From positions 62,001 through 126,000 of the forward strand of contig QHTK01000042.1 in the NCBI GenBank assembly GCA_003220795.1: DNA of 64,000 bases, in the 5' to 3' direction. The notes beneath the pieces are model-generated. The model searched no databases and was not told where the DNA came from. It worked only from the letters and a program-made list of their open reading frames with translations. Below, in pieces: positions 1-64,000 of the stretch (positions within the stretch are counted from its first letter, which is position 1; each line of letters begins with the position of its first letter). This DNA is from Gemmatimonadota bacterium (GTDB taxonomy: Bacteria; Gemmatimonadota; Gemmatimonadetes; Gemmatimonadales; GWC2-71-9). A program made the position numbers and the translations under genes.

Positions 1-405
1 CCGCGCGAGGGCCGAGAGGACAGCGTGTTCGCGCTCGTCGGCTGGGTGCGGCGCGTGAGGCTGCAGGAGTCCGACGGGGACTGGCACGTCGAGCTGACCG
101 CGGCCCCTGCCACCCCGGTCGATTCCTGCATCATCGTGGAGATTCCGGCGGAGCGCTACGGTGCGATCTACCGCGGGGCCCGCGCGGCGCTCGCGAGCCT
201 GGTCGACACCACGCGGCTCGGGCCCCGGGGCGATCTCCGTCCGCCGGTGCGAGTCCGGTTCACCGGTGCCGCCTTCTTCGACGGGTTTCATCAACGGGCG
301 GCGCCCGGCGGAACTCTGCACGCCGACCAGCACGGCCGTTGCAACTCCTCGTTGCGCGCGCTGTGGGAACTGCACCCGGTCTACGGGGTCACCGCGCCGG
401 GCTAG
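1..405 (+). CDS. Hypothetical protein, 5' end cut by the window
   Basis: The frame is open to the left edge, so the true start may lie outside the window; a GTG at 25 is the first start codon inside it. The visible part (about 134 codons) has a 'DGDWHVEL' stretch near the start, then 'IIVEIP', and ends with 'FFDGFHQ' and 'WELHPVYGV'. From memory this order (DGD-H-EL, VEIP, FFD, ELHPV) recurs in small uncharacterised bacterial proteins of an OB-fold-like or nuclease-like appearance. I cannot name a function. No signal peptide can be judged because the N-terminus is missing. Confidence 0.6.
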   Translation, partial: PREGREDSVFALVGWVRRVRLQESDGDWHVELTAAPATPVDSCIIVEIPAERYGAIYRGARAALASLVDTTRLGPRGDLRPPVRVRFTGAAFFDGFHQRAAPGGTLHADQHGRCNSSLRALWELHPVYGVTAPG

Positions 406-443
406 CCGTTTCTTTAGGAGGTGGTTACTCTCTCGACGGCCAG

Positions 444-692
444 ATGTCACCCGTCACGCGCTACATCATCCAGGTGGACCGACCGGGCGAGCCGGTCGAC
501 ATGGCGGCGATCCGCACGCTGCTCGACGCGGCCGGGGTCGCGGTGGACCCGGACTACGGCCCGGTCCCGATCAATCCCAAGCTCGGTCGCTACGTGGTGC
601 GCGGCGTAGCGTCGCCCGACGCGCGCGAGCGGGCCGAGCGGATTCCCGGCGTCCGTTTCTTCGCCGACGCTATGCAGGAGCCCGCTTCTTGA
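444..692 (+). CDS. Small protein resembling a subtilase propeptide (I9-like inhibitor/chaperone), putative
   Basis: An 82-residue protein starting at ATG 444; an AGGAG at 416-420 is rather far upstream, and no closer site is seen. It begins 'RYIIQVDRPGE', has 'RYVVRGVAS' in the middle and 'IPGVRFFAD' near the end. The subtilase encoded opposite has a matching segment in its own N-terminal region ('TYAVRADA' then 'VVGVFADP'), so the small protein looks like a detached copy of an I9-type propeptide. The gene converges on the subtilase and their 3' ends overlap by 23 bases (670-692). I infer an inhibitor or folding-helper role for the neighbouring protease. It could equally be an unrelated alpha/beta domain. 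Confidence 0.55.
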   Translation: MSPVTRYIIQVDRPGEPVDMAAIRTLLDAAGVAVDPDYGPVPINPKLGRYVVRGVASPDARERAERIPGVRFFADAMQEPAS

Positions 693-1989
693 GCGGCTTG
701 ACCCCGAGCGCCTGCAGCGCCGCGGCCGCATCGATCACGCCGTAACCCAAGTCGTAGTCCCAGCCATTGCCCCCGATGTCCCGCGCGGTTCGCTGCAACA
801 GGCCCTTGAGCTGCGCCGGCGCCAGGCGGTCGCTGGCGAAGCCCTGGCGCAGCGCCGCCGCCACTCCGGCCGCGACCGGACTCGCGGCCGACGTCCCCCC
901 GTCTGCGGGGTAGACGCCCGACCCCTTGAAGTGACTGAAGCCCGCGAGGTCCGGCTTGCGAGAGTAGAGCGCGCCGGGTCCTTGCGACGAATAACCCAGG
1001 CGCCGATCCGTGACGGTAACCGCGGCCACGCTCACGACGTCGGGATGGGAATTCGCGCCGTGGATCGAGGCTCCCGGGCCCGTGTCGCCGGCGCCGCACC
1101 GCCCATCGGGGCAGTCGGCGCCGCAGTTCCCCGCCGCGAAGAACACATCCGCGCCGGCCGCGACGAGAGCGGCAGTGATCTGATTGAACGGATGGTCGGG
1201 ATTGGCGGAGTAGTTCTCCGGCGAGCCGACCGGGGCATCGCTCGCGCGGTCGAACAACCCCCAGCTGTTGTTGACCACCCATCGCCCCGGGGAGCCGTTC
1301 ACCCGCTCGACCAGATCCGCGAACGCGGCGATGGCATCCGAGAGAAACGCGGCCCAGGTTCCCGCCCGGGATCTGAGGAGCGCGTAGTCGAGGATCTGCG
1401 CATCGGGCGCCGCGATGCGCACGTCGTACGCCACCATAGTGCCGTGGGTCGGCGCGGTCGAGCCGGGCACGTACCCCAGGGTGGGCGCCCAGCCGCCGGT
1501 GACCGGAATGCGCGAGCCGTCGATCCCCGTGTCGACGACGGCGACGTGGACGCCTTCGCCGGTCAGCCCGGCCCTCGAGAGCGCGGGGACGCCGAGCGCT
1601 CGGGCAACGTCGTCGGTGGCACCGACCGCGGCCTCGCCACAGTAGGCGGACGGGAATGGGGACACGACAGGGTCGGCGAACACACCGACGACCTCGGACC
1701 GGCGGTCGCGCCGCAGCCGCTCGATGGCGTCCGCGTCGTCCGCGTCCGCCCGCACGGCGTACGTGACCGCCGGCCCGACGGCGGCGTAGTTGAAGCCGCT
1801 CGCGCTGGGCGGATCGTCCCCGCCACCGATACGGCGCCACACCTCGACCGGATGGTAGGCCTCGTCGAACCGCACGCCTGCGACCTTGACCCTGTCATCG
1901 AGCAGCGGCCCGGCCGGGCCGAACGAGCGCTTGCGCCATCCCTCTTGCAGGAGCTCATGGCTGCGGATCAACACGATGCAACGCGGCAT
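670..1989 (-). CDS. S8 family serine protease (subtilase)
   Basis: A 439-residue subtilisin-type endopeptidase. The catalytic triad is visible: Asp153 in 'VAVVDTGID', His182 in 'THGTMVA', Ser367 in 'GGTSAASP'; the oxyanion Asn288 is in 'AAGNCG'. Residues 1-125 form a non-catalytic N-terminal region containing a propeptide-like stretch ('VVGVFADP' near 100-107). I see no signal peptide at the ATG, so export is uncertain; the protein may act in the cytoplasm or use another route. A Cys pair ('CGADCPDGRC', about 289-298) could form a disulfide or bind metal. A short leader frame lies just upstream, and a small propeptide-like protein is encoded convergently at its 3' end. Confidence 0.93.
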   Translation of the reverse strand: MPRCIVLIRSHELLQEGWRKRSFGPAGPLLDDRVKVAGVRFDEAYHPVEVWRRIGGGDDPPSASGFNYAAVGPAVTYAVRADADDADAIERLRRDRRSEVVGVFADPVVSPFPSAYCGEAAVGATDDVARALGVPALSRAGLTGEGVHVAVVDTGIDGSRIPVTGGWAPTLGYVPGSTAPTHGTMVAYDVRIAAPDAQILDYALLRSRAGTWAAFLSDAIAAFADLVERVNGSPGRWVVNNSWGLFDRASDAPVGSPENYSANPDHPFNQITAALVAAGADVFFAAGNCGADCPDGRCGAGDTGPGASIHGANSHPDVVSVAAVTVTDRRLGYSSQGPGALYSRKPDLAGFSHFKGSGVYPADGGTSAASPVAAGVAAALRQGFASDRLAPAQLKGLLQRTARDIGGNGWDYDLGYGVIDAAAALQALGVKPLKKRAPA

Positions 1990-1998
1990 GGGCGTCTC

Positions 1999-2058
1999 TC
2001 AGCCCCCTGGCGGACTGATCGGTGCTACGGGCGGGAGCGCGCGAACTCGACGGCTCAT
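1999..2058 (-). CDS. Possible 19-residue leader peptide upstream of the subtilase
   Basis: An ATG at 2058 is preceded by a near-perfect ribosome binding site, GAGGAGG (2063-2069), spaced four bases from the start, far better than the site in front of the subtilase itself. The frame runs 19 codons (starts 'MSRRVRAL', proline-rich end) and stops at 1999, nine bases before the subtilase ATG. It could couple translation or act as a regulatory leader. No homologue is recognised, and chance cannot be excluded. Confidence 0.4.
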   Translation of the reverse strand: MSRRVRALPPVAPISPPGG

Positions 2059-2092
2059 AAGGCCTCCTCAAGTCGAAGTCCGGGCGCACGTC

Positions 2093-2153
2093 CTTATACC
2101 CCTGGGCGCGTTCCGGGTGCGATCCCGCCGCTGTCCGAGGCGCGGGGTATAAG
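2093..2153. promoter_or_regulatory. Divergent promoter region with inverted TATAAG boxes
   Basis: CTTATACCCC (2093-2102) and GGGGTATAAG (2144-2153) form a perfect 10-base inverted repeat between the divergent subtilase leader and the AMIN-like lipoprotein gene. Read outward, each arm supplies a TATAAG that fits a -10 hexamer. On the plus strand it ends eight bases before ATG 2162, so transcription may begin at the start codon. On the minus strand it lies about 35 bases before the leader-peptide ATG. No convincing -35 is seen. The repeat could also be a regulator site. Confidence 0.5.
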
Positions 2154-2161
2154 CACGACCG

Positions 2162-2743
2162 ATGCCACGGCGCACCGTCTCGATCGTCATCGCCTTCGCC
2201 CCGCTCGTCATCACCGCGTGTGGGCGTCGCGAGCCCCGTGAGAGCGTCCCAGACTCCGCTGCGGCGGTACGCGCCTCCGTCCCGCACGACACGACCTTCG
2301 CGGGCACGACGGCGCCGGTGCAGCGGGCTTCCCCCCGGCCCGGCGCGCCGCCCCGAATCCTCCGCTCTGTGGAGGTGGCCTCGGGCCCAGGGTACGACCG
2401 CGTCGTGTTCGAGTTCGCGGGAGACAGCGTTCCCGGCTACCACGTCGAGTACACGACCACGCTCGTGCGACGCTGCGGATCCGGTGATCCAGTCTCGGTC
2501 GCGGGTGCGGGCACGCTCGTCGTGCGCCTCGAGCCCGCGCAGGCGCACGATGAGCGCGGCATGCCCACGCTCGTCGAGCGGGAGCGTGCCCTCGGCCTGC
2601 CGGCGGTCCGGGAAATGAAGCTGGTGTGCGACTTCGAGGGACAGGTCGAGTGGCTGCTGGGCGTCGCGGCGGCCGGCCCCTACCGCGTGCTCGACTCGAC
2701 GGGACCAGCGCGCCTCCTGGTCGACGTGAGGCACGGGCGGTGA
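2162..2743 (+). CDS. AMIN-like domain lipoprotein
   Basis: A 193-residue protein with a lipoprotein signal: hydrophobic stretch then 'VITAC', with Cys20 the expected lipidation site. After a Ser/Pro-rich linker, residues from about 65 to 193 show the AMIN-like pattern 'GYDRVVFEF...PGYHVEY' and end in 'LLVDVRH'. AMIN-type domains bind peptidoglycan or help place envelope machines; here the domain is the whole mature protein. The stop codon overlaps the start of the next gene (GTGA at 2740), an amidase-containing lipoprotein, which supports a shared role at the cell wall. There is no ribosome binding site; the TATAAG eight bases upstream suggests a leaderless mRNA. Confidence 0.82.
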   Translation: MPRRTVSIVIAFAPLVITACGRREPRESVPDSAAAVRASVPHDTTFAGTTAPVQRASPRPGAPPRILRSVEVASGPGYDRVVFEFAGDSVPGYHVEYTTTLVRRCGSGDPVSVAGAGTLVVRLEPAQAHDERGMPTLVERERALGLPAVREMKLVCDFEGQVEWLLGVAAAGPYRVLDSTGPARLLVDVRHGR

Positions 2744-4323
2744 CTGGCGTGCAGAGTGGGAACCGGCGCGTCATCTCCTCAGTTTGGACAGCGACCCTCC
2801 TCCTCGTCGCCGCCTGCCGCGAAGCGCCGGTCGAGCCCTGTCCCTCGCCGCGCGTATCGGGGATCGTGGCCGAGCAGGCCGCGCCCGTCGCGCGGCCGTC
2901 GCCGTTCGACTCGGCGTTCGCCGCGGCGGGGGCCGAGTTTCACGTGCCGCCCGCCCTGCTCAAAGCGATCGGCTGGGTAGAGACGCGTTGGCACATGGTC
3001 GATGGGGCGGAGGAGTTCCCCGGACGAGCGCCCGCGTTCGGCGTGATGGGCTTGCGGGGGACGGCGCTGGAGCGGGGCGCAGTGCACGCAGGCGTGACGC
3101 TGGACGTGGCCCGGCGCGATCCCGTGGCTAACATCCGCGCCGCGGCGGCGGTGCTCGACGCACTCGCCGGCGACGCCGCGATCGATCGGTCGCGCCCTGA
3201 GGAATGGTTCAAGCTGATCGCCCCCTACTCGGGGATCGAGCTCTCCGACGGCCAAGCAGCGTACCGGCGCGAGGTCGACCGCGCGCTCGGCGCCGCGTCG
3301 CCCGATCTCGCCAGTAGTGCGGCACCGGCGCCCACCGCTTGCCAGCCGCCCCCCGGGTCGGGCGGCGCGCCCGACTATGCCGCCGGGGTCTGGCGCCCGT
3401 CGCCCAACTTCAACGCGCGGCCGACCGACTCGACCGGCCGGACGCACGTCCTGATCATCCACACCTGCGAGAGCAACTATGTGAGCTGCTGGAGCTGGCT
3501 CGTGAACCCCGCTTCACAGGCGAGCGCGCACTACGTGGTGAGCGAGGACGGCAACGAGATCTCGCAGCTCGTGCATGAGCGCGACCGGGCATGGCACATC
3601 GCGGCGACGTACGACTGTACACTCAACCGTGGACACGACTGCTGGCTCAACGGCGTGCAGAGCAACGATTTCACCGTGGGGATCGAGCATGCGGGGTTCG
3701 CATCACAAGACTCCTTCCCGGCCTCTCAGCTCGAGGCGTCCGCGGCGCTGGCGTGCGACGTGACCCGCGACCGCGGGATCCCGCGCGACTGGCAGCACAT
3801 CGTGGGGCACGGGCAGCTCCAACCCGCGAACCGCACCGACCCGGGGCCGCACTGGCCGTGGATCCCGTATCTCCATCGGGTGCAAGCGTTGTGCGGAGAA
3901 ATCGTGGTGGACGACTCGGCAGCGTTCAACGATCCGGCGGTCGCGGCGGCGGCAGTGCCGGCCGCGTGGACCGCGTCGGATTCGACGCCCGGCTACTACG
4001 GCGGGGGGTACCGCTGGGCGGCGATGCGACCCGACGCGACCGACGGCGCGGCCTTCTCGTTCCGGCTCGCCGCGTCCGGCTCCCGCACGCTCGACGCGCG
4101 CTGGACGAGCGGCACGAACCGCTCATCGCAAGCCGCGTACGCCGTGATCACCGCGGCGGGCGACACCTTGGCCGTGGTTCGCGTCGACCAGACTACGGGC
4201 GGCGGTCTCTGGCGAGCGCTGGGCACGTGGACGTTCCCAGCCGGCTGGACCCGCGTGGTATTGCCGCGCCGCGGCGCCGCCGGAGCCGTCATCGTCGCAG
4301 ACGCGGTGCGGGTGCGGGAGTAG
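2740..4323 (+). CDS. Lipoprotein with transglycosylase-like, N-acetylmuramoyl-L-alanine amidase and golvesin-like domains
   Basis: Start taken at GTG 2740, which overlaps the previous stop (GTGA); GTG 2749 is an alternative. The 527-residue product has a lipobox 'LVAAC' (Cys26). Residues about 60-200 look like an SLT/lysozyme-like domain ('LLKAIGWVETRWH', 'APAFGVMGL'). Residues about 225-385 form an amidase_2 domain with likely zinc ligands His241 ('IIHTCES'), His357 ('VGHGQL') and Asp367 ('RTDPGPHW'), cutting the bond between MurNAc and L-Ala. The C-terminal 130 residues ('STPGYYGGGYRW', 'AVIVADAVRV') match the golvesin C-terminal-like fold. It probably remodels or degrades peptidoglycan outside the inner membrane, with the AMIN-like lipoprotein as partner. 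Confidence 0.87.
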   Translation: MTGVQSGNRRVISSVWTATLLLVAACREAPVEPCPSPRVSGIVAEQAAPVARPSPFDSAFAAAGAEFHVPPALLKAIGWVETRWHMVDGAEEFPGRAPAFGVMGLRGTALERGAVHAGVTLDVARRDPVANIRAAAAVLDALAGDAAIDRSRPEEWFKLIAPYSGIELSDGQAAYRREVDRALGAASPDLASSAAPAPTACQPPPGSGGAPDYAAGVWRPSPNFNARPTDSTGRTHVLIIHTCESNYVSCWSWLVNPASQASAHYVVSEDGNEISQLVHERDRAWHIAATYDCTLNRGHDCWLNGVQSNDFTVGIEHAGFASQDSFPASQLEASAALACDVTRDRGIPRDWQHIVGHGQLQPANRTDPGPHWPWIPYLHRVQALCGEIVVDDSAAFNDPAVAAAAVPAAWTASDSTPGYYGGGYRWAAMRPDATDGAAFSFRLAASGSRTLDARWTSGTNRSSQAAYAVITAAGDTLAVVRVDQTTGGGLWRALGTWTFPAGWTRVVLPRRGAAGAVIVADAVRVRE

Positions 4324-4344
4324 GCACGCGTCGACCGCAGCGGC

Positions 4345-4373
4345 TTGACCGGCCCCTCGCCGCGACCTAGTGT
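4345..4373 (+). promoter_or_regulatory. Promoter of the antiporter gene
   Basis: TTGACC (4345-4350), a 17-base spacer, then TAGTGT (4368-4373). The hexamer ends eight bases before ATG 4382, which places the expected transcription start at the start codon. It also overlaps the in-frame GTG at 4370, arguing against that codon as the start. Confidence 0.55.
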
Positions 4374-4381
4374 CCGGCCCC

Positions 4382-5722
4382 ATGCTCGGCGCCCAACTCC
4401 CGCTCGCGAGCGCCCTGCCGTTCGTGGCGCTGCTCGCCGCGATCGCGCTCCTGCCGCTCGTCGCCCCGCGCTGGTGGCACCCGAACCACAACAAGACTAT
4501 CCTCGCGGTAGCCGTTTCGCTCCCGGTCCTGTGGCACCTCGGGATCGCGCTCGGAGACCCCGGCCGGGCGGTGTTGGCAGAGAAGCTCCATGAGTATGTC
4601 GGGTTCATCGTGGTCATCGGCGCCCTGTTCGTGATCAGCGGCGGTATCCACGTGCAGGGGTCGCTCTCGGGCACGCCGCTCGTGAACACCGGGATGCTCG
4701 GGCTCGGCGCCGTGCTCGCGAACCTCCTGGGAACGACGGGCGCTTCGGTCCTCTTGATCCGGCCGGTGCTGCGCGCCAACAAGAGCCGGCGACGGACCGT
4801 GCACATCGTCGTCTTCTTCATCTTCCTCGTGGCGAACTGCGGCGGGCTGCTCACACCCATAGGCGACCCACCCCTGCTGCTCGGCTTCCTGAAGGGCGTG
4901 CCGTTCGAGTGGACGCTGCGGTTGTGGCCGCAGTGGCTCACGGCGACGGGCGCGCTGCTCGTCACCTTCAACGTGTGGGATCAGTGGGCCTTGAGCCGCG
5001 AGGAGCGGGAGCGGCCGGGCTCGCGGCTCGAGCGGGTCATGGTGCACGAGCCGCTGCGGGTGAACGGCGCCGGCTCCGTGGCCGCACTGGGCGGTGTGGT
5101 GCTCACGATCATCGCCGCGGGCCGGGCCGCGTTGGCCGGCCGGCCCTGGGCCGCGGGCAGGCAGGAGGCGATCATCGTGGTGCTCGCGCTCATCGCCTAC
5201 GGCGCGGCGTCGAGCGAGCACCGCGAGCGTAACGCGTTCACGTTCGGGCCGATCGTCGAGGTGGCGGTCCTGTTCGCGGCGATCTTCGTGACGATGGCGC
5301 CCGTGCTCGAGATCTTGAACAGCTGGAGCCACGGGACCCGCACCGTGCTGGGCATGCGGTTCGGGGTGTCCCACGCCTGGGAGTTCTTCTGGACGACGGG
5401 GGCGCTGTCGAGCGTGCTCGACAACGCCCCCACCTATCTCGCCTTCGCCGCCGCCGCAGCCGGCCTCGCAGGCATCCCACCGCACGGACCGTTCATCGGC
5501 GCGCTCGCGCACGATCCCGAGCCCGCGCGTCTTCTCGCCGCCATCGCCACGGGGGCCGTGTTCATGGGCGCGAACACGTACATCGGTAACGCGCCCAATT
5601 TCATGGTCAAGGCCATCGCCGAGGAGAACGGCGTCACGATGCCCTCATTCTTCGGCTACATGGCGTACAGCTGCGGGATCCTGCTGCCGCTGTTCGCGGC
5701 GATCACGTTGCTGTTCTTCTGA
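4382..5722 (+). CDS. Sodium:proton antiporter-like / citrate-transporter-superfamily membrane protein
   Basis: A 446-residue polytopic membrane protein of the ion-transporter (IT) superfamily, CitMHS_2/NhaD-like type. About 10-12 hydrophobic helices are spread along it. Typical features are 'LLGTTGASVLLIRP' in the first half, 'NCGGLLTPIGDPPLLLGF' after it, and the repeated counterpart 'SVLDNAPTYLAF' plus 'GANTYIGNAPNFMVK' in the second half. The two Asn/Gly/Pro-rich re-entrant segments are expected to form the substrate site. I chose ATG 4382 because of the promoter overlapping the alternative GTG 4370. It is transcribed alone and converges on the RCC1 gene with an 18-base gap. Substrate (Na+/H+ or organic acid) cannot be read from sequence. 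Confidence 0.85.
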   Translation: MLGAQLPLASALPFVALLAAIALLPLVAPRWWHPNHNKTILAVAVSLPVLWHLGIALGDPGRAVLAEKLHEYVGFIVVIGALFVISGGIHVQGSLSGTPLVNTGMLGLGAVLANLLGTTGASVLLIRPVLRANKSRRRTVHIVVFFIFLVANCGGLLTPIGDPPLLLGFLKGVPFEWTLRLWPQWLTATGALLVTFNVWDQWALSREERERPGSRLERVMVHEPLRVNGAGSVAALGGVVLTIIAAGRAALAGRPWAAGRQEAIIVVLALIAYGAASSEHRERNAFTFGPIVEVAVLFAAIFVTMAPVLEILNSWSHGTRTVLGMRFGVSHAWEFFWTTGALSSVLDNAPTYLAFAAAAAGLAGIPPHGPFIGALAHDPEPARLLAAIATGAVFMGANTYIGNAPNFMVKAIAEENGVTMPSFFGYMAYSCGILLPLFAAITLLFF

Positions 5723-5740
5723 TGCGCGATGCCTGCGGAG

Positions 5741-7573
5741 CTACCGAAGCACGCGGGTCGGCACGAGCCGCGGCACCGTCGTCCCGTCCCCGAGCTCGCC
5801 GTGATCATTGGCTCCCCAGCAGTACACGCTCGCGCTCGCACCCGCCGCAACGGCGCAGGAGTGGTTCAAACCTGCCGCGGCGACGCTCAGGCTGAGGGAG
5901 CCAGCGGTCACCGCCGGCGCCAGCTTGGCCAGCGTCGTGTTATCACCGATCTGACCGCTGCCGTTGGCACCCCAGCAGTATCCGATGCCGGAGGTCGAAA
6001 CGCCGCAGGTGTGGTCCCCGCCGCCGCTCACGACGGCGAACACGACCCCGCCCTGCACGGCGGTGGGCACCAGCTTGTCAACTGTCGTGTTATCGCCCAG
6101 CTGAGCGTTCCCGTTGCCGCCCCAGCAGTACGCCGCGCCGGCCGACGTTACAGCGCAGGTGTGCGCGTACCCTGCCTCCACGGTCGCGAAGGTCACCGCA
6201 GCCGGGGCACCTGCCTGGACCGGCGTAGGCTTGTCGACAGTCGTGTTATCGCCCAGCTGACCGAAGGCGTTGTAACCCCAACAATACACGGCGCCACTCG
6301 TAGCGAGGCCGCAGCTGTGGTCGAGTCCCGTGGCGAGGGCCGCAAATGTCACGCCCCCAGGGGCCTGGACCAGCACGGGGCTGAGCTGATCAACGCCGCT
6401 ATGGTCGCCGAGCTCGCCGGCAAAGTTCGATCCCCAGCAGTACACGCTGCCTCCGGCGGCCGCGAGGCCGCAGCTGAAGCCGGCCCCCGTACCCACGGAG
6501 GTGAACGTGACCCCGGCCGGCGCCGCCACCCGAACGGGCAAGGTTCGGTCGACGGCCGTGCCGTCGCCCAGCCGCCCGAACTCGTTCCGGCCCCAACAAT
6601 AGGCGTCGCCCGTCGACGCGACCGCGCAGGTGTGCTGCCCGCCGGCGCTGACGGCCTGGAACGTGACGCCCGCGGGGGCTTGCACCAGCGCCGGGACAGC
6701 GCGATTGGTGCGGGTCCCGTCGCCGAGCTGACCGTTACCGTTGAATCCCCAGCAGTAGATCGTGCCGTCGGTCGTCACCGCGCAGGTATGCGACCCCCGA
6801 CCGGCGCCGCCAGCGGCGACCGTGGTAAAGCTCAGCGGGGCGATGATGTCGAACGCGGTGCTGGTTGCGTCGAAGAGGCCGTCGGCGGACACAGCGAGTG
6901 TGTAGCCCGTCCCGGGCTTGTCGATGCTCAAGTCCGAGAACGTCGCCACCCCGTTCGCTGCGCTTGCCGCGGTGGTCCCGGAGAGCATTCCACCACCCGG
7001 GTTGTTTCGAATCGCCGCAGTGACGCTGTGCGTGGCCGCTGTCACGGTGTTGCCGAACGCGTCCTGGACCGCGACCTGGACGGCCGGGCTGATAGCCCCT
7101 CCTGACAGGGTGGCGCGCGGCTGGATCACGAAGGCCAGCTGCGACGCCGCGCCGGCGGTGATGGCGAACGGGGCGCTCGTTGCCCTGGTCAGGCCGCTGG
7201 CGGAGGCCACAAGCCTGTAGCCGGTCCCGGCTCTGGTGATGCTCAGGTTCGCGAAGGTCGCCACCCCGTTCACCGCGTTCACCGTTGCGGTGCCCAAGAG
7301 CGTCGCGCCCAACGAATTCGAATCGATCACCACCGTGACGGCATTCGTCGCCGTGGTGACGGTGATCCCCGCGGAGCTCACGATGACTACCTGCATCCCG
7401 GGGGCGATCGCCGCGCCGGCCGTCGCATTGCTGGGCTGGACCGTGATGCCAAGCCTCGTCGCCACCGGTAGCGTCGGGCCCGACCCGCTCTCCCCGCATG
7501 CCGCTACCGCCAGAACCATGGCCGGCGCGCAACGGCGCCACACCCGTGGTCCCACCCGCACTGTATGGACCAC
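5741..7573 (-). CDS. RCC1-repeat lipoprotein with two Ig-like domains
   Basis: GTG start at 7573 with a strong AAGGAGG (7578-7584) four bases upstream. The 610-residue product has a lipobox ending at Cys26 ('LAVAAC'). Residues about 35-125 and 130-230 are two similar Ig-like domains, each with 'GVATF' and 'LSI...GTGY' signatures. From about 240 to the end are seven RCC1-type repeats, each with a 'YCWG.N..G.LGD.T' core; they should close into a seven-bladed propeller. Each blade carries two Cys ('HTCAV' and 'YCWG'), probably forming disulfides outside the cytoplasm. Such proteins are common in Gemmatimonadota and of unknown function; a surface binding role is likely. Confidence 0.9.
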   Translation of the reverse strand: MVHTVRVGPRVWRRCAPAMVLAVAACGESGSGPTLPVATRLGITVQPSNATAGAAIAPGMQVVIVSSAGITVTTATNAVTVVIDSNSLGATLLGTATVNAVNGVATFANLSITRAGTGYRLVASASGLTRATSAPFAITAGAASQLAFVIQPRATLSGGAISPAVQVAVQDAFGNTVTAATHSVTAAIRNNPGGGMLSGTTAASAANGVATFSDLSIDKPGTGYTLAVSADGLFDATSTAFDIIAPLSFTTVAAGGAGRGSHTCAVTTDGTIYCWGFNGNGQLGDGTRTNRAVPALVQAPAGVTFQAVSAGGQHTCAVASTGDAYCWGRNEFGRLGDGTAVDRTLPVRVAAPAGVTFTSVGTGAGFSCGLAAAGGSVYCWGSNFAGELGDHSGVDQLSPVLVQAPGGVTFAALATGLDHSCGLATSGAVYCWGYNAFGQLGDNTTVDKPTPVQAGAPAAVTFATVEAGYAHTCAVTSAGAAYCWGGNGNAQLGDNTTVDKLVPTAVQGGVVFAVVSGGGDHTCGVSTSGIGYCWGANGSGQIGDNTTLAKLAPAVTAGSLSLSVAAAGLNHSCAVAAGASASVYCWGANDHGELGDGTTVPRLVPTRVLR

Positions 7574-7633
7574 TTGGCCTCCTTGAATGCTGTAATCTGC
7601 TCCACAAGCGGAGACTTGGTAAGTAGGTGTCGA

Positions 7634-9646
7634 TCACTTTCGCCGCTTCAACCGAAGCGGCGAATGTTTGACCACGCCATCCGGCACGTTGTCTCCCTGT
7701 CGCAGCGTGACCACCGCCGTCTGCCTCCACCCGAGGTCCAGCTCGACCACCAGGTGGCTACGGTCACGCGCCATCCGCCAGCGGCGGGAGGGCTTTGGCC
7801 CGCTGCCGGTCGCCGCCAGCGCGGCAGCGACGACGGCCTGCGGGAGATCGCTCACCGCGGCGAGCTGCGCGCACGTGGCGCAGCGGCGTGACTCCACGCT
7901 CAGGTCCGCGGTGCACACGCGGCGGCCGCAATGCTCGCACGCCGCGCGATGACTCTGGCACGCGCCCCTTGCACAGATGGGACACGTGCCGACCTCATCC
8001 ACCGCGAACAGCGCCCCCGGCTCGTGCGCGCAGCCCGCCCGGTGCCGCGCGCACACGAGGCGCTGCGACTTGTCGGTGCGGCGCAGATGCGGCGCGCAGT
8101 GCGCCTGGCCATCCACGGCGCATACCGCCTGATGCGCCGTGCAGACGGACTTGCCGCAGCTGGCACATTGCGCCACCTCGTCCACGCCCACCGCCTCGTT
8201 GGTGCCGCCCTCACAGTACTTCAGGCACGCCGCACACAAGCGGCGGCTTCCCTTCGGCGCCGCCGCGTGGCTCTGCTCCGCGTGCCGGTTGCACACGACC
8301 CGGCCGCAGTTGCCGCACGGCGCGAGACACGCGGAGCAGGCCGGGTGCCCGTCCCCCTCGGTGCAGAGACCCTGGTGCGCCGTGCAGTGCTCCAGCCGGC
8401 ACGACGGGCAGACGCGCACGTGCTCGTCACACGCCGCCTGAGCATCCACCCGGCACTGGGCGATGCCGTGGTCCGCGCAGAAGTCCTCGGCGCATACCGA
8501 GCAACGGTGCGAGCACGCCTCGCAGGCGCAGTGGTCGTGCCGGCAGATGACAAGCAGCGCCGGCGGGCGACCGCACTGCGGGCACGCCATGCTCCAGGGC
8601 GCCGCACCGGCCGAGCCCAAGGGCCGCTGGGCGCTGAAGGTGGCGTGATGCCGGCGGGAAGGGGCCGACTCGAGCCGCCACTCGGCGCGCTGTATCAGGA
8701 CGTCGGCCTCGATCAGCTGTAAGGGATGCACCACGGCCTTCACCTGGCTGCGCCTGATCTCCTCAGTGCGCCGACGCTCGGCGAGCGCGGTGACGGTGCC
8801 GACCGCCTCCGGGTCGGTCTGCTCCTTCAGGATCGACTCGAAGTAGCGGTCCAACCTGCCGAGCTCGGCGGCAAGCTCCTGCTCCGCGAGGGCGCGGCGC
8901 GCAGCGACGCGTTCGGCCGACTTGTCCCGCAGGTGCGCCAGCAGGAGCTCGAGCAACTCCGTGGGCTGCCGCGCAGGGATGCGCGCCGCGGCCGCCGCAA
9001 CGGACGGATCGGCGGGCGCGACCCGGCCCGCCTCGAGGTCCCGGAACGCCGCCACGAGATCGTCGCTCAGCCGGACGCCGGCTGACAAGTCGTACACGTC
9101 GCTCTCCACCACCGCTTCCTCGACCCCCGCCCCCGCCCGCAGCACGACGCGCGCGCTGAGCCGCCCCACCGGATGCACGGCCGACCGAGTCGCGCCCAGC
9201 TGGGCCGTACCGTCGCGCACAGGTATCGTCAGCTCCACGTCGGTGGGATCGCTCGGCGCGGGCAGCGTCGGCGCGATCAGACCAAGGGATAGATGCGCCG
9301 CCCGCGCGCGGATCGCCCCGATCAGCTGCGAGAGAAACGGGCTGCCCAGCACCGCGATGTCGGCGTCGGGGTCGCGCTCGAGCGCGTCGAGCGAGAACGC
9401 GACACGCAGCGACGCGCGGTCACGGAAAAACGGGCGCTCCGCCTGGGGCAAGCTCAGCGCGGTGAGATCGGGCGCGAGCGCGGCCTGCTTCACCCCGGCG
9501 AGCCTGCAGTAGCTCTCGAGCAGCGGCCTGAGCCCCGAGTCGGCGAGCGGGTCGGCGTCGCGAGCGGCGTCCGGCGCCGGGGTGGACGGGCGCGGCTGGC
9601 GCTGGGGCTTGCGCTGGCTCGTGCGCCGGGATTTGCGGCGTTTCAC
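7634..9646 (-). CDS. Cysteine-rich multi-zinc-finger protein partnered with SNF2 ATPase
   Basis: A 670-residue protein whose ATG overlaps the stop of the SNF2 gene (9643-9646), so the two are translationally coupled. The N-terminus is very basic (Arg/Lys/Gln-rich, about 1-22). Residues about 40-350 are a globular region ('LLESYCRL', 'ERPFFRDR') with a charged helical stretch around 250-320. From about 350 to 600 it carries a dense series of Cys/His knuckles ('CPQCGRPP', 'CSVCAEDFC', 'CPSCRLEHC', 'CGNCGRVVC', 'CASCGKSVC', 'CEHCGRRVC'), enough for many zinc sites of treble-clef or B-box-like form. The last 60 residues are a basic beta-rich tail. The N-terminal region recalls YqhG, which sits beside the SNF2 protein YqhH in Bacillus; that is an impression, not an alignment. 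Function unknown. Confidence 0.8.
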   Translation of the reverse strand: MKRRKSRRTSQRKPQRQPRPSTPAPDAARDADPLADSGLRPLLESYCRLAGVKQAALAPDLTALSLPQAERPFFRDRASLRVAFSLDALERDPDADIAVLGSPFLSQLIGAIRARAAHLSLGLIAPTLPAPSDPTDVELTIPVRDGTAQLGATRSAVHPVGRLSARVVLRAGAGVEEAVVESDVYDLSAGVRLSDDLVAAFRDLEAGRVAPADPSVAAAAARIPARQPTELLELLLAHLRDKSAERVAARRALAEQELAAELGRLDRYFESILKEQTDPEAVGTVTALAERRRTEEIRRSQVKAVVHPLQLIEADVLIQRAEWRLESAPSRRHHATFSAQRPLGSAGAAPWSMACPQCGRPPALLVICRHDHCACEACSHRCSVCAEDFCADHGIAQCRVDAQAACDEHVRVCPSCRLEHCTAHQGLCTEGDGHPACSACLAPCGNCGRVVCNRHAEQSHAAAPKGSRRLCAACLKYCEGGTNEAVGVDEVAQCASCGKSVCTAHQAVCAVDGQAHCAPHLRRTDKSQRLVCARHRAGCAHEPGALFAVDEVGTCPICARGACQSHRAACEHCGRRVCTADLSVESRRCATCAQLAAVSDLPQAVVAAALAATGSGPKPSRRWRMARDRSHLVVELDLGWRQTAVVTLRQGDNVPDGVVKHSPLRLKRRK
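7639..7664 (-). terminator. Strong hairpin at the 3' end of the zinc-protein gene
   Basis: TTCGCCGCTTC and GAAGCGGCGAA form a perfect 11-base stem with a 4-base loop, lying in the last codons just before the stop at 7634. No U-run follows on the minus strand, so it may be a Rho-assisted terminator, an mRNA-stability structure, or a repeat required by the protein sequence. Confidence 0.4.
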
Positions 9647-11754
9647 GCGGCCTCCACCGCGATGTCCACCAGCGCGAGGGGCAGGCGTTCCACCTGCGCC
9701 ACGAGCGTGATGGCGCGTCCGGCGCTGGTCAAGCCGGTGAGCTTCACCAGCTCGCCGTACTCCGGGTGCCGGCCGGCCGGCTCGAGCGGCGGCGTGACGC
9801 CCCCGATCGGCTCGATCGATTCGAGGGCCTCGAGCAGCTCCGTCACGTGCACGCCGAGCCGATGGCGTTTCGCGTCCCAGCCGGCGCCCTTCACAAGGCG
9901 GCTCGTGCCCAGCCCGAGTCGCAGGCGGCCGGGGACCGACAGCGTCTCGAACCGGCGCTCGAGGCGCATGGCGTTGTCATCCGGCGCGATGAGGGAGTTC
10001 AACTGTTCCTGCTCCTTGCCCACCGCGCTGCTCTTCTCGATGTCGGCGCCGATCGTCTCGACCCGGCGCGCGAAGTCCGCCTCGCTCTCGGCGGCGAGCC
10101 ACTCTTTCGCGAGCCGGCCCTCGAACTGTTGCGCGCCGCCGAACTCGCCGAGGATCAGGTCCAGCTCGCCCACCACCAGCTCGAACAGCTTGATCTTCCG
10201 GTCGAGCAGCTGGAGGATGTAGGACTCGATGGTTCCCGCAGCGGCGAGGTTCACGATGTGGACCTCGCGCTTCTGCCCTATACGGTGCAGCCGTCCAATG
10301 CGCTGCTCCACCACCATCGGGTTCCAGGGCAGGTCGTAGTTCACCAGCACGTTGCAGAACTGCAGATTGCGTCCTTCGCTGCCGGCGCGGGTAGCGATCA
10401 GCACGCTGCGCGGATCCTCGTGGAACGCGCGAATGCGCTTGTCCCGCTCGGCCGTCGCGTGAGCGCCCCAGTAGACGATGGGCTTCCGGCCGAGCTTCTT
10501 GACGCGCTCTTCGATCAGCTGAATCGTCGGCCGGTGATCGCTGAAGACCACCACCCGGTCCGGTGTCTCGTTCAATACCTTGGTCAATTCGTCCAGCTTG
10601 GCGTGCGTCTTGATGCCCTGCGCCCGCTTGGCGAGCTGGCGCGCGATCGTGCGGTACGCGGGGCTGATATGCTCGCCCTGCGCCAGGTGCTCGAGCGATT
10701 CGGCGAGCGCCCGCGCGGAAGAGCACAACCGCTGGCGCAGGTGGATCACGGCGAGCTGCACGACGCCCTTCCGGGTCGGCTTCCCTTCCTCTTCCTCCTG
10801 GGCCGGCTGAATGAACCCTTCACGATAGAGGCGGCGCAGGAAATCGGTGGTGCGCTCGTACAGGTCCGCCTCGGCCCGGGTGAGCTTGACCTCGGGGTGG
10901 CGCGGCCGGCGCGGCGGCAGGTCCAGGTCGTCCACCACGCTCGAGCGCCGGGTGCGGATCATCACTTCGTGCGTGAGGGCGCGCAGGCCTTCGGGGTCAC
11001 TCGGTTGGCGGTGGTCGCCCGACACCAGGTGTTGAGTTTTGAACTCCTGCCACGTGCCGAGCTGGCCGGGCCGAAGCAGGGTGATCAGGTTGTACAGCTC
11101 GCGCAGATCGTTCTGCAGCGGCGTGGCCGTGAGCAACAAGATGAAGTCGCGCTCGATCTTCTCGATGAACCGGTACGTCGCGCTGCGCTCGCTCTTCACC
11201 TTGTGCGCCTCGTCCACGATCACCAGGTCCCAGCGGTGTCGCAAGATCTCCTCGGCGTGACGGCGCGACCGCGCCCGGTCGTGCGACACGATCGCCCTGG
11301 TGATGGCAACGCGCTGCCAGTCGTCCGGATCGGTCGGGGTTTCGAAGCGCTCGAAGAACTTTTCCTCGAGCTCACCCTGCCACTGGCCCACCAGTGAAGC
11401 GGGCGTGAGGATCAGCACGCGCCGCGCCAGCCCGCGGATCGCGAGCTCCTTGTAAATGATGCTCGCCTCGATCGTCTTGCCGAGACCCACCTCGTCGGCA
11501 AGGATGGCGCGGCCGCCCATGTCGCGCAGCACCCGCTGGGCCACGTCGATCTGGTGGGGCAGCTCCTTGATGGCGTTGGCGTCGAGCGTGATGAGCCGAT
11601 CGAAGCCCGGGACCAGGGCGACCCGCTCCGCCTCGCGCCGCAGCTCGTACCAGGCGCCGTCGGCCGGCGGTTCCTGGAGCTGATTGACGAACAGCTGCAG
11701 GGACCGCTCGTCGACGGCCCAGGAATCGTCCGGCTGAGGGTGGGGGAGCGTCAC
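9643..11754 (-). CDS. SNF2-family DEAD/DEAH ATPase (RapA/YqhH-like)
   Basis: A double-RecA-fold SNF2 ATPase, 703 residues from GTG 11754. I prefer this start because a TATATT -10 box lies at 11782-11787, inside the longer frame; ATG 11802 is the alternative. Motifs in order: Walker A 'LADEVGLGKT', Ia 'LILTPASL', II 'VDEAHKVK', III 'TATPLQ', then 'VVVFSDHR', V 'ATRAGSEGRNLQ' and VI 'QRIGRLHRIGQ'. It should use ATP to move along or remodel nucleic acid or nucleoprotein, as RapA does with RNA polymerase. The C-terminal 170 residues are not conserved by eye. It is the first gene of an operon with the Cys-rich zinc protein, its likely partner and perhaps its DNA/RNA-recognition subunit. Confidence 0.9.
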   Translation of the reverse strand: MTLPHPQPDDSWAVDERSLQLFVNQLQEPPADGAWYELRREAERVALVPGFDRLITLDANAIKELPHQIDVAQRVLRDMGGRAILADEVGLGKTIEASIIYKELAIRGLARRVLILTPASLVGQWQGELEEKFFERFETPTDPDDWQRVAITRAIVSHDRARSRRHAEEILRHRWDLVIVDEAHKVKSERSATYRFIEKIERDFILLLTATPLQNDLRELYNLITLLRPGQLGTWQEFKTQHLVSGDHRQPSDPEGLRALTHEVMIRTRRSSVVDDLDLPPRRPRHPEVKLTRAEADLYERTTDFLRRLYREGFIQPAQEEEEGKPTRKGVVQLAVIHLRQRLCSSARALAESLEHLAQGEHISPAYRTIARQLAKRAQGIKTHAKLDELTKVLNETPDRVVVFSDHRPTIQLIEERVKKLGRKPIVYWGAHATAERDKRIRAFHEDPRSVLIATRAGSEGRNLQFCNVLVNYDLPWNPMVVEQRIGRLHRIGQKREVHIVNLAAAGTIESYILQLLDRKIKLFELVVGELDLILGEFGGAQQFEGRLAKEWLAAESEADFARRVETIGADIEKSSAVGKEQEQLNSLIAPDDNAMRLERRFETLSVPGRLRLGLGTSRLVKGAGWDAKRHRLGVHVTELLEALESIEPIGGVTPPLEPAGRHPEYGELVKLTGLTSAGRAITLVAQVERLPLALVDIAVEAA

Positions 11755-11781
11755 GCGGTGGCTCGAGCAGTTGGGGGACGC

Positions 11782-11787
11782 AATATA
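11782..11787 (-). promoter_or_regulatory. Likely -10 box of the SNF2/zinc-protein operon
   Basis: TATATT on the minus strand, about 27 bases before GTG 11754. The sequence 16-18 bases upstream of it is GC-rich and gives no clear -35, so the call rests on the -10 alone. Confidence 0.35.
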
Positions 11788-11979
11788 GGGAATCCGGGGC
11801 ATGGGACGCGCCCCCCGGCAAGGACAACGGCTTGTACACGCCGTCAAAATCACCGGCAGCAATAACGATTTGGCGTCGTGGGGGACGCCGCTGCCCGCCA
11901 ACACGAGCAGCTACCCGCCACTAGGCAAGGATGGCGGCTCGTTTACGTGGGAGCGCGTCCCGCTGCAATAAGGACGGGC

Positions 11980-13185
11980 TCAGCCCTTGTCGTGCTTGCG
12001 CCGCTTGTCCCGATAGAGCGCGCGGTCGGCGCGGTCGAGCAGGCCCGCGACCGAGTCCAGGGTGCTCGCCTTGTGCGCCGCGAAGCCGAGGCTGATGGAG
12101 ACCTGGTAGGGTCGCCCGGCGCGGCGGTTGAAGTCCCGCACCTGGCGCTCCATGCGAGCGGCGAGGACCCCGGCGCTTTCGGGTCCCGCGTGGCGCACCA
12201 GCACGGCGTATTCGTCGCCGCCGATCCGGGCCACCAGGTCCGAGTCGCGAAAGATGCGCCGGAGCAGCGAGGCGGTGTCCCGCAGCGCGCGATCCCCCCC
12301 CGCGTGACCCGCGCTGTCGTTCACCCCCTTCAAATCGTCCAGGTCGGCGAACGCCACGAGCAGCGTCTCGTCGCCGCGCCGCGCCACGCGCAGATCCCGG
12401 GTCGCGAGCGTCAGGAAGCCCCGCCGGTTGTACAAGCCCGTCAGCTCGTCCACGAGTGCCAGGTCGAGCAGCGCGGCGTGGAGCCGGTTGCGCTCGATCG
12501 CGTGGCGCAGCGCGCGGGCGAGCCGTTCGCCGTCGAGCTCGCTGTTCAGCAGGACGTCCTGTGCCCCGGCGCGCAGGGCCTCGAGTCCGTGACGCTCGTC
12601 TTTCGAGTTGGAGAGAAAGAGAAACGGGACGGTGGGCGCGAGCGCTCGCAGCTCGGTGAACGTCGCGAAGCCGCGCCGCTCGGAAAGCGACACGGCGAGC
12701 AGCACGACGTCGACACCACCGCGCGCGAGGCGAGCGGGCGACTCGTTCGGTGCCGCAGCGGCGACGGCGAAACGATCGGGCGCGGCGCCGTTCAGGAGGT
12801 CCCGCACACGCAGCGCTGCCTCGTCGTGTTGGCTCACTACCAGGACTGCGAGTTGGGCGTGGTGCCCGACCTCCACCTGGCGGCGCCCCGCGGGGTGGCG
12901 TCGATCGGTCGCATGGCGTCGCTCGGCCTGATCGCGCCGTTCCTGCTCGAGCGAGATGAGCTCCAGGCGGCGCTCGCCAGCGCGACGCTCCAAGTCGGTG
13001 CGGCGGGGCGGCAGGACACGCCGCTCAGCCGTATGGTGCTGCCCGCGTGCGACCACGTCCCAGCCTCCTGTACACCCAGTTGCAAGATGGGCACGAGGGT
13101 CCCGCGGCACAATTGCGTGCGGGCCGCCCCCCCGAGAGGACGCAAGCCATTCAGCAGCCACCGCGCGACGCTCGTATTCCCTCAT
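11980..13185 (-). CDS. Diguanylate cyclase with receiver-like N-terminal domain (GGDEF)
   Basis: Start at ATG 13185 (GAGG upstream), giving 401 residues; earlier in-frame starts would run through the divergent gene. The first 110 residues are Arg/His-rich and low in order. Residues about 115-235 look like a degenerate response-regulator fold ('VLVVSQHDEAALRVR', 'VDVVLLAVSL', 'LEALRAGAQDVL') with no clear phospho-Asp in the usual context. The GGDEF domain follows: 'DELTGLYNRRGF' and active site 'IGGDEYAV'. An inhibitory I-site RxxD ('RDSD') lies five residues before GGDEY, so product inhibition is expected. It should make cyclic di-GMP from two GTP. Confidence 0.88.
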   Translation of the reverse strand: MREYERRAVAAEWLASSRGGGPHAIVPRDPRAHLATGCTGGWDVVARGQHHTAERRVLPPRRTDLERRAGERRLELISLEQERRDQAERRHATDRRHPAGRRQVEVGHHAQLAVLVVSQHDEAALRVRDLLNGAAPDRFAVAAAAPNESPARLARGGVDVVLLAVSLSERRGFATFTELRALAPTVPFLFLSNSKDERHGLEALRAGAQDVLLNSELDGERLARALRHAIERNRLHAALLDLALVDELTGLYNRRGFLTLATRDLRVARRGDETLLVAFADLDDLKGVNDSAGHAGGDRALRDTASLLRRIFRDSDLVARIGGDEYAVLVRHAGPESAGVLAARMERQVRDFNRRAGRPYQVSISLGFAAHKASTLDSVAGLLDRADRALYRDKRRKHDKG

Positions 13186-13414
13186 GAGCGACCTCACGGT
13201 CCTAGACCGATGCACTTCGGGAACTGGCGTTCGGAGATACCCGCGCGTGGTGGACAGAATTCGGCAGGCGGTTGGCTGGGCGCTCGCGGTGCCGGTGCTC
13301 TGGGTGAGCACCGTCGTGTATCCGGTCATGGGCCTGGGGTATTTTCTGGTGCTGGGCGTGGTCGACACTGTGGAGCATGTCGCCCGCCGATGGGGCGCCC
13401 ACCGTGAGAGTTAG
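13184..13414 (+). CDS. Small membrane protein, hypothetical
   Basis: A 76-residue frame starting at ATG 13184, whose start codon overlaps the divergent cyclase start by two bases. Its middle holds one or two hydrophobic helices ('WALAVPVLWVSTVVYPVMGL', then 'YFLVLGVV') and it ends in charged 'VARRWGAHRES'. A GTG at 13249 would give a shorter form lacking the first 21 residues. No family is recognised. Confidence is limited by size and lack of a ribosome binding site. Confidence 0.45.
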   Translation: MSDLTVLDRCTSGTGVRRYPRVVDRIRQAVGWALAVPVLWVSTVVYPVMGLGYFLVLGVVDTVEHVARRWGAHRES

Positions 13415-13536
13415 CCCCCACCCCCACCCAACAGCCACAGTTTAGCCGCCGCCGTACCGGCATCCCCCTCGCCACTTGGCCGGGCGACCTGCATGTTTGC
13501 ACGCAGTAGGCCCATCGCCGTGAGGGGAGACGCGTC

Positions 13537-14100
13537 GTGGAACCAGCCGCAGTATCGCCGTTTGACGCCTGGGACAACTTCTACGTCATCATCGGCTCCT
13601 CGGGTGCCGCGCTGACGGGTCTGCAATTCGTCGTGATCGCACTGGGTGCCGAGACGGCGGCAGGGCGCCGCGCGGAGACCGTCGGCGCCTTCGGCACACC
13701 CACCGTCGTCCACTTCTGCGCCGCCCTGTTGATCTCGGCTCTCTTGAGCATGCCATGGCACGTGGTTTCGAGTGCCGCGCTCGCCATCGGCACCTGCGGC
13801 GCGGCGGGAATCGGGTACGCGCTCATCGTGTTCAGACGGGCGCGCCGGCAGACGGCGTACGCGCCGGTGCTGGAGGACTGGCTGTGGCACTGTGCCTTTC
13901 CCTTCATCGCGTACGCGGCACTGCTGGTGGCTGCGCTCATGCTCCAACGAGATGCGCCGCACTCCTTGTTCGTCATTGCCGCGACGGCGCTGCTCCTCTT
14001 GTTTGTTGGTATTCACAACGCGTGGGACGCTGTCACCTACATTGCGGCGACGCGACGGCCCACAGAGGCGAACCCTCCACGCGACCCGCGCGCCCCGTAG
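13537..14100 (+). CDS. Integral membrane protein, hypothetical
   Basis: GTG start at 13537 with GAGGGGA just upstream. The 187-residue protein starts 'FDAWDNFYVIIGSSGAALTGLQFVV', a pattern seen in a common family of small uncharacterised bacterial membrane proteins, then has about five transmembrane helices (near 22-40, 60-80, 85-105, 128-145, 150-170) separated by a basic loop ('FRRARRQ'). The C-terminal tail is polar and Pro-rich. Function unknown; it appears to be a single-gene unit. Confidence 0.75.
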   Translation: MEPAAVSPFDAWDNFYVIIGSSGAALTGLQFVVIALGAETAAGRRAETVGAFGTPTVVHFCAALLISALLSMPWHVVSSAALAIGTCGAAGIGYALIVFRRARRQTAYAPVLEDWLWHCAFPFIAYAALLVAALMLQRDAPHSLFVIAATALLLLFVGIHNAWDAVTYIAATRRPTEANPPRDPRAP

Positions 14101-14224
14101 TCACGGTGCTCCGTCAATAAGCGAACGCTGGAATCGAAGAAACTGCCGGAGCGCACTACGCCACGAAGGCCGTCCATTCTCGAGAACCGCGTGAGACGTC
14201 AACCCACCACCGGAGGATACTGCC

Positions 14225-15037
14225 ATGCTCAGTCTCCCTCTCCCCTCTCGCAAAACCCTCTACCTCGGGATGACCGCGTGCGCGCTCGTCGCGGCATGCA
14301 GCGACAACAACGTCAATGGGCCCCCGAGCGTCGATCTGAACCTGAGCCGGATCGCCGGCTTCGATCCGCTGAAGGCGGCGCTCGTCGCCGCCCGGAAGCA
14401 AGACAACGGCGGCTTCAATCTGGACATGTGGGCGGCGGTCGTTGATCGGAACGGCCTCGTGGTCGCGGTCGTGTTCACGGGAGCCACGGCCACCGACCAG
14501 TGGCCCGGGAGCCGGGTCATTGCGGCCCAGAAGGCGAACACCGCGAACGCGTTCAGCCTGCCACATCTCGCTCTCTCGACCGCCAACCTCTACGCCGCCA
14601 GCCAGCCCGGCGGCACGCTGTTCGGGCTCCAGGAAGCCAACCCGACGAACGACGAGGTGGCGTATGGCGGCGACGCGGCCGACTACGGCACCCCGAAAGA
14701 CTTCATGGTGGGGAAGCGGATCGGGGGCACCAACGTGTTCGGCGGCGGTCTCGCGCTGTACAACGCTCACGGGACGCTCGTGGGCGGCCTTGGTGTGAGT
14801 GGTGACGCGTCCTGCGCCGATCACAACATCGCCTGGAAGATGCGCCACAATCTCGGGCTCGACCACGTGCCGGCGGGCGTCGCCGACAAAAAGGCCAGCA
14901 CCGACCCCGGCGACGACAACATCATCTACGACATCACGAACGGTGTCAGTGCCAGCGGGTTCGGCCACCCCGAGTGTTCGGCTGCTGCTACTGCGATTGG
15001 GAAGGCGCTCCCCCAGACGAATCCGATCGCGCACTGA
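14225..15037 (+). CDS. GlcG/HbpS-family (DUF336) lipoprotein
   Basis: ATG 14225 follows a GGAGG. The 270-residue product has a lipobox 'ALVAAC' (Cys25). The mature part follows the GlcG/HbpS pattern: 'ALVAARKQDNGGFNLDMWAAVVDRNG' at the start of the domain, a central 'GGLALYNAHGTLVGGLGVSG' core, and 'CADHNIAWKMRHN' in the last third. The motif 'AVVDRNGLVVAVV' is characteristic. HbpS-type proteins bind or degrade haem and can sense redox stress; GlcG is encoded with glycolate oxidase. Two later Cys ('DASCADHN', 'HPECSAA') may pair. No adjacent gene indicates the ligand. A strong hairpin downstream probably ends the transcript. Confidence 0.85.
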   Translation: MLSLPLPSRKTLYLGMTACALVAACSDNNVNGPPSVDLNLSRIAGFDPLKAALVAARKQDNGGFNLDMWAAVVDRNGLVVAVVFTGATATDQWPGSRVIAAQKANTANAFSLPHLALSTANLYAASQPGGTLFGLQEANPTNDEVAYGGDAADYGTPKDFMVGKRIGGTNVFGGGLALYNAHGTLVGGLGVSGDASCADHNIAWKMRHNLGLDHVPAGVADKKASTDPGDDNIIYDITNGVSASGFGHPECSAAATAIGKALPQTNPIAH

Positions 15038-15070
15038 CCGCCTTGGGCTTCAGGAGGTGAGTCGAGTGTG

Positions 15071-15108
15071 CAGGAGGCGAGGGAGCCACGTGGCTCCCCC
15101 GCTTCCTG
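15071..15108. terminator. Long inverted repeat, probable terminator
   Basis: Two 19-base arms pair at 17 positions around a perfect 18-base palindrome, GGGAGCCACGTGGCTCCC (15081-15098). It sits between two plus-strand genes, 33 bases after the GlcG-like stop. No U-run follows, so it may work with Rho or protect the 3' end. Confidence 0.5.
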
Positions 15109-15168
15109 GGGAGTGGCCCCCGGGCCGCTGCGAGGTTTAGTTTCCGGGAAGGTGGAAAGGCGGCTCCC

Positions 15169-16434
15169 ATGATCCTGCCGCTCCTCGTGTTGCAGTTCCA
15201 GGCGACTCCGCCGCCGGCGCCGGTTCGTCTGGATGTCGCAGCCAAACCGGTGCACGTGTGGCTCGGATCCCCGAGCCCGCTCGCGCGTGGCTCCGCGGTG
15301 CGCGTGTACGTCCAGGTCGCCACAAACGGCAACCTCGTCGTGCTGCAGCGGCGCACCGATGGCCGCATCGGCGTCCTGTTCCCGACGAACCCCACAGGCG
15401 CGCCTTTCGTCCATGCGGGAACCTACGAGATCCCCGGGCCCGGACACGGGGCGGCGCTGGTGGTCGCCGAGCCGGATGGAGCGGGGATGATACTCGCCGC
15501 GCTCGCGACCGACCCGATGCAGTTCGACGAATTCGCCCGGCAAGCGGATTGGAATCCCGGCGCGTTGATCCCCTCGTGGAGCGGGGCGGACGCGGAAGGG
15601 GCGCTGAGCGACATCGTGCAGCGCATGCTGGGGGACGGGACGTTCAACTACGATCTCGTGACGTACACCGTCGCTCCGGCGGTCTACGCCCAGCAGGACT
15701 CGACGCCGCAATACGCGCCGTATTCCACGTGCGTGGACTGCACATTCATCGGGACCGAGTTCGTCGCGGTGGCGCCGTTCGCCGGTTGCGACTTCTTCGG
15801 TGCGTGCTTCGGCTTCCGCCACTTGCACGAGCGGTTCGAGCGGCGGCAGCCCGCCGCGCCGCCACAAAGCGTGCTCGCGCTCAATCTGCGACCGCAAGCG
15901 AGCCCTGTGGCGGTGCAGCCGAGGACGCAGCACCTCACTTTCAAGGGCAACCATACGAACCCCGCGATCGAGCCGCGACCCCGTCCGCAGCTGCTCGAGG
16001 GGCCGGTCGCGCCGCACGCTGGGGGCGCGACGATCGCGACGCGGCCTCGGGTCGCCGGACCCACGCCGCTACCACTTGCTCGCCCGACCATACCGGCGCC
16101 GCGCAGCCATGTGCGTTACACGAGGCTGTCGCCGCCGACCCCGAGTGAGGACGTGAGCCGCAGCAGCGTTGTCGTCGTGTCTCCCCGTGCCGTCGGTCTC
16201 GCTCGAATGAACGTGCCCGTGGCAACGCGGCCACGAAGCGCTGTTTGGACGGCCGCGCCGGCCGGGGAGGCACGCGCGACCGGGGCGGCGATGGCCCCTG
16301 GGGGAGGCACGCCAGGCCGTACGAGTGTCGCCGCAGCGGCCGGAGCGCAGACGCTCGCGCTCCCGCATGCCGCCTGGCATGGCGGCGGCGCCGGCCGCAC
16401 GGTGGTGGCGCGGGGCGGTGCGAGGCGCCACTAG
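15169..16434 (+). CDS. Secreted DUF4384-like protein with Pro/Arg-rich tail
   Basis: ATG 15169 has an AAGGTGG upstream. The 421-residue protein starts with a short hydrophobic signal ('MILPLLVLQFQA'). Residues about 18-110 match the DUF4384 pattern: 'VHVWLGSPSPLARGSAVRVY', 'NGNLVVLQRRTDGRIGVLFP', 'GTYEIPGPG', a beta-sandwich often attached to kinases and secreted enzymes in this group of bacteria. Residues 110-220 hold four Cys ('YSTCVDCTF', 'FAGCDFFGACFGF'). From about 230 the sequence is Pro/Ala/Arg-rich and of low complexity, perhaps unstructured. It overlaps the GIY-YIG-like gene downstream. Function unknown. Confidence 0.7.
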   Translation: MILPLLVLQFQATPPPAPVRLDVAAKPVHVWLGSPSPLARGSAVRVYVQVATNGNLVVLQRRTDGRIGVLFPTNPTGAPFVHAGTYEIPGPGHGAALVVAEPDGAGMILAALATDPMQFDEFARQADWNPGALIPSWSGADAEGALSDIVQRMLGDGTFNYDLVTYTVAPAVYAQQDSTPQYAPYSTCVDCTFIGTEFVAVAPFAGCDFFGACFGFRHLHERFERRQPAAPPQSVLALNLRPQASPVAVQPRTQHLTFKGNHTNPAIEPRPRPQLLEGPVAPHAGGATIATRPRVAGPTPLPLARPTIPAPRSHVRYTRLSPPTPSEDVSRSSVVVVSPRAVGLARMNVPVATRPRSAVWTAAPAGEARATGAAMAPGGGTPGRTSVAAAAGAQTLALPHAAWHGGGAGRTVVARGGARRH

Positions 16435-16756
16435 GCGGGCGCCGCGACACCACGTCTACGTCATCGAGCTCGATCCCGCCGCGCTCACGCACGCGAAGTT
16501 CCGCGCCGCCAACCCCAACCACGACCCCCGCAAGCCGCCTCTCTATGTGGGGATGACGGGGCTCGATCCCGAGACCCGCTTCGAGCGCCACAAGTACGGG
16601 GTCAAGGACAACGCGTACGTGCGCCGCTACGGCGTACGGCTGCGCCCCGATCTCTACGCGGGGCTGAATCCCCTGCCCTACGCGGAGGCACAGCACATGG
16701 AGCGGGTGCTGGCGCGGGAGCTGCGCCACGACGGCTACGCGGTCTGGCAGAAATGA
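16418..16756 (+). CDS. GIY-YIG-superfamily-like protein
   Basis: A short protein whose core 'HHVYVIEL' ... 'PLYVGMTGLDPETRFERHK' fits the GIY-YIG fold (VYV ... YVG, then an Arg on the first helix), with 'AEAQHMERVLARELRHDGYAVW' holding the Glu expected to bind metal. GIY-YIG domains cut DNA, but many small members are uncharacterised. The start is uncertain: GTG 16418 gives 112 residues and overlaps the previous gene by 17 bases; ATG 16379 or 16367 would lengthen it. Nothing nearby indicates a repair or restriction role. Confidence 0.7.
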   Translation: MRGATRRAPRHHVYVIELDPAALTHAKFRAANPNHDPRKPPLYVGMTGLDPETRFERHKYGVKDNAYVRRYGVRLRPDLYAGLNPLPYAEAQHMERVLARELRHDGYAVWQK

Positions 16757-16829
16757 GTCGGGCTCGGACCGCCGCGCGGGCGCGGGCGTGACGTGCTAGT
16801 ATCGAGGGTCCCCATCCCGACGGTGCCCA

Positions 16830-17603
16830 ATGCCGCCCCTGCCCCCGCGTCCCTACATCCTGAACGAGCTCACCTGGAAAGCCGTGCGGGACGCTCGCTA
16901 CGACGTCGCCGTACTGCCGTGGGGCGCGACCGAGGCGCACAACCTGCACCTCCCCTACTCGACCGACAACGTCGAAACCGAGCGAATCGCCGCCCTGGCG
17001 GCCCGGCACGCGTCGGAGCGCGGCGCGCGGGTCGTGGTGCTGCCCGTGGTCCCGTTCGGCGTGAATACCGGCCAGCTCGACATTCCGCTGTGCTTGAACT
17101 TGAACCCGAGCACCCAGGCGCTGGTGCTGCGCGACCTGGCGACGGCGCTGGCGGGTCAGGGCGTCGCCAAGCTCGTGATCCTGAACGGGCACGGCGGCAA
17201 CGATTTCCGCCAAATGATCCGCGAGCTGCAGCCGGCGGTGTCCCTGTTCCTCTGTACGGTCAACTGGTATCAGGTCGTGGACCAGAAGCAGTTCTTCTCC
17301 GACCTGGGAGACCACGCCGGGGAGCTCGAGACGAGCGTCATGCTCCATGTCGCGCCCGAGCTGGTGCGGCCCTTGTCCGAAGCCGGCCCCGGGCGCGCGC
17401 GCCGGTTCACGATCGCGGCGCTCAAGCAGGGGTGGGCCTGGGCGCCGCGGCGCTGGCGCCAGGTGACCGACGACACCGGCGTCGGGAATCCCGCGGCGGC
17501 GACGGCGGAGAAGGGACGGAAGTACGTCGAGGCGGTGAGCGAGAAGATCGGGAGCTTCCTGGTGGAGCTGGCGCAGGCCGATGCCGCGGCGCTGTACGAA
17601 TGA
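16830..17603 (+). CDS. Creatininase-family amidohydrolase
   Basis: A 257-residue metal-dependent amidohydrolase. Glu35 and His37 in 'GATEAHNLHLP' and Asp46 in 'STDN' match the Glu34/His36/Asp45 metal ligands known for Pseudomonas creatininase, and His121 in 'ILNGHGGND' matches its His120. 'DHAGELETS' near 161-169 is also typical. Members open cyclic amides (creatinine) or act on related formamides in flavin-type biosynthesis; the substrate cannot be told here. The gene stands alone, with a TAGTAT box at 16797-16802 upstream, and converges on the MarR gene with a 15-base gap. Confidence 0.9.
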   Translation: MPPLPPRPYILNELTWKAVRDARYDVAVLPWGATEAHNLHLPYSTDNVETERIAALAARHASERGARVVVLPVVPFGVNTGQLDIPLCLNLNPSTQALVLRDLATALAGQGVAKLVILNGHGGNDFRQMIRELQPAVSLFLCTVNWYQVVDQKQFFSDLGDHAGELETSVMLHVAPELVRPLSEAGPGRARRFTIAALKQGWAWAPRRWRQVTDDTGVGNPAAATAEKGRKYVEAVSEKIGSFLVELAQADAAALYE

Positions 17604-17618
17604 GGGGGCAGAGCTCCG

Positions 17619-18095
17619 CTACGCCAGCTTTGTAATCTCCTGCTTGGTCAGCTCGATCGTGGCTCGGAAATATCGCACCAGGAATTCCAGCTCCGCGGTA
17701 GCGTAGGTCGCCAGCAACTGTTCGAACGCCTTCCCCATCGAGCGGTACAGCTGGTCCGCCGCGGCGAGGCTTTTCTCGTTGACCGTGACGATCACCTTGC
17801 GACGATCCTTGGCATCGGACGTCCGCCGCACCATGCCCCGGCGCTCGAGGCGGTCGATCACATTCGTCACCGCGCCGGTCGTGAGGCTGAGGCGTCGTCC
17901 CAGCTGCCCGGCCGTCATGGGGCCTTCCTGCAGCAGCACGGAAATGGTCTTCGTGTCGGTGATGCCCAGTCCCCACTTCGCCGCGGCGGCCTGGTGAAAC
18001 AAGGCCGTCTCGGTGCTGGCCCGCTGTCCCAGGAATTGCATTTGCCCCATCAACGCTTTGCGGTGCGCCGCGGTGGTCTTGGCAACCCTTGCCAT
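17619..18095 (-). CDS. MarR-family transcriptional regulator
   Basis: A 158-residue winged-helix regulator. The recognition region is visible as 'MTAGQLGRRLSLTTGAVTNVIDRLE' (about 62-86) followed by the wing 'RRTSDAKDRRKVIVTV', with dimerisation helices at both ends. The ATG is at 18095, just two bases after the edge of a perfect inverted repeat (18099-18117), which is almost certainly its own operator. The repeat also covers the -35 of a plus-strand promoter candidate, so the regulator may control the secreted phosphoesterase gene at 18417 as well as itself. Ligand unknown. Confidence 0.92.
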   Translation of the reverse strand: MARVAKTTAAHRKALMGQMQFLGQRASTETALFHQAAAAKWGLGITDTKTISVLLQEGPMTAGQLGRRLSLTTGAVTNVIDRLERRGMVRRTSDAKDRRKVIVTVNEKSLAAADQLYRSMGKAFEQLLATYATAELEFLVRYFRATIELTKQEITKLA

Positions 18096-18098
18096 AGA

Positions 18099-18117
18099 TA
18101 TCTCAATTATTGAGATA
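18099..18117. promoter_or_regulatory. MarR-type operator
   Basis: TATCTCAAT-T-ATTGAGATA: perfect 9-base arms around one central base, directly upstream of the marR-like start codon. Size, AT-richness in a GC-rich genome and position match MarR operators. Binding here would block both marR transcription and any rightward promoter. Confidence 0.75.
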
Positions 18118-18137
18118 ATTAGTTGTCAAGCTATTAT
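18110..18137 (+). promoter_or_regulatory. Candidate rightward promoter overlapping the MarR operator; rest of 18138-18416 featureless
   Basis: TTGAGA (18110-18115), 16-base spacer, TATTAT (18132-18137). The -35 lies inside the operator. The leader to the next gene would be about 270 bases; I see no ORF, riboswitch or clear hairpin in that leader. On the minus strand a TTGACA (18124-18129) could serve the marR-like gene, without a good -10. Confidence 0.4.
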
Positions 18138-18416
18138 AGCGGCAACATATCGGCTTCGAGCTGCGGCTCGCCAAGCTCGTAAGTGCCTCGCGCATAACCG
18201 AGTAGGCATGACCGCCCGCGGAATGATATAGATCACTGCCCCGCCGCCGGGACGCCAGTAGGTTGCGTGCCGAGTGGAGTCGCCGCCGCGAGTCAGGCCG
18301 GCTCCGCTTGCACACTGCTCAGAGCAAAGCCGTCGAAAGGCGGTGACGCAGAGCCACGGGGCTACAGCGGTTCGCCGCTATGCTCGCCGGGCCGCCAGTG
18401 ATCGACACGGGTCGAC

Positions 18417-20195
18417 GTGGCGGCCCGGCGACTTTTCGTCACCCGGATGGGCTCCATGACGTTCTTGCACAAGCTGGCGCATCGTCTCGCCCGGCTCAAA
18501 GCCGACGCGCGCACCGTGGTCTCCGCAACCGCAGTGGTTGCTGGAGCGGTGATCGCCTGCGAGAAGATGGCCAATCCCTCCAGTCCGGGCAGTGCAGTCA
18601 GTCAGCTCGCCGTCTCTCCCAAAGTCGTGACGCTACAGCAAGACCAACTCCAGGACTTCATGGCGGTCGGCTTTACGCCGACCGGCGACACCGCCCAGAT
18701 CAGCGTGACGTGGAGCGTCACGGGCGGGACGCTGGTCGACACGAGCAGCCAGGGCGGCCGTCACTACGGGCACTACCACGGGACCGCCTGCGGCTCCTTC
18801 AAGGTGGCAGGCACGAGCCACCCCGGCCAGAAGAGCGACACGGGGAACGTCACGGTCACGTGCGCTCAGCCCTCGATCGCATCGGTCGTCGTGAGCCCGG
18901 CGTCGGCCACGGTGCCGGTGGGCCAGACGCTTCAGCTCACGGCGACGCCTGAGGACGCGAATGGCAATCCGCTGTCCGGGCGGACGGTGACCTGGTCGAG
19001 CGGCAGCAGCGCCGTCGCGGCGGTGAACGGCAGCGGGCTTGTCACCGGCGTGGCGCTGGGCTCGGCGACGATCACGGCGGCGAGCGAAGGGCAGAGCGGC
19101 ACGGCGGCGATCACAGTGACACGCGTCCCGGTCGCGTCCGTGACGGTCAGTCCTGCGACGGCGAACCTGCAGCAGGGGCAGACCCGGCAGCTGACGGCAA
19201 CGCCGCAGGACGCGAGCGGCAATGCGCTCTCGGGCCGGGTGGTGACGTGGGCGAGTGGCAACACCGCCGTCGCGACGGTCAGCGGCAGCGGGCTGGTGAG
19301 CGGTGTCGCGGCGGGGTCGGCGGCGATCACGGCGACGAGCGAAGGCAAAAGCGGCAGCGCCAGCGTCACCGTCACGCCGGTCGGGGCCACGGTAACCCTC
19401 GTCGGAGCGGGCGACATCGCGGAGTGTGGCGACGCCACCGACGACAGCACCGCGGCGCTGCTGGGGCGGATCGGGGGCACCGTCTTCACGGCGGGCGATA
19501 ACGCCTACCCGGACGGCTACTACCAGGACTACGCGAATTGCTGGGCGTCCTCATGGGGGCGGTACCAAGCGGTCGTCCACCCCGCGGCGGGCAACCACGA
19601 GTACCACGACTCGATCGCGTCCGGCGCGGCCGACTACTATCGCTACTTCTTTCGTGAGCACGGCACCGTCGTCGGCGACAGCGGGCGCTACTACTACAGC
19701 TACGACCTCGGCGCGTGGCATATCGTCGTGCTCAACACCTTCATTGACATGAGCGCCGGCTCGCCGCAGGAGCAGTGGCTGCGTGCCGACCTGGCGGCCA
19801 GCACCAAGCGGTGCACGCTCGCCTACATGCACTATGCCCGCTTCAGCTCGGGAAGTGTGCACGGCAGCTATCCCGCAGTCCAACCGTTGTGGCAGGCGTT
19901 GTACGACTACGGGGCGGAGATCGCGATCGCTGGGCACGACCACGAGTACGAGCGGTTCGCGCCACAAACCCCGGACGGCCATTTGGACACGGCGCGGGGG
20001 ATTCGCGCGTTTGTCGTGGGGACGGGGGGCGGCGGCCTGTACTCGTTTGGGACCCCACTTCCCAACAGCGAGGTGCGTAACAGCAGCACCTGGGGGGTCT
20101 TGAAGCTGACCCTGGCCGACGGGAGCTACAGCTGGGAGTTCGTCCCGATCACGGGCCAGACCTTCACCGACTCCGGCAGCGGCACATGCCATTAG
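18417..20195 (+). CDS. Secreted metallophosphoesterase with BIG2 Ig-like repeats
   Basis: GTG 18417 gives 592 residues; ATG 18447 or 18456 are equally possible and no ribosome binding site decides. A hydrophobic segment ends in 'GAVIAC', a lipobox. Next is a domain with 'DFMAVGFTPTGDTAQ' and 'GGRHYGHY' that is shared with the next gene, then two BIG2 repeats (about 155-235 and 240-320). The C-terminal calcineurin-like domain has all metal-binding blocks: 'GAGDIAEC', 'AGDNAYPDG', 'AGNHEYH', 'YMHYARF' and 'AGHDHEYERF'. It should hydrolyse phosphoesters outside the cytoplasm. Its last ten bases overlap the next gene, whose C-terminal domain is fused to this same enzyme in the gene at 23603. Confidence 0.87.
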   Translation: MAARRLFVTRMGSMTFLHKLAHRLARLKADARTVVSATAVVAGAVIACEKMANPSSPGSAVSQLAVSPKVVTLQQDQLQDFMAVGFTPTGDTAQISVTWSVTGGTLVDTSSQGGRHYGHYHGTACGSFKVAGTSHPGQKSDTGNVTVTCAQPSIASVVVSPASATVPVGQTLQLTATPEDANGNPLSGRTVTWSSGSSAVAAVNGSGLVTGVALGSATITAASEGQSGTAAITVTRVPVASVTVSPATANLQQGQTRQLTATPQDASGNALSGRVVTWASGNTAVATVSGSGLVSGVAAGSAAITATSEGKSGSASVTVTPVGATVTLVGAGDIAECGDATDDSTAALLGRIGGTVFTAGDNAYPDGYYQDYANCWASSWGRYQAVVHPAAGNHEYHDSIASGAADYYRYFFREHGTVVGDSGRYYYSYDLGAWHIVVLNTFIDMSAGSPQEQWLRADLAASTKRCTLAYMHYARFSSGSVHGSYPAVQPLWQALYDYGAEIAIAGHDHEYERFAPQTPDGHLDTARGIRAFVVGTGGGGLYSFGTPLPNSEVRNSSTWGVLKLTLADGSYSWEFVPITGQTFTDSGSGTCH

Positions 20196-22108
20196 CGCGG
20201 CGGAAGGCTCGGGAAGCGAGTGGCACGCTCGCGGTGCTCGTCGCAGTGCTCGCCGCCGCGGCGCTGGTCGCCTGCGAGCAGCCGGCTGGCCTCAACGAGC
20301 CGACTCCGACAGTTAGCTCCCTGATGGTTTCGCCCCAGGCCATCACGCTGCTCCCGAACCAGGTTGCGGACTTCATGGCGGTCGGGTTCACGTCCACTGG
20401 CGATACCGCCCAGATGAGCGTGACGTGGAGCGTGACGAGTGGTGCGATAACCGACACGGCGAGCAACGGCGGCCGGCACTACGGGCACTACAAGGCTGGC
20501 TCGGACACCGGGACCTTCAAGGTCGTTGCCACGGGACATCCGGGGGGAAAGACGGCCGACGCGACGGTCACCGTGACCGCGGTGCCGGTGGCATCGGCGG
20601 TGGTCAGCCCCGCGGTGGCGAGCGTGCCCGTTGGGGGCGCCGTCCAGTTGACGGCGACGACCAAGGATTCGGCGGGCAACGTGCTGACCGGTCGCCGGGT
20701 GACCTGGGCGAGCAGCAACACGGCGGTGGCGACGACGAGCGGCAGCGGGCTCGTGACCGCCGTCGCAGCGGGGGTGGCCACGATCACGGCGACGAGCGAA
20801 GGGAAGAACGGGATGGCCACGGTGACGGTGACCGCCTCGAGCGGGGGAGGGCCGATCACCGATCCTGGGATCATCCTGACGGTGCCGATGCTGGCGAAGT
20901 CGGCGTTCCTGGCGCCGCTGTATCCGACGCCGTTCAACCTGAAAGTGATGCGCATCGTGGGGGACTCGGGGACCCCGTTTACGATGACGGGGGGGGGCTC
21001 GGGGACCTGGGGGTCGGATGCGCGCCACCACTATTCTGACGACCAGCCGTGGAACGCGGATGGCACGCTCCTGATGCTGCAGAACAGCGGCTCACCCAGC
21101 GATCTGGTGCTCGACGGGAACACCTACCAAGTCATCTCGGGCGGCTGCAACGATGGTGGCTATGGGCGCTGGCATCCCAGCCTGACGCACGCATACGAGC
21201 GGGTCAAGGCCTACGGGACGGAACTTTGGTGGTACGACATCCGGACGTGCGGCATCACGCGGAGGTGGTCGCTGCCCTTCGCTGCGACAGGGGATATCGA
21301 GATGGGGCCCTCGCGCGACGGCCGTTTCATGGCGCTCTCAAACGCGACGCAAGTGTTCGTGGCCGACATGGATCCGCAGCCCCCGTTCGCGCCCTACCCG
21401 AGTCAGCGGCTGGGGCCCGTGTACGACTTTTCGAACTGTGGGGCACCGAGTGGCTGTACGCTCGACTTCACCCAAGTGTCGGCGTCGGGCCGGTACGTGA
21501 TCGTGCACTTCCAAGGCGATTGGCAGCAGGTGCTCGACGTCGACCCGAACACGCTGGCGCTGACGCCGCGCGCGATGCCGGCGGCGGCGCCGCGCTGTAC
21601 CGGCACGGCGGCGCAGGGGTTCATTTACGACCTGGGGCATCCGGACGTGACGCTGAACCCGTTCGACAACAACGAGGACGTGATCATCGGGCAGGAGCAC
21701 TGCGGCAACATCGGCAAGACGGTGAACGGGAGGCTGATGGGGGGCGTGGTGATGGTGCGGTTGCGCGACGGCGCAGTCACCCCGTTGACCGACCCGTCGA
21801 ACGAAGCGTACCCCTACCACATCTCGGCGCGCAACTTCGATCGGCCAGGGTGGGTGTACGTCGCGTACTGGCCGTCGCCCGGGAAGCGGTTCAGCGACGA
21901 ACTCGTCGCCGTCAAGCTGGATGGGAGCGGCTCCGTAGAACGCTACGCCCATACCCACAGCGACTCGAACGCCGGTGGGTACCGCGCTGAGCCGCACGGG
22001 GTGCCGGCGCGGGACGGGCGCCGCATCCTGTGGGCGAGCAACTGGATGCTCAACGCCACCGGTGGCTCCGCTTCCATCACCCAGGCCTACGTCGTCGACG
22101 CGCGGTAG
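20186..22108 (+). CDS. Lipoprotein with GRHYGHY domain, BIG2 repeat and beta-propeller-like domain
   Basis: ATG 20186 overlaps the preceding stop by ten bases, so translation is coupled. The 640-residue product has a lipobox 'ALVAC' (Cys30), then the same N-terminal domain as the phosphoesterase gene ('DFMAVGFTSTGDTAQ', 'GGRHYGHY'), one BIG2 repeat (about 132-215), and a roughly 410-residue C-terminal domain. That domain has repeated beta-strand patterns and fixed signatures: 'HHYSDDQPWNADGTLL', 'SRDGRFMALSN', 'DMDPQPPFAPYP', 'NPFDNNEDVIIGQEHCGN', 'NEAYPYHIS'. It looks like a TolB/WD-like propeller with Cys pairs. Function unknown; its fusion to a phosphoesterase in 23603 suggests it works with that enzyme. 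Confidence 0.8.
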   Translation: MPLARRKAREASGTLAVLVAVLAAAALVACEQPAGLNEPTPTVSSLMVSPQAITLLPNQVADFMAVGFTSTGDTAQMSVTWSVTSGAITDTASNGGRHYGHYKAGSDTGTFKVVATGHPGGKTADATVTVTAVPVASAVVSPAVASVPVGGAVQLTATTKDSAGNVLTGRRVTWASSNTAVATTSGSGLVTAVAAGVATITATSEGKNGMATVTVTASSGGGPITDPGIILTVPMLAKSAFLAPLYPTPFNLKVMRIVGDSGTPFTMTGGGSGTWGSDARHHYSDDQPWNADGTLLMLQNSGSPSDLVLDGNTYQVISGGCNDGGYGRWHPSLTHAYERVKAYGTELWWYDIRTCGITRRWSLPFAATGDIEMGPSRDGRFMALSNATQVFVADMDPQPPFAPYPSQRLGPVYDFSNCGAPSGCTLDFTQVSASGRYVIVHFQGDWQQVLDVDPNTLALTPRAMPAAAPRCTGTAAQGFIYDLGHPDVTLNPFDNNEDVIIGQEHCGNIGKTVNGRLMGGVVMVRLRDGAVTPLTDPSNEAYPYHISARNFDRPGWVYVAYWPSPGKRFSDELVAVKLDGSGSVERYAHTHSDSNAGGYRAEPHGVPARDGRRILWASNWMLNATGGSASITQAYVVDAR

Positions 22109-22124
22109 CGGCGCTCCATCGCCG

Positions 22125-22835
22125 TCACGTCCGCGTCACTCTTTCGGGCCCGCGGCCGCCAGCCAGAACCGTTGCGCGGTCCAGTCCAACATTGAAGAGC
22201 ATGTCGAGATAGCTGAGGAACGGTGCGAAGTCGCCGTGCCGCTGGGGGTAGACCGGGTACTCGTACTCATGGAATACGACTTCGATACGAGCAGCCGCAA
22301 ACGCCGCGACATCGAGATAGCCTTTGGCGGCCGCCCCGGACATGTAGACTGTCGAGCCGAGGTACTGGCAGATCTGGAGCAGCAGTTCCGACCCCTTGCC
22401 TGAGAGCGGCAGCTCGGAGGAGCGGACGAACCGACAGGTGATGCCGAGGAGCCGCAGGGCGGGCTCCCATGAGGCGCGGTCTAGCTCCGTCAGCGTTTCG
22501 TGGGGATGTTCCAGGATGCTGATGATCTCGGGCGCGTGTACCTGGAAGCAAGGCGCTGGAGCGTACAGGTTGTTGAGGGTGCCGATCAACTTGCGTGGCC
22601 AGGGTTGCGTGTCGTCGGGGCGAATCTCACCAATGAGTTGGTCGCGGCGCGATTGCCGCACCGGGACCGTGAGCCACTGTGGTCCTTGCGGACCCTTGAG
22701 TTTGGCCCGGTTTTCCTCGTGCCGGGGAGTGAACTGGACCGTATCGAGGACCACGAAGACGTCGGTCACCATCATCCGGTGCAAGTAGTGGAGGCCGGGA
22801 AAAAACCGCGGCTGGCTGATCACGCAGGTCGGCAC
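22125..22835 (-). CDS. WbqC-like family protein
   Basis: GTG start at 22835 overlaps the last base of the upstream sugar transferase stop (TAGTG) and has GGGAGA ahead of it, so I prefer it to the longer frame from 22889. The 236-residue protein begins 'CVISQPRFFPGLHYLHRMMV', with 'VVLDTVQFTPRHEENRAKLK' and 'WLTVPVRQ' following: the classic WbqC start. Members lie in O-antigen and glycopeptide clusters and are thought to act in modified-sugar or N-acyl transfer steps, but no reaction is proven. It is encoded with a lipid-linked sugar transferase and near the large exopolysaccharide cluster. Confidence 0.85.
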   Translation of the reverse strand: MPTCVISQPRFFPGLHYLHRMMVTDVFVVLDTVQFTPRHEENRAKLKGPQGPQWLTVPVRQSRRDQLIGEIRPDDTQPWPRKLIGTLNNLYAPAPCFQVHAPEIISILEHPHETLTELDRASWEPALRLLGITCRFVRSSELPLSGKGSELLLQICQYLGSTVYMSGAAAKGYLDVAAFAAARIEVVFHEYEYPVYPQRHGDFAPFLSYLDMLFNVGLDRATVLAGGRGPERVTRT

Positions 22836-23503
22836 TATGAAGTCTCCCGTCCATCGGCCGACGGTGATCGCTTCTTGGGAGGAGCCCATGAGCGCGCCAG
22901 CACGCAGATGATCATCTGGGCGATCACTCTCAGGTCAAGCCATGCGGTCTGCTCCCTCGCGTAGCGCAACCCTTCGGCCACCTGAAGCGGCATGTGCCGC
23001 GCCAAGTACCAGTCCTGCATCGAGACACCTTCAGGTGGCGGATCATGATATGTCAGGTCCGGATACCAACGCACATCGACCGGTGAGGCGATGCCGGGAC
23101 GGACGTCGAGAATGCGGCGCTGGTCCGGAGTGTAGTACTCCTGAACGAGATCCCAATCTTCGGGCCGCGGCCCGACAACGGACATGTCTCCACGGAGCAC
23201 ATTCCAGAACTGCGGTAATTCGTCGATCTTGAACTTCCGCAGCAGTCGCCCGACGGAGGTCACGCGATCGTCTGCGGCTGCGGTAATCTTGCGGTCGGGA
23301 GTGTCCGCGCCGAGCCGCATGGTTCGAAGCTTGAACATATCGAAGGGGCGGCCACCCAAGCCGGCCCGCTTCGACCGATGGAATGCGGGCCCCGGGGACG
23401 TGAGCTTCGTAGCGATGGCACCAAGCAACATGAGTGGCCAGGTCACGAGAAGGGCGCACGTGGCCACAACGATGTCGAAGAGACGCTTGTTCATCGCACT
23501 CAT
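22835..23503 (-). CDS. Undecaprenyl-phosphate sugar transferase (WcaJ/RfbP-type, short form)
   Basis: A 222-residue membrane enzyme of the bacterial sugar transferase family, which moves a sugar phosphate to undecaprenyl phosphate to start repeat-unit assembly. Visible: 'NKRLFDIVVATCALLVTWPLML' (re-entrant membrane helix), 'SPGPAFHRSKRAGLGGRPF', 'FKLRTM', 'LLRKFKIDELPQFWNVLRGDMSVVGPRPE' and 'RPGIASP'. It lacks the four-helix N-terminal part of WcaJ, so it is the short PglC-like form. Start ATG 23503 or 23494; the frame stays open far upstream only because of the opposite-strand gene. It heads a two-gene unit with WbqC and probably starts the polysaccharide built by the genes from 26156 on. 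Confidence 0.92.
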   Translation of the reverse strand: MSAMNKRLFDIVVATCALLVTWPLMLLGAIATKLTSPGPAFHRSKRAGLGGRPFDMFKLRTMRLGADTPDRKITAAADDRVTSVGRLLRKFKIDELPQFWNVLRGDMSVVGPRPEDWDLVQEYYTPDQRRILDVRPGIASPVDVRWYPDLTYHDPPPEGVSMQDWYLARHMPLQVAEGLRYAREQTAWLDLRVIAQMIICVLARSWAPPKKRSPSADGRETS

Positions 23504-23602
23504 GCGTGGCGATGGAGTCACGAGTACAATCTCGACGTCGCAAATGGCTTCTGCAACTGTTTTGGCACGGCCCACGTCCCGCATCCGACGCCTCCGACAG
23601 TC

Positions 23603-25774
23603 ATGACCTCGCGATGCCGGGGACTCATTGTGTGCGTGTTGTGGGCTGCTCTCCTCGCTGTAGTCTCTCGGGCGGCGAGCCAGGCCAGCTCCCCGACCGC
23701 GGTACTGGTGGGCGCGGGCGACATTGCCTCTTGCTCCTCGACGGGGAACGAGGCCACTGCAGCCTTGCTTGACCGCATCCCAGGTGTCGTGATCACGATC
23801 GGAGATAACGCCTATCCCGATGGCTCCGCAGCCGACTTCACACGGTGCTACGCTCCCTCGTGGGGAAGACATAAGGCGCGTACCCGTCCGACGCCGGGTG
23901 ACCACGATTATGTCACGCCGGGTGCTTCCGGGTACTTCGACTATTTCGGTGCCGCTGCAGGCGATCGGGGCAAGGGCTACTACAGCTATGAACTGGGTGA
24001 ATGGCATATCGTCGCGCTCAACTCCGTCATCGCGAATGGGCCGACGTCCGAGGAAGTACGGTGGCTGCGGGCAGACCTCGCAGCGAGCAGAAAGCGTTGC
24101 ATACTGGCCTATTTCCATCACCCCCGGTTTTTCTCTTCGACCTCGACGGCACCGGGAGGCGGCGTCAACGACTACGAGCGGACGTTCTGGGACGTGCTCT
24201 ACCAGGCCGGAGCGGCGATTGTGCTCAACGGCGACCAGCATCATTACGAACGGTTCGCGCCCCAGACCCCCGACGGGCTGCTCGATTTCGCCACAGGTAT
24301 CCGAGAATTCGTGGTGGGCACCGGGGGCGCCGACCTCAGCGCTCCGACCAGCATACGAGCGCACAGTGAGGTCCGGAACGGAGACACCTTTGGTGTCTTG
24401 AAGCTCACGCTGGCCGCGGGACGCTATGCGTGGGAGTTCATCCCGAGTGCGGGGCAAAGGTTCCGCGATTCTGGCCGGGGCGTATGCCACGGGTCTCGCC
24501 CAAGAGTTGCTCCGATCGTCGACCCGTGGGCGGTGTTCACGGCACCCGATGTTGCGAAACCGGCGTACCTCATGCCCATCTTCCCGGAGCCGTTCCACCT
24601 CAAGGTGACCCGCATCAGCGGCGATGCGGGGAGTCGCATCGCCTGGCGCGCGGGTGGTTCGCCAACGTGGGGCGCGGACGCCCGGCACCACTATTCCAAT
24701 GACCAGCCCTGGAGCGCCGACGGCACGCTGCTGACCCTCCAGAATACCGGCTCCCCCCACTCCGTCTATCTCGACGGCGAGACATATCAGCCCGTGCGGG
24801 GGCCGTGCCCCAACGACGACGCTTACGACGACCGCTGGCACCCGAGCTACGCGCATGCGCACGAACGCATCGCGGTCAACCGTACCGGCACGCTCAGCTG
24901 GTTCGACGTCGTCACCTGCACCCAAACCCGCAGGTGGACGCTGCCGTTTCCGGTGATCGGGATCGGTGGCACCCCGTCGGATGACGGCCGCTTCATTGCG
25001 CTGTCGAATGGCAAACGCTTCGCAGTGGTGGACATGGATCCGCAGCCGCCGTTCGCTCCATATCCCAACCGGCGCATCGGTCCGCCCGTGGATTTGATTT
25101 CCGACTGCGGCCTCCCGGGCTGTGCAGAGAACTGGGTATCGGTCTCGGCTTCCGGCAAGTATGTGGTGGTGAACTACCACGGCGATCATCTGCGAGTCTA
25201 CGATGTCGATCCCGGCACGCTGGCGGCGACGCCGCGGCCCATGCCAACCGTCTACCCTAACTGTAGCGGAACGGCTGTCAACGGGTTCATCTATGACCTG
25301 GGGCATCAGGACATGGTGCTGAATCCGTTTGACAACAACGAGGACGTCATCGTCGGGCAAGAGCACTGCGGCAACCGGGGCAAGATGGTGGCGGGGGTTC
25401 TGGTCGGCGGCGTCGTGATGGTACGGCTGCGGGACGGCAAGGTCACCGCCCTGACGAATCCGACAAACGAGGCGTATCCGTATCACATCTCGACGCGCAA
25501 CTCTGACCGGCCGGGATGGGCGTACGTCTCGTATTGGCCCGCGCCGGGCCGCCGCTTCAACGACGAGATCGTTGCGGTCAAGCTGGACGGAAGCGGGGCC
25601 GTGGAACGCTACGCCCACACGCGCACGGAAACATCCGCGTGCTACCGGTGCGAGGCGCACGCCGTCCCGGCTCGGGACGGCAAACGTGTGCTATGGGCCA
25701 GCAATTGGATGGCGCATGGCGCTGGCACAGGGTCGAAACTGGTGATTCAGACCTACATCGTCGACGCCCGGTGA
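23603..25774 (+). CDS. Fused metallophosphoesterase / beta-propeller-like secreted protein
   Basis: ATG 23603 is followed by a signal peptide ('GLIVCVLWAALLAVVSRAAS'). Of 723 residues, about 30-300 are a calcineurin-like phosphoesterase and 305-723 are the propeller-like domain found separately in the gene at 20186; 'NPFDNNEDVIVGQEHCGN' and 'NEAYPYHIS' are nearly identical. The gene lacks BIG2 repeats and the GRHYGHY domain. Two metal-binding blocks are changed: 'PGDHDY' instead of GNHE, and 'NGDQHHYERF' instead of GHDHEYERF. 'GAGDIASC', 'IGDNAYPDG' and 'YFHHPRF' are kept. So catalysis may be altered. It diverges from the sugar transferase gene with a 99-base gap. Confidence 0.88.
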   Translation: MTSRCRGLIVCVLWAALLAVVSRAASQASSPTAVLVGAGDIASCSSTGNEATAALLDRIPGVVITIGDNAYPDGSAADFTRCYAPSWGRHKARTRPTPGDHDYVTPGASGYFDYFGAAAGDRGKGYYSYELGEWHIVALNSVIANGPTSEEVRWLRADLAASRKRCILAYFHHPRFFSSTSTAPGGGVNDYERTFWDVLYQAGAAIVLNGDQHHYERFAPQTPDGLLDFATGIREFVVGTGGADLSAPTSIRAHSEVRNGDTFGVLKLTLAAGRYAWEFIPSAGQRFRDSGRGVCHGSRPRVAPIVDPWAVFTAPDVAKPAYLMPIFPEPFHLKVTRISGDAGSRIAWRAGGSPTWGADARHHYSNDQPWSADGTLLTLQNTGSPHSVYLDGETYQPVRGPCPNDDAYDDRWHPSYAHAHERIAVNRTGTLSWFDVVTCTQTRRWTLPFPVIGIGGTPSDDGRFIALSNGKRFAVVDMDPQPPFAPYPNRRIGPPVDLISDCGLPGCAENWVSVSASGKYVVVNYHGDHLRVYDVDPGTLAATPRPMPTVYPNCSGTAVNGFIYDLGHQDMVLNPFDNNEDVIVGQEHCGNRGKMVAGVLVGGVVMVRLRDGKVTALTNPTNEAYPYHISTRNSDRPGWAYVSYWPAPGRRFNDEIVAVKLDGSGAVERYAHTRTETSACYRCEAHAVPARDGKRVLWASNWMAHGAGTGSKLVIQTYIVDAR

Positions 25775-26155
25775 AGCGTTGGCGTAGCAGCCGGCAGCGC
25801 CGCGCGGGATTCGTGTCGTGCCTGACGTGCGTAAGTGTGGTCCGGGACAGGCACTTACAGTTGGGAGCTCGGTCCCACCCCGGGGTCCGGCTTCACCGAC
25901 ACCAGGTCTAGCCCCTGCCACTGAGGCCAGCGCTGCGACGGTCACCACAGCGACGCGGGCCGCGTCGTTCGAACCAGCGACACTTTGCCGCGCGAGCACC
26001 ACCGTCGGCCTCGCCCGACGAACGACTCAATCTCGTGCCACACCTCGCAATTGCGTGGCAGGCCGAGTGTTGCAGATTGATCCGAGCACGAAAATTGCGT
26101 GCATTATGCTCAAAATGTTGTGCTTCGATGAGTTCACAGTGGGGGAGTCCAGCTA
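25775..26155 (+). other. 381-base gap before the exopolysaccharide cluster
   Basis: No convincing gene. The last 100 bases are markedly AT-rich for this genome and probably hold the cluster promoter: TTGATC near 26077 followed 19 bases later by CATTAT is the best pair I find, with poor spacing. A GGGGGAG (26141-26147) precedes the first cluster gene. I see no hairpin or repeat. Confidence 0.35.
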
Positions 26156-28621
26156 ATGTCCGAACTCCTACCTGGGTCCACTCCGCCTCGCTTCACGGGA
26201 TCACCCGGCTCTCTCCCGCCCTACCACGACGGCGGTGGCCGGAGCGCCGATAGTTCCGACCGGGGGACCGACCTCAAACAGCTGCTCATGCTGCTGCGTC
26301 GCCGGATGGGCTTGGTGGGGGGAGTTGCTGCGCTCACCGTGTTCGGCGTCGCCCTGTTCGTCCTCCTGGAACGTCCGCTGTATCGCGCCACCGCCACCGT
26401 GCGACTGGCCTACCCCCGGCGCGCCCTCACGGTTGGTGTGGAGGACCTGCCGGCGGCAAAGGAGCAAGGATCTGATCCCCTGCTTTCGCTCATCGAGCTG
26501 GTGCGCGGCCGCGAGATTGTCGGCGCGGTCGTGGATTCGCTGGGTCTTCGACTCCAGCCGCGGGGCTCGTGGTTCGGTGCGTCCTCCCGGATCGTGCGGG
26601 CAGCGCTGCGGGATGTCCGGGTGAATCCGGGCGCCCGCGAGGACACGCTGCGCCTCACCTTCTACGCCGACAGCATCGTTGCACGGGGCCTCCAGCGAAA
26701 AGCGGCGGCGCCGTACGGACGCCCGCTGGCGGTCGGATCCGTGCAATTCACCATCCCCTTCCATCCCGGCGTCGCGGCTGGGACACTCGTCGTGCGTGCG
26801 CGGGAGGAAGTGATCGACGACGTGCTGAAGATTCTGGCGGTGGTCCGGCGCAAGAGTACAGACATCGTGGACGTCACCTACTCAGACGCCGATCCGTTCC
26901 TGGCGCAGCGCGTTGCCAATCAGCTCGTGCGGGTCTTCCAAGCGCGCGACGCCGGCTCGGCGCAAGAGCAGGCTCGACGCCGCGCCGAGTTTTTGGCGGC
27001 GCAGCTTCGCGCCACCGACAGCGCGATGACGGTCGCACAGGCGCAGCTCAGCGCCTTCCGGAGGCTGCGGTTGCTGGGGAGCTCCGGGGACCGTCTCGCC
27101 GCGGAGCAGGCGCGTCTGACGGCGCTCGACGCACGCCGCGGAGAGCTCGAGGCCGAGCGGAGCGTGTACGAATCCTTCTTGGCCAAGGTCAACACCTCGA
27201 ATGACAGCCTCCGCCTGGAGGCCTCACGCGATCTGTCGTACACGCCTGAGCTGGCCGCCGACCCGGTCGTCAACAGGATGTCTCAGCAGGTGCTCGTCTA
27301 CCAGACACGACTCGACTCCCTTACGACGGGACCCTTGCCCGCCGCGCCCACCAACCCCGATGTGCTCGGTTTGAAGGCACTCATCCAGTCCACGCAGGAA
27401 CAGCTGGTTCGCGCGGTGCGGGCGCACCTGACATCCATCGCTGCGCAGAGCCGCGCGTTGGCCGCGCTGCGTTCGCGCACTGGGGCCTCGTTCCAGCCGC
27501 TGCCGGCGACTGAGGCGGAGGCGATGCGGCTCGAGCGGTTGGTCGAAAACTTGAGAGGCACCGGGGACCGCATCCGGCAGGAGCACGAAAACGCACGGAT
27601 GGCCGAGGCGATCTCGGCGGGGGACGCACAGGTCATCGATTGGGCCCCACTGCCGTACAAAGCCGCCGGCATCCCGCCCTGGGCGAAACTGGGGCTGGGG
27701 CTGGGGCTGGGTCTTCTCCTGGGATGTGGAGCCGCCGGGCTGGCCGAGAGCGGGAATACCTCGATCACGCGGCCCGAAGAGCTGGAACGCGCGCTCAATG
27801 TGCGCGATCTCGGCGTGATCCCACCACTGCTCGAGCCGAGCTCGAACGGTCATTCGCGGCGTAGGCATCCGATCTCGTTCTTCACACCAGCGCGCCGCCG
27901 GCCCGAGGCCGATAACCGGCTCGGTGCCGAGGCCTTTCGCCTGGTGTATTCCGGCTTGACGTTCGGATGGGGCGAGGGCCGGCGGACGATCCTGGTGACC
28001 AGTGCAGCGCCGCGGGAGGGGAAGACCTTGATCGCGGCGAACCTCGGCGTCACCTTCGCGCGCGAGGGAGTCCGCGTTCTCGTGGTGGACTGTGACCTGC
28101 GGCGCCCGCGCCTGCACCGGGTATTTGGCGTTGCCCCCGCTCCAGGTCTGATCGAGCTGCTGAAGTCCAACGGGGCAACGCTCGCCCAATCGCCTGACGC
28201 CCCGCTCGGTGGCGCGGAAGCCACGGTTGCGCAATCCATCGCGGGCATCCGGCACACGAAGATCGCAGGGCTCTCGTTACTGCCGTGCGGCGCGCTTACG
28301 CCGCGCGCTCACGAACTGCTCAAGCCTCAACGAATCCGAGGTCTGCTCAACGACCTGGCCGGCCTGTTCGACGTCATCATCCTCGATACACCGCCGGTTC
28401 TTGTCTCCGCGGATGCCGCGCTGCTCGCGCCCCTAGCGGATGGCGCCATCCTGGTCGTGCGGGCGGGACAGACCGACCGGGCCAGTGCCGAGCGAGCCTG
28501 TCAGTATCTGATCGCCGCCGGCGCCCACTTTCTGGGCGCCGTTCTGAATGACCCGGCCGGCGAACTCGCTCGCTACGGCAAGTACTATTACCCCTACGCC
28601 TACCCCACACCGTCCCCTTGA
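26156..28621 (+). CDS. Wzz/GumC-type chain-length regulator fused to BY tyrosine kinase
   Basis: ATG 26156 with GGGGGAG upstream; 821 residues. The N-terminal part has a membrane helix at about 53-71 ('VGGVAALTVFGVALFVLL'), a long periplasmic coiled-coil region (about 265-470) and a second helix near 505-525. The cytoplasmic kinase has Walker A 'SAAPREGKT' (about 617-625), Walker A' 'VLVVDCDLRRP' (about 641) and Walker B 'DVIILDTPP' (about 741), and ends in a Tyr cluster 'GKYYYPYAY' that is the usual autophosphorylation tail. It should control chain length and export of the polysaccharide through phosphorylation cycles. First gene of the plus-strand cluster. Confidence 0.93.
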   Translation: MSELLPGSTPPRFTGSPGSLPPYHDGGGRSADSSDRGTDLKQLLMLLRRRMGLVGGVAALTVFGVALFVLLERPLYRATATVRLAYPRRALTVGVEDLPAAKEQGSDPLLSLIELVRGREIVGAVVDSLGLRLQPRGSWFGASSRIVRAALRDVRVNPGAREDTLRLTFYADSIVARGLQRKAAAPYGRPLAVGSVQFTIPFHPGVAAGTLVVRAREEVIDDVLKILAVVRRKSTDIVDVTYSDADPFLAQRVANQLVRVFQARDAGSAQEQARRRAEFLAAQLRATDSAMTVAQAQLSAFRRLRLLGSSGDRLAAEQARLTALDARRGELEAERSVYESFLAKVNTSNDSLRLEASRDLSYTPELAADPVVNRMSQQVLVYQTRLDSLTTGPLPAAPTNPDVLGLKALIQSTQEQLVRAVRAHLTSIAAQSRALAALRSRTGASFQPLPATEAEAMRLERLVENLRGTGDRIRQEHENARMAEAISAGDAQVIDWAPLPYKAAGIPPWAKLGLGLGLGLLLGCGAAGLAESGNTSITRPEELERALNVRDLGVIPPLLEPSSNGHSRRRHPISFFTPARRRPEADNRLGAEAFRLVYSGLTFGWGEGRRTILVTSAAPREGKTLIAANLGVTFAREGVRVLVVDCDLRRPRLHRVFGVAPAPGLIELLKSNGATLAQSPDAPLGGAEATVAQSIAGIRHTKIAGLSLLPCGALTPRAHELLKPQRIRGLLNDLAGLFDVIILDTPPVLVSADAALLAPLADGAILVVRAGQTDRASAERACQYLIAAGAHFLGAVLNDPAGELARYGKYYYPYAYPTPSP

Positions 28622-28700
28622 CGGCGGGCTGGGTGGCTTCAGTCGGATCTCTCGTCGGTGAGCACACCGCTCGCGGTCCGTTCGTTCGCGCCAGACCCTC

Positions 28701-30236
28701 ATGACATCCTCCAGCGACCAGAAGCCGCCGGTCGACCGCACCGGGCACGCTCTCACGAGCGGGGTGTGGATGGGGGCCGGATACGGCCTGCAAGGATTGA
28801 TGACCGTCGGCAGCGTGGCGGTGCTGGCCCGGGTCCTGAGTCCCGCCGAGTTCGGGCTGGTCTCGGCAGCGATGCTGGCCATCAACTTTTCGCGGGTCTT
28901 TTCGGAGGGAGCAATCGCACCCGCGGTTGTGCAGCATCCCAAACTGCGAGACGAACACATCCAGACCGCGTTCACCCTGTCACTGGGTACGTCGGTACTC
29001 CTCTTCATGCTGTTGTGGCTTGGTGCACCGACCATCGCCGCGCTCCTCAAGGCGCCCAGCGTTGCTCCCGTGTTGCGGGTGCTGGCCTGCCTGCAGCCGA
29101 TCGCGGGGCTGGGGGTGATTGCGGATTCGCTGCTCCGGCGGGAGCTGCGATTCCGAACCATCGCGAATGTGCGCATCGTGTCCTACGGCGTGGGCTATGG
29201 AGGAGTCGGCATCGTGGCGGCTCTGGCGGGAGCCCGGGAATGGGCTCTGGTGGCCGCGAATGCGACGCAAGCCGTCTTGACCACGGCATTGCTCCTTCGG
29301 GCCCGGCCGCACTCGCTGCGCTTGGGCGTGGACTGGCCCGCCGCTCGAGAACTCCTCTCGTTCGGTGGCGGCTTTGTCCTGGCACGAATCGGTAACTACG
29401 CCGCCGGCGACGGCGATAACGTGGTGGTCGCGAAGTGGCTCGGCCTGTCCGCGCTGGGACTGTACGACCGTGCCTATCAGCTCATGGTGGCCCCGGCGAT
29501 GCTTCTCGGGCAGGTGATGGACGAGATTCTCTTCGCGTCATTGGCGCGGATCCAAGACGACCGCCCGCGGGTGTCGGCCACCTACCGCCAGTGCATCGTC
29601 GGTGTCGCGTTCGCCATGCTCCCGCTGACCATCGTCGCCTGGACGTTGGCCCCGGAGATCGTGTACGTGGTGCTCGGACCAGCCTGGGGTGGGGTCACGA
29701 CCCCATTCCGGATTCTCGCCCTGGGCACCCTGTTCCGGACCAGCTACAAGATCAGCGATTCGTTGACACGGGCGCTCGGCGCGATGTACCGCCGGGCGTG
29801 GCGCCAGTGGGCCTACGCGGTCTTCGTCATCGGCGGCGCGATCATCGGCCAGCATTGGGGCTTGGCGGGAGTTGCCTGGGCCGTGCTGCTCGCGCTCGCG
29901 GTAAACGTTCTCCTGCAGGCGCACCTCGTCATGAAGCTGGTGCCGTTCACCTGGTCGGACTTCCTGGCCGCCCACGGCCCCGCCCTGCTGACCGCCGCCT
30001 TCCTGGGATTGCCGGCACTCGCCACGGCGCTGCTGTTGCGGGACGTCCTCCATCTGCCGCCGCTCGCCGTCCTGGGGGGGACGCTCGCCGTGGTCTGTGC
30101 TCTCCTGGCTGCCGTCCTTGCGTTCTGGCGCCGGCGCTTCCTGGGGCGGGATGGCACCTGGCTCGTGGCGCAGATAATGGAGTTCTCTCAGAAGCCGCTG
30201 CGTCGGATGCAAACGTCCGCGAGCGGGGTCCAGTGA
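28701..30236 (+). CDS. Polysaccharide flippase (Wzx/MOP superfamily)
   Basis: A 511-residue membrane protein with about 12-14 helices; the start 'GVWMGAGYGLQGLMTVGSVAVLARVLSPAEFGLVS' is the typical opening of the polysaccharide transporter (PST) group of MOP exporters. 'YDRAYQLMVAPAMLLGQVMDEILFASLAR' in the middle is the second conserved block. It should flip the lipid-linked repeat unit to the periplasmic side. The GTG of the next gene overlaps its stop by four bases. A 79-base gap separates it from the kinase upstream. Confidence 0.93.
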   Translation: MTSSSDQKPPVDRTGHALTSGVWMGAGYGLQGLMTVGSVAVLARVLSPAEFGLVSAAMLAINFSRVFSEGAIAPAVVQHPKLRDEHIQTAFTLSLGTSVLLFMLLWLGAPTIAALLKAPSVAPVLRVLACLQPIAGLGVIADSLLRRELRFRTIANVRIVSYGVGYGGVGIVAALAGAREWALVAANATQAVLTTALLLRARPHSLRLGVDWPAARELLSFGGGFVLARIGNYAAGDGDNVVVAKWLGLSALGLYDRAYQLMVAPAMLLGQVMDEILFASLARIQDDRPRVSATYRQCIVGVAFAMLPLTIVAWTLAPEIVYVVLGPAWGGVTTPFRILALGTLFRTSYKISDSLTRALGAMYRRAWRQWAYAVFVIGGAIIGQHWGLAGVAWAVLLALAVNVLLQAHLVMKLVPFTWSDFLAAHGPALLTAAFLGLPALATALLLRDVLHLPPLAVLGGTLAVVCALLAAVLAFWRRRFLGRDGTWLVAQIMEFSQKPLRRMQTSASGVQ

Positions 30237-31633
30237 GCGATCAGGCCTGGGGGCGCGAGGCTCGCGAGGAACGCGGGTGGACGGGCGGGCGCCTCGCTCC
30301 CCGCGGCGCCGGCTCTTTGTGGCCGGACGCCCCGGCTCAGCCCGCGCTTGGGCGCGCCTGGCCATTGCTGCTGATCACCCTCATCGCGCTGCTCTATCCA
30401 TTCGAGTACGACACCGGCCTCACCAACTACAGCCTGGGAGACCCGGTGGTGGGTCCGATTGCGCTGTTCGTCGTCCTCCGGTCGCTCGTCCGCCCCGTGC
30501 GTTGGCCCCGCTACGTGGTGCAGCTACTGGCGTTGGTGCTGGTCGCCATCGCCTCCAGCTTGGTGAACGCGTTCTCTCCGGCGATCTATTTCTCGGCCCC
30601 CAGCGCTCTGGGCGAGACTGCGAAGCTGTTTTCCGCGGGGCTGTGGATGTGCGTCATATTCTGGTTGCTCGCCGATGACTTCTCGCGCGGCTTCTATCAA
30701 CTGGCTTGTTCCTCCGCCGTATTGGCGACGGGATTCGCTATCTCATCACTCTGGGTAACCGTTCGGGAAACGAGCGACTATCGACCCACGGGGCCGTTCG
30801 GCAACACAAATCTCTACGCCAGTTATCTCTGCCTCAACGTGTTCCTCGTTCTCGGCGCGCGCGAGGCATTCGAGAATCTGCGTCGGACCGGGCGCCGGCT
30901 GCCGGCCCTACTGCGGTGGCCCGCGTCCCTCCTCGGCCCGGTGATGTTACCGCTGCTCCTGTTGGGCATATTGGCGACTGCTTCGCGCGGTGCCATGGTC
31001 GGGTGCGCGGCCGGGCTTGTGCTCTCGGGGACTCTGCGGCTACGGCGGATGCCGCCGCGGCGGCTCGCCGCCGTAGTCGGCAGTCTGGTATTCCTCGGGA
31101 TGACCGGAGCGTGGTACGTCCAGCAGCAGCCCCGCGTGCTGCGGCGCCTCGAATACACCGCCGAGGGATCCGGCCCCAACATCGAGAATCGCCTGGAGCT
31201 CTGGCACGCGGGCCGCGAGGCGTTCACCACCCGCCCCATCCTCGGCGTCGGTTACGGCCAACTACGCAACTACGTCGAGCTGGCCACGGGAAACAACAAA
31301 CCCGTCCACCAGACCTTTATTTCGATGGGCGCCGAGCTGGGTGTCGCTGGCCTGCTGGTGTTTCTCTGGTTGCTGGTCGCCGTGGTGCGGGACACCATGC
31401 CGGCGCGGTCCCTGCGCTATCCCGACGTGGCGCGGGCGTGCCGTGGATTTGTCATCGCCATCATCACGCAAGGCCTGTTCACGAACGTCCAGCACTCACG
31501 CGCCCTCTGGATGATCATCGGCGTGATCGCCGTGCAGGCAGCGGAGGGGCGCGCCGGCTCCGTTTCGGGGGGGACGCTTCCGATCCGGGCTCGGGGCACC
31601 GTCTGGCAGCTCGCCAGGCCGCACGACACATGA
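30233..31633 (+). CDS. O-antigen ligase/polymerase family membrane protein (Wzy-like)
   Basis: GTG 30233 overlaps the flippase stop (GTGA). The 466-residue product has about ten helices and, after a large loop, the O-antigen ligase signature 'NIENRLELWHAGREAFTTRPILGVGYGQ' near 320-345, followed by 'VHQTFISMGAELGVAGLLVFLW'. Also 'RPTGPFGNTNLYASYLCL' earlier, a common Wzy_C block. It should polymerise repeat units or ligate the glycan to a lipid or protein carrier. The first 35 residues are cytoplasmic and charged. It overlaps the next gene by ATGA. Confidence 0.9.
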   Translation: MSDQAWGREAREERGWTGGRLAPRGAGSLWPDAPAQPALGRAWPLLLITLIALLYPFEYDTGLTNYSLGDPVVGPIALFVVLRSLVRPVRWPRYVVQLLALVLVAIASSLVNAFSPAIYFSAPSALGETAKLFSAGLWMCVIFWLLADDFSRGFYQLACSSAVLATGFAISSLWVTVRETSDYRPTGPFGNTNLYASYLCLNVFLVLGAREAFENLRRTGRRLPALLRWPASLLGPVMLPLLLLGILATASRGAMVGCAAGLVLSGTLRLRRMPPRRLAAVVGSLVFLGMTGAWYVQQQPRVLRRLEYTAEGSGPNIENRLELWHAGREAFTTRPILGVGYGQLRNYVELATGNNKPVHQTFISMGAELGVAGLLVFLWLLVAVVRDTMPARSLRYPDVARACRGFVIAIITQGLFTNVQHSRALWMIIGVIAVQAAEGRAGSVSGGTLPIRARGTVWQLARPHDT

Positions 31634-32838
31634 GTGGAGCTCCCCGCATCGTCCGCGAGCTGACGAGTGCGTTGCATGCCGCGCGCCTCAGCTACTGCCA
31701 CTGGAAGGGCAACGCGCGTCTGCAAGAGGCCGTAGTCGGGCTGAGAGACCTCGATATCCTCGTGGACCGGGACGGAGCCCTCGCGCTCAGCGAGATTCTG
31801 GCCACCGTCGGCTTCAAGCGGCTCGCATCGAGTCCGTGGGAAACCGTTCCGGCACTGGAGGACTATCTCGCCCTAGATTCGGATACCGGCAGACTCGTGC
31901 ACCTGCACCTCCACTATCGGCTGACCGTGGGGGACAGCTTTCTGAGCGGCTACCGACTGCCCTGGGAAGCGTTGGTGCTCTCGACCCGCCATTTCGACAC
32001 CACGATGGCCATGTACGTGGCCGATCCTCACATCGAGTTGGTGCTGCTCATCGCGCGTCAGGCCATCAGGCTGGGCCCGATCGATCGGATCGCGGCGTGG
32101 TTGGGACGGCCGTGCCTGGGCGCGCTGGCGCGTTCGGACTTTCGCTGGCTCGCGGCCCGCACGAATGCGCACCGGCTGGCCGAGCTGTCGGAGGGTCTCC
32201 TCGGGAAGGAGGCCACTCGCCTCCTCCTGGACATGGTGAGCGGCGAGCCGTCGTACCGCCTCCTCCGTGCCCTGAAGCGACGGGCGACACCGCCGCTCAA
32301 CGCGTATCGAACGTATACCCGGGGCGGCGCTGTTGCGAGACGGGGGATGCGCGCTGTGGTCGGGCTGGCGGTGGCTCTCAACCGGAGAATCCTGCGCTCG
32401 CTGGTCATTCCCGGGCGGACACTCCCGAGCGGCGGCCTGCTGATCGCGTTCGAGGGCGACGACGACAACAAACGCGCGACGCTGGTGGATCGGATCGCGG
32501 CGTGGCTAACCTGGAAGCTGGATGTCCTGGTCCTGCACGGGGGCGGCGGTGACGGTAGGCGTGCGACGTGGCGGAAGGCCTTCCGCGCCCGCAGCCGCGG
32601 CATGATCGTCCTGTATGACGGATGTCCCGAGGGTCCGAGCCTCGACACCGGCAATGCGCCCGAACGAGCGTGGGACGCGGATCCTCCGGATCTCGTCATC
32701 AATCTGCAACGCGCGCCGAGACCCGATGCGTTGACGTCGGAGGGCCGACCGACGCGGCACACCGTCGAGATCGACCCGGATCATTCCCCGGAACAAGCGC
32801 TGCTGGTGGTGCAGCGCGCACTCTGGCAGGAGGTGTGA
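31630..32838 (+). CDS. Nucleotidyltransferase-like protein with degenerate kinase domain
   Basis: ATG 31630 overlaps the previous stop (ATGA). The 402-residue protein starts with 'LSYCHWKGN' and 'GLRDLDILVDRDGA', the Asp-x-Asp core of an NTP_transf_5-like nucleotidyltransferase fold (about 1-170), then a helical linker. The C-terminal third aligns with the thymidylate-kinase-like domain of the gene at 35633, but its P-loop reads 'FEGDDDNKRATL' where the paralogue has 'LGSDGSGKSTL', and roughly 75 residues of the lid and middle region are missing. Phosphate transfer by that domain is therefore unlikely. The sugar-kinase or polymer-modifying role of the family is unproven; position in the cluster suggests glycan or teichoic-acid-like modification. 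Confidence 0.8.
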   Translation: MSGAPRIVRELTSALHAARLSYCHWKGNARLQEAVVGLRDLDILVDRDGALALSEILATVGFKRLASSPWETVPALEDYLALDSDTGRLVHLHLHYRLTVGDSFLSGYRLPWEALVLSTRHFDTTMAMYVADPHIELVLLIARQAIRLGPIDRIAAWLGRPCLGALARSDFRWLAARTNAHRLAELSEGLLGKEATRLLLDMVSGEPSYRLLRALKRRATPPLNAYRTYTRGGAVARRGMRAVVGLAVALNRRILRSLVIPGRTLPSGGLLIAFEGDDDNKRATLVDRIAAWLTWKLDVLVLHGGGGDGRRATWRKAFRARSRGMIVLYDGCPEGPSLDTGNAPERAWDADPPDLVINLQRAPRPDALTSEGRPTRHTVEIDPDHSPEQALLVVQRALWQEV

Positions 32839-32845
32839 GATCGCC

Positions 32846-34462
32846 GTGATGAGAGCCTCCCTCGAAGAGCTCTCCGGTCAATCCTTCCTCTACCTGAGCG
32901 GCGGCCACAGGGGGCAGGACGTGCTCCGGCACATCCTTGGGAGCAGCGCTTGGAGGCCCGGCCTGATCGCCGTGGTCTCGGATTCTCCTCGTACAGTGCC
33001 TGTGGGTACGGCTGCCGAGTGCGACGGCATCCCGCTCGTCACGGTTCCGAGCGTGTACAGCCCGGACGCCTGGTGGGCCATGGCTGCCCACGGGATCAAA
33101 GGCGTTCTGGCCGTGGGGGTCCCCCCCGATCTCCTTGAGGAATCGTTCCTGAAAGCATTCCCGCTGGGGGTATATGGCTTCCATGTGGGGTTGCTGCCCG
33201 GCATGGCCGGCCCGGCCGCGCTGAACTGGGCCCTCATTCGGGGGCTAACCGAGACGGGAACCACCTTGGTGCGGTACACGATGGACGGCGACGGGTGGTT
33301 GCTCGTCTCCCAGCGGCCTTGCCCCATCGAGGACGGGGAGACCGCAGGCACCCTCTGCACGAAGCTGTCGGCCGCCTCGGCTGATTTGTGGGCTCGGCAC
33401 TGGCCCGGGATCGCGCGAAACGACGTAGCCCTGCGCCCCGCTGGAAAGCTGATCCGCGATCTCCGGAGAAGACCAGACGACGGCGCGATTCACTGGGCAG
33501 AGCACTCAGCGGCATCGTTGGACCGCTGGATCCGGGCGTTGGCGCGGCCTTACCCGGGAGCGTTCTTCCGGTTCGGCTGCCGGCGCATTTGGGTGCATGG
33601 GGTCGAGCGCGACAACCCGGAAAGCGCTGCCATCGACGCACCCACGTTGACGTCGGTTTCGGATCGGGGCCTGACGCTCGATTTCCCGGACGGCAGGATA
33701 CGGATCTCGGACCTGTCTCTCGATGATGGTGCCGAGATTCCCGGTCACCTCTTAGCCGCGCTGGCGGAGCGCGTCGGCGATCGATTGTCGTCCCTGCACA
33801 CGGGACAAAAAGTCCTGGTGGTGGCCGCGCATCCCGATGACGAGGTGCTCGGGATCGGAGGCACCTTGATCCGCCATTTCAAGAGCGGGGACGAGATCCG
33901 TGCAGTCATCGTCTGTTCGGCGGACTCGATTCGCTATCGCGAAGGCGAACACGACCAGCCGGGTGACACACAGCGCGCATCCCACTACCTGGGAGCGCGG
34001 TCAACCGGACTGGGGTTCGCCGATCAGCGCTTGGATCGGGGCGGCAGCCTGGAGTTGATTCAGGCCCTCGAGCGGCAGATTCGGGCGTTCCAACCGCACG
34101 TCATCTACACCCATTGGTGGGGAGACGTGAACGCGGACCATGCACGCATCGCGGAGGCAGTCGACGTGGCGGCCCGCCCCTATTCGGCCCCGGGCCTCCA
34201 ATCGATCTACGCATTCGAGACCCCCTCCAGCACCGAATGGACCGCGAGTGGTCGGGCGGGAGCGTTCGCCCCCAATGTCTTCGTGGACATCTCGGACGAG
34301 CTGGATCGCAAGTTGGACGCGATGCGATGTTACGAGAGCGAACTCCGCCCCCCTCCGCATCCCCGGTCCCTGCGATCTCTGGAGCAGCGCGCTGCATACT
34401 GGGGTAGCGTCGCCAACATGCCGGCGGCCGAGGCACTCGCGCTCCTCCGAACGCGCCGGTGA
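32846..34462 (+). CDS. Formyltransferase-like / PIG-L deacetylase fusion
   Basis: Starts at GTG 32846 or ATG 32849 after AGGAGGTG; 538 residues. Residues about 15-180 match the formyltransferase core ('YGFHVGLLPGMAGPAALNWALIRG', 'TGTTLVRYTMDGDG'), but the catalytic Asn of the usual N-x-H-x-S-L-L-P is Gly here while the His is kept. Residues about 200-300 resemble the domain that follows it in ArnA/Fmt proteins. Residues about 325-538 are a PIG-L/LmbE deacetylase: 'VVAAHPDDEVLGIGG' and 'GDVNADHARI' hold the zinc ligands. One chain thus joins a likely N-acyl transfer fold to an N-deacetylase, for trimming and re-acylating an amino sugar in the polysaccharide. Confidence 0.87.
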   Translation: MMRASLEELSGQSFLYLSGGHRGQDVLRHILGSSAWRPGLIAVVSDSPRTVPVGTAAECDGIPLVTVPSVYSPDAWWAMAAHGIKGVLAVGVPPDLLEESFLKAFPLGVYGFHVGLLPGMAGPAALNWALIRGLTETGTTLVRYTMDGDGWLLVSQRPCPIEDGETAGTLCTKLSAASADLWARHWPGIARNDVALRPAGKLIRDLRRRPDDGAIHWAEHSAASLDRWIRALARPYPGAFFRFGCRRIWVHGVERDNPESAAIDAPTLTSVSDRGLTLDFPDGRIRISDLSLDDGAEIPGHLLAALAERVGDRLSSLHTGQKVLVVAAHPDDEVLGIGGTLIRHFKSGDEIRAVIVCSADSIRYREGEHDQPGDTQRASHYLGARSTGLGFADQRLDRGGSLELIQALERQIRAFQPHVIYTHWWGDVNADHARIAEAVDVAARPYSAPGLQSIYAFETPSSTEWTASGRAGAFAPNVFVDISDELDRKLDAMRCYESELRPPPHPRSLRSLEQRAAYWGSVANMPAAEALALLRTRR

Positions 34463-35628
34463 GCATGGTGAAGCTTTGGCTGGTCGGTTCGACCGATGTT
34501 CGGTTCCGGCTCCCGTTGCTGAACGCACTGCGGGAGCGCGGCTACGACGCGGGTGCCGTCGGGTCGGAAAGCGAGACGGCCTTCGCGGGGACTGGAATTC
34601 CCTACTGGCGATTTTCGTTGAACCGATGGGTCAGCCCGTGGAGCGACCTGCGATCGCGGCGGCAACTGTATGAGCTCTTCCGGGCGCACCGGCCCGACAT
34701 CGTCCACGCTTTCGACACCAAGCCCGCGATCCTGGCGCCTCTGGCCGCGAGGGACGCGGCGGTCCCCGGTACGGTCGCCACCATCACTGGCCTCGGGTAC
34801 CTCTTCTCCTCGCGGTCGCCGCTGGCGCTCTCACTGCGGCCGGTCTTTCGGTTCCTGCAACGCCGGGCCGCCGCCGCGACAGGGGTAACGATCTTTCAGA
34901 ACCCCGACGACCGCGCATACTTCCGGCGTCACCGCCTGGTGCGACCGGGTCGCGACGCGCTGGTCCTGGGATCGGGGATCGACTTCACGCCCTTGCAGGT
35001 GGACGGAGCGGCGGTGGGCCGGCTCAGGCGCGAGTTGAGTCTTGAAGGTCGGCTCGTGGTGACGATGATCTCGCGCCTCGTGGCGCAAAAGGGCGTGCGG
35101 GATTTCATTCACGCGGCCGCCCTCGTACGTCAACAGCGACCAGACTCCGTCTTTCTCCTGATCGGCCCCGCCTCGTCCGAGGGCCGGGGGGCTGTGTCGT
35201 CGCGCGAGGTCGAGCGCAGCGCCCGCGACGTGCGCTACCTCGGTCCCCGCAGTGATGTTTCCGACCTGCTCGCGCTATCCGACCTGTTCGTGCTCCCGAC
35301 CTACCTGCGCGAGGGAATACCGCGCGTGCTCCTGGAGGCGGCGGCGTTGGGGCTTCCGCTCGTTACCACCGACACACCAGGATGCAAGGAGATCGTCCGA
35401 GACGGCTGGAATGGGCTTCTCGTTCCTCCACAAGACCCTCGCCGTCTCGCCGCGGCGGTGCTGCGATTGTTGGCCTCGCCTGACGAACGCAAGCTGATGG
35501 GAAGCCGCAGCCGAACGCACGTAACGGGGAACTTCTCCCTCGAGTACGTCGTCCGCGCCTACACGGAGATCTACGAGCACGTCCTGCGCGAGACCTCGGC
35601 GACTGTCGCGGCCCGCGCGGTAGGGTGA
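34459..35628 (+). CDS. Glycosyltransferase family 4
   Basis: GTG 34459 overlaps the previous stop (GTGA); ATG 34465 is an alternative. The 389-residue GT-B enzyme has 'HAFDTKPAILAPLAAR' and 'TITGLGYLFSS' in the N-terminal acceptor half, and in the donor half 'VVTMISRLVAQKGVRDFIHAA', 'LLIGP' and the GT4 E-x7-E block 'REGIPRVLLEAAALGLP' followed by 'GCKEIVRDGWNGLLVPPQD'. It belongs to the group that adds N-acetylgalactosamine-like sugars to lipid-linked intermediates on the cytoplasmic face. It is probably the main chain-extending enzyme of this cluster, since no other GT is seen here apart from the GT2 fusion. Confidence 0.93.
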   Translation: MSMVKLWLVGSTDVRFRLPLLNALRERGYDAGAVGSESETAFAGTGIPYWRFSLNRWVSPWSDLRSRRQLYELFRAHRPDIVHAFDTKPAILAPLAARDAAVPGTVATITGLGYLFSSRSPLALSLRPVFRFLQRRAAAATGVTIFQNPDDRAYFRRHRLVRPGRDALVLGSGIDFTPLQVDGAAVGRLRRELSLEGRLVVTMISRLVAQKGVRDFIHAAALVRQQRPDSVFLLIGPASSEGRGAVSSREVERSARDVRYLGPRSDVSDLLALSDLFVLPTYLREGIPRVLLEAAALGLPLVTTDTPGCKEIVRDGWNGLLVPPQDPRRLAAAVLRLLASPDERKLMGSRSRTHVTGNFSLEYVVRAYTEIYEHVLRETSATVAARAVG

Positions 35629-35632
35629 GCAC

Positions 35633-37246
35633 ATGGCCGAACTCAAACGTCCGCTCACGAAAGAATCTCCGACCGTCTCCGACTCGAGCGTGGAGCCGCT
35701 GGCGACCGATCCAGCGAGCGCGGGCAGCCGGGTCGCCCGGGCCCCCGGCGTCGTGACCAGCCTGCTCGAGCAGCTCTACCGGCAGGAGATCACCTATTGC
35801 CGGTGGCAGGGCAACGAGCCCTGGCAGGCCGACAGGGCCGTGCCACAAGGCCTGGACATTTTGCTGGACCGAAAAGACGCTCTGCGGATGGCCGCGATCC
35901 TGGCCCAGGCCGGCTTTAAGCGCGTGGTACCGGCCGCCCCCCCCCCGGACCCCGGTGGCGAACACCACTACCTGGCCCTCGAGGAGGACTCCGGCAGAAT
36001 CGTGCATCTGCATCTGCGTTACCATCTGGCGATCGGCGACGAGCGCCTGAGCGAGTACCGCCTGCCGTGGGAACCGCTGGTCCTCTCCACCCGGCGCCTC
36101 GATCGGCAGGCAGGGATGTACGTAGTTGATCCGTCGGTCGAGTTCCTGTTCCTGCTCGTTCAGGTCGCACTCGACCTCCGACTCGGCTCCCGGGTTCGGC
36201 ATCGGCTCGGTACCCCATGGTGTTGTCCCAGGCGGCTCCGCGAGGTGCATCGGCGGCTGCGGGGAGATGCCGGGCCGGTGGCCGACCTGTCGCGCCGATT
36301 GTTGGGCGCCGCTGCCGCGGACTTGGTTTCCGACATCGTCGCCGCTGAGCCGTCGTTTACCAAAGTGGGGGCGTTTCGACGCTGTGCCGCCCCAGTGCTC
36401 AACGGCTATCGACTGTACCGGCGCGGGGGGGCCAGGTGGCGCAGATGGTGGCGGGAACTGTCCGTGGCGGCCAGGGCCCTGTCCCAGGGCCTCGCCCGCT
36501 CGCCTCGCCCTGACGGCCGGATGGTGCCGACTGGCGGAGTGGCGATCGCGTTCCTGGGCTCTGACGGGTCCGGGAAATCCACGCTCCTCCGGGAGACGAC
36601 GGCATGGCTGTCCGGGTCGCTCCGCACCGTGCCCATCTACTTCGGGAGCGGTGTTGGGCCGAGCTCGCTGCTCCGCTGGCCGCTGCTGCAAGCCGAGCGC
36701 CTCCTTCGGAAGCGCATACCGTCCGTACGAGAGCGCCCCTGGCGGCGCGTTCCTGGGCCGACAGCATCGCTGCGCGATCGTCTGCGGCGCGCGCCATGGG
36801 TGGCGGCCCGGGTCATCTGGGCGGTGGCTCTGGCGTACGAACGGCGCGGCAAGCTGCACACCCTGACGCGCGCTCGCAACCGTGGTCTCGTGGTGGTCTG
36901 CGACCGCTACCCACAGAACCAGTTCCCGGACTTCAACGACGGGCCGATGCTGAGGAGCTGGCGGGACCATCCGTGGCGGCTGCTCCGCGGCCTGGCGGAG
37001 TGGGAGGGCGCGCCGTATCGCTGGGCCGAGCACGTCGTGCCGGATCTGGTCCTGAAGCTCCACGTCCGGCCGGACGTGGCGCAGCGGCGGAAGCCGGACA
37101 TGGAGCTGCAGGATCTCGAGAGACGGGCGGAAGCCGTCCGCAGCCTCCGGTTCCCCGGGGTGACAGAAACGGTCGACATCGACGCGGATGAGCCCTTGGA
37201 GCAGGTCGCGCGCCGCATCAGACGGTGCATCTGGCGGAAGCTATGA
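35633..37246 (+). CDS. Nucleotidyltransferase-like / thymidylate-kinase-like fusion protein
   Basis: ATG 35633 after GGGTGAG; 537 residues. It is a full-length paralogue of the gene at 31630. The N-terminal half has 'ITYCRWQGN' and 'GLDILLDRKDA', and 'IVHLHLRYHLAIGDERLSEYRLPWE', nearly the same as the paralogue. After about 300 comes an intact kinase domain: Walker A 'FLGSDGSGKSTLLRE', 'VVVCDRYPQNQFPDFNDGP' with the DR(Y/F) of thymidylate-kinase-like enzymes, and 'PDLVLKLHVRPDVAQRRKPD'. Such fusions occur in exopolysaccharide clusters; a sugar or glycerol phosphate is a plausible substrate but unproven. The intact/degenerate pair may form a complex. Confidence 0.85.
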   Translation: MAELKRPLTKESPTVSDSSVEPLATDPASAGSRVARAPGVVTSLLEQLYRQEITYCRWQGNEPWQADRAVPQGLDILLDRKDALRMAAILAQAGFKRVVPAAPPPDPGGEHHYLALEEDSGRIVHLHLRYHLAIGDERLSEYRLPWEPLVLSTRRLDRQAGMYVVDPSVEFLFLLVQVALDLRLGSRVRHRLGTPWCCPRRLREVHRRLRGDAGPVADLSRRLLGAAAADLVSDIVAAEPSFTKVGAFRRCAAPVLNGYRLYRRGGARWRRWWRELSVAARALSQGLARSPRPDGRMVPTGGVAIAFLGSDGSGKSTLLRETTAWLSGSLRTVPIYFGSGVGPSSLLRWPLLQAERLLRKRIPSVRERPWRRVPGPTASLRDRLRRAPWVAARVIWAVALAYERRGKLHTLTRARNRGLVVVCDRYPQNQFPDFNDGPMLRSWRDHPWRLLRGLAEWEGAPYRWAEHVVPDLVLKLHVRPDVAQRRKPDMELQDLERRAEAVRSLRFPGVTETVDIDADEPLEQVARRIRRCIWRKL

Positions 37247-38037
37247 CCATGCAACGCGGGTCGGCTGTCATAGAGTTTGTCGGGTTGGCCGGCGTCGGGA
37301 AGTCGACGCTCTCCCACCGGGTAGCCGAGATCCTGCAACAGCGGGGATGGCAGGTCGAGCAGCCCACCTATTCGGTGGATCACGAGATGCGCGCCTGGCG
37401 ACGGCTGCTGCTCAAACTCCGGCTGGTGACGGCGGAGGCGATCTTCCACCCCGCGTGCGCGGTCCACTCTGCGAAAGCGATCCTGGCCACCCGCCAGGCC
37501 TCCGCGGCAGATGTCATCCGCCTCACAGTCAACTGGCTGTTCATGTCCTCCCTGCTACGGAAGACCGACCACCGGACGGGAGTACACATCTTCGATGAAG
37601 GCCTGCTCAACGCGCTCTGGTCGATCGGGTTCAGTGCGCGTTCCGCCGACACCCCCCGGATTCTCGGGGAGCTCGCCAGGCAGCGGTCCACGCCCGTCGT
37701 CGTCGCCCTGATCGAGGCCGACATCGCAGCGGTCAGGGCTCGGCTCGATCTCCGCAAGAATGGCCAGAGCCGTCTCGAGCGGACCGGGCCGGCGGACGAT
37801 GCCTGGGACCGGGCTCGGCAGGCGTTGCAGCAGGTCAAGGCGACGCTGCAGACGCTGACCGATGAAGGGGCGGATATCGAAGTGGTTGCCGTGCGAAACC
37901 GGGGAAGCGAGGACCTGGACGCTCTCGCCAATAGGCTCGCTGCTGCGTTCGAGGAGCTCTTGGGGTCCGCAGCGCCCCGACCTGGCGCGCCCGGACGGGT
38001 CGAGCGCGGGAGCAGGACTGGAGGGCCCGCGAGCTGA
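37243..38037 (+). CDS. P-loop kinase-like NTPase
   Basis: ATG 37243 overlaps the previous stop (ATGA). The 264-residue protein has Walker A 'FVGLAGVGKSTLSHRVAEIL' at residues 9-28 and 'IFDEGLLNALWSIGF' near 115, resembling the DE/DR block of small-molecule kinases. The end ('VRARLDLRKNGQSRLER') has the Arg-rich lid of that fold, and the C-terminal 30 residues are Pro/Gly-rich. It ends the cluster, with its stop next to that of the convergent export gene (38037/38038). Substrate unknown; it may work with the two nucleotidyltransferase-kinase proteins. Confidence 0.8.
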   Translation: MTMQRGSAVIEFVGLAGVGKSTLSHRVAEILQQRGWQVEQPTYSVDHEMRAWRRLLLKLRLVTAEAIFHPACAVHSAKAILATRQASAADVIRLTVNWLFMSSLLRKTDHRTGVHIFDEGLLNALWSIGFSARSADTPRILGELARQRSTPVVVALIEADIAAVRARLDLRKNGQSRLERTGPADDAWDRARQALQQVKATLQTLTDEGADIEVVAVRNRGSEDLDALANRLAAAFEELLGSAAPRPGAPGRVERGSRTGGPAS

Positions 38038-38685
38038 TTACCTGTACTGGTGGATGAAGATCCCGACGGAGGCCAACGCCCCGATCACGGTCACGGCGGG
38101 GAGAATCACCTGGGAGAAGATGGACCGCCTGCGCTCCACCAGGATCTGATCGCCGGACCGGATCGACATCTGCGCGGCCCCGCTCTCCAAACGAGTAAGG
38201 TCCAGTCGCACTTGCGTGTGCCCTCCGTTGGCGCCGCCGCGCAGGAGCCGCACTCGGTCCAGGCGGCCGAACTGGGTGGGACCGCCGGCGCGCGCGACCG
38301 CTTCAGAGATGGTCGTCTGCGGACTCAACACGTACATGCTCGGCCGGTTGACCTCGCCCTCGACCGCCACCCGGAACAGGGGCACCATCACGAACTGGGG
38401 CTCCCGATCGAACGTCTCCAGCAAGCGGCGCAAGTTGGCCTGGGCCGTGGCCAAGGGAACCCCGCCCACCACCACGGCTCGATAGACCGGGTGCGAGATG
38501 GAGCCGTCGGCGGCTACCGCGAACTCCCCCGTGAACTCGGGTTTACGCCAGACCATGATCCACACGGAGTCGCCCGGAGTGAGTACGCCTCCTCCTTTCG
38601 ATGAATCGGGCGCCTGCCCGTGGAGTATGCCCGGAAGGCTTCCGCCGATGAGGAGAGAGGCCAATACCAGGGCCGGGTTGCTCAT
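38038..38685 (-). CDS. Polysaccharide export protein (Wza/SLBB-like, small)
   Basis: ATG 38685 begins a signal peptide ('LVLASLLIGGSLPGILHGQ'); ATG 38766 would add 27 residues. The 215-residue protein has the Poly_export domain ('LTPGDSVWIMVWRKPEFTGEFAVAADGSISHP', about 35-110), then one SLBB domain ('RVAVEGEVNRPSMYVLSPQTTISEAVARAGG'), and a C-terminal hydrophobic helix ('VILPAVTVIGALASVGIFI'). It should form the outer-membrane or periplasmic part of the export channel, partner of the BY-kinase at 26156. It lacks a lipobox Cys and is much shorter than E. coli Wza (about 380). Confidence 0.9.
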   Translation of the reverse strand: MSNPALVLASLLIGGSLPGILHGQAPDSSKGGGVLTPGDSVWIMVWRKPEFTGEFAVAADGSISHPVYRAVVVGGVPLATAQANLRRLLETFDREPQFVMVPLFRVAVEGEVNRPSMYVLSPQTTISEAVARAGGPTQFGRLDRVRLLRGGANGGHTQVRLDLTRLESGAAQMSIRSGDQILVERRRSIFSQVILPAVTVIGALASVGIFIHQYR

Positions 38686-38762
38686 GAGCGCGGTAATCTT
38701 CCTTATCGAACAGGCCGGCACAAGTGGAGCGGGCGGTGTGTGAGCGACCGATGAGACCGGTT

Positions 38763-39611
38763 TCATGGGCAGCTTGGGCTCGCGCCGCCGACCTTGTTGC
38801 CTCCGCGGCCGCGATTGCTCACGCCGCCCACGAACGTCTGCCGCTGCCGCCCGAGCGGCGACAGGGAGTTGAGCGGGGAGATCCCCGTGGATGCGGTCCC
38901 GAGACTCACGGCCAGGCCCCAGCGCGGGGCCTGGCCCGCGAGGCGGTGCGTCACGTCGACCCTGAGATCGAGCGGTCCGCGGACCGCGTAGCTCAAGCCG
39001 CCGCCCATCTCCCGGTCCGCCGTAGTCGTGTCCGCACCGCCGACCTCGCCGCCCACCGAGAGGCTCAGCGTCCAGCGCGGTGCCACGTCCCAGTCCCCGT
39101 CCAGGTCGAACCAGGTCGCGTCCGGCTGGTCGAGGGACGAAAGCGTAATGGCCCCGGCGAAGCTCCGGCTCGCGTCGGCCGACAGGTGCACCGCCTCGGC
39201 AGGGGCGATCCCCACCCCGAGATTCATGCCGACACTCGCCTGGCCGTTCCCCAACCCGCAGGCGGCCCGGCCGGTCGGCAGCGTCACGATGACGCTCGCT
39301 CCGAGCTCGGGACGGAACGGAGCGCCCCACTGTTTCGACGCTTCGAGCGCGAGCGGCAAGTCCCCGAATCCCGAGGTGGTGGTCGAGCCTGCGGTCGAGC
39401 GCACGAGCGTCGGCGCGGCGCCGAACCTGAGCCAGCCCAGCGCCCGGTACTCGATCACCCCGGAGAGCGCCCCGAGCGACGTCGAGTCGGTGAGCTGGGC
39501 CGTCGCCGCGCGCACGCCGCCCGTCCAAGGAGACGGTTTCGAGCCCTGCGCCTGTGCCCTACCCGCGAGCAGCACCAGCAGCGCGCCGAGCGCGAACGGC
39601 CGGGATGGCAT
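38763..39611 (-). CDS. Outer-membrane beta-barrel-like protein
   Basis: ATG 39611 shares one base with the stop of the upstream triple-fusion gene. The 282-residue protein has a signal peptide ending in 'GRAQAQG' and then alternating beta strands typical of a small barrel ('SGVIEYRALGWLRFGAAPTLV', 'ELGASVIVTLPTGRA', 'ASVGMNLGVGIAP', 'WTLSLSVGGEVGG', 'GGLSYAVRGPLDLRVDVTHRL'). The last 40 residues are Ser/Gly-rich. No substrate can be named. Coupling to the GH18-CE4-GT2 gene suggests that it lets that enzyme's polymer through the outer membrane, much as PgaA serves PgaB/PgaC. Confidence 0.75.
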   Translation of the reverse strand: MPSRPFALGALLVLLAGRAQAQGSKPSPWTGGVRAATAQLTDSTSLGALSGVIEYRALGWLRFGAAPTLVRSTAGSTTTSGFGDLPLALEASKQWGAPFRPELGASVIVTLPTGRAACGLGNGQASVGMNLGVGIAPAEAVHLSADASRSFAGAITLSSLDQPDATWFDLDGDWDVAPRWTLSLSVGGEVGGADTTTADREMGGGLSYAVRGPLDLRVDVTHRLAGQAPRWGLAVSLGTASTGISPLNSLSPLGRQRQTFVGGVSNRGRGGNKVGGASPSCP

Positions 39612-42600
39612 CAGGCCGCCCGCGGCAGCTCGACCGTGCCCTTGCGCACGAGCTTGCCCCAACCGCGCGCCCGGCCTTGGGCCGCCGCCACGACCGCTCT
39701 TACCACGGCCCAATAGAGCACCTGGCGGTACACGAACCGCTGTAGCAGCACCAGCCACGACAGCCCCCTTTCTTCGCCCGGCTCCATCAGCAACGCCGCG
39801 ATCCCTGCGAACCAGTCCACCGCAAGAAACGCGAGATAATACATCAGCACCTGCTCCAGGCTTTGCATCGCGTACTCCGCCCCGTGCTGGAGCTTGTTCA
39901 GGTAGACAGTGACGAGCGACCACCCGAACAGCAGATCCGCCACCGGTGCTAGGAACGGGAACACGAGTTGAAACACCCAGACGTTGGGCAGCGCCACGAA
40001 GCCGAGCGCACCATGATGGCGGCGGAACAGCGCGCCGCGGTGCTTCCAGGCGCATTGCAGCGTCCCGAAGCTCCAGCGGAACCGCTGGCGTGACAACCCT
40101 TGCAGCGTGTCCGGGGCCTCGGTATAGGCGACCGCGTTATCGGCGTAGGCGATGCGCCAACCGCGCGCCAGCAACGCCAGCGTCAAGTCCTGGTCCTCTG
40201 CCATGGTCTGGTCGCTGAAGCCGCCCGCGTCCAGCACCAGCTGGCGACGCCATGCCCCCACGGCTCCCGGCACCACCGTGATGCAGTTCAAGAGCGCAAA
40301 GGCGCGGCGGTCGAGATTCTGGCTCGTCACGTACTCGACGGCCTGCCACCGCGTCACGAGGTTGATGCGGTTCCCCACCTTGGCGTTGCCCGCCACCGCC
40401 CCCACACGCGCGTCGGCGAGCGGCGCCACCAGCGCCTCAATCGCCCCGGGGGCGAGCAGCGTGTCGGCATCCACGGCCACGACGATCTCGCCCGTCGCCT
40501 GCGCGACCCCGAGGTTCAAGGCGCTCGCCTTGCCGCCGTTCGGCTGGCGGACCAGGCGCACACCGGGATGGCCGCGGAATGCCGCCGCCACCACCTGGGC
40601 GGTGCGGTCCGGTGAGCCATCGTCCACCACGATCACTTCGAGCCCCGCGTAGCGCTGGGCGAGCAGCGACTCGACGGTGCGCACCACGACCTGCTCCTCG
40701 TCATATGCCGGGACCACCACGCTGACGCGGGGGTGATAGGCGCCGTCCACCACACGCCGCGCGAAGCGGCGCTGCCGTCGCTGAGCCAGGGCGAGGGCGA
40801 GCAGGACCACCAAGCGGCCCCCCCCGAGCACCATCGCGACGAGGAACAGCGTACGCAGACCCAGCTCGATCCATCCGACCAGTGAGAACGACGTGAGCTC
40901 CACGAAGCGGCGCAGCGCGCTGTGGGGCGGCAGCGGCGCCATGGCCTGGTCACGGGTGAGCCCGGCGAGCGCGGTGACCGTAGTGAGCGCGTAGCCCCGC
41001 GCGCGCAGCGAGTCGATGAGGGGCCCGAGCGCCGCCACCGTCTGCGCCCGGTTGCCGCCGCCGTCGTGCAGCAGGATGACGTGGCCGCGATCGAGCTGAG
41101 CCAGGCTTTCCCGGATGATCTTGGCGACGCCCGGCTCGAGCCAGTCGCCCGGGTCGTCGCGCAGCCCGACGGTGACGTAGCCGAGCGACTGGGCCACGGC
41201 GATGGGCCCGAGCTCGTCCGAGGTGGTCGGCTCGGCGTCCCCGAAATAGGGGGGGCGGAACAACGCGGTGCGACGGTTCGTGACCGCCTCGATCAGCCGC
41301 TCGGTGGCGGACAGCTCGTAGCGCGTGAGCCGCGGGCCGACGAGCGCGAGATTGGGGTGCGTGAACGTATGATTGCCGATCTCGTGCCCCTCACGCAACA
41401 TCCGGCGCAACAGCTCGGGATGGAGCTCGGCATTCTCCCCGATGACGAAAAAGGTCGCGGTGGCGTCGCGGGACTCGAGCGTGTCGAGGACGAGCGGTGT
41501 CCAGGTGGCATCGGGCCCGTCGTCGAACGTCAGCGCGACGGCGTGCTTCTTCCGGCCATAGCGCTCGATCACATAGGTGGACGGCGTCTGCAGCACCGAG
41601 TCCACCACGATCCGGCCCGTAGCGGTGTCGGTCCGCACCACGCGCCGGCCGAGCGTGGGCTCCGCCACCATGCGCAGGATCTCGCCCGTGCCGATGAACT
41701 GCACGTCGTAGCCGATGCGGATCGTGTCCAATGCCTGAGGCGTCGCTCGGAGTCCGCCGCGGTCGAGCACCGTCCAGAGCGACGGATCCTCGGATCCGAG
41801 CCGCCACACGCCCACGCCCGCGACGCCGAGCGGGCCGGTGCGGAGGACCTGGTTGTAGGCGGTCGCGGCGTCCAAGAACCAGACGATGTGGCTCGTCGAG
41901 TCGGGGTCGTCCCACGCGAGGGTGGGGTTCAGCGCGGCGCCGTCCATCGCGGGCGCACGCCCGTGGTCGCGCGCCAGCTGCATGACGTCCTGGAACGTCA
42001 GCTCGGTCGCGGACTCCGCCGTGTCGGACCACTCGTAGCCGTACTGGCCCAGGCTCACGATCACCTTGGCCGGCGGCACGCGCGCCAGCACGCGGGCGAG
42101 ATGGTGTGCGAACCACCCCTCGCTCGCGATCGGGCCCGGGTCGTCCGACGGATCGTGCTCGTCGTACAACATGAGGAAGATGTAGTCGTCGATCGCCGCG
42201 TACCGCTCCACCGGCCAGCTCGCGTCGTCGCCCGGGACCGCCTGGGTGACGAGCCGGCCGTCGCGCGCCAGGCGTCGTTTGAGCGTCCCCAGGAACCGGA
42301 GCAGCGCCGGGTGGACGGCGCGCGGCAGGTTCTCGAAGTCGATCGTGACGCCGGCCAAGTCGTAGTGCGCCAGCGTGTCCGCGATGGTCGTGACGGCGCG
42401 GCGCCAGAGCCGGGGGTGGGCGAGCAGCCTGGTTACGGCGAGCGAGTCGAAATCGTCACCCGTGAAGTTGGTGATGAGGGCGAGCACGTGGACCGGCTGC
42501 TTGGCGCGCGCGACGACCGCGAGCGCACGGCGGTCCACCTGGAACCGCACGGGCAAGGTGTCGACCCCGCGGCCCACGAAGCCCCACTCCGCCACGACCC

Positions 42601-43054
42601 AGTCGAGCGCGTCGATGTGGCTGCGGAGCGACGCGAGGGAGTTGTCGTCCCAGTTGACGTAGAAGCCGGTGACGATCGGCGCGTCGGCCGCGGCGGCTCC
42701 GGCGCCGGGCCGGGCGATGGGCATCTGCGCGTAGCGCAGCGCCGGCGGCGCCGGGTGCTCCTTCAGGTACGCGAACAGCCGCTGGCGGGTCGCCAGCCGC
42801 TCCCGCTCGGCGCGCACCGAGATCGGATGCTTCACCACGGTGCGTGGCACGCGAGGGGCGTGGCCCAGCGAGTCCGCGGCCGTCTGGATTAGGGGCAGCC
42901 TGGGGAGCAGCGGGGGCACGATCACACCCGTGAGCACGAACAGGAATAGCACGGTGCTCAGCACGCCGGCGACGAGCGCGCCCGCGCGCAGCCGCGCCCA
43001 GCGGCGTCCGGTGGGATCGAGAAAAGTCGGCAATGGATGCTGTGCGCGCGTCAC
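39611..43054 (-). CDS. GH18 / polysaccharide deacetylase / GT2 triple-fusion membrane protein
   Basis: GTG 43054 with GGGGAG about ten bases upstream; earlier starts would cross a terminator hairpin at 43080-43115. The 1147-residue chain has an N-terminal membrane helix (about 25-45), a GH18-like barrel (about 125-430, with 'GVTIDFENL' holding the D-x-E pair), a CE4 deacetylase (about 500-700: 'ALTFDDGPD', 'GNHTFTHPN', 'RPPYFGD', 'ILLHDGG'), a helix pair, a processive GT2 (about 770-1000: 'VVVPAYDEEQ', 'VVDDGSPDRT', 'VDADT', 'EDQDLTLAL', 'QRFRWS') and C-terminal helices. The GT2 should polymerise an amino sugar inside while outer domains deacetylate and cut it: a one-chain counterpart of PgaC plus PgaB. 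Confidence 0.93.
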   Translation of the reverse strand: MTRAQHPLPTFLDPTGRRWARLRAGALVAGVLSTVLFLFVLTGVIVPPLLPRLPLIQTAADSLGHAPRVPRTVVKHPISVRAERERLATRQRLFAYLKEHPAPPALRYAQMPIARPGAGAAAADAPIVTGFYVNWDDNSLASLRSHIDALDWVVAEWGFVGRGVDTLPVRFQVDRRALAVVARAKQPVHVLALITNFTGDDFDSLAVTRLLAHPRLWRRAVTTIADTLAHYDLAGVTIDFENLPRAVHPALLRFLGTLKRRLARDGRLVTQAVPGDDASWPVERYAAIDDYIFLMLYDEHDPSDDPGPIASEGWFAHHLARVLARVPPAKVIVSLGQYGYEWSDTAESATELTFQDVMQLARDHGRAPAMDGAALNPTLAWDDPDSTSHIVWFLDAATAYNQVLRTGPLGVAGVGVWRLGSEDPSLWTVLDRGGLRATPQALDTIRIGYDVQFIGTGEILRMVAEPTLGRRVVRTDTATGRIVVDSVLQTPSTYVIERYGRKKHAVALTFDDGPDATWTPLVLDTLESRDATATFFVIGENAELHPELLRRMLREGHEIGNHTFTHPNLALVGPRLTRYELSATERLIEAVTNRRTALFRPPYFGDAEPTTSDELGPIAVAQSLGYVTVGLRDDPGDWLEPGVAKIIRESLAQLDRGHVILLHDGGGNRAQTVAALGPLIDSLRARGYALTTVTALAGLTRDQAMAPLPPHSALRRFVELTSFSLVGWIELGLRTLFLVAMVLGGGRLVVLLALALAQRRQRRFARRVVDGAYHPRVSVVVPAYDEEQVVVRTVESLLAQRYAGLEVIVVDDGSPDRTAQVVAAAFRGHPGVRLVRQPNGGKASALNLGVAQATGEIVVAVDADTLLAPGAIEALVAPLADARVGAVAGNAKVGNRINLVTRWQAVEYVTSQNLDRRAFALLNCITVVPGAVGAWRRQLVLDAGGFSDQTMAEDQDLTLALLARGWRIAYADNAVAYTEAPDTLQGLSRQRFRWSFGTLQCAWKHRGALFRRHHGALGFVALPNVWVFQLVFPFLAPVADLLFGWSLVTVYLNKLQHGAEYAMQSLEQVLMYYLAFLAVDWFAGIAALLMEPGEERGLSWLVLLQRFVYRQVLYWAVVRAVVAAAQGRARGWGKLVRKGTVELPRAA

Positions 43055-43075
43055 GATGCTCGGGCTCCCCGTATC

Positions 43076-43115
43076 AAAAGGGGACCCCCCTGTTCCCGGA
43101 TGCCGGAGGGTCCCC
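43076..43115 (-). terminator. Rho-independent terminator after the sigma-factor/Spy-like operon
   Basis: GGGGACCC (minus strand, 43115-43108) pairs with GGGTCCCC (43087-43080), with an inner CCGG/CCGG stem in the loop, and is followed by TTTT (43079-43076). It lies about 75 bases after the stop at 43189 and just before GTG 43054. Confidence 0.7.
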
Positions 43116-43188
43116 GTGCTCTGGTCAAGATAAAGACTCGGGGAGAGGGCGCGACGTAACTCCGTGCTAGCCCGGGAGGTGATGCAGG

Positions 43189-43629
43189 TCACTCACGGGG
43201 CATCCCCTTGGCCGCGGCGAGCTTGTCCTGCTGTTCTGCCGAGAGCGCATTCTTGATCTGGATCAGAAGCGTGATGTGCGCGCGTTTGATCTCGCGCTCC
43301 ACGCCCAGCACCTCGTCCACCTGCGCGAGCGCGGCGGCCTGATCGACTGCCGGTTTCCCGAGTAACGTGGCGAGCCGCTGCGACTGCTCCTGCATGCGCC
43401 ACTGCAGGTCCACCACCTTGGCCTGGAAGTCCTGAATCGCCTTGGTGATGCTGGCGCGCTGCTCGGCGCGGAGCCCGATATCCTGCTGGTGCTGCATCAC
43501 CAGCTCCGGGGGGAAGAGCACGCGCGCGATCGGGTCATCGGGAGGTTGCTGCGGCTGCTGCTGGGCTTGCCCCGCGGCGACGGCGACCAGGACGAGGGTC
43601 ACAACGAGATGTAGCGGGAGCGTCTTCAC
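43189..43629 (-). CDS. Spy/CpxP-like periplasmic protein
   Basis: ATG 43629 overlaps the upstream stop (ATGA). A 146-residue protein with a signal peptide ('LVVTLVLVAVAAGQAQ') and a mature part of amphipathic helices: 'ELVMQHQQDIGLRAEQRASITKAIQDF', a Gln-rich middle, 'LGVEREIKRAHITLLIQIKNALSAEQQDKL'. This is the LTxxQ-type layout of Spy/CpxP chaperone and metal-sensing proteins, although the literal LTxxQ is 'LSAEQ' here. In the same operon as an ECF sigma factor and a membrane anti-sigma-like protein, it may report envelope stress to them. Confidence 0.8.
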   Translation of the reverse strand: MKTLPLHLVVTLVLVAVAAGQAQQQPQQPPDDPIARVLFPPELVMQHQQDIGLRAEQRASITKAIQDFQAKVVDLQWRMQEQSQRLATLLGKPAVDQAAALAQVDEVLGVEREIKRAHITLLIQIKNALSAEQQDKLAAAKGMPRE

Positions 43630-44009
43630 GGAGTCCTCCGGTCTGAATCGATCGTGGTGAAGCCGGCGCCGGGGAGAGTGGATACGCTCACCCGACCAAA
43701 GTCCGGCACGGTGCGCAACAGCTCGTCCCCCGGGAGCACGAGCAGGAAATCGGTCGGCCCTTCCCAGCGCACGGTCGCGAGATCGATCGTCCGGCCGTGC
43801 CGGTCGGGCCGGGTGAACAGCAGCGCGAGCGCTACGCCCACGACGACGACCGCCGCGGCGGCGAGCCAGCGCGTGCGGCGGCGCGGCGGCGCGGCCCGGC
43901 GGGCACGTGCCGCGGCGAGCGTCGCGTCGAACGGTGGCGCGGCGGCGGCGTCCTCGCGGCGCAGCGCGTGGAATCGGTCCCCCAGGTCGGCATGGTTGCG
44001 CTCGGTCAT
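43626..44009 (-). CDS. Anti-sigma-factor-like single-span membrane protein
   Basis: A 127-residue protein joined by 4-base overlaps to the sigma factor upstream and the Spy-like gene downstream. The N-terminal half is cytoplasmic and Arg/Ala-rich ('LAAARARRAAPPRRRTR'), followed by one membrane helix ('WLAAAAVVVVGVALALLF', about 48-65) and a 60-residue periplasmic part ('DFLLVLPGDELLRTVPDFGRV'). No zinc-binding HxxxCxxC is present, so it is not a ZAS-type anti-sigma. The role is inferred from position and topology only. Confidence 0.72.
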   Translation of the reverse strand: MTERNHADLGDRFHALRREDAAAAPPFDATLAAARARRAAPPRRRTRWLAAAAVVVVGVALALLFTRPDRHGRTIDLATVRWEGPTDFLLVLPGDELLRTVPDFGRVSVSTLPGAGFTTIDSDRRTP

Positions 44010-44512
44010 GGTGGCTCTTCCTTCAGGAGCTTCCTGAGCGCGGCCTTGCCGCGCTCGTAGTGGGTGCGTGCGGTGCCGAGCGACACACCTGCCACTTCCG
44101 CCGCCTCGGTGATCGTCAGGTCCTGGTAGAACACCAGGTGCAGCACTTCGCGCTGGCGCCGCGGCAGCGTGGCGAGCGCCGCCACGAGCCGCCCGGTCGC
44201 GTCCGCGCGTGCCAGCACGGTCGCGGCGTCGGGCCGGCCGTCGGGTGTCTCGCCCAGCACGGCCAGCGGCAGCAGCCGTCGCAGCGCCGCACGGCGCCGC
44301 AGCTCGGCCGCGGTGTTTCGCACCACGGCGAAGAGCCAGGTGCGGAAGCTCGCGCGGCCGGCGAATCGCGCCCGCCCGTCCAGGATCTTCAAGTAGCTCG
44401 CCTGGAGGGCATCCTCCGCTGCCGTCCGGTCACCCGCGCAGCACGCCATCGCCCAGCCGAAGGCTGCTGGGTGCAGGCGAGCGAGCTCCAGCTCCAAAGC
44501 CTCGGGCGACAT
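44006..44512 (-). CDS. ECF RNA polymerase sigma factor
   Basis: Start at ATG 44512 ('MSPEALELELARLHPAAFGWAM'); 168 residues. Region 2 is seen as 'AAEDALQASYLKILDGRARFAGRASFRTWLFAVVRNTAAELRRR', with the usual 'FRTWLF' block, and region 4 as 'LPRRQREVLHLVFYQDLTITEAAEVAGVSLGTARTHYERGKAALRKLL', including a helix-turn-helix. It should direct polymerase to an envelope-stress regulon and to its own operon. The first two-fifths differ from typical ECFs in a short region 2.1. Confidence 0.92.
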   Translation of the reverse strand: MSPEALELELARLHPAAFGWAMACCAGDRTAAEDALQASYLKILDGRARFAGRASFRTWLFAVVRNTAAELRRRAALRRLLPLAVLGETPDGRPDAATVLARADATGRLVAALATLPRRQREVLHLVFYQDLTITEAAEVAGVSLGTARTHYERGKAALRKLLKEEPP

Positions 44513-44583
44513 CGCGCGTTCGGTAGTGTCAGGAATTGGTGTCTCGAGGGGGGATCGTATATGACGGCAGCGCAGCTGATCCT

Positions 44584-45210
44584 TCACGAGTCGCGCGGGT
44601 GCCCGACAGCCGCGCGGGCGAGGAACAGGACCTGGCCCGCGACGTCTGGGAGCTTGCGCCTCGGGCCCGCGAGCATGTCGAATGTCTCGAAGCTCGTGAG
44701 CGTGTAGAGGAGTGCCTCCGCTTGCGCCCGCTCCCCGGGAGCGGGGCGCCCGTACCGCTGCCCCAGGCGCTCCACCAGGACCCGCACGACCTCACGACGG
44801 CGGGCGTTACGCGCTTCCACCGCCTCTCCCAGCTCCGGATCGAGGACACCCAACGCTCGGACGCGGCGGATCCACGGGCGCCCGGCGTCCCAAAACCGGG
44901 CGAACGCCGCGACCACGTCGGCCAGGGATTCCAGCGGATCGGGCCGCTGGAACGCGGCGGCGAGGTGGGCCGGCAGCTCGCCGCCGGCGGCGAAGGAGTC
45001 GAACAGCGCCTCGAGCAGTCCGCGGCGCGAGCCGAACTGGTGGTACACGGTCATGCGGGCGACCCGGGCCCGGCGCGCCACCGCCTCGACGCTGAACGGC
45101 TCCGCGCCCGCCCGGGCGGTGAGCAGCTCCCGGGCCGCGCGCAGCACCCGAGCACGGGTGCGCTGTGCCGCGGGCTTGCGCCGGCCGAGCCGGTACGGGC
45201 GGGGGCTCAT
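44584..45210 (-). CDS. TetR-family transcriptional regulator
   Basis: A 208-residue TetR-type repressor. The N-terminal helix-turn-helix is clear: 'RVLRAARELLTARAGAEPFSVEAVARRARVARMTVYHQFGSRRGLLEALF' (about 21-70). The C-terminal part is helical and ligand-binding. It diverges from a small membrane protein gene at 45281; an inverted repeat between them (45227-45247) is the likely operator, so it probably represses both genes until a small molecule binds. Confidence 0.93.
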   Translation of the reverse strand: MSPRPYRLGRRKPAAQRTRARVLRAARELLTARAGAEPFSVEAVARRARVARMTVYHQFGSRRGLLEALFDSFAAGGELPAHLAAAFQRPDPLESLADVVAAFARFWDAGRPWIRRVRALGVLDPELGEAVEARNARRREVVRVLVERLGQRYGRPAPGERAQAEALLYTLTSFETFDMLAGPRRKLPDVAGQVLFLARAAVGHPRDS

Positions 45211-45226
45211 GAAACCCTTGCCACGA

Positions 45227-45247
45227 TACGTACGTTAATTGTACATA
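45227..45247. promoter_or_regulatory. Probable TetR operator
   Basis: TACGTAC - 7 bases - GTACATA: an inverted repeat with six of seven positions paired, in a 70-base AT-rich divergent gap. It overlaps possible promoter elements in both directions (TTGTAC at 45239-45244 on plus, TAGACA on minus). Confidence 0.5.
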
Positions 45248-45280
45248 CTGTCTACCTAAATATCACACCGGGAGGACCAG

Positions 45281-45835
45281 ATGGTCGGGTACGCGCTTGC
45301 GGTATTCTTGCACATCGTCGGAGCCCTCGGCCTGTTCGCCGCGCTCGCCCTCGAGTGGGCCAGCCTCTACAATCTCCGCCGCGTGGCGACCGCCGCGCAG
45401 GCCCGCGAGTGGGCCAAGCTGTTGAGCGCGCTGCGGTTCGTGGGAGGCCCCTCGGCCCTCACCATCCTCGTGACCGGCCTCTACATGATGGCGACCCGCT
45501 GGGGCGGGCAGGGATGGATCGGCGCCGGCCTCGCCGGCCTCGTGCTCATCGCCGCCCTGGGCGGCGCGCTCTCTGGCCGCCGGTCCGCCGCCATCGCGCG
45601 GACCATAGCCGGCGAGACAGGCGCGATCTCGGCGGGCCTGCGCCAACAACTGCACGATCCGGTGCTCGTGCTCTCTGCGTGGGTCAGAACGGCCCTCGGC
45701 CTGGGCGTCATCTTCGTCATGGCGATCAAGCCAGGCGCGGCCGGGTCCCTCACCGCCCTGGGCGTGGCGCTCGCGCTGGGGCTGGTGGTCGGATTTCCTA
45801 GAGGGCGCGCCGTAGCGCGGCCGCAAGCGTCTTAG
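45281..45835 (+). CDS. Integral membrane protein, TetR-controlled
   Basis: ATG 45281 after GGGAGGA. The 184-residue protein has four or five membrane helices: 'YALAVFLHIVGALGLFAALAL' at the start, then about 50-70, 80-97, 125-145 and 150-170. 'FLHIVGALGLF' with an early His resembles DUF2269/CopD-like small membrane proteins, but the match is weak. Function unknown. The last 38 bases overlap the 3' end of the convergent DsbA-like gene. Confidence 0.78.
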   Translation: MVGYALAVFLHIVGALGLFAALALEWASLYNLRRVATAAQAREWAKLLSALRFVGGPSALTILVTGLYMMATRWGGQGWIGAGLAGLVLIAALGGALSGRRSAAIARTIAGETGAISAGLRQQLHDPVLVLSAWVRTALGLGVIFVMAIKPGAAGSLTALGVALALGLVVGFPRGRAVARPQAS

Positions 45836-46328
45836 TATCGCCCGGCTCCTCGTGGGGTCGGCCGTTGATGAAGAACCGCGGGGTGCCGGTCACGCCGCTC
45901 GCGATGCCGCTCACGACGTCCTGCTTCACCCGCGCGGCGTGGACGTGGGCGTCGAGCTCGCGCCACACCCGTTCGGCGTCGAGCCCCAGCTCGCGCGCGT
46001 AGGGCACCAGGTCCTCGTCCGCGAGCGCCGCCTGCCGCTGGTACAGGAGATCGTGCATCTCCCAGAACTTCCCTTGCGCGGCAGCGGCCTCTGCGACCTC
46101 CGCGGCGTGTTGCGCGTGCGGGTGCTCCTCGCTCAAGGGAAAGTGCCGGAACACGAACCGCACCTTGTTCCCGACCCGGCGCAGCACCTGCTTCAGCTCC
46201 GGGTAGGCGCGGCCGCAAAACGGGCACTCGAAGTCGCCGTATTCCACGAGCGTTACGGGGGCATTCGCCGGCCCCAGGGCGTGGTCGCGCGGGCCGACGG
46301 GCGGAGTGAGCAGCGGCCTGTCAGCCAA
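45798..46328 (-). CDS. DsbA-family thiol oxidoreductase
   Basis: The frame starts at TTG 46328 (GAGG upstream). The 176-residue protein has a thioredoxin fold with active site Cys35-Pro-Phe-Cys38 in 'YGDFECPFCGRAYPEL', the helical insert of DsbA ('HAQHAAEVAEAAAAQGKFWEMHD', 'ELGLDAERVWREL') and the cis-Pro loop 'VTGTPRFFINGRPHE'. It closely resembles the thioredoxin domain found fused to NhaA antiporters or near DsbA/VKOR. No signal peptide is seen, so it may be cytoplasmic. Convergent overlap of 38 bases with the membrane protein gene. Confidence 0.9.
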   Translation of the reverse strand: MADRPLLTPPVGPRDHALGPANAPVTLVEYGDFECPFCGRAYPELKQVLRRVGNKVRFVFRHFPLSEEHPHAQHAAEVAEAAAAQGKFWEMHDLLYQRQAALADEDLVPYARELGLDAERVWRELDAHVHAARVKQDVVSGIASGVTGTPRFFINGRPHEEPGDTKTLAAALRRAL

Positions 46329-46440
46329 CCTGAGCCTCGAAATGGTCCGCGCTGCGGGCGACTTGCGGCTCGGTGAGTGTCGGATAGATATGCTCGTCGA
46401 GCCGCGAGGTGGTGGCCAGCTGGGTCGCCCTCTGGGTCAT
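46321..46440 (-). pseudogene. Possible N-terminal remnant of a cyclic-nucleotide-binding protein
   Basis: A 39-codon frame from ATG 46440 reads 'LDEHIYPTLTEPQVARSADHF', which resembles the N-terminus of cNMP-binding-domain proteins such as the FAD-dependent thioredoxin-reductase fusions ('YPTLTxxQVARxA'), then stops just inside the start of the DsbA-like gene. The rest of such a protein is absent. I read it as a deletion scar; chance similarity is possible because it is short. Confidence 0.3.
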
Positions 46441-46519
46441 GGAAGCCTCGGCCGGTGAACTTGAGACCAAATCGGCTCCCGCGCCAGCGGCGAGCTGATC
46501 GACAACGCGAGGAGCTCTG

Positions 46520-46906
46520 ATGCTGAGCGCCGCACCGATTCGCGCGTACATCCCCGTCGCCAACCTCCAGCGCGCGCGAAAATTCTACGAGGAAACCGTG
46601 GGACTCGACCCCGGAGCGGTCTACGGCGGCGGCGTAATCTACAAGTGCGGCGACACCGAAGTCTTCATGTATCCGACCGCCAATGCGGGTACGTCGAAAG
46701 CCAGCCAGGCGTTCTGGCAGGTCGACGACGTCGAGGCAGAGGTGGCCGCGCTCAAGGCCCGAGGCGTCGTGTTCGAGGAATACGACATGCCGGGGATCAA
46801 GATGAAGAACAGCATCGCGACCGGAGGCGGCGCGAAGACCGCGTGGTTCAAGGACAGCGAGGGGAACATCATGGCGGTGAGCCAGCGCCTGCCAGCGCGC
46901 AGCTAA
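46520..46906 (+). CDS. VOC-family (glyoxalase/bleomycin-resistance fold) protein
   Basis: ATG 46520 with GAGGAG upstream; 128 residues. One pair of VOC modules: 'IRAYIPVANLQRARKFYEETVGL' and 'AFWQVDDVEAEVAALKARGVVFEEYDMPG' then 'KTAWFKDSEGNIMAVSQ'. The terminal Glu of 'DSEGN' matches a usual metal ligand; the first ligand is not His. These proteins bind a divalent metal and act as isomerases, dioxygenases or antibiotic-binding proteins; the substrate cannot be told. Its stop overlaps that of the convergent ROK gene by four bases. Confidence 0.9.
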   Translation: MLSAAPIRAYIPVANLQRARKFYEETVGLDPGAVYGGGVIYKCGDTEVFMYPTANAGTSKASQAFWQVDDVEAEVAALKARGVVFEEYDMPGIKMKNSIATGGGAKTAWFKDSEGNIMAVSQRLPARS

Positions 46907-47820
46907 GCATCGCTGGCGGGCCAAAGCCACGCCGCCCCGCGGACGCCGCTCGCATCACCGTGCACCGCGTGCACGACGCGCGTGGCGACAGGATCGGCGT
47001 CCGCCCCCGCCGCGAACAGGTAGCGTGGCAGCAGCGCGTGCGCCGCGTCCGGCAGGCCGGGGATGTTCGACATGCCGCCGCCCAGCACCACGACGTCCGG
47101 ATCGAGCACGTTGATCAGCGACGCGAGGGTGCGACCGAGACGATCCTGGTATCGAGCCAGCGTCGCTGCCGCGCCAGGGTCGCCGCCCGCCGCGGCCCGT
47201 ACGATCTCGCGGCCCGACAGCGTGAGACCGGTATGCTCGGCGTGGTCGCGCTCGAACGCGGGGCCGGACAGCCAGGCTTCGACGCAGCCGCGCTTGCCGC
47301 AATAACAGGGCGGACCGGGCCACTCCTCGGCACCGGGCCAGGGGAGCGGATTGTGCCCCCACTCACCGGCGATGAGGTTCGCGCCCAGCAGGCACCGGCC
47401 GTCCACGACGATCCCACCTCCGACTCCGGTGCCGAGGATGACGCCGAACACGACGTGCGCCCCCGCGGCGGCGCCGTCGGTGGCCTCGGAGAGCGCGAAG
47501 CAGTTCGCGTCGTTCATGAGCCTCACCGGGCGGTCGAGCCGCTGCTCCAGGTCGCTTCCCAGCGACCGACCGTTCAGCCAAACGGAGTTGGCGTTCTTCA
47601 CGAGCCCCGTCTCGGGCACCAGCGTCCCCGGGATGCCGACGCCCACCGTCCCGGCCTCGTCGGCGGCGCGATCGAGCTCCCGCACCAGCCCCGCGATAGC
47701 GTCGAGCGACGCCGCGTAATCCCGTGGCGTGGCCACGCGTCGTCGGGCGATCTCCTCGCCAGCCCGCGACAGCGCGACTGCTTCGATCTTCGTGCCGCCC
47801 AAGTCGATTCCGATGCGCAC
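46903..47820 (-). CDS. ROK-family sugar kinase (fructokinase/glucokinase type)
   Basis: A 305-residue kinase starting 'MRIGIDLGGTKIEAVAL' (phosphate 1). 'GVGIPGTL', 'LMNDANCFALSEA' (catalytic Asp in 'NDAN'), 'GVILGTGVGGGIVVDGR' (phosphate 2) and the ROK zinc site 'GEWGHNPLPW ... CYCGKRGCVEAW' all appear. It should phosphorylate fructose, mannose or glucose with ATP. There is no HTH, so it is an enzyme, not a repressor. It diverges from a secreted glycoside-hydrolase-like gene with a 29-base gap, suggesting joint sugar use. Confidence 0.94.
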   Translation of the reverse strand: MRIGIDLGGTKIEAVALSRAGEEIARRRVATPRDYAASLDAIAGLVRELDRAADEAGTVGVGIPGTLVPETGLVKNANSVWLNGRSLGSDLEQRLDRPVRLMNDANCFALSEATDGAAAGAHVVFGVILGTGVGGGIVVDGRCLLGANLIAGEWGHNPLPWPGAEEWPGPPCYCGKRGCVEAWLSGPAFERDHAEHTGLTLSGREIVRAAAGGDPGAAATLARYQDRLGRTLASLINVLDPDVVVLGGGMSNIPGLPDAAHALLPRYLFAAGADADPVATRVVHAVHGDASGVRGAAWLWPASDA

Positions 47821-47849
47821 GGACGCAGTCTAACCTTTAACGTTTCCCC

Positions 47850-50426
47850 ATGCTCGTCCTGCTCGGCCTGCTCCAGACCACGCCACCGCCGCTCACCAAT
47901 GCCCGCGTGCGCGCCGAGTTCGGCCCGCTGGGGCTGGTGGCGCTCACGGACGTCGCGCAGCACGCCGTCTATCGGCTGACGCGGGACGCGTTCAGCCTTA
48001 CCATCGGCGGGACGAGTTACGATAGCCCCGGGCTGCCCAAGCCCAGCACCAGTGCCTCCCGCACCGCCGTGACCTACCGATGGACGGCGGGTCCGTATCG
48101 CGTGGACGTCGTGTATGAGCTGCGGCCCGAGTGGGGATTCGTCTCGAAGCAACTCCTGGTGACGGGCGGCAGTGCCGGCGGGTATCACGTGGACGGCGTC
48201 ACGGTGCTCGACGTCGCTCTCGCCGACACGATCCGCGACGCATACGTCCCCGGCTCGCACCGCGCCGGCCTCGGCACCGGCGACTACGGCGCCGCGCTGC
48301 GTCTGGCGGCAAGCCGCGGGCTGCTCGCCGTCGTGCAGAATCCCTTTCTCGAGTTCCAGCGCGACGGCCACGTGTTCACGATCCGGTACCAGCCGGACAT
48401 GGATTGGCGGGCGGAATACGGTCCGTTTGCGAGCGACCGGGGGCTGCTCGCGCCGGTGCGGCTCTCCGGCCGCTACGTCCCGGCGCGGATGCTCCCCGAG
48501 TGGCGGCTCGGCCCCGTGGACACGACGCCCGGCATGGACGAAGCCGAGGTCGAGACCTTCACGGATATGGTCCGTGCGTTCCTGATTCATCCGCCAGCGC
48601 ACCCGCTGACCATTTTCGTCGGCTGGACGGCGAACGACTACCAGATCGACGTGGCGACCCCGGCGGGCCAGGACGAATACACGCGCCTGCTCGACCGCGC
48701 GGCGGGGTTGGGCGCCGGGTACGTGCTGTTCGCGCCCTCGAACTCCGCCCTGTCGCGCCGCGAGGAGAGCGTGGACGACTGGAGCTGGGAGCATGTGCTG
48801 TGGCTGGGATTGGGACAGAAGATCCGGAAGGGCGAGTGGGATCCCGCGACGGGCGTCGTTCCACCATCCGTGCAGGCGCTGCTCGACTATGCCCGGGGGC
48901 AGCACGTGAAGCTCGTCGCGTACGTCTATCCCGTGCTGCCGTTCGCGGGCAATCCCGCGTGGCTGGTGCGCGCGGCGGGGGATTCCACGCACCGGTTCGC
49001 GAGCCTGGGCGTGCGGGCGCTGCAGGACTGGCTCATCGACAAGCTCGTGGCGTTCCACCGGCGAACCGGCATCGGCGGGTACGCGTTCGATCACACCTTT
49101 CTCACCTACAACGGCACCAGTCGCTACGCGCAGTGGTGGGGGTGGCGGCGGGTGACGGAGGAGTTGAAGCGGCGCGTGCCGGAGATCGTGATCGACGGCC
49201 GCCAGGCGTACCAGAACTATGGCCCGTGGAGTTGGCTGGCGGGAAGCTATCCGCATCCCACGTCCACCGACGAGCAGCCGGAGAGCTTCGTGCCGTTTCC
49301 CGATCTCTCGTTCGACCGCGTGTCGGCGGACCGCGAGCGGTACACCGCGTACCGCTACCGGCTGTACGAGTTCGCGCCGAGCGAGATCGTGCCGGGCTTT
49401 ATCGGGCATCAGACCTCGCGCGCGGACGACAGTGGCGACATGCCGAGCGAGCGGACGCGGGATCGCGGTGTGGTGTTGACGCGGTTCCGGGCGCGCGACT
49501 GGGACTATCTGGGGTGGCGGTATTCGTTGATCTCGTCGATCGCCATCGCGGGGTGGAACAACGTCATCGACATGATCCCGGCCCGGGACTCGAGCGAACA
49601 CGCCTACTTCTCTGCCGCAGATCAGGCGTGGTTCCGCCACTGGATCGCGTGGGCCGACACCAACCGGGAGTACTTGCGGCACTCGCGGCCGATCCTGGGG
49701 CAGCCCGCGATCGGAAAGATCGACGGCACCGCCGCGATGCTGGGAGATCACGGGTTCGTGTTTCTGTTCAATCCGAACGCACGGCGCCTGACGGCGACGC
49801 TGACGCGCCAGGAGCTGGGCCTCGCAGCCGGGAGCTTTTGGCTGCGCGAGCTGGGGGAGGAGGGGCTAGGGGCCAGGGTTTGGGGGCTAGGGGACACGAT
49901 TTCCATTTCCGTCGAGGGCGAGTCCTATCGGGTGCTGGCGATCGCGCCGGTGGGGCGCCGAGTCGCGGCGCCGCCGGCACCACTCGCAGCCGTATCGTTC
50001 AATCGGCAGATCGGCGTCGTGGACTCGTCGTTCACAGGGGGCTCGTTCGCCGCGACATTCAGCGTGCCGCGCTGGGTGTTCGATCAACTGGCGGCGCGGC
50101 GACGGGCGTGGCCCATCCCGTGGACGGCGGCTGATTCCGTCGCGACCTGGCTCGTGCCGGAACGGCTGCTGTTGTTCGTGCAGATCGCGGAGCCCGACGA
50201 CGCGTGGACTGCGAGCCTGCGGATCGACGGGCGGCCGGTGGAGCTCGAGAAGGCCTATTCATCGATACGGCGCGTGCCGCGGGATTTCGTGGGGTTCTGG
50301 GCGGATATTTCGGCGCTATCACCAGATCCAACTCACACGCTGGAGCTGCAGTTGCCCAGCATGAAGCTGGGTCAGCTCCAGGGCGTCTTTCTGGAGAACG
50401 TGGAGCCCATGGGGCCGCTACCCTAG
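47850..50426 (+). CDS. Secreted glycoside-hydrolase-like protein (GH36/GH31-type layout), unassigned
   Basis: ATG 47850; a short hydrophobic start ('MLVLLGLLQTT') suggests export. Of 858 residues, about 15-240 look like an N-terminal beta-sandwich ('RAEFGPLGLVALTD', 'YELRPEWGFVSKQLLV'). Residues about 245-650 appear to be an alpha/beta barrel: 'GYVLFAPSNSAL', 'LLDYARGQHVKLVAYVYPVLPF', 'GIGGYAFDHTFL' (Asp about 414, a plausible nucleophile) and 'GRQAYQNYGPWSWLAGSYPHP'. The rest is beta-rich. The layout recalls clan GH-D alpha-galactosidases but I cannot place it in a family. A short in-frame G-rich repeat lies at 49853-49893. A TTTAAC box ends eight bases before the ATG. Confidence 0.72.
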   Translation: MLVLLGLLQTTPPPLTNARVRAEFGPLGLVALTDVAQHAVYRLTRDAFSLTIGGTSYDSPGLPKPSTSASRTAVTYRWTAGPYRVDVVYELRPEWGFVSKQLLVTGGSAGGYHVDGVTVLDVALADTIRDAYVPGSHRAGLGTGDYGAALRLAASRGLLAVVQNPFLEFQRDGHVFTIRYQPDMDWRAEYGPFASDRGLLAPVRLSGRYVPARMLPEWRLGPVDTTPGMDEAEVETFTDMVRAFLIHPPAHPLTIFVGWTANDYQIDVATPAGQDEYTRLLDRAAGLGAGYVLFAPSNSALSRREESVDDWSWEHVLWLGLGQKIRKGEWDPATGVVPPSVQALLDYARGQHVKLVAYVYPVLPFAGNPAWLVRAAGDSTHRFASLGVRALQDWLIDKLVAFHRRTGIGGYAFDHTFLTYNGTSRYAQWWGWRRVTEELKRRVPEIVIDGRQAYQNYGPWSWLAGSYPHPTSTDEQPESFVPFPDLSFDRVSADRERYTAYRYRLYEFAPSEIVPGFIGHQTSRADDSGDMPSERTRDRGVVLTRFRARDWDYLGWRYSLISSIAIAGWNNVIDMIPARDSSEHAYFSAADQAWFRHWIAWADTNREYLRHSRPILGQPAIGKIDGTAAMLGDHGFVFLFNPNARRLTATLTRQELGLAAGSFWLRELGEEGLGARVWGLGDTISISVEGESYRVLAIAPVGRRVAAPPAPLAAVSFNRQIGVVDSSFTGGSFAATFSVPRWVFDQLAARRRAWPIPWTAADSVATWLVPERLLLFVQIAEPDDAWTASLRIDGRPVELEKAYSSIRRVPRDFVGFWADISALSPDPTHTLELQLPSMKLGQLQGVFLENVEPMGPLP
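49853..49893 (+). repeat. G-rich GGGGCTAGGGG-type tract inside a coding region
   Basis: Six runs of three to five G within 41 bases, including two copies of GGGGCTAGGGG-like sequence. It could fold into a G-quadruplex on the coding strand. In the protein it encodes a linker-like 'EEGLGARVWGLGD', so it may be an inserted mini-repeat that kept the frame. Confidence 0.6.
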
Positions 50427-50429
50427 GCA

Positions 50430-50867
50430 TCACACGAGACGCGACCGAATGTTGATCTCCGACGTGAGCGTGCGGTGGACCGGGCACTTCTCGGCGATCT
50501 CGAGGGCCTTGACCCGCTGCTCTTCGGTGAGGTCCCCATCCAGGGCGATCTCGCTCTCGATCCGATCGAGCATGCCCTGTCCGGTTTCACATTCGGCACA
50601 GTCTTCCGCGTGGATCCTCGAATGGCGCAGGCGCACCGTCACGCCAGTGAGCGGCCACTGTTTCCGTCGCGCATACAGCGCGATGGTCATGGATGTTCAG
50701 GCGCCGAGCGCAGCCAGCAACAATTCGTAGGGTCCAGGCCCTCGGTCGGTTCCCCCGGAGGAGACCGGCTCGTCAGCGATCAGCCGGTGACGCCCCGCCG
50801 TAATCTGCTGGACGAATCCCTCGGCGCCGCCGCGCACCACGACCAGACCTTGCTCCATGTCGACCAT
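50430..50867 (-). CDS. OsmC-family protein with in-frame UGA at the conserved Cys (candidate selenoprotein)
   Basis: ATG 50867 follows GAGGTGG. The frame reads 56 codons to '[14 protein letters not shown]', then UGA (50697-50699), then continues in phase as '[16 protein letters not shown]' to the stop at 50430. In OsmC-like proteins this site reads 'LLAALGACTSMT', so the UGA replaces exactly the conserved Cys; read as Sec the protein has a normal length of 145. Downstream conserved blocks are intact ('[10 protein letters not shown]', 'GDLTEEQR', '[12 protein letters not shown]'), with no sign of decay. OsmC proteins reduce organic peroxides with this Cys. OsmC-like selenoproteins are known from marine metagenomes. 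A hairpin 13 bases after the UGA could be the SECIS. The alternative is a nonsense mutation or base error. Confidence 0.75.
50667..50683 (-). promoter_or_regulatory. Candidate bacterial SECIS hairpin
   Basis: UCGCGC - UGUAU - GCGCGA forms a perfect 6-base stem with a 5-base loop in the mRNA. The stem begins 13 bases and the loop 19 bases after the in-frame UGA, and one of the first two loop bases is G. These fit the published loose rules for bacterial SECIS elements (loop about 16-37 bases after UGA, G near the start of the loop). GC-rich DNA makes chance hairpins common, so this is supportive only. Confidence 0.45.
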
Positions 50868-50997
50868 GACGCCACCTCGTGTTTCTGCGTGAAGGATGTG
50901 AATGTCACAGGGTTGAACAGTACCGGCCCCGCGGGACTTGCGGCAGGGCCGTAGGGCAAGGTAGCTTGCTCGTATCCAGTAATATCGAGTATGAGCC

Positions 50998-51384
50998 ATG
51001 GCCCTGAGCCGGATCTCCATCACCTTGCCCCGCGACGTCCTGGTGGCCGCCGATCGGCGGGCGCGCGCGCTCGACCGCTCCCGCAGCTGGCTGATCGTGG
51101 AGGCGCTGCGGGCGTATCTGGCGACGCCGGCCCGCTCCGCCAGTGCGGGGGTACGGGAGCCCGACGCGCCCGTGTACGCCGCGCGGGAGGTCGCGGACGC
51201 CCGCCGGCAGCACCTGGCGGCGGATCTCAAACGCTCGCCGGCGGAGCGGCTCCGGCGCGCCGAGGAGCTCGCCCGCCTCGGTCGGCAGGTCAGGCCCCGG
51301 CGCGGCCGACGGCAGCAAGTGATCGGATTCGACTCCTATGAGGATTTCTACGAATGGAAGAAGGCGCGCCTCGCCGGGGCGTGA
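50998..51384 (+). CDS. Ribbon-helix-helix (CopG-like) protein
   Basis: A 128-residue protein whose first 45 residues fit the RHH DNA-binding fold: beta strand '[12 protein letters not shown]', helix '[11 protein letters not shown]', turn, helix '[16 protein letters not shown]'. The rest is Arg-rich and helical, ending '[18 protein letters not shown]', a tail seen in some antitoxins. It is followed at once by a nucleotidyltransferase-fold protein (overlap 31 or 4 bases depending on the start used there), so the two look like a regulatory or toxin-antitoxin-like pair. A TAATAT box (50980-50985) lies 12 bases before the ATG. Confidence 0.82.
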
Positions 51385-51863
51385 CCCCGCGCGTCATCGC
51401 GGCACAGGTATGCGCGACGCTCAATCGGTCGGGGGCGAAGTACCTCGTGATCGACGGCGTGGCGTGCATCCTGCACGGCTACGCGCGTACGACGGAGGAC
51501 GTCGACATCCTGATCGAGCGCACGGAGGCTAACGCCGGGCGCGTGCTGGCGGCGCTCGCCCGGGTGGGTTACGGCTTTGCAAGCGAGTGGGCGGCGGCCG
51601 AGATCCTGAAGCGCCCCATCACCGTGATCGGGGACGACCCCGCGGTGGACGTCTTCACTGTCGCGTGGAAAGTGAAGTACGAGCAAGCGGCGCCTCGCGC
51701 GGAGGTGGTGGATGTGGAGAGCGTGCGCATTCCGCTGATCGCGCTCGACGATCTGATCGAAACCAAGCGCACCGGCCGGCTTCAGGACGCCGCCGACATC
51801 GAGGTGTTGGAGGAGATCAAGAGGCTGAGAGGCTTCGTGGCAGCTCATTCACGGGAGGTGTGA
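51354..51863 (+). CDS. Nucleotidyltransferase-fold protein paired with RHH protein
   Basis: ATG 51354 has GAGGA ahead of it; GTG 51381 (GTGA overlap with the previous stop) is the alternative. The 169-residue protein has the nucleotidyltransferase core 'YLVIDGVACILHGYARTTEDVDILIERT', with Gly and the D-x-D metal pair, and 'IPLIALDDLIETKRTGRLQDAADIEVLEEIKRLR' at the end, as in AbiEii/DUF6036-like proteins. In AbiE and related systems such enzymes are toxins modifying tRNA and the partner is a DNA-binding antitoxin. Here the partner is RHH, not the AbiEi wHTH, so the mechanism is open. Confidence 0.82.
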   Translation: MEEGAPRRGVTPRVIAAQVCATLNRSGAKYLVIDGVACILHGYARTTEDVDILIERTEANAGRVLAALARVGYGFASEWAAAEILKRPITVIGDDPAVDVFTVAWKVKYEQAAPRAEVVDVESVRIPLIALDDLIETKRTGRLQDAADIEVLEEIKRLRGFVAAHSREV

Positions 51864-51864
51864 A

Positions 51865-53013
51865 ATGGCGTCGGTCTCCGTGATCGCGGCATTCTGTCTC
51901 GGAGCGGCCCCACTCGTTGCAGGGGCGACGCAGGCCCAAACTGTGCGAGCACCGCGGTTCGAAGTGGATCCCTTCTGGCCGAAACCACTCCCGAACCACT
52001 GGATCCTCGGATCGGTGGTCGGCGTGGCCGTGGATTCCCGAGACCACGTCTTCATCGTCCATCGACCGGCAACCGTCCAGCAGAACGAGGCCGGCGCGCG
52101 GGCCAATCCCCCGATCAGCGAGTGCTGCGTCCCGGCGCCACCGGTCCTGGAATTTGACCCCGCAGGCAACCTGGTGAGCCAGTGGGGCGGCCCGGGCGCT
52201 GGGTATGACTGGCCGGCGTCGGAACACGGCATCTCCGTGGACCGCAAGGGCAACGTGTGGCTGGGTGGGAACGGCGCCACCGACCGCCAGATTCTGAAGT
52301 TCAGTCACGAAGGACATCTGGTGCTGCAGGTCGGCAAGCCGGGTGAGGGCGCGAACAGCAGCAGCACCACCGACTTCGCAGGCGCGGCGATGATCTCGTT
52401 CGACGAGCGCGCCAGCGAGGCGTATGTCGCAGATGGATACCGTAACAAGCGGGTGGCGGTCGTCGACATGGCAACCGGCCGGATCAAGCGCTTCTGGGGC
52501 GCCTACGGCAACAAGCCGGACGACACTCGGGCCGCACCGTACAACCCGGCGGGCCCGCCGGCCCAGCAGTTTGGGAACCCGGTTCACTGTGTCATGGTGT
52601 CGGATGACGGTCTCGTTTACGTCGCCGACCGCCGCAACGACCGCATCCAACTGTTCCACACGGATGGGACGTTCATCAAGGAGAAAACCATCGCGCCCCT
52701 GACGTTGGGCGAGGGCTCAGTGTGGGAGATCGCCTTCTCCCGGGATCCCCGGCAAGCGTACATGTACGTGACCGACGGGAGAAACGAGCGGGTGTACATC
52801 CTGGATCGGCAGTCGCTCGATATCCTGACCAGCTTCGGCGACGGCGGCCGCCAGCCCGGCCAGTTCTTCGGTGTGCACAGCATCGCGACTGATTCGAGGG
52901 AGAACATCTACACCACCGAGACCTACGAAGGGAAGCGCCTCCAGAAATTTGTCTTCAAGGGCGTGGGACCGGTCTCCGGCAAGAACCAGGGCGTGGTGTG
53001 GCCTAAGCCGTAG
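51865..53013 (+). CDS. Secreted NHL-repeat / peptidylglycine-lyase-like beta-propeller
   Basis: ATG 51865 overlaps nothing but begins one base after the previous stop, with GGAGGTG ahead. Signal peptide 'VIAAFCLGAAPLVAGATQAQ'. The 382-residue product has six NHL-like blades: 'VVGVAVDSRDHVFIVHR', 'EHGISVDRKGNVWLGGNG', 'GAAMISFDERASEAYVADGYRNKRVAVVD', 'HCVMVSDDGLVYVADRRNDRIQLF', 'EIAFSRDPRQAYMYVTDGRNERVYILD', 'IATDSRENIYTTETYEGKRLQKF'. It resembles the propeller of peptidyl-hydroxyglycine lyases and many uncharacterised bacterial proteins. Tight spacing suggests co-transcription with the nucleotidyltransferase, though the function looks unrelated. Confidence 0.85.
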   Translation: MASVSVIAAFCLGAAPLVAGATQAQTVRAPRFEVDPFWPKPLPNHWILGSVVGVAVDSRDHVFIVHRPATVQQNEAGARANPPISECCVPAPPVLEFDPAGNLVSQWGGPGAGYDWPASEHGISVDRKGNVWLGGNGATDRQILKFSHEGHLVLQVGKPGEGANSSSTTDFAGAAMISFDERASEAYVADGYRNKRVAVVDMATGRIKRFWGAYGNKPDDTRAAPYNPAGPPAQQFGNPVHCVMVSDDGLVYVADRRNDRIQLFHTDGTFIKEKTIAPLTLGEGSVWEIAFSRDPRQAYMYVTDGRNERVYILDRQSLDILTSFGDGGRQPGQFFGVHSIATDSRENIYTTETYEGKRLQKFVFKGVGPVSGKNQGVVWPKP

Positions 53014-53167
53014 ACATCCCCCGCGCTTCGACGCAGTCGATCGAGTCGAGCGACTCCTACACGTTCGGTCACTGGAGCGGCTTGACGCTGCGCCCGCCGC
53101 AGCGCCATTTCTCCCGCAGCGTGGTGCCCCAAGCGCGCCGAGCCGAACCGCGACCAAGGCTGACCCA

Positions 53168-56100
53168 ATGTTCCCGGAAGACGAGAGCCTCGCCGCAGCG
53201 CTAGCCGACCGCTACCGCCTGGTGCGCCCCCTGGGCCAGGGGGGCATGGCCACGGTCCATCTCGCCGAGGACCTCAAGCACCACCGCAAGGTCGCCGTCA
53301 AGGTGCTGCGACCCGAGCTCGCTACGTCGATCGGGCTCGAGCGCTTCTCGCGCGAGATCGAGATCGCGGCCGCGCTCAGTCACCCCCACATCCTCGCCGT
53401 GCACGACTCCGGGGGAGCGGCCGGCGTGCTCTACTACGTGATGCCCTACGTCGAGGGGGAGTCGTTGCGCGATCGGCTGTCGCGCGAGAGCCGGCTGCCC
53501 CTCGAGGAAGCACTGCGGATCACACGGGAAGTGGCGGACGCGCTGGGCTACGCACACCACCGGGGGCTGATCCATCGCGACATCAAGCCGGAGAACATCC
53601 TGCTCCAGGCGGGCCACGCCGTGGTGGCGGACTTCGGGATTGCGCGGGCGATCACCGCCGCCGCTGCGGGGGGCACGCTGGGCAGGACGCTGACGCTGCC
53701 CGGCATGCCGATCGGGACGCCGGACTACATGAGTCCCGAGCAAGCGCTCGGAGAGCGGGAGCTGGACGGGCGGTGCGATCAATACGCGCTGGCGTGCGTG
53801 CTGTACGAGATGCTGGCGGCGCGGCCGCCGTTCACCGGGCCCTCCATGGAGCGCGTCTTGTTCCAGCATCTCACGGTGCCGCCGCTGCGGATCACGGAGC
53901 TCCAAGCCGATGTGCCGAAGCCCGTGGCCGCCGCGTTGGCCCGTGCCCTGGCCAAGGCGCCCGCCGACCGGTTCAGCGACATGGCGGCGTTTGTCGCCGC
54001 CCTGAGTGCGCCCGCCGGCCCGGAGGGCGCACCGCCCCCTGCCCAACTCACGTCGTTCATCGGCCGCGAGCGCGAGACGGCGGCCGTCCAGGAGCTGCTC
54101 GCCGGCACGCGGCTGCTCACCCTCACCGGGGCGGGCGGCAGCGGCAAGACCCGTCTCGCCCTCGAGGTGGCGAGCCGCGTGGGCGCACGCTACCCGGACG
54201 GTGTCGCCTGGGTCGAGCTCGCCCCCTTGTCGAATCCCGAGCTCGTCCCGCACCACGTCGCCGACGCGCTGGGCGTGCGCCGCGACGGCATCCGATCGGC
54301 CGGGGAGGCCCTGCTCGAGGCGCTGCGCGATTGGGACGCGCTGCTGGTGCTGGACAACTGCGAGCATCTGGTCGAGGCCTGCGCCCGGCTGGCGGACTCG
54401 TTGCTGAAAAGTTGCCCGCGGCTCCGCATCATGGCCACGAGCCGCGAGGCGCTGGGGATCGGCGGCGAGCGCGCCTGGCTGGTGCCGGCGCTCACGCTCC
54501 CGGAGGCCGGCAGGCCGGTCACGCGCGCCGTGGCGGCCGCGAGCGAGGCGATCCGGTTGTTCGTCGAGCGGACCCAGGCGGTGCGGCCCTCGTTCGCGTT
54601 AGGCGACGAGAACGCGGCCGCGGTCGCGCAGATCTGCCGCCGCCTCGACGGGCTGCCCCTCGCCATCGAGCTGGCCGCCGCGCGGGCCCGCGTGCTCGAT
54701 CCCCAGCAGATCGCCGCCAGGCTGGACGACGTGTTCGGGTTGCTCTCCTCGGGCAGCAGGACGGCCCTGCCGCGCCAGCGCACCCTGCGCGGCGCGATCG
54801 AGTGGAGCCACGCGCTGCTCACCGAGCCGGAGCAGATTCTGTTCCGGCGGCTGGCGGTATTCACCGGGGGGTTCACGATCGACGCGGCAGAGGCTGTAGC
54901 TGCGGGAGGGGCGATCGCCGTTCTCGACCTACTGGACCTGCTGAGCGGGTTGGTGGACAAGTCGCTCGTGTTGCTCGAGACCGAGGCGCTCGAGGCGCGG
55001 TATCGCATGCTCGAGACGATGCGGCAGTTCGCGCGGGAGCGGCTCGACGCGGCGGGTGAGGCGGGCGAGCTGGGGCGCCGCCACGCGCAGTTTTTCCTCG
55101 CCCGCGCGGAGAGTGCGGAGCGGTTCCTCTCAAACCAGTCCGAGGGGTGGCAGGAGCGGCTGGCGGAGGACCTCGGGAACTTGCGGGCGGCCGCCGACTG
55201 GTTCGAGCAGGATCCCGCCGGCGGAGAGGACTCGCTGCGGCTCGCGACCGCACTGCACTGGTTCTGGTTCGGGCTGGGGCACTATCGGGAAGCGCGCCGG
55301 CGCCTCGAGGCGGCACTCGCGCGGACCGGCGGCGGGCGCACCCGGGCGCGGGGACGCGCGCTCTCCTCGCTCGTGACGTATCGGGTGCTCCAGGGCGAGC
55401 GGGTCGAGCTCCGTCCGCTGGCCGAGGAGAGCGCGGACATTCTGCGGGAAACGGCCGGCGCGTCGGCGGATCTCGTGTGCGCGCTCGTCGGGCTGGGGCA
55501 GTCCCGTCTGCTTGCGGGCGATCTGGAACCCGCGGCCGGCGTCCTGGCGGAGGCCGTCGCCCTGGCGCGGACCGTGAGCCCGCGGTACTGGATCACCTAC
55601 GCGCTGTACTGGCAGGGTGTCGTGGCGCAGGCGCGCGGCGACTTCGCGGCGGCACGGGCGGCGTTCGACGAGGGGGTCACCCTCGGTCTCGAGGATGGCT
55701 TCAACCAGCCCATCGCGCACCTCGCCACGATGCGGGGCCGGCTCGCGCTCGCCGAGGGCGACAGCGAGGGCGCGCTCCGCTGGTTCGCCGTCGCGCTCAC
55801 GCCGCTCAAGCGGATGCAGAACCACTGGTCCACGATCATTCTGGCGGAAGACCTCGGCCGGATCGCGGCCGAGCGGGGCGAGCACGAGCGGGCCGCCCGG
55901 TTGCTCGGCGCCGTGGCCAACCTCCGCGAGGAAGCCGGGGCCGCCCCGCTGCCGCCAGAGCGCGAGGCCCTCGACCACCTGGCCGAGTCGGTCCGCGCCA
56001 ACCTCGGCGCCGCGGCGTTCGAGACGGCATTCCGGGCGGGGCACGCCCTGAGCCTGAGCCAGGCCCAGGACCTCGCCGAGACGATGGTAGGGAAGCCGGG

Positions 56101-56656
56101 GGCCGTGGCGCGCCCGGCCGTCCCCTCGGTGTTGCGAGTCAACGCCTTGGGCCCCGTCGAGATCTGGGTGGACGGCCAGCAACTCCCGGCCGCGGCATGG
56201 AGCGATGCTAAGGCGCGCGAGCTGCTCCTGTACCTCCTGTGTCACCCGGCGGGGCGCACACGCGACCAGATCGGGCTCGCGTTGTGGCGCGACGCCTCGC
56301 CCGCTCAGCTAAAGAACGATTTCCACGTCACGCTGCACCAGCTGCGCCGCACCCTGAGCCGGCCCGAGTGGATCGTGTTCGAGGAGGAACGTTACCGGAT
56401 CAACCCGCGCCTGGCGGTGGAGTTCGACGGCCTGCAGTTCGAGGCCGAGCTGCGGGCGGCACGAGCGGCGTTCGCCAAGACGGAGGACGCGGCGCCGCTC
56501 GCGCGCGCCCTGGCGCGCTACCGCGGCGACTTCCTCGAGGATGCAGGGGCGGAGGCAGGCGACTGGCACCTGGAGCACCGGGAGCGCTGGCAGCGGCTGT
56601 ACGTCGCGGGCCAGGAGGCCGTCACGACCTCGCGCCGGGTTCGGCCGGAGTCTTGA
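53168..56656 (+). CDS. Ser/Thr kinase - STAND ATPase - TPR - SARP-type regulator fusion
   Basis: ATG 53168 gives 1162 residues; the longer upstream frame is non-coding. Kinase about 15-285: 'LGQGGMATVHLA', Lys45 in 'VAVKVLRPEL', 'HRDIKPEN' (about 136), 'DFG' (155), 'GTPDYMSPEQ'. STAND/NB-ARC-like ATPase about 295-560: 'LTLTGAGGSGKTRLALE', 'LLVLDNCEHL', 'MATSREAL', 'GLPLAIELAAAR'. Helical TPR-like repeats about 620-930. The C-terminus (about 985-1155) is a winged-helix plus start of a BTAD domain ('VEIWVDGQQL', 'AKARELLLYLLCHPAGRT', 'LKNDFHVTLHQLRRTL', 'YRGDFLEDAG'), as in SARP/AfsR activators but at the opposite end and cut short. It appears to join signal input, ATP switch and DNA binding in one chain. 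Confidence 0.92.
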   Translation: MFPEDESLAAALADRYRLVRPLGQGGMATVHLAEDLKHHRKVAVKVLRPELATSIGLERFSREIEIAAALSHPHILAVHDSGGAAGVLYYVMPYVEGESLRDRLSRESRLPLEEALRITREVADALGYAHHRGLIHRDIKPENILLQAGHAVVADFGIARAITAAAAGGTLGRTLTLPGMPIGTPDYMSPEQALGERELDGRCDQYALACVLYEMLAARPPFTGPSMERVLFQHLTVPPLRITELQADVPKPVAAALARALAKAPADRFSDMAAFVAALSAPAGPEGAPPPAQLTSFIGRERETAAVQELLAGTRLLTLTGAGGSGKTRLALEVASRVGARYPDGVAWVELAPLSNPELVPHHVADALGVRRDGIRSAGEALLEALRDWDALLVLDNCEHLVEACARLADSLLKSCPRLRIMATSREALGIGGERAWLVPALTLPEAGRPVTRAVAAASEAIRLFVERTQAVRPSFALGDENAAAVAQICRRLDGLPLAIELAAARARVLDPQQIAARLDDVFGLLSSGSRTALPRQRTLRGAIEWSHALLTEPEQILFRRLAVFTGGFTIDAAEAVAAGGAIAVLDLLDLLSGLVDKSLVLLETEALEARYRMLETMRQFARERLDAAGEAGELGRRHAQFFLARAESAERFLSNQSEGWQERLAEDLGNLRAAADWFEQDPAGGEDSLRLATALHWFWFGLGHYREARRRLEAALARTGGGRTRARGRALSSLVTYRVLQGERVELRPLAEESADILRETAGASADLVCALVGLGQSRLLAGDLEPAAGVLAEAVALARTVSPRYWITYALYWQGVVAQARGDFAAARAAFDEGVTLGLEDGFNQPIAHLATMRGRLALAEGDSEGALRWFAVALTPLKRMQNHWSTIILAEDLGRIAAERGEHERAARLLGAVANLREEAGAAPLPPEREALDHLAESVRANLGAAAFETAFRAGHALSLSQAQDLAETMVGKPGAVARPAVPSVLRVNALGPVEIWVDGQQLPAAAWSDAKARELLLYLLCHPAGRTRDQIGLALWRDASPAQLKNDFHVTLHQLRRTLSRPEWIVFEEERYRINPRLAVEFDGLQFEAELRAARAAFAKTEDAAPLARALARYRGDFLEDAGAEAGDWHLEHRERWQRLYVAGQEAVTTSRRVRPES

Positions 56657-56682
56657 CGACGCGCGGGGGCGGCGTCTATTAG
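56653..56682 (+). promoter_or_regulatory. Sigma-70-type promoter of the DUF4242 gene
   Basis: TTGACG (56653-56658), 18-base spacer, TATTAG (56677-56682). It overlaps the stop codon of the kinase-SARP gene, and the leader to ATG 56705 is short, with GGAGGG at 56694-56699. Confidence 0.65.
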
Positions 56683-56704
56683 ACTGACCTCGTGGAGGGT
56701 TGCC

Positions 56705-56977
56705 ATGCCAAAGTTCGTGATCGAGCGTCACATCCCGGGCCTGGGGAAGTTGACGCCTGCCGAGTTGAAGGCCATTTCGCTGAAATCAGTAGGCGTGCTC
56801 AGGGAGATGGGCCCGCAGATCCAGTGGCTGCACAGCTACGTCACCGAGGACAAGCTCTACTGCGTGTACCTGGCGCCGGACGAAGCTGCGGTGCGGGAGC
56901 ACGCCAGACGCGGCGGGTTTCCCGCCGACCGCGTGATGGCCGTGCGCCGGCTGATCGACCCGGGCACGGCCGAGTAG
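56705..56977 (+). CDS. DUF4242 (SCO4226-like, possible nickel-binding) protein
   Basis: A 90-residue ferredoxin-like-fold protein with the DUF4242 pattern: 'KFVIERHIPGLGKLTPAEL' at the start, 'IQWLHSYVTEDKLYCVYLAPDEAAVREHARRGGFPADRV' in the second half. The His of 'WLHSYV', Cys of 'LYCVY' and the final His are conserved in the family. A Streptomyces member binds nickel; the physiological role is unknown. It has its own promoter and a GGAGGG ribosome binding site, and converges with the kinase gene at 56990 (12-base gap). Confidence 0.9.
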   Translation: MPKFVIERHIPGLGKLTPAELKAISLKSVGVLREMGPQIQWLHSYVTEDKLYCVYLAPDEAAVREHARRGGFPADRVMAVRRLIDPGTAE

Positions 56978-56989
56978 CGGGATCGACGG

Positions 56990-59900
56990 TCAACCCGCGG
57001 TCCAGGTCAAGCCGTAATCGATCACGCGCTGCAGCGGCATAGTCGCGCCCTCTGTCCACACCTGCTGCGCCGCCGCGGGCCCCACGGCGGCGCGTGCCTG
57101 CGCCAGCAACCGCTCCAACTTCGGTCGTTCATCGGGCGGCAGGCGGGCGCCGAGCGCCTCGCGTAACGCCGCGGCGGCGCCGGCCAGCCGCAGCGCACGC
57201 TCCTGCTTGCCGTCGACCACCGCGGCGCACGCGAATTCCTCCAGCAACCGTGCGATCCCACGCCGGTAGCCCAGCTCGCCGAAAATCCCGATGCTCTCGC
57301 GATACCATGCCTCGGCGCTCTGACGATTGCCTTCGTCGCGCGTGAGGTGGCCGAGGTCCGCCAGCGAGCTGGCGATCCCCCAGCGGTCGTCCAGGGCGCG
57401 AAAGATCGCCAGCGCCTGCTCGCAGAATGCGCGCGCTGCGGGCCTGTCGCCCTGCTCGCGGGCGACCTGGCCCTGGTGATTCAGGCTCCAGGCGACGCCG
57501 GCCTCGTCGCCCAGCTCGCGGAAGATCGCGAGCGATTGCTCGTAGAGTGACCGCGCCCGCGGGCGATCGCCGCGGATCGTCGCAAGGCTCGCCAGGTTGC
57601 TGAGCGCACGCGCGACGGCCCCCCGGTCGCCCAGCCCTTCCCACGCCGCGAGACACTGTTCGAACAGCGACTGCGCTCGCGCATGGTCGCCTTCATCCAG
57701 CGCGGCCGCCGCCAGGGCGTTCCGGCACACGACGCTTCCCCACGGGTCGGCGCGCTCGTCGTAGATCGACAGGCCGTCCTCGACCAGCTCGCGGGCTGCC
57801 CCGTAGTCGCCTTGCTCGACGGCCAGGACGCCGGCGGCAAACAGCGCCCGCGCCCGCTCCTTCGTGCGCGCCCGTGCGTCCGGGAGCTCCAGTACCGTAA
57901 CCAGCCGCCGGCGGCCCTCCGCCAAGTGTTCACGGGCCTCCCAGTAGCGGAACAGCGCGGCCCCAAGCCGGAGCGCCCACTCGGCTCCGCCGATCGCCAC
58001 GAGCCAGTCGAGCGCCTGCCGGAAATTGTCGTGCTCCGCGTCGAACCGCGCCAGCCAGAGCGCGCGCTCCGATCCCGTGAAGGAAGCGTCGCCCTCCTCC
58101 GCCAGCACGAGGCAGTACGCGGCGTGGGCACGCCGGACCTCATTCCCCTCCCCGGACGCGTCGAGCTGTTCGATGGCGTATTCGCGAATCGTATCGAGCA
58201 TCGCGAAGCGCGCTTCGTCCGCGGTCCCCCCACTCTCGCGGAGCAGGCTCTGGCTCATCAGCGACCCGACCCCTTCGAGCACATCTAGCCCGAGATCGCG
58301 GCGCGCGTCGCAGACCGCTTCCGCCGCTTCCAGCGTGCAGCCGCCGGCGAACACCGCCAAGCGGCGGAACAAGGTCTGCTCGTGGGACGAGAGCAGGTCG
58401 TAACTCCAGTCGATCGCTGCCCGCAGGGTCTGCTGGCGGGCGGGCAGATCGCGCGCGCCGCCGGTGAGGAGCCGCAGGCGGCTCCGCAGGCGTGCGAGCA
58501 TCTCGCTGGGCGGCATGACGCGGACTCGCGCGGCCGCAAGCTCGAGCGCGAGGGGGAGACCGTCGAGTCGCGCGCAGATCTCGGCGATCGCGCGGGCGTT
58601 ATCGGGGGTCAGCGCGAAGTCGGAGCGCGTGGCCGTGGCCCGCTCCACGAAGAGCGCGACAGACGGACATGTGGAGAGCGAGACGGGATCCGCCGCGTCA
58701 CGGATGTCGGGCAGCGCCAGCGGCGGTACGGCGAACTCGTGCTCACCCGACAGGTTGAGCACGACGCGGCTGGTGGCCATCACTTTTAGGGTCGGGCACG
58801 CGGCGAGCAGGGACGCGATGTCGCCGGCGGCGTCGATGACATGCTCGAAGTTGTCGAGCAGCAGCAGGACCCGACCGTCGAGTGCGCGCACATGGTCCGC
58901 CAGCGCGTCGAGAACCGGACGAGCACCGATGTCCCGAACCTCGAGCGCCCGATTCACCGCGGACCAGACGAGAGCCGCGTCGTTGATGACCCCGAGCGCG
59001 ACGAAATACACGCCGCCCGTGAACTCGGGTGCCACTTCGACCGCCGCCTGCACCGCGAGGCGCGACTTCCCCGCGCCGCCCGGGCCCGTCAGCGTGACCA
59101 GCCGCACCGCGTCCCGTTGCAGCAGCGTCACGAGCGCGATCAACTCGGCGTCGCGCCCGATCAAGCGTGTCGGTGGCGCCGGCAGATTGTGCGAGCGGTG
59201 CGCCCGTGCCGTCCGCTCGAGGGCCGGCGCGGTGGGTTGGGCGAGGGCGGCAGCGAAGGCCGCCGCTGTGGGATACCGATCCGCCGGCGTCTTGGCGAGC
59301 GCGCGCTCTAACGCCTGGGCGACCTCGGGCGGAGTGCCGGGGCGCACGCCGGTCACGGCCGGCGGATCGGCGATGAGATGCTGGCGCACGATGCTCTCCG
59401 CCGTGGGGCCCACGAAGGGCGGCTGGCCGGCCAGCATCTCGTAGAGCATGCAACCCAGACTGTAGATGTCGCTCCGCCCATCCAGCTCTGTGCTCCCCAC
59501 GCCTTGCTCGGGGCTCATGTACAGGGGCGTTCCCACCGCGAGACCGGTCTCCGTCAGTTTGTCGCCAGCCGCCGCGTTGATCGCGCGGGCGATGCCAAAG
59601 TCCGACACGACGGCGTGACCCGATTCGAGGAGGATGTTCTCGGGCTTGATGTCGCGGTGCACCACGCCCTGGGCGTGGGCATAGCTCAGGGCATCCGCGA
59701 CCTCGCGCCCGATCTGCACGGCATCCTCCAGCGGCAGCTGTCGCTCGCGGGTGAGGCGGTCGCGCAGCGACTCCCCTTCGACGTACGGCATGACGTAGTA
59801 CAGGAAGCCCGCAGCCTCGCCCGAGTGGTGCAGCGGCAGGATATGTGGATGGGTGAGTCGGGCGGCGAGGTTGATCTCCCGGAGGAATCGCTCGGTGCCG

Positions 59901-60067
59901 AGAGACGCCGCGAGCTCCGGCCGCAGGACCTTCAACGCGACGGGGCGATCGTGCTTCACGTCGCGGGCGAGGTACACGATCGCCATACCCCCGTGACCGA
60001 GCTCGCGCTCGATCGCGTAGTGATCAGCGAGGGCGGCACAAAGGCGGTCCCGCTCATCTGCTTGCAT
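56990..60067 (-). CDS. Ser/Thr kinase - STAND ATPase - TPR signalling protein
   Basis: A 1025-residue protein from ATG 60067 with no ribosome binding site but a TTGTGA/TAGCTT promoter ending eight bases upstream. Kinase about 18-285: 'LGHGGMAIVYLA', 'VALKVLRPEL', 'HRDIKPEN', 'SDFGIA', 'GTPLYMSPEQ'. STAND ATPase about 300-560 with 'LTGPGGAGKSRLA' (about 325), 'LLLLDNFEHV', 'MATSRVVL', 'GLPLALELAAAR'. Then about ten TPR-type repeats ('ARSLYEQSLAIFRELGD', 'GVAWSLNHQGQVAREQGD') to the end. It is a sister of the protein at 53168 but lacks the SARP part. In MalT/AfsR-like switches, ATP binding and the TPR scaffold control output; here the output would be phosphorylation. Confidence 0.93.
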   Translation of the reverse strand: MQADERDRLCAALADHYAIERELGHGGMAIVYLARDVKHDRPVALKVLRPELAASLGTERFLREINLAARLTHPHILPLHHSGEAAGFLYYVMPYVEGESLRDRLTRERQLPLEDAVQIGREVADALSYAHAQGVVHRDIKPENILLESGHAVVSDFGIARAINAAAGDKLTETGLAVGTPLYMSPEQGVGSTELDGRSDIYSLGCMLYEMLAGQPPFVGPTAESIVRQHLIADPPAVTGVRPGTPPEVAQALERALAKTPADRYPTAAAFAAALAQPTAPALERTARAHRSHNLPAPPTRLIGRDAELIALVTLLQRDAVRLVTLTGPGGAGKSRLAVQAAVEVAPEFTGGVYFVALGVINDAALVWSAVNRALEVRDIGARPVLDALADHVRALDGRVLLLLDNFEHVIDAAGDIASLLAACPTLKVMATSRVVLNLSGEHEFAVPPLALPDIRDAADPVSLSTCPSVALFVERATATRSDFALTPDNARAIAEICARLDGLPLALELAAARVRVMPPSEMLARLRSRLRLLTGGARDLPARQQTLRAAIDWSYDLLSSHEQTLFRRLAVFAGGCTLEAAEAVCDARRDLGLDVLEGVGSLMSQSLLRESGGTADEARFAMLDTIREYAIEQLDASGEGNEVRRAHAAYCLVLAEEGDASFTGSERALWLARFDAEHDNFRQALDWLVAIGGAEWALRLGAALFRYWEAREHLAEGRRRLVTVLELPDARARTKERARALFAAGVLAVEQGDYGAARELVEDGLSIYDERADPWGSVVCRNALAAAALDEGDHARAQSLFEQCLAAWEGLGDRGAVARALSNLASLATIRGDRPRARSLYEQSLAIFRELGDEAGVAWSLNHQGQVAREQGDRPAARAFCEQALAIFRALDDRWGIASSLADLGHLTRDEGNRQSAEAWYRESIGIFGELGYRRGIARLLEEFACAAVVDGKQERALRLAGAAAALREALGARLPPDERPKLERLLAQARAAVGPAAAQQVWTEGATMPLQRVIDYGLTWTAG

Positions 60068-60075
60068 TCCGATTC

Positions 60076-60103
60076 AAGCTACAGGGCGGCGCAAGACTCA
60101 CAA
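60076..60103 (-). promoter_or_regulatory. Promoter of the kinase-STAND-TPR gene
   Basis: On the minus strand: TTGTGA (60098-60103), 16-base spacer, TAGCTT (60076-60081), then eight bases to ATG 60067. The 82-base divergent gap also holds CATTAT (60137-60142) seven bases before GTG 60150 on the plus strand. Confidence 0.45.
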
Positions 60104-60149
60104 CGCGGTGAGCTAGCGGCCCGGGGAATGGAATCCCATTATAGAGACA

Positions 60150-63230
<3,081 letters not shown>

Positions 63231-63254
63231 AAGAAGACGCAGGCGGAGGAACCC

Positions 63255-63887
63255 GTGTCCCTGCAGGTAGTCCTGGCGGATGATCACCCGATGCTCCGGC
63301 ACGGCGTCCGCGCCTTGCTCGAGCGGCACGGCGTCGAGGTGGTGGCGGAAGCGTCCGACGGCCGGATGGCGGCCGCCGCGGCGCGCGAGCACCACCCAGA
63401 CGTCGCCGTGCTCGACATCATGATGCCGCTCTTGAACGGCATCGACGCGGCGCGCGAGATCGCCGCGACGTGCCCGGACACCCAGGTCGTGCTGCTCACC
63501 GCGCTCGACCAGGAGCGTCTCGTGACGGAGGCGGTGAGCGCGGGGGTTCGGGGCTTCGTGCTCAAGACCCAGGCCGAGGAGGACCTGGTGCAGGCGATCG
63601 AGCAAGTGTCGCGCGGGGGGTTCTACGTGGGCGGGGGTGTCTCCCGAGCCGTGGTGGAGGCCTGCCGCGCCGCTGCGGCGCAGGACCGCGGCCGCCTGAC
63701 CCCCCGGGAGCGCCAGGTCGTGCAGCTCGTGGCGGAAGGGAAGTCCACCAAGCAGGTCGCCGCGCTGCTCGGGATCAGCCTCAAGACGGCCGAGTTTCAC
63801 CGCGCGCGCGTGATGAAGAAGCTCGACGTGCACGACGTCGCGGGGCTCGTGCGCTACGCCATCCGCGAGGGCCTAATCGCGCCGTAG
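63255..63887 (+). CDS. NarL/FixJ-type response regulator
   Basis: GTG 63255 after GGCGGAGGA; 210 residues. The receiver has the acidic pair 'LADDHP', phospho-Asp54 in 'VAVLDIMMP', Thr in 'VVLLTA' and Lys in 'GFVLKTQ'. The C-terminal LuxR helix-turn-helix is 'LTPRERQVVQLVAEGKSTKQVAALLGISLKTAEFHRARVMKKL'. No histidine kinase lies in the window. Being 24 bases after the Ser/Thr kinase, it could be co-transcribed and respond to it or to a distant sensor kinase. Confidence 0.94.
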   Translation: MSLQVVLADDHPMLRHGVRALLERHGVEVVAEASDGRMAAAAAREHHPDVAVLDIMMPLLNGIDAAREIAATCPDTQVVLLTALDQERLVTEAVSAGVRGFVLKTQAEEDLVQAIEQVSRGGFYVGGGVSRAVVEACRAAAAQDRGRLTPRERQVVQLVAEGKSTKQVAALLGISLKTAEFHRARVMKKLDVHDVAGLVRYAIREGLIAP

Positions 63888-64000
63888 CCCGGGTCTTCTC
63901 CCACCCCCGCCAGGTGTTTCCCCGGTTTTGCGCGTCTCGCACCGGCCCCACATTCGAGCGTGGCCCGTCGCGTACCGTTCAGCCGTGCTCCCGTCCTGCT
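63888..64000 (+). other. Trailing non-coding sequence
   Basis: 113 bases after the response-regulator stop. I see no gene, hairpin with U-run or recognisable promoter; a gene starting beyond the window may use it. Confidence 0.3.

What the first reader, a model, noticed from the sequence alone, without database searches (positions are those of the whole stretch)
53168..56656. Kinase, STAND ATPase, TPR and SARP-type DNA-binding domain in one protein
The order kinase-ATPase-TPR-winged helix/BTAD reverses the AfsR order (SARP first) and adds a kinase. In Streptomyces, AfsK phosphorylates AfsR; here both partners appear in one chain, which could be a self-phosphorylating transcription factor.
Basis: partly seen in the sequence, partly recalled or inferred. 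Interest (0 to 1): 0.66.

Follow-up and report, generated by a model that had tools for sequence, protein, structure and literature searches.

The report
Kinase fused to AfsR-like gene regulator
This soil bacterium (phylum Gemmatimonadota) encodes one large protein that joins a protein kinase, an ATP-driven molecular switch, a sensor-like repeat region and a DNA-binding domain that has lost the half of its partner domain used to grip RNA polymerase; it is a rare and probably working variant of known switch-type gene regulators.

Summary
Window 53168-56656 encodes a 1162-aa protein: Ser/Thr kinase (16-270), STAND/NB-ARC ATPase (295-620), TPR region (621-965) and a C-terminal SARP part (985-1162). 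The SARP part matches Pfam BTAD only below cut-off, but its predicted structure (pLDDT 92) matches AfsR (Z 16.6) and EmbR (Z 16.2).

Two corrections. (a) The reversed order, STAND-TPR-SARP, is not special: 44 of 52 related Gemmatimonadota SARP reading frames have it, none with a kinase. What is special is the kinase, plus loss of the second half of BTAD, which ends near AfsR residue 196 of 270. All four orthologues found share that truncation; the other 49 SARP frames are full length. (b) "AfsK and AfsR in one chain" is analogy, not homology: the kinase is a local PknB-type one, base-contacting residues differ, and published work says AfsK phosphorylation does not trigger AfsR.

The DNA-binding part is under purifying selection (dN/dS about 0.2). 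Kinase-STAND-TPR-LuxR in one chain already exists in Rhodococcus. Verdict: new variant of a known kind. Self-phosphorylation is plausible but untested. The kinase is seen fused in only two genomes, one of them interrupted by a frame slip.

The parts
53168..56656 (+). whole gene, 1162 aa: kinase - STAND ATPase - TPR - truncated SARP
   Evidence: translation; GC3 about 0.9 in every part; N-terminus aligned with the orthologue in G014
53213..53977 (+). Ser/Thr kinase domain, aa 16-270; glycine loop GxGG, K45, HRD D138, DFG D155 read from the sequence
   Evidence: Pkinase E 1.9e-44; PknB chains E about 1e-59 in the PDB
54050..55027 (+). STAND (NB-ARC-like) nucleotide-binding oligomerisation domain, aa 295-620
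   Evidence: AAA_22 6.7e-8 and NB-ARC 8.3e-7; falls among the NODs of kinase-less SARP proteins in a tree
54128..54151 (+). Walker A GAGGSGKT, aa 321-328; T328 corresponds to AfsR T337
   Evidence: sequence; AfsR T337 is the last residue of its Walker A (PMC10936776)
55028..56062 (+). MalT-like TPR sensor region, aa 621-965
   Evidence: TPR_MalT 5.1e-8, TPR_2 2.5e-7; helical repeats in the predicted model
56129..56407 (+). OmpR-type winged helix (ODB), about aa 988-1080
   Evidence: predicted fold matches AfsR and EmbR, with OmpR/PhoB-type domains next; dN/dS about 0.2
56300..56356 (+). HTH loop end and recognition helix, aa 1045-1063 (PAQLKNDFHVTLHQLRRTL)
   Evidence: alignment to AfsR: P79, Q81 and R94 kept, K95 to R; R87, T88, S91 and R92 replaced by H, V, H and Q
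56408..56635 (+). BTAD remnant, first three helices only, aa 1081-1156
   Evidence: BTAD profile positions 2-68 of 146; model helices H103-121, H125-131, H151-174 of the fragment; dN/dS 0.24-0.29

Best explanation
It is a STAND-type signalling protein that kept the DNA-binding half of an ancestral Gemmatimonadota STAND-TPR-SARP regulator, gained an N-terminal Ser/Thr kinase from the genome's own kinase pool, and lost the second half of BTAD. Proposed working: a ligand or partner binds the TPR region; the ATPase switches from the ADP-bound closed form to the ATP-bound open form and the protein multimerises (as in MalT); this lines up winged helices for cooperative binding to direct-repeat DNA and brings kinase domains together so that they phosphorylate each other and perhaps the STAND and TPR parts, tuning the switch. 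Shown: domain content and order, intact catalytic and Walker motifs, predicted winged-helix fold, purifying selection on it, BTAD truncation in all four orthologues. Inferred: ligand control, multimerisation, DNA binding, trans-autophosphorylation and its effect.
For: Domain hits. Predicted C-terminal fold like AfsR and EmbR. The winged helix is as constrained as the rest: dN/dS 0.195-0.222 against three orthologues, compared with 0.13-0.21 for the NOD and 0.24-0.37 for the TPR. Tree of the NOD: P0001 groups with its orthologues (100) and then with kinase-less SARP proteins, far from the neighbouring kinase-STAND protein P0002, so the kinase was added to a SARP-type protein. Kinase tree: P0001's kinase lies among kinases of its own genome. 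The same logic with another DNA-binding domain exists: Rhodococcus kinase-NB-ARC-TPR-GerE. STAND mechanism from MalT (PMC4381067) and AfsR (PMC10936776).
Against: No expression, phosphorylation or DNA-binding data. The kinase is seen with the SARP part only in the window and in G014, and G014's copy is broken by a frame slip near L041:4895; the copies in G016 and G017 run off their contigs. Loss of the second half of BTAD removes most of the sigma region 4 pocket known in AfsR, so activation of AfsR type is doubtful. No conserved gene neighbour was found that would name the target.
Confidence: 0.5

Rival explanations
1. The kinase is the true output and the DNA-binding part is a tether or a decaying leftover: the kinase has replaced BTAD as effector, so the protein works like PknK, phosphorylating other proteins when the STAND switch opens.
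For: BTAD is cut in every member of the clade, including both members whose kinase is visible. In G414 a kinase-STAND-TPR protein without any SARP part sits inside the SARP clade of the NOD tree, so kinase gain with loss of the SARP part seems to have happened there independently. The neighbour P0002 has kinase-STAND-TPR and no DNA-binding domain. PknK is a STAND kinase acting on other regulators (PMC9045387).
Against: The winged helix shows no relaxed selection (dN/dS about 0.2) and keeps its predicted fold.
Confidence: 0.25
2. One reading: AfsK and AfsR merged, a transcription factor switched on by its own phosphorylation.
For: Kinase, STAND, TPR and SARP-type DNA-binding parts in one chain; the threonine phosphorylated in AfsR (T337, end of Walker A) is present as T328.
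Against: The kinase is PknB-type, not AfsK. AfsK phosphorylation of AfsR was reported not to trigger activation and to raise ATPase activity (PMC10936776). The threonine of GKT is common in P-loops and says little.
Confidence: 0.15
3. The protein represses rather than activates: it binds DNA as a multimer but cannot recruit sigma because the sigma-contacting half of BTAD is gone.
For: In AfsR, BTA helices 3-7 seat sigma region 4, with pocket residues L211, E213, L243, E246, L247, V249 and R252 (PMC10936776), all beyond the point where P0001 ends (AfsR 196). The acidic sigma-contact residues E68, D71 and E77 of AfsR are Q, L and A here.
Against: The upstream AfsR protomer contacts sigma through the winged helix alone; OmpR-type regulators activate without BTAD (established knowledge).
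Confidence: 0.1

Closest known systems
Kinase-less STAND-TPR-SARP proteins of Gemmatimonadota
   Same: same NOD-TPR-winged helix-BTAD order, about 40-49% identity over about 870 aa, recognition helix N-x-FHVTLHxLRK largely shared
   Different: no kinase; full-length BTAD
AfsR (Streptomyces SARP-NOD-TPR regulator)
   Same: winged helix plus first BTA helices (Z 16.6), STAND ATPase, TPR
   Different: SARP is N-terminal and complete in AfsR; the kinase (AfsK) is a separate protein; base-contact residues T88 and R92 not kept
Rhodococcus opacus kinase-NB-ARC-TPR-GerE protein (WP_120662022.1), PknK-type
   Same: kinase, STAND, TPR and C-terminal DNA-binding domain in one chain; NOD about 48% identical
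   Different: LuxR-type helix-turn-helix instead of the SARP winged helix; kinase only distantly related
EmbR (M. tuberculosis)
   Same: winged helix and BTAD fold (Z 16.2)
   Different: winged helix and BTAD N-terminal, FHA domain, no STAND or kinase; phosphorylated in trans by other kinases (established knowledge)
MalT / LAL regulators
   Same: STAND ATPase, helical-repeat sensor, C-terminal DNA-binding domain (PMC4381067)
   Different: LuxR-type helix-turn-helix, no kinase

Membership tests
STAND signal-transduction ATPases | NB-ARC/NOD P-loop ATPase core with Walker A | tested here: met
   NB-ARC 28.9 bits for the fragment against cut-off 23.5; GAGGSGKT at 321-328
STAND signal-transduction ATPases | repeat-type sensor C-terminal to the NOD and effector domains at the ends | tested here: met
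   TPR 621-965; kinase at the N-terminus, winged helix at the C-terminus
STAND signal-transduction ATPases | inducer- and ATP-driven multimerisation | not testable with these tools
   needs purified protein
SARP (ODB plus BTAD) regulators | OmpR-type winged helix | tested here: met
   predicted fold
SARP (ODB plus BTAD) regulators | complete BTAD | tested here: not met
   18.4 bits, profile 2-68 of 146; model stops at AfsR residue 196
SARP (ODB plus BTAD) regulators | binding of tandem direct repeats | not testable with these tools
   needs DAP-seq or EMSA
AfsR orthologue | order SARP-NOD-TPR | tested here: not met
   order is kinase-NOD-TPR-SARP
AfsK orthologue (kinase part) | NCBIfam AfsK model NF053615 | tested here: not met
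   101 bits against cut-off 1300; better matches to PknB-type models
PknK-type STAND kinases | N-terminal Ser/Thr kinase followed by a MalT-like STAND module | tested here: met
   works like PknK, but the trees suggest an independent fusion
Active Hanks-type kinases | G-loop, VAIK Lys, HRD Asp, DFG Asp | tested here: met
   G23-x-G25-G26, K45, D138, D155 in the translation; activity itself not tested

The most novel reading that the evidence does not exclude
A promoter-anchored kinase: the protein binds DNA through its winged helix, has given up the sigma-gripping half of BTAD, and instead acts at the promoter by phosphorylating RNA polymerase, sigma or neighbouring regulators when the STAND switch opens, so that transcription is controlled by a DNA-targeted kinase rather than by direct sigma contact.
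Probability: 0.15. Interest if true: 0.75.

Novelty: new variant of a known kind. Interest (0 to 1): 0.45.

Why it matters
It is a natural fusion of a kinase and a SARP-type DNA-binding domain on one STAND switch, so the debated role of kinase phosphorylation in AfsR-type regulators could be tested within a single polypeptide. The matched loss of half of BTAD and gain of a kinase suggests that effector domains of STAND regulators are swapped, and the family gives close kinase-less relatives as controls. It also points to a sizeable family of reversed-order SARP regulators in Gemmatimonadota for which no description was found.

Tried and rejected
Frameshift or assembly error cutting BTAD: rejected. 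No BTAD sequence lies downstream in any frame and three orthologues end at the same place. Operon partner: the SCO4226-like gene downstream was not found beside any relative, and the orthologue neighbourhood read shows unrelated genes, so no conserved target was found. Promoter comparison with G014 gave only a chance match. Kinase next to SARP genes: seen in G089 (adjacent) and G158 (nearby, convergent) among about 50 loci, about what the high number of kinases would give by chance (estimated, not tested). Other long frames that might hide a kinase (G153, G162, G169, G198, G211, G291, G103, G380, G071, G270): no kinase domain found; the upstream parts that were read looked like non-coding GC-rich frame. 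Chloroflexi record VBIU01000207: its frame end is identical to that of Gemmatimonadetes isolate AG4, so it is judged a misplaced contig. C-terminal SARP order outside the phylum: the four plasmid relatives checked (Microvirga, Cupriavidus, Kovacikia, Deinococcus) all have SARP N-terminal; not exhaustive. Full-length structure prediction: mean pLDDT 75, kinase and NOD too uncertain to read domain contacts. Literature searches found no description of this architecture, but the library is open-access only.

Full report
What is there. Window 53168-56656 (+) is one open frame of 1162 aa, with GC3 near 0.9 through all four parts and a start that aligns with that of the orthologue in genome G014. Pfam gives a Ser/Thr kinase at 16-270 (1.9e-44), an NB-ARC/AAA ATPase at about 297-427 and MalT-like TPRs. 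The catalytic motifs (G23-x-G25-G26, K45, H136-R137-D138, D155-F-G) and Walker A (321-328) are intact by reading.

The C-terminal part. Sequence models alone are weak: BTAD 18.4 bits against a cut-off of 22.1, profile 2-68 of 146, and phmmer to AfsR 0.0043. With an alignment of 18 sequences the fragment 985-1162 is predicted at pLDDT 92.4. Its best matches are AfsR (8k60, Z 16.6, 167 aligned, AfsR 23-196) and EmbR (Z 16.2), clear of OmpR/PhoB-type domains at Z below 10. So the winged helix and first three BTAD helices are present, and the rest of BTAD (AfsR BTA runs 120-270; PMC10936776) is absent.

Truncation is real. No BTAD remnant follows in any frame. Orthologues in G016, G014 and G017 (73-77% identical in the C-terminal alignment) stop at the same place with unrelated tails. 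Among 52 other distinct SARP frames collected from the phylum, 49 are complete, and the only 3 cut ones are these orthologues; a profile search of 395 genomes shows the same split among its strong matches.

Origin. The order NOD-TPR-SARP is found in 44 of the 52 frames, so it is ordinary for this phylum. In the NOD tree the window protein and its orthologues form a clade (100) among kinase-less SARP proteins, and the neighbouring kinase-STAND-TPR protein P0002 lies far off. The kinase groups with kinases of the same genome, where 35 matches are listed, nearly all kinases. A second kinase-STAND-TPR protein, in G414, sits within the SARP clade, has a distant kinase and has no SARP part. The simplest reading is that kinases were joined to this STAND module more than once, each time with partial or full loss of the SARP part. 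This is inference from few cases; several deep forks of the tree are weak.

Is the DNA-binding part alive? Pairwise dN/dS for the winged helix is 0.195, 0.222 and 0.196 against three orthologues, like the NOD (0.13-0.21) and lower than the TPR (0.24-0.37). Of the AfsR DNA contacts, W74, P79, Q81 and R94 are kept and K95 is R; R87, T88, S91 and R92 are H, V, H and Q. By inference it should bind the DNA backbone in the same way but read another sequence.

How it may work. STAND proteins switch from ADP-closed to ATP-open and multimerise when the sensor binds an inducer (MalT, PMC4381067). In AfsR, ATP binding activates; AfsK phosphorylation was reported not to trigger activation and to raise ATPase activity (PMC10936776). 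By analogy, here opening would bring kinases together and permit trans-autophosphorylation, with phosphorylation tuning rather than starting the response. The absent helices carry most of the AfsR pocket for sigma region 4, so activation, if any, would rest on the winged helix or on the kinase.

Comparison. Kinase-STAND-TPR with a DNA-binding domain in one chain is not unprecedented: a Rhodococcus opacus protein annotated only as protein kinase has Pkinase, NB-ARC, TPR and a C-terminal GerE domain. PknK is a published STAND kinase (PMC4381067; PMC9045387). The SARP-type winged helix at the end of a kinase-STAND protein is what is new here, as far as the searches reach.

Limits. The genomes are fragmented assemblies; the related records with titles are metagenome-assembled. 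Kinase and SARP part are seen together only in the window and in G014, whose gene is interrupted by a frame slip. The phylum searches scored only the best few candidates per genome, so rarity is not proven. Nothing about function was measured.

Noticed in passing
window 56990-60067 (-) and 60150-63230 (+): Two more kinase genes beside the finding: a kinase-STAND-TPR protein without a DNA-binding domain (1025 aa) and a kinase-TPR protein (1026 aa); a cluster of three signalling kinases.
   Followed up: partly
window 56705-56977 (+): Small gene of the SCO4226-like nickel-responsive family (PF14026, 1.6e-27), 48 bases after the kinase-SARP gene on the same strand; not found beside relatives.
   Followed up: partly
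window 39611-43192 (-): Fusion of glycosyl hydrolase 18, polysaccharide deacetylase and family 2 glycosyltransferase in one 1193-aa protein.
   Followed up: no
L047:465-5750 (-) (genome G089): STAND-TPR-SARP gene followed within a few bases by a separate kinase gene on the same strand, 54% identical to the window's kinase: the same pair of parts as neighbours.
   Followed up: partly
L109:3009-6359 (genome G414): Kinase-STAND-TPR protein whose NOD falls inside the SARP-bearing clade but which has no SARP part; probably an independent kinase gain.
   Followed up: partly
L129 (VBIU01000207.1, labelled Chloroflexi CF_138): The SARP frame end is identical to the Gemmatimonadetes isolate AG4 contig (L113); probably a contig placed in the wrong metagenome bin.
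   Followed up: partly
L110:4190-6868 (-) (genome G177): Frame that looks like nucleotide cyclase-STAND-TPR (TLLFTDIEDSTRLWE motif): yet another effector on the same STAND module.
   Followed up: no
L041:4880-4990 (genome G014): Orthologue of the finding interrupted by a small deletion with frame slip between NOD and TPR; either a dead copy or an assembly error.
   Followed up: partly
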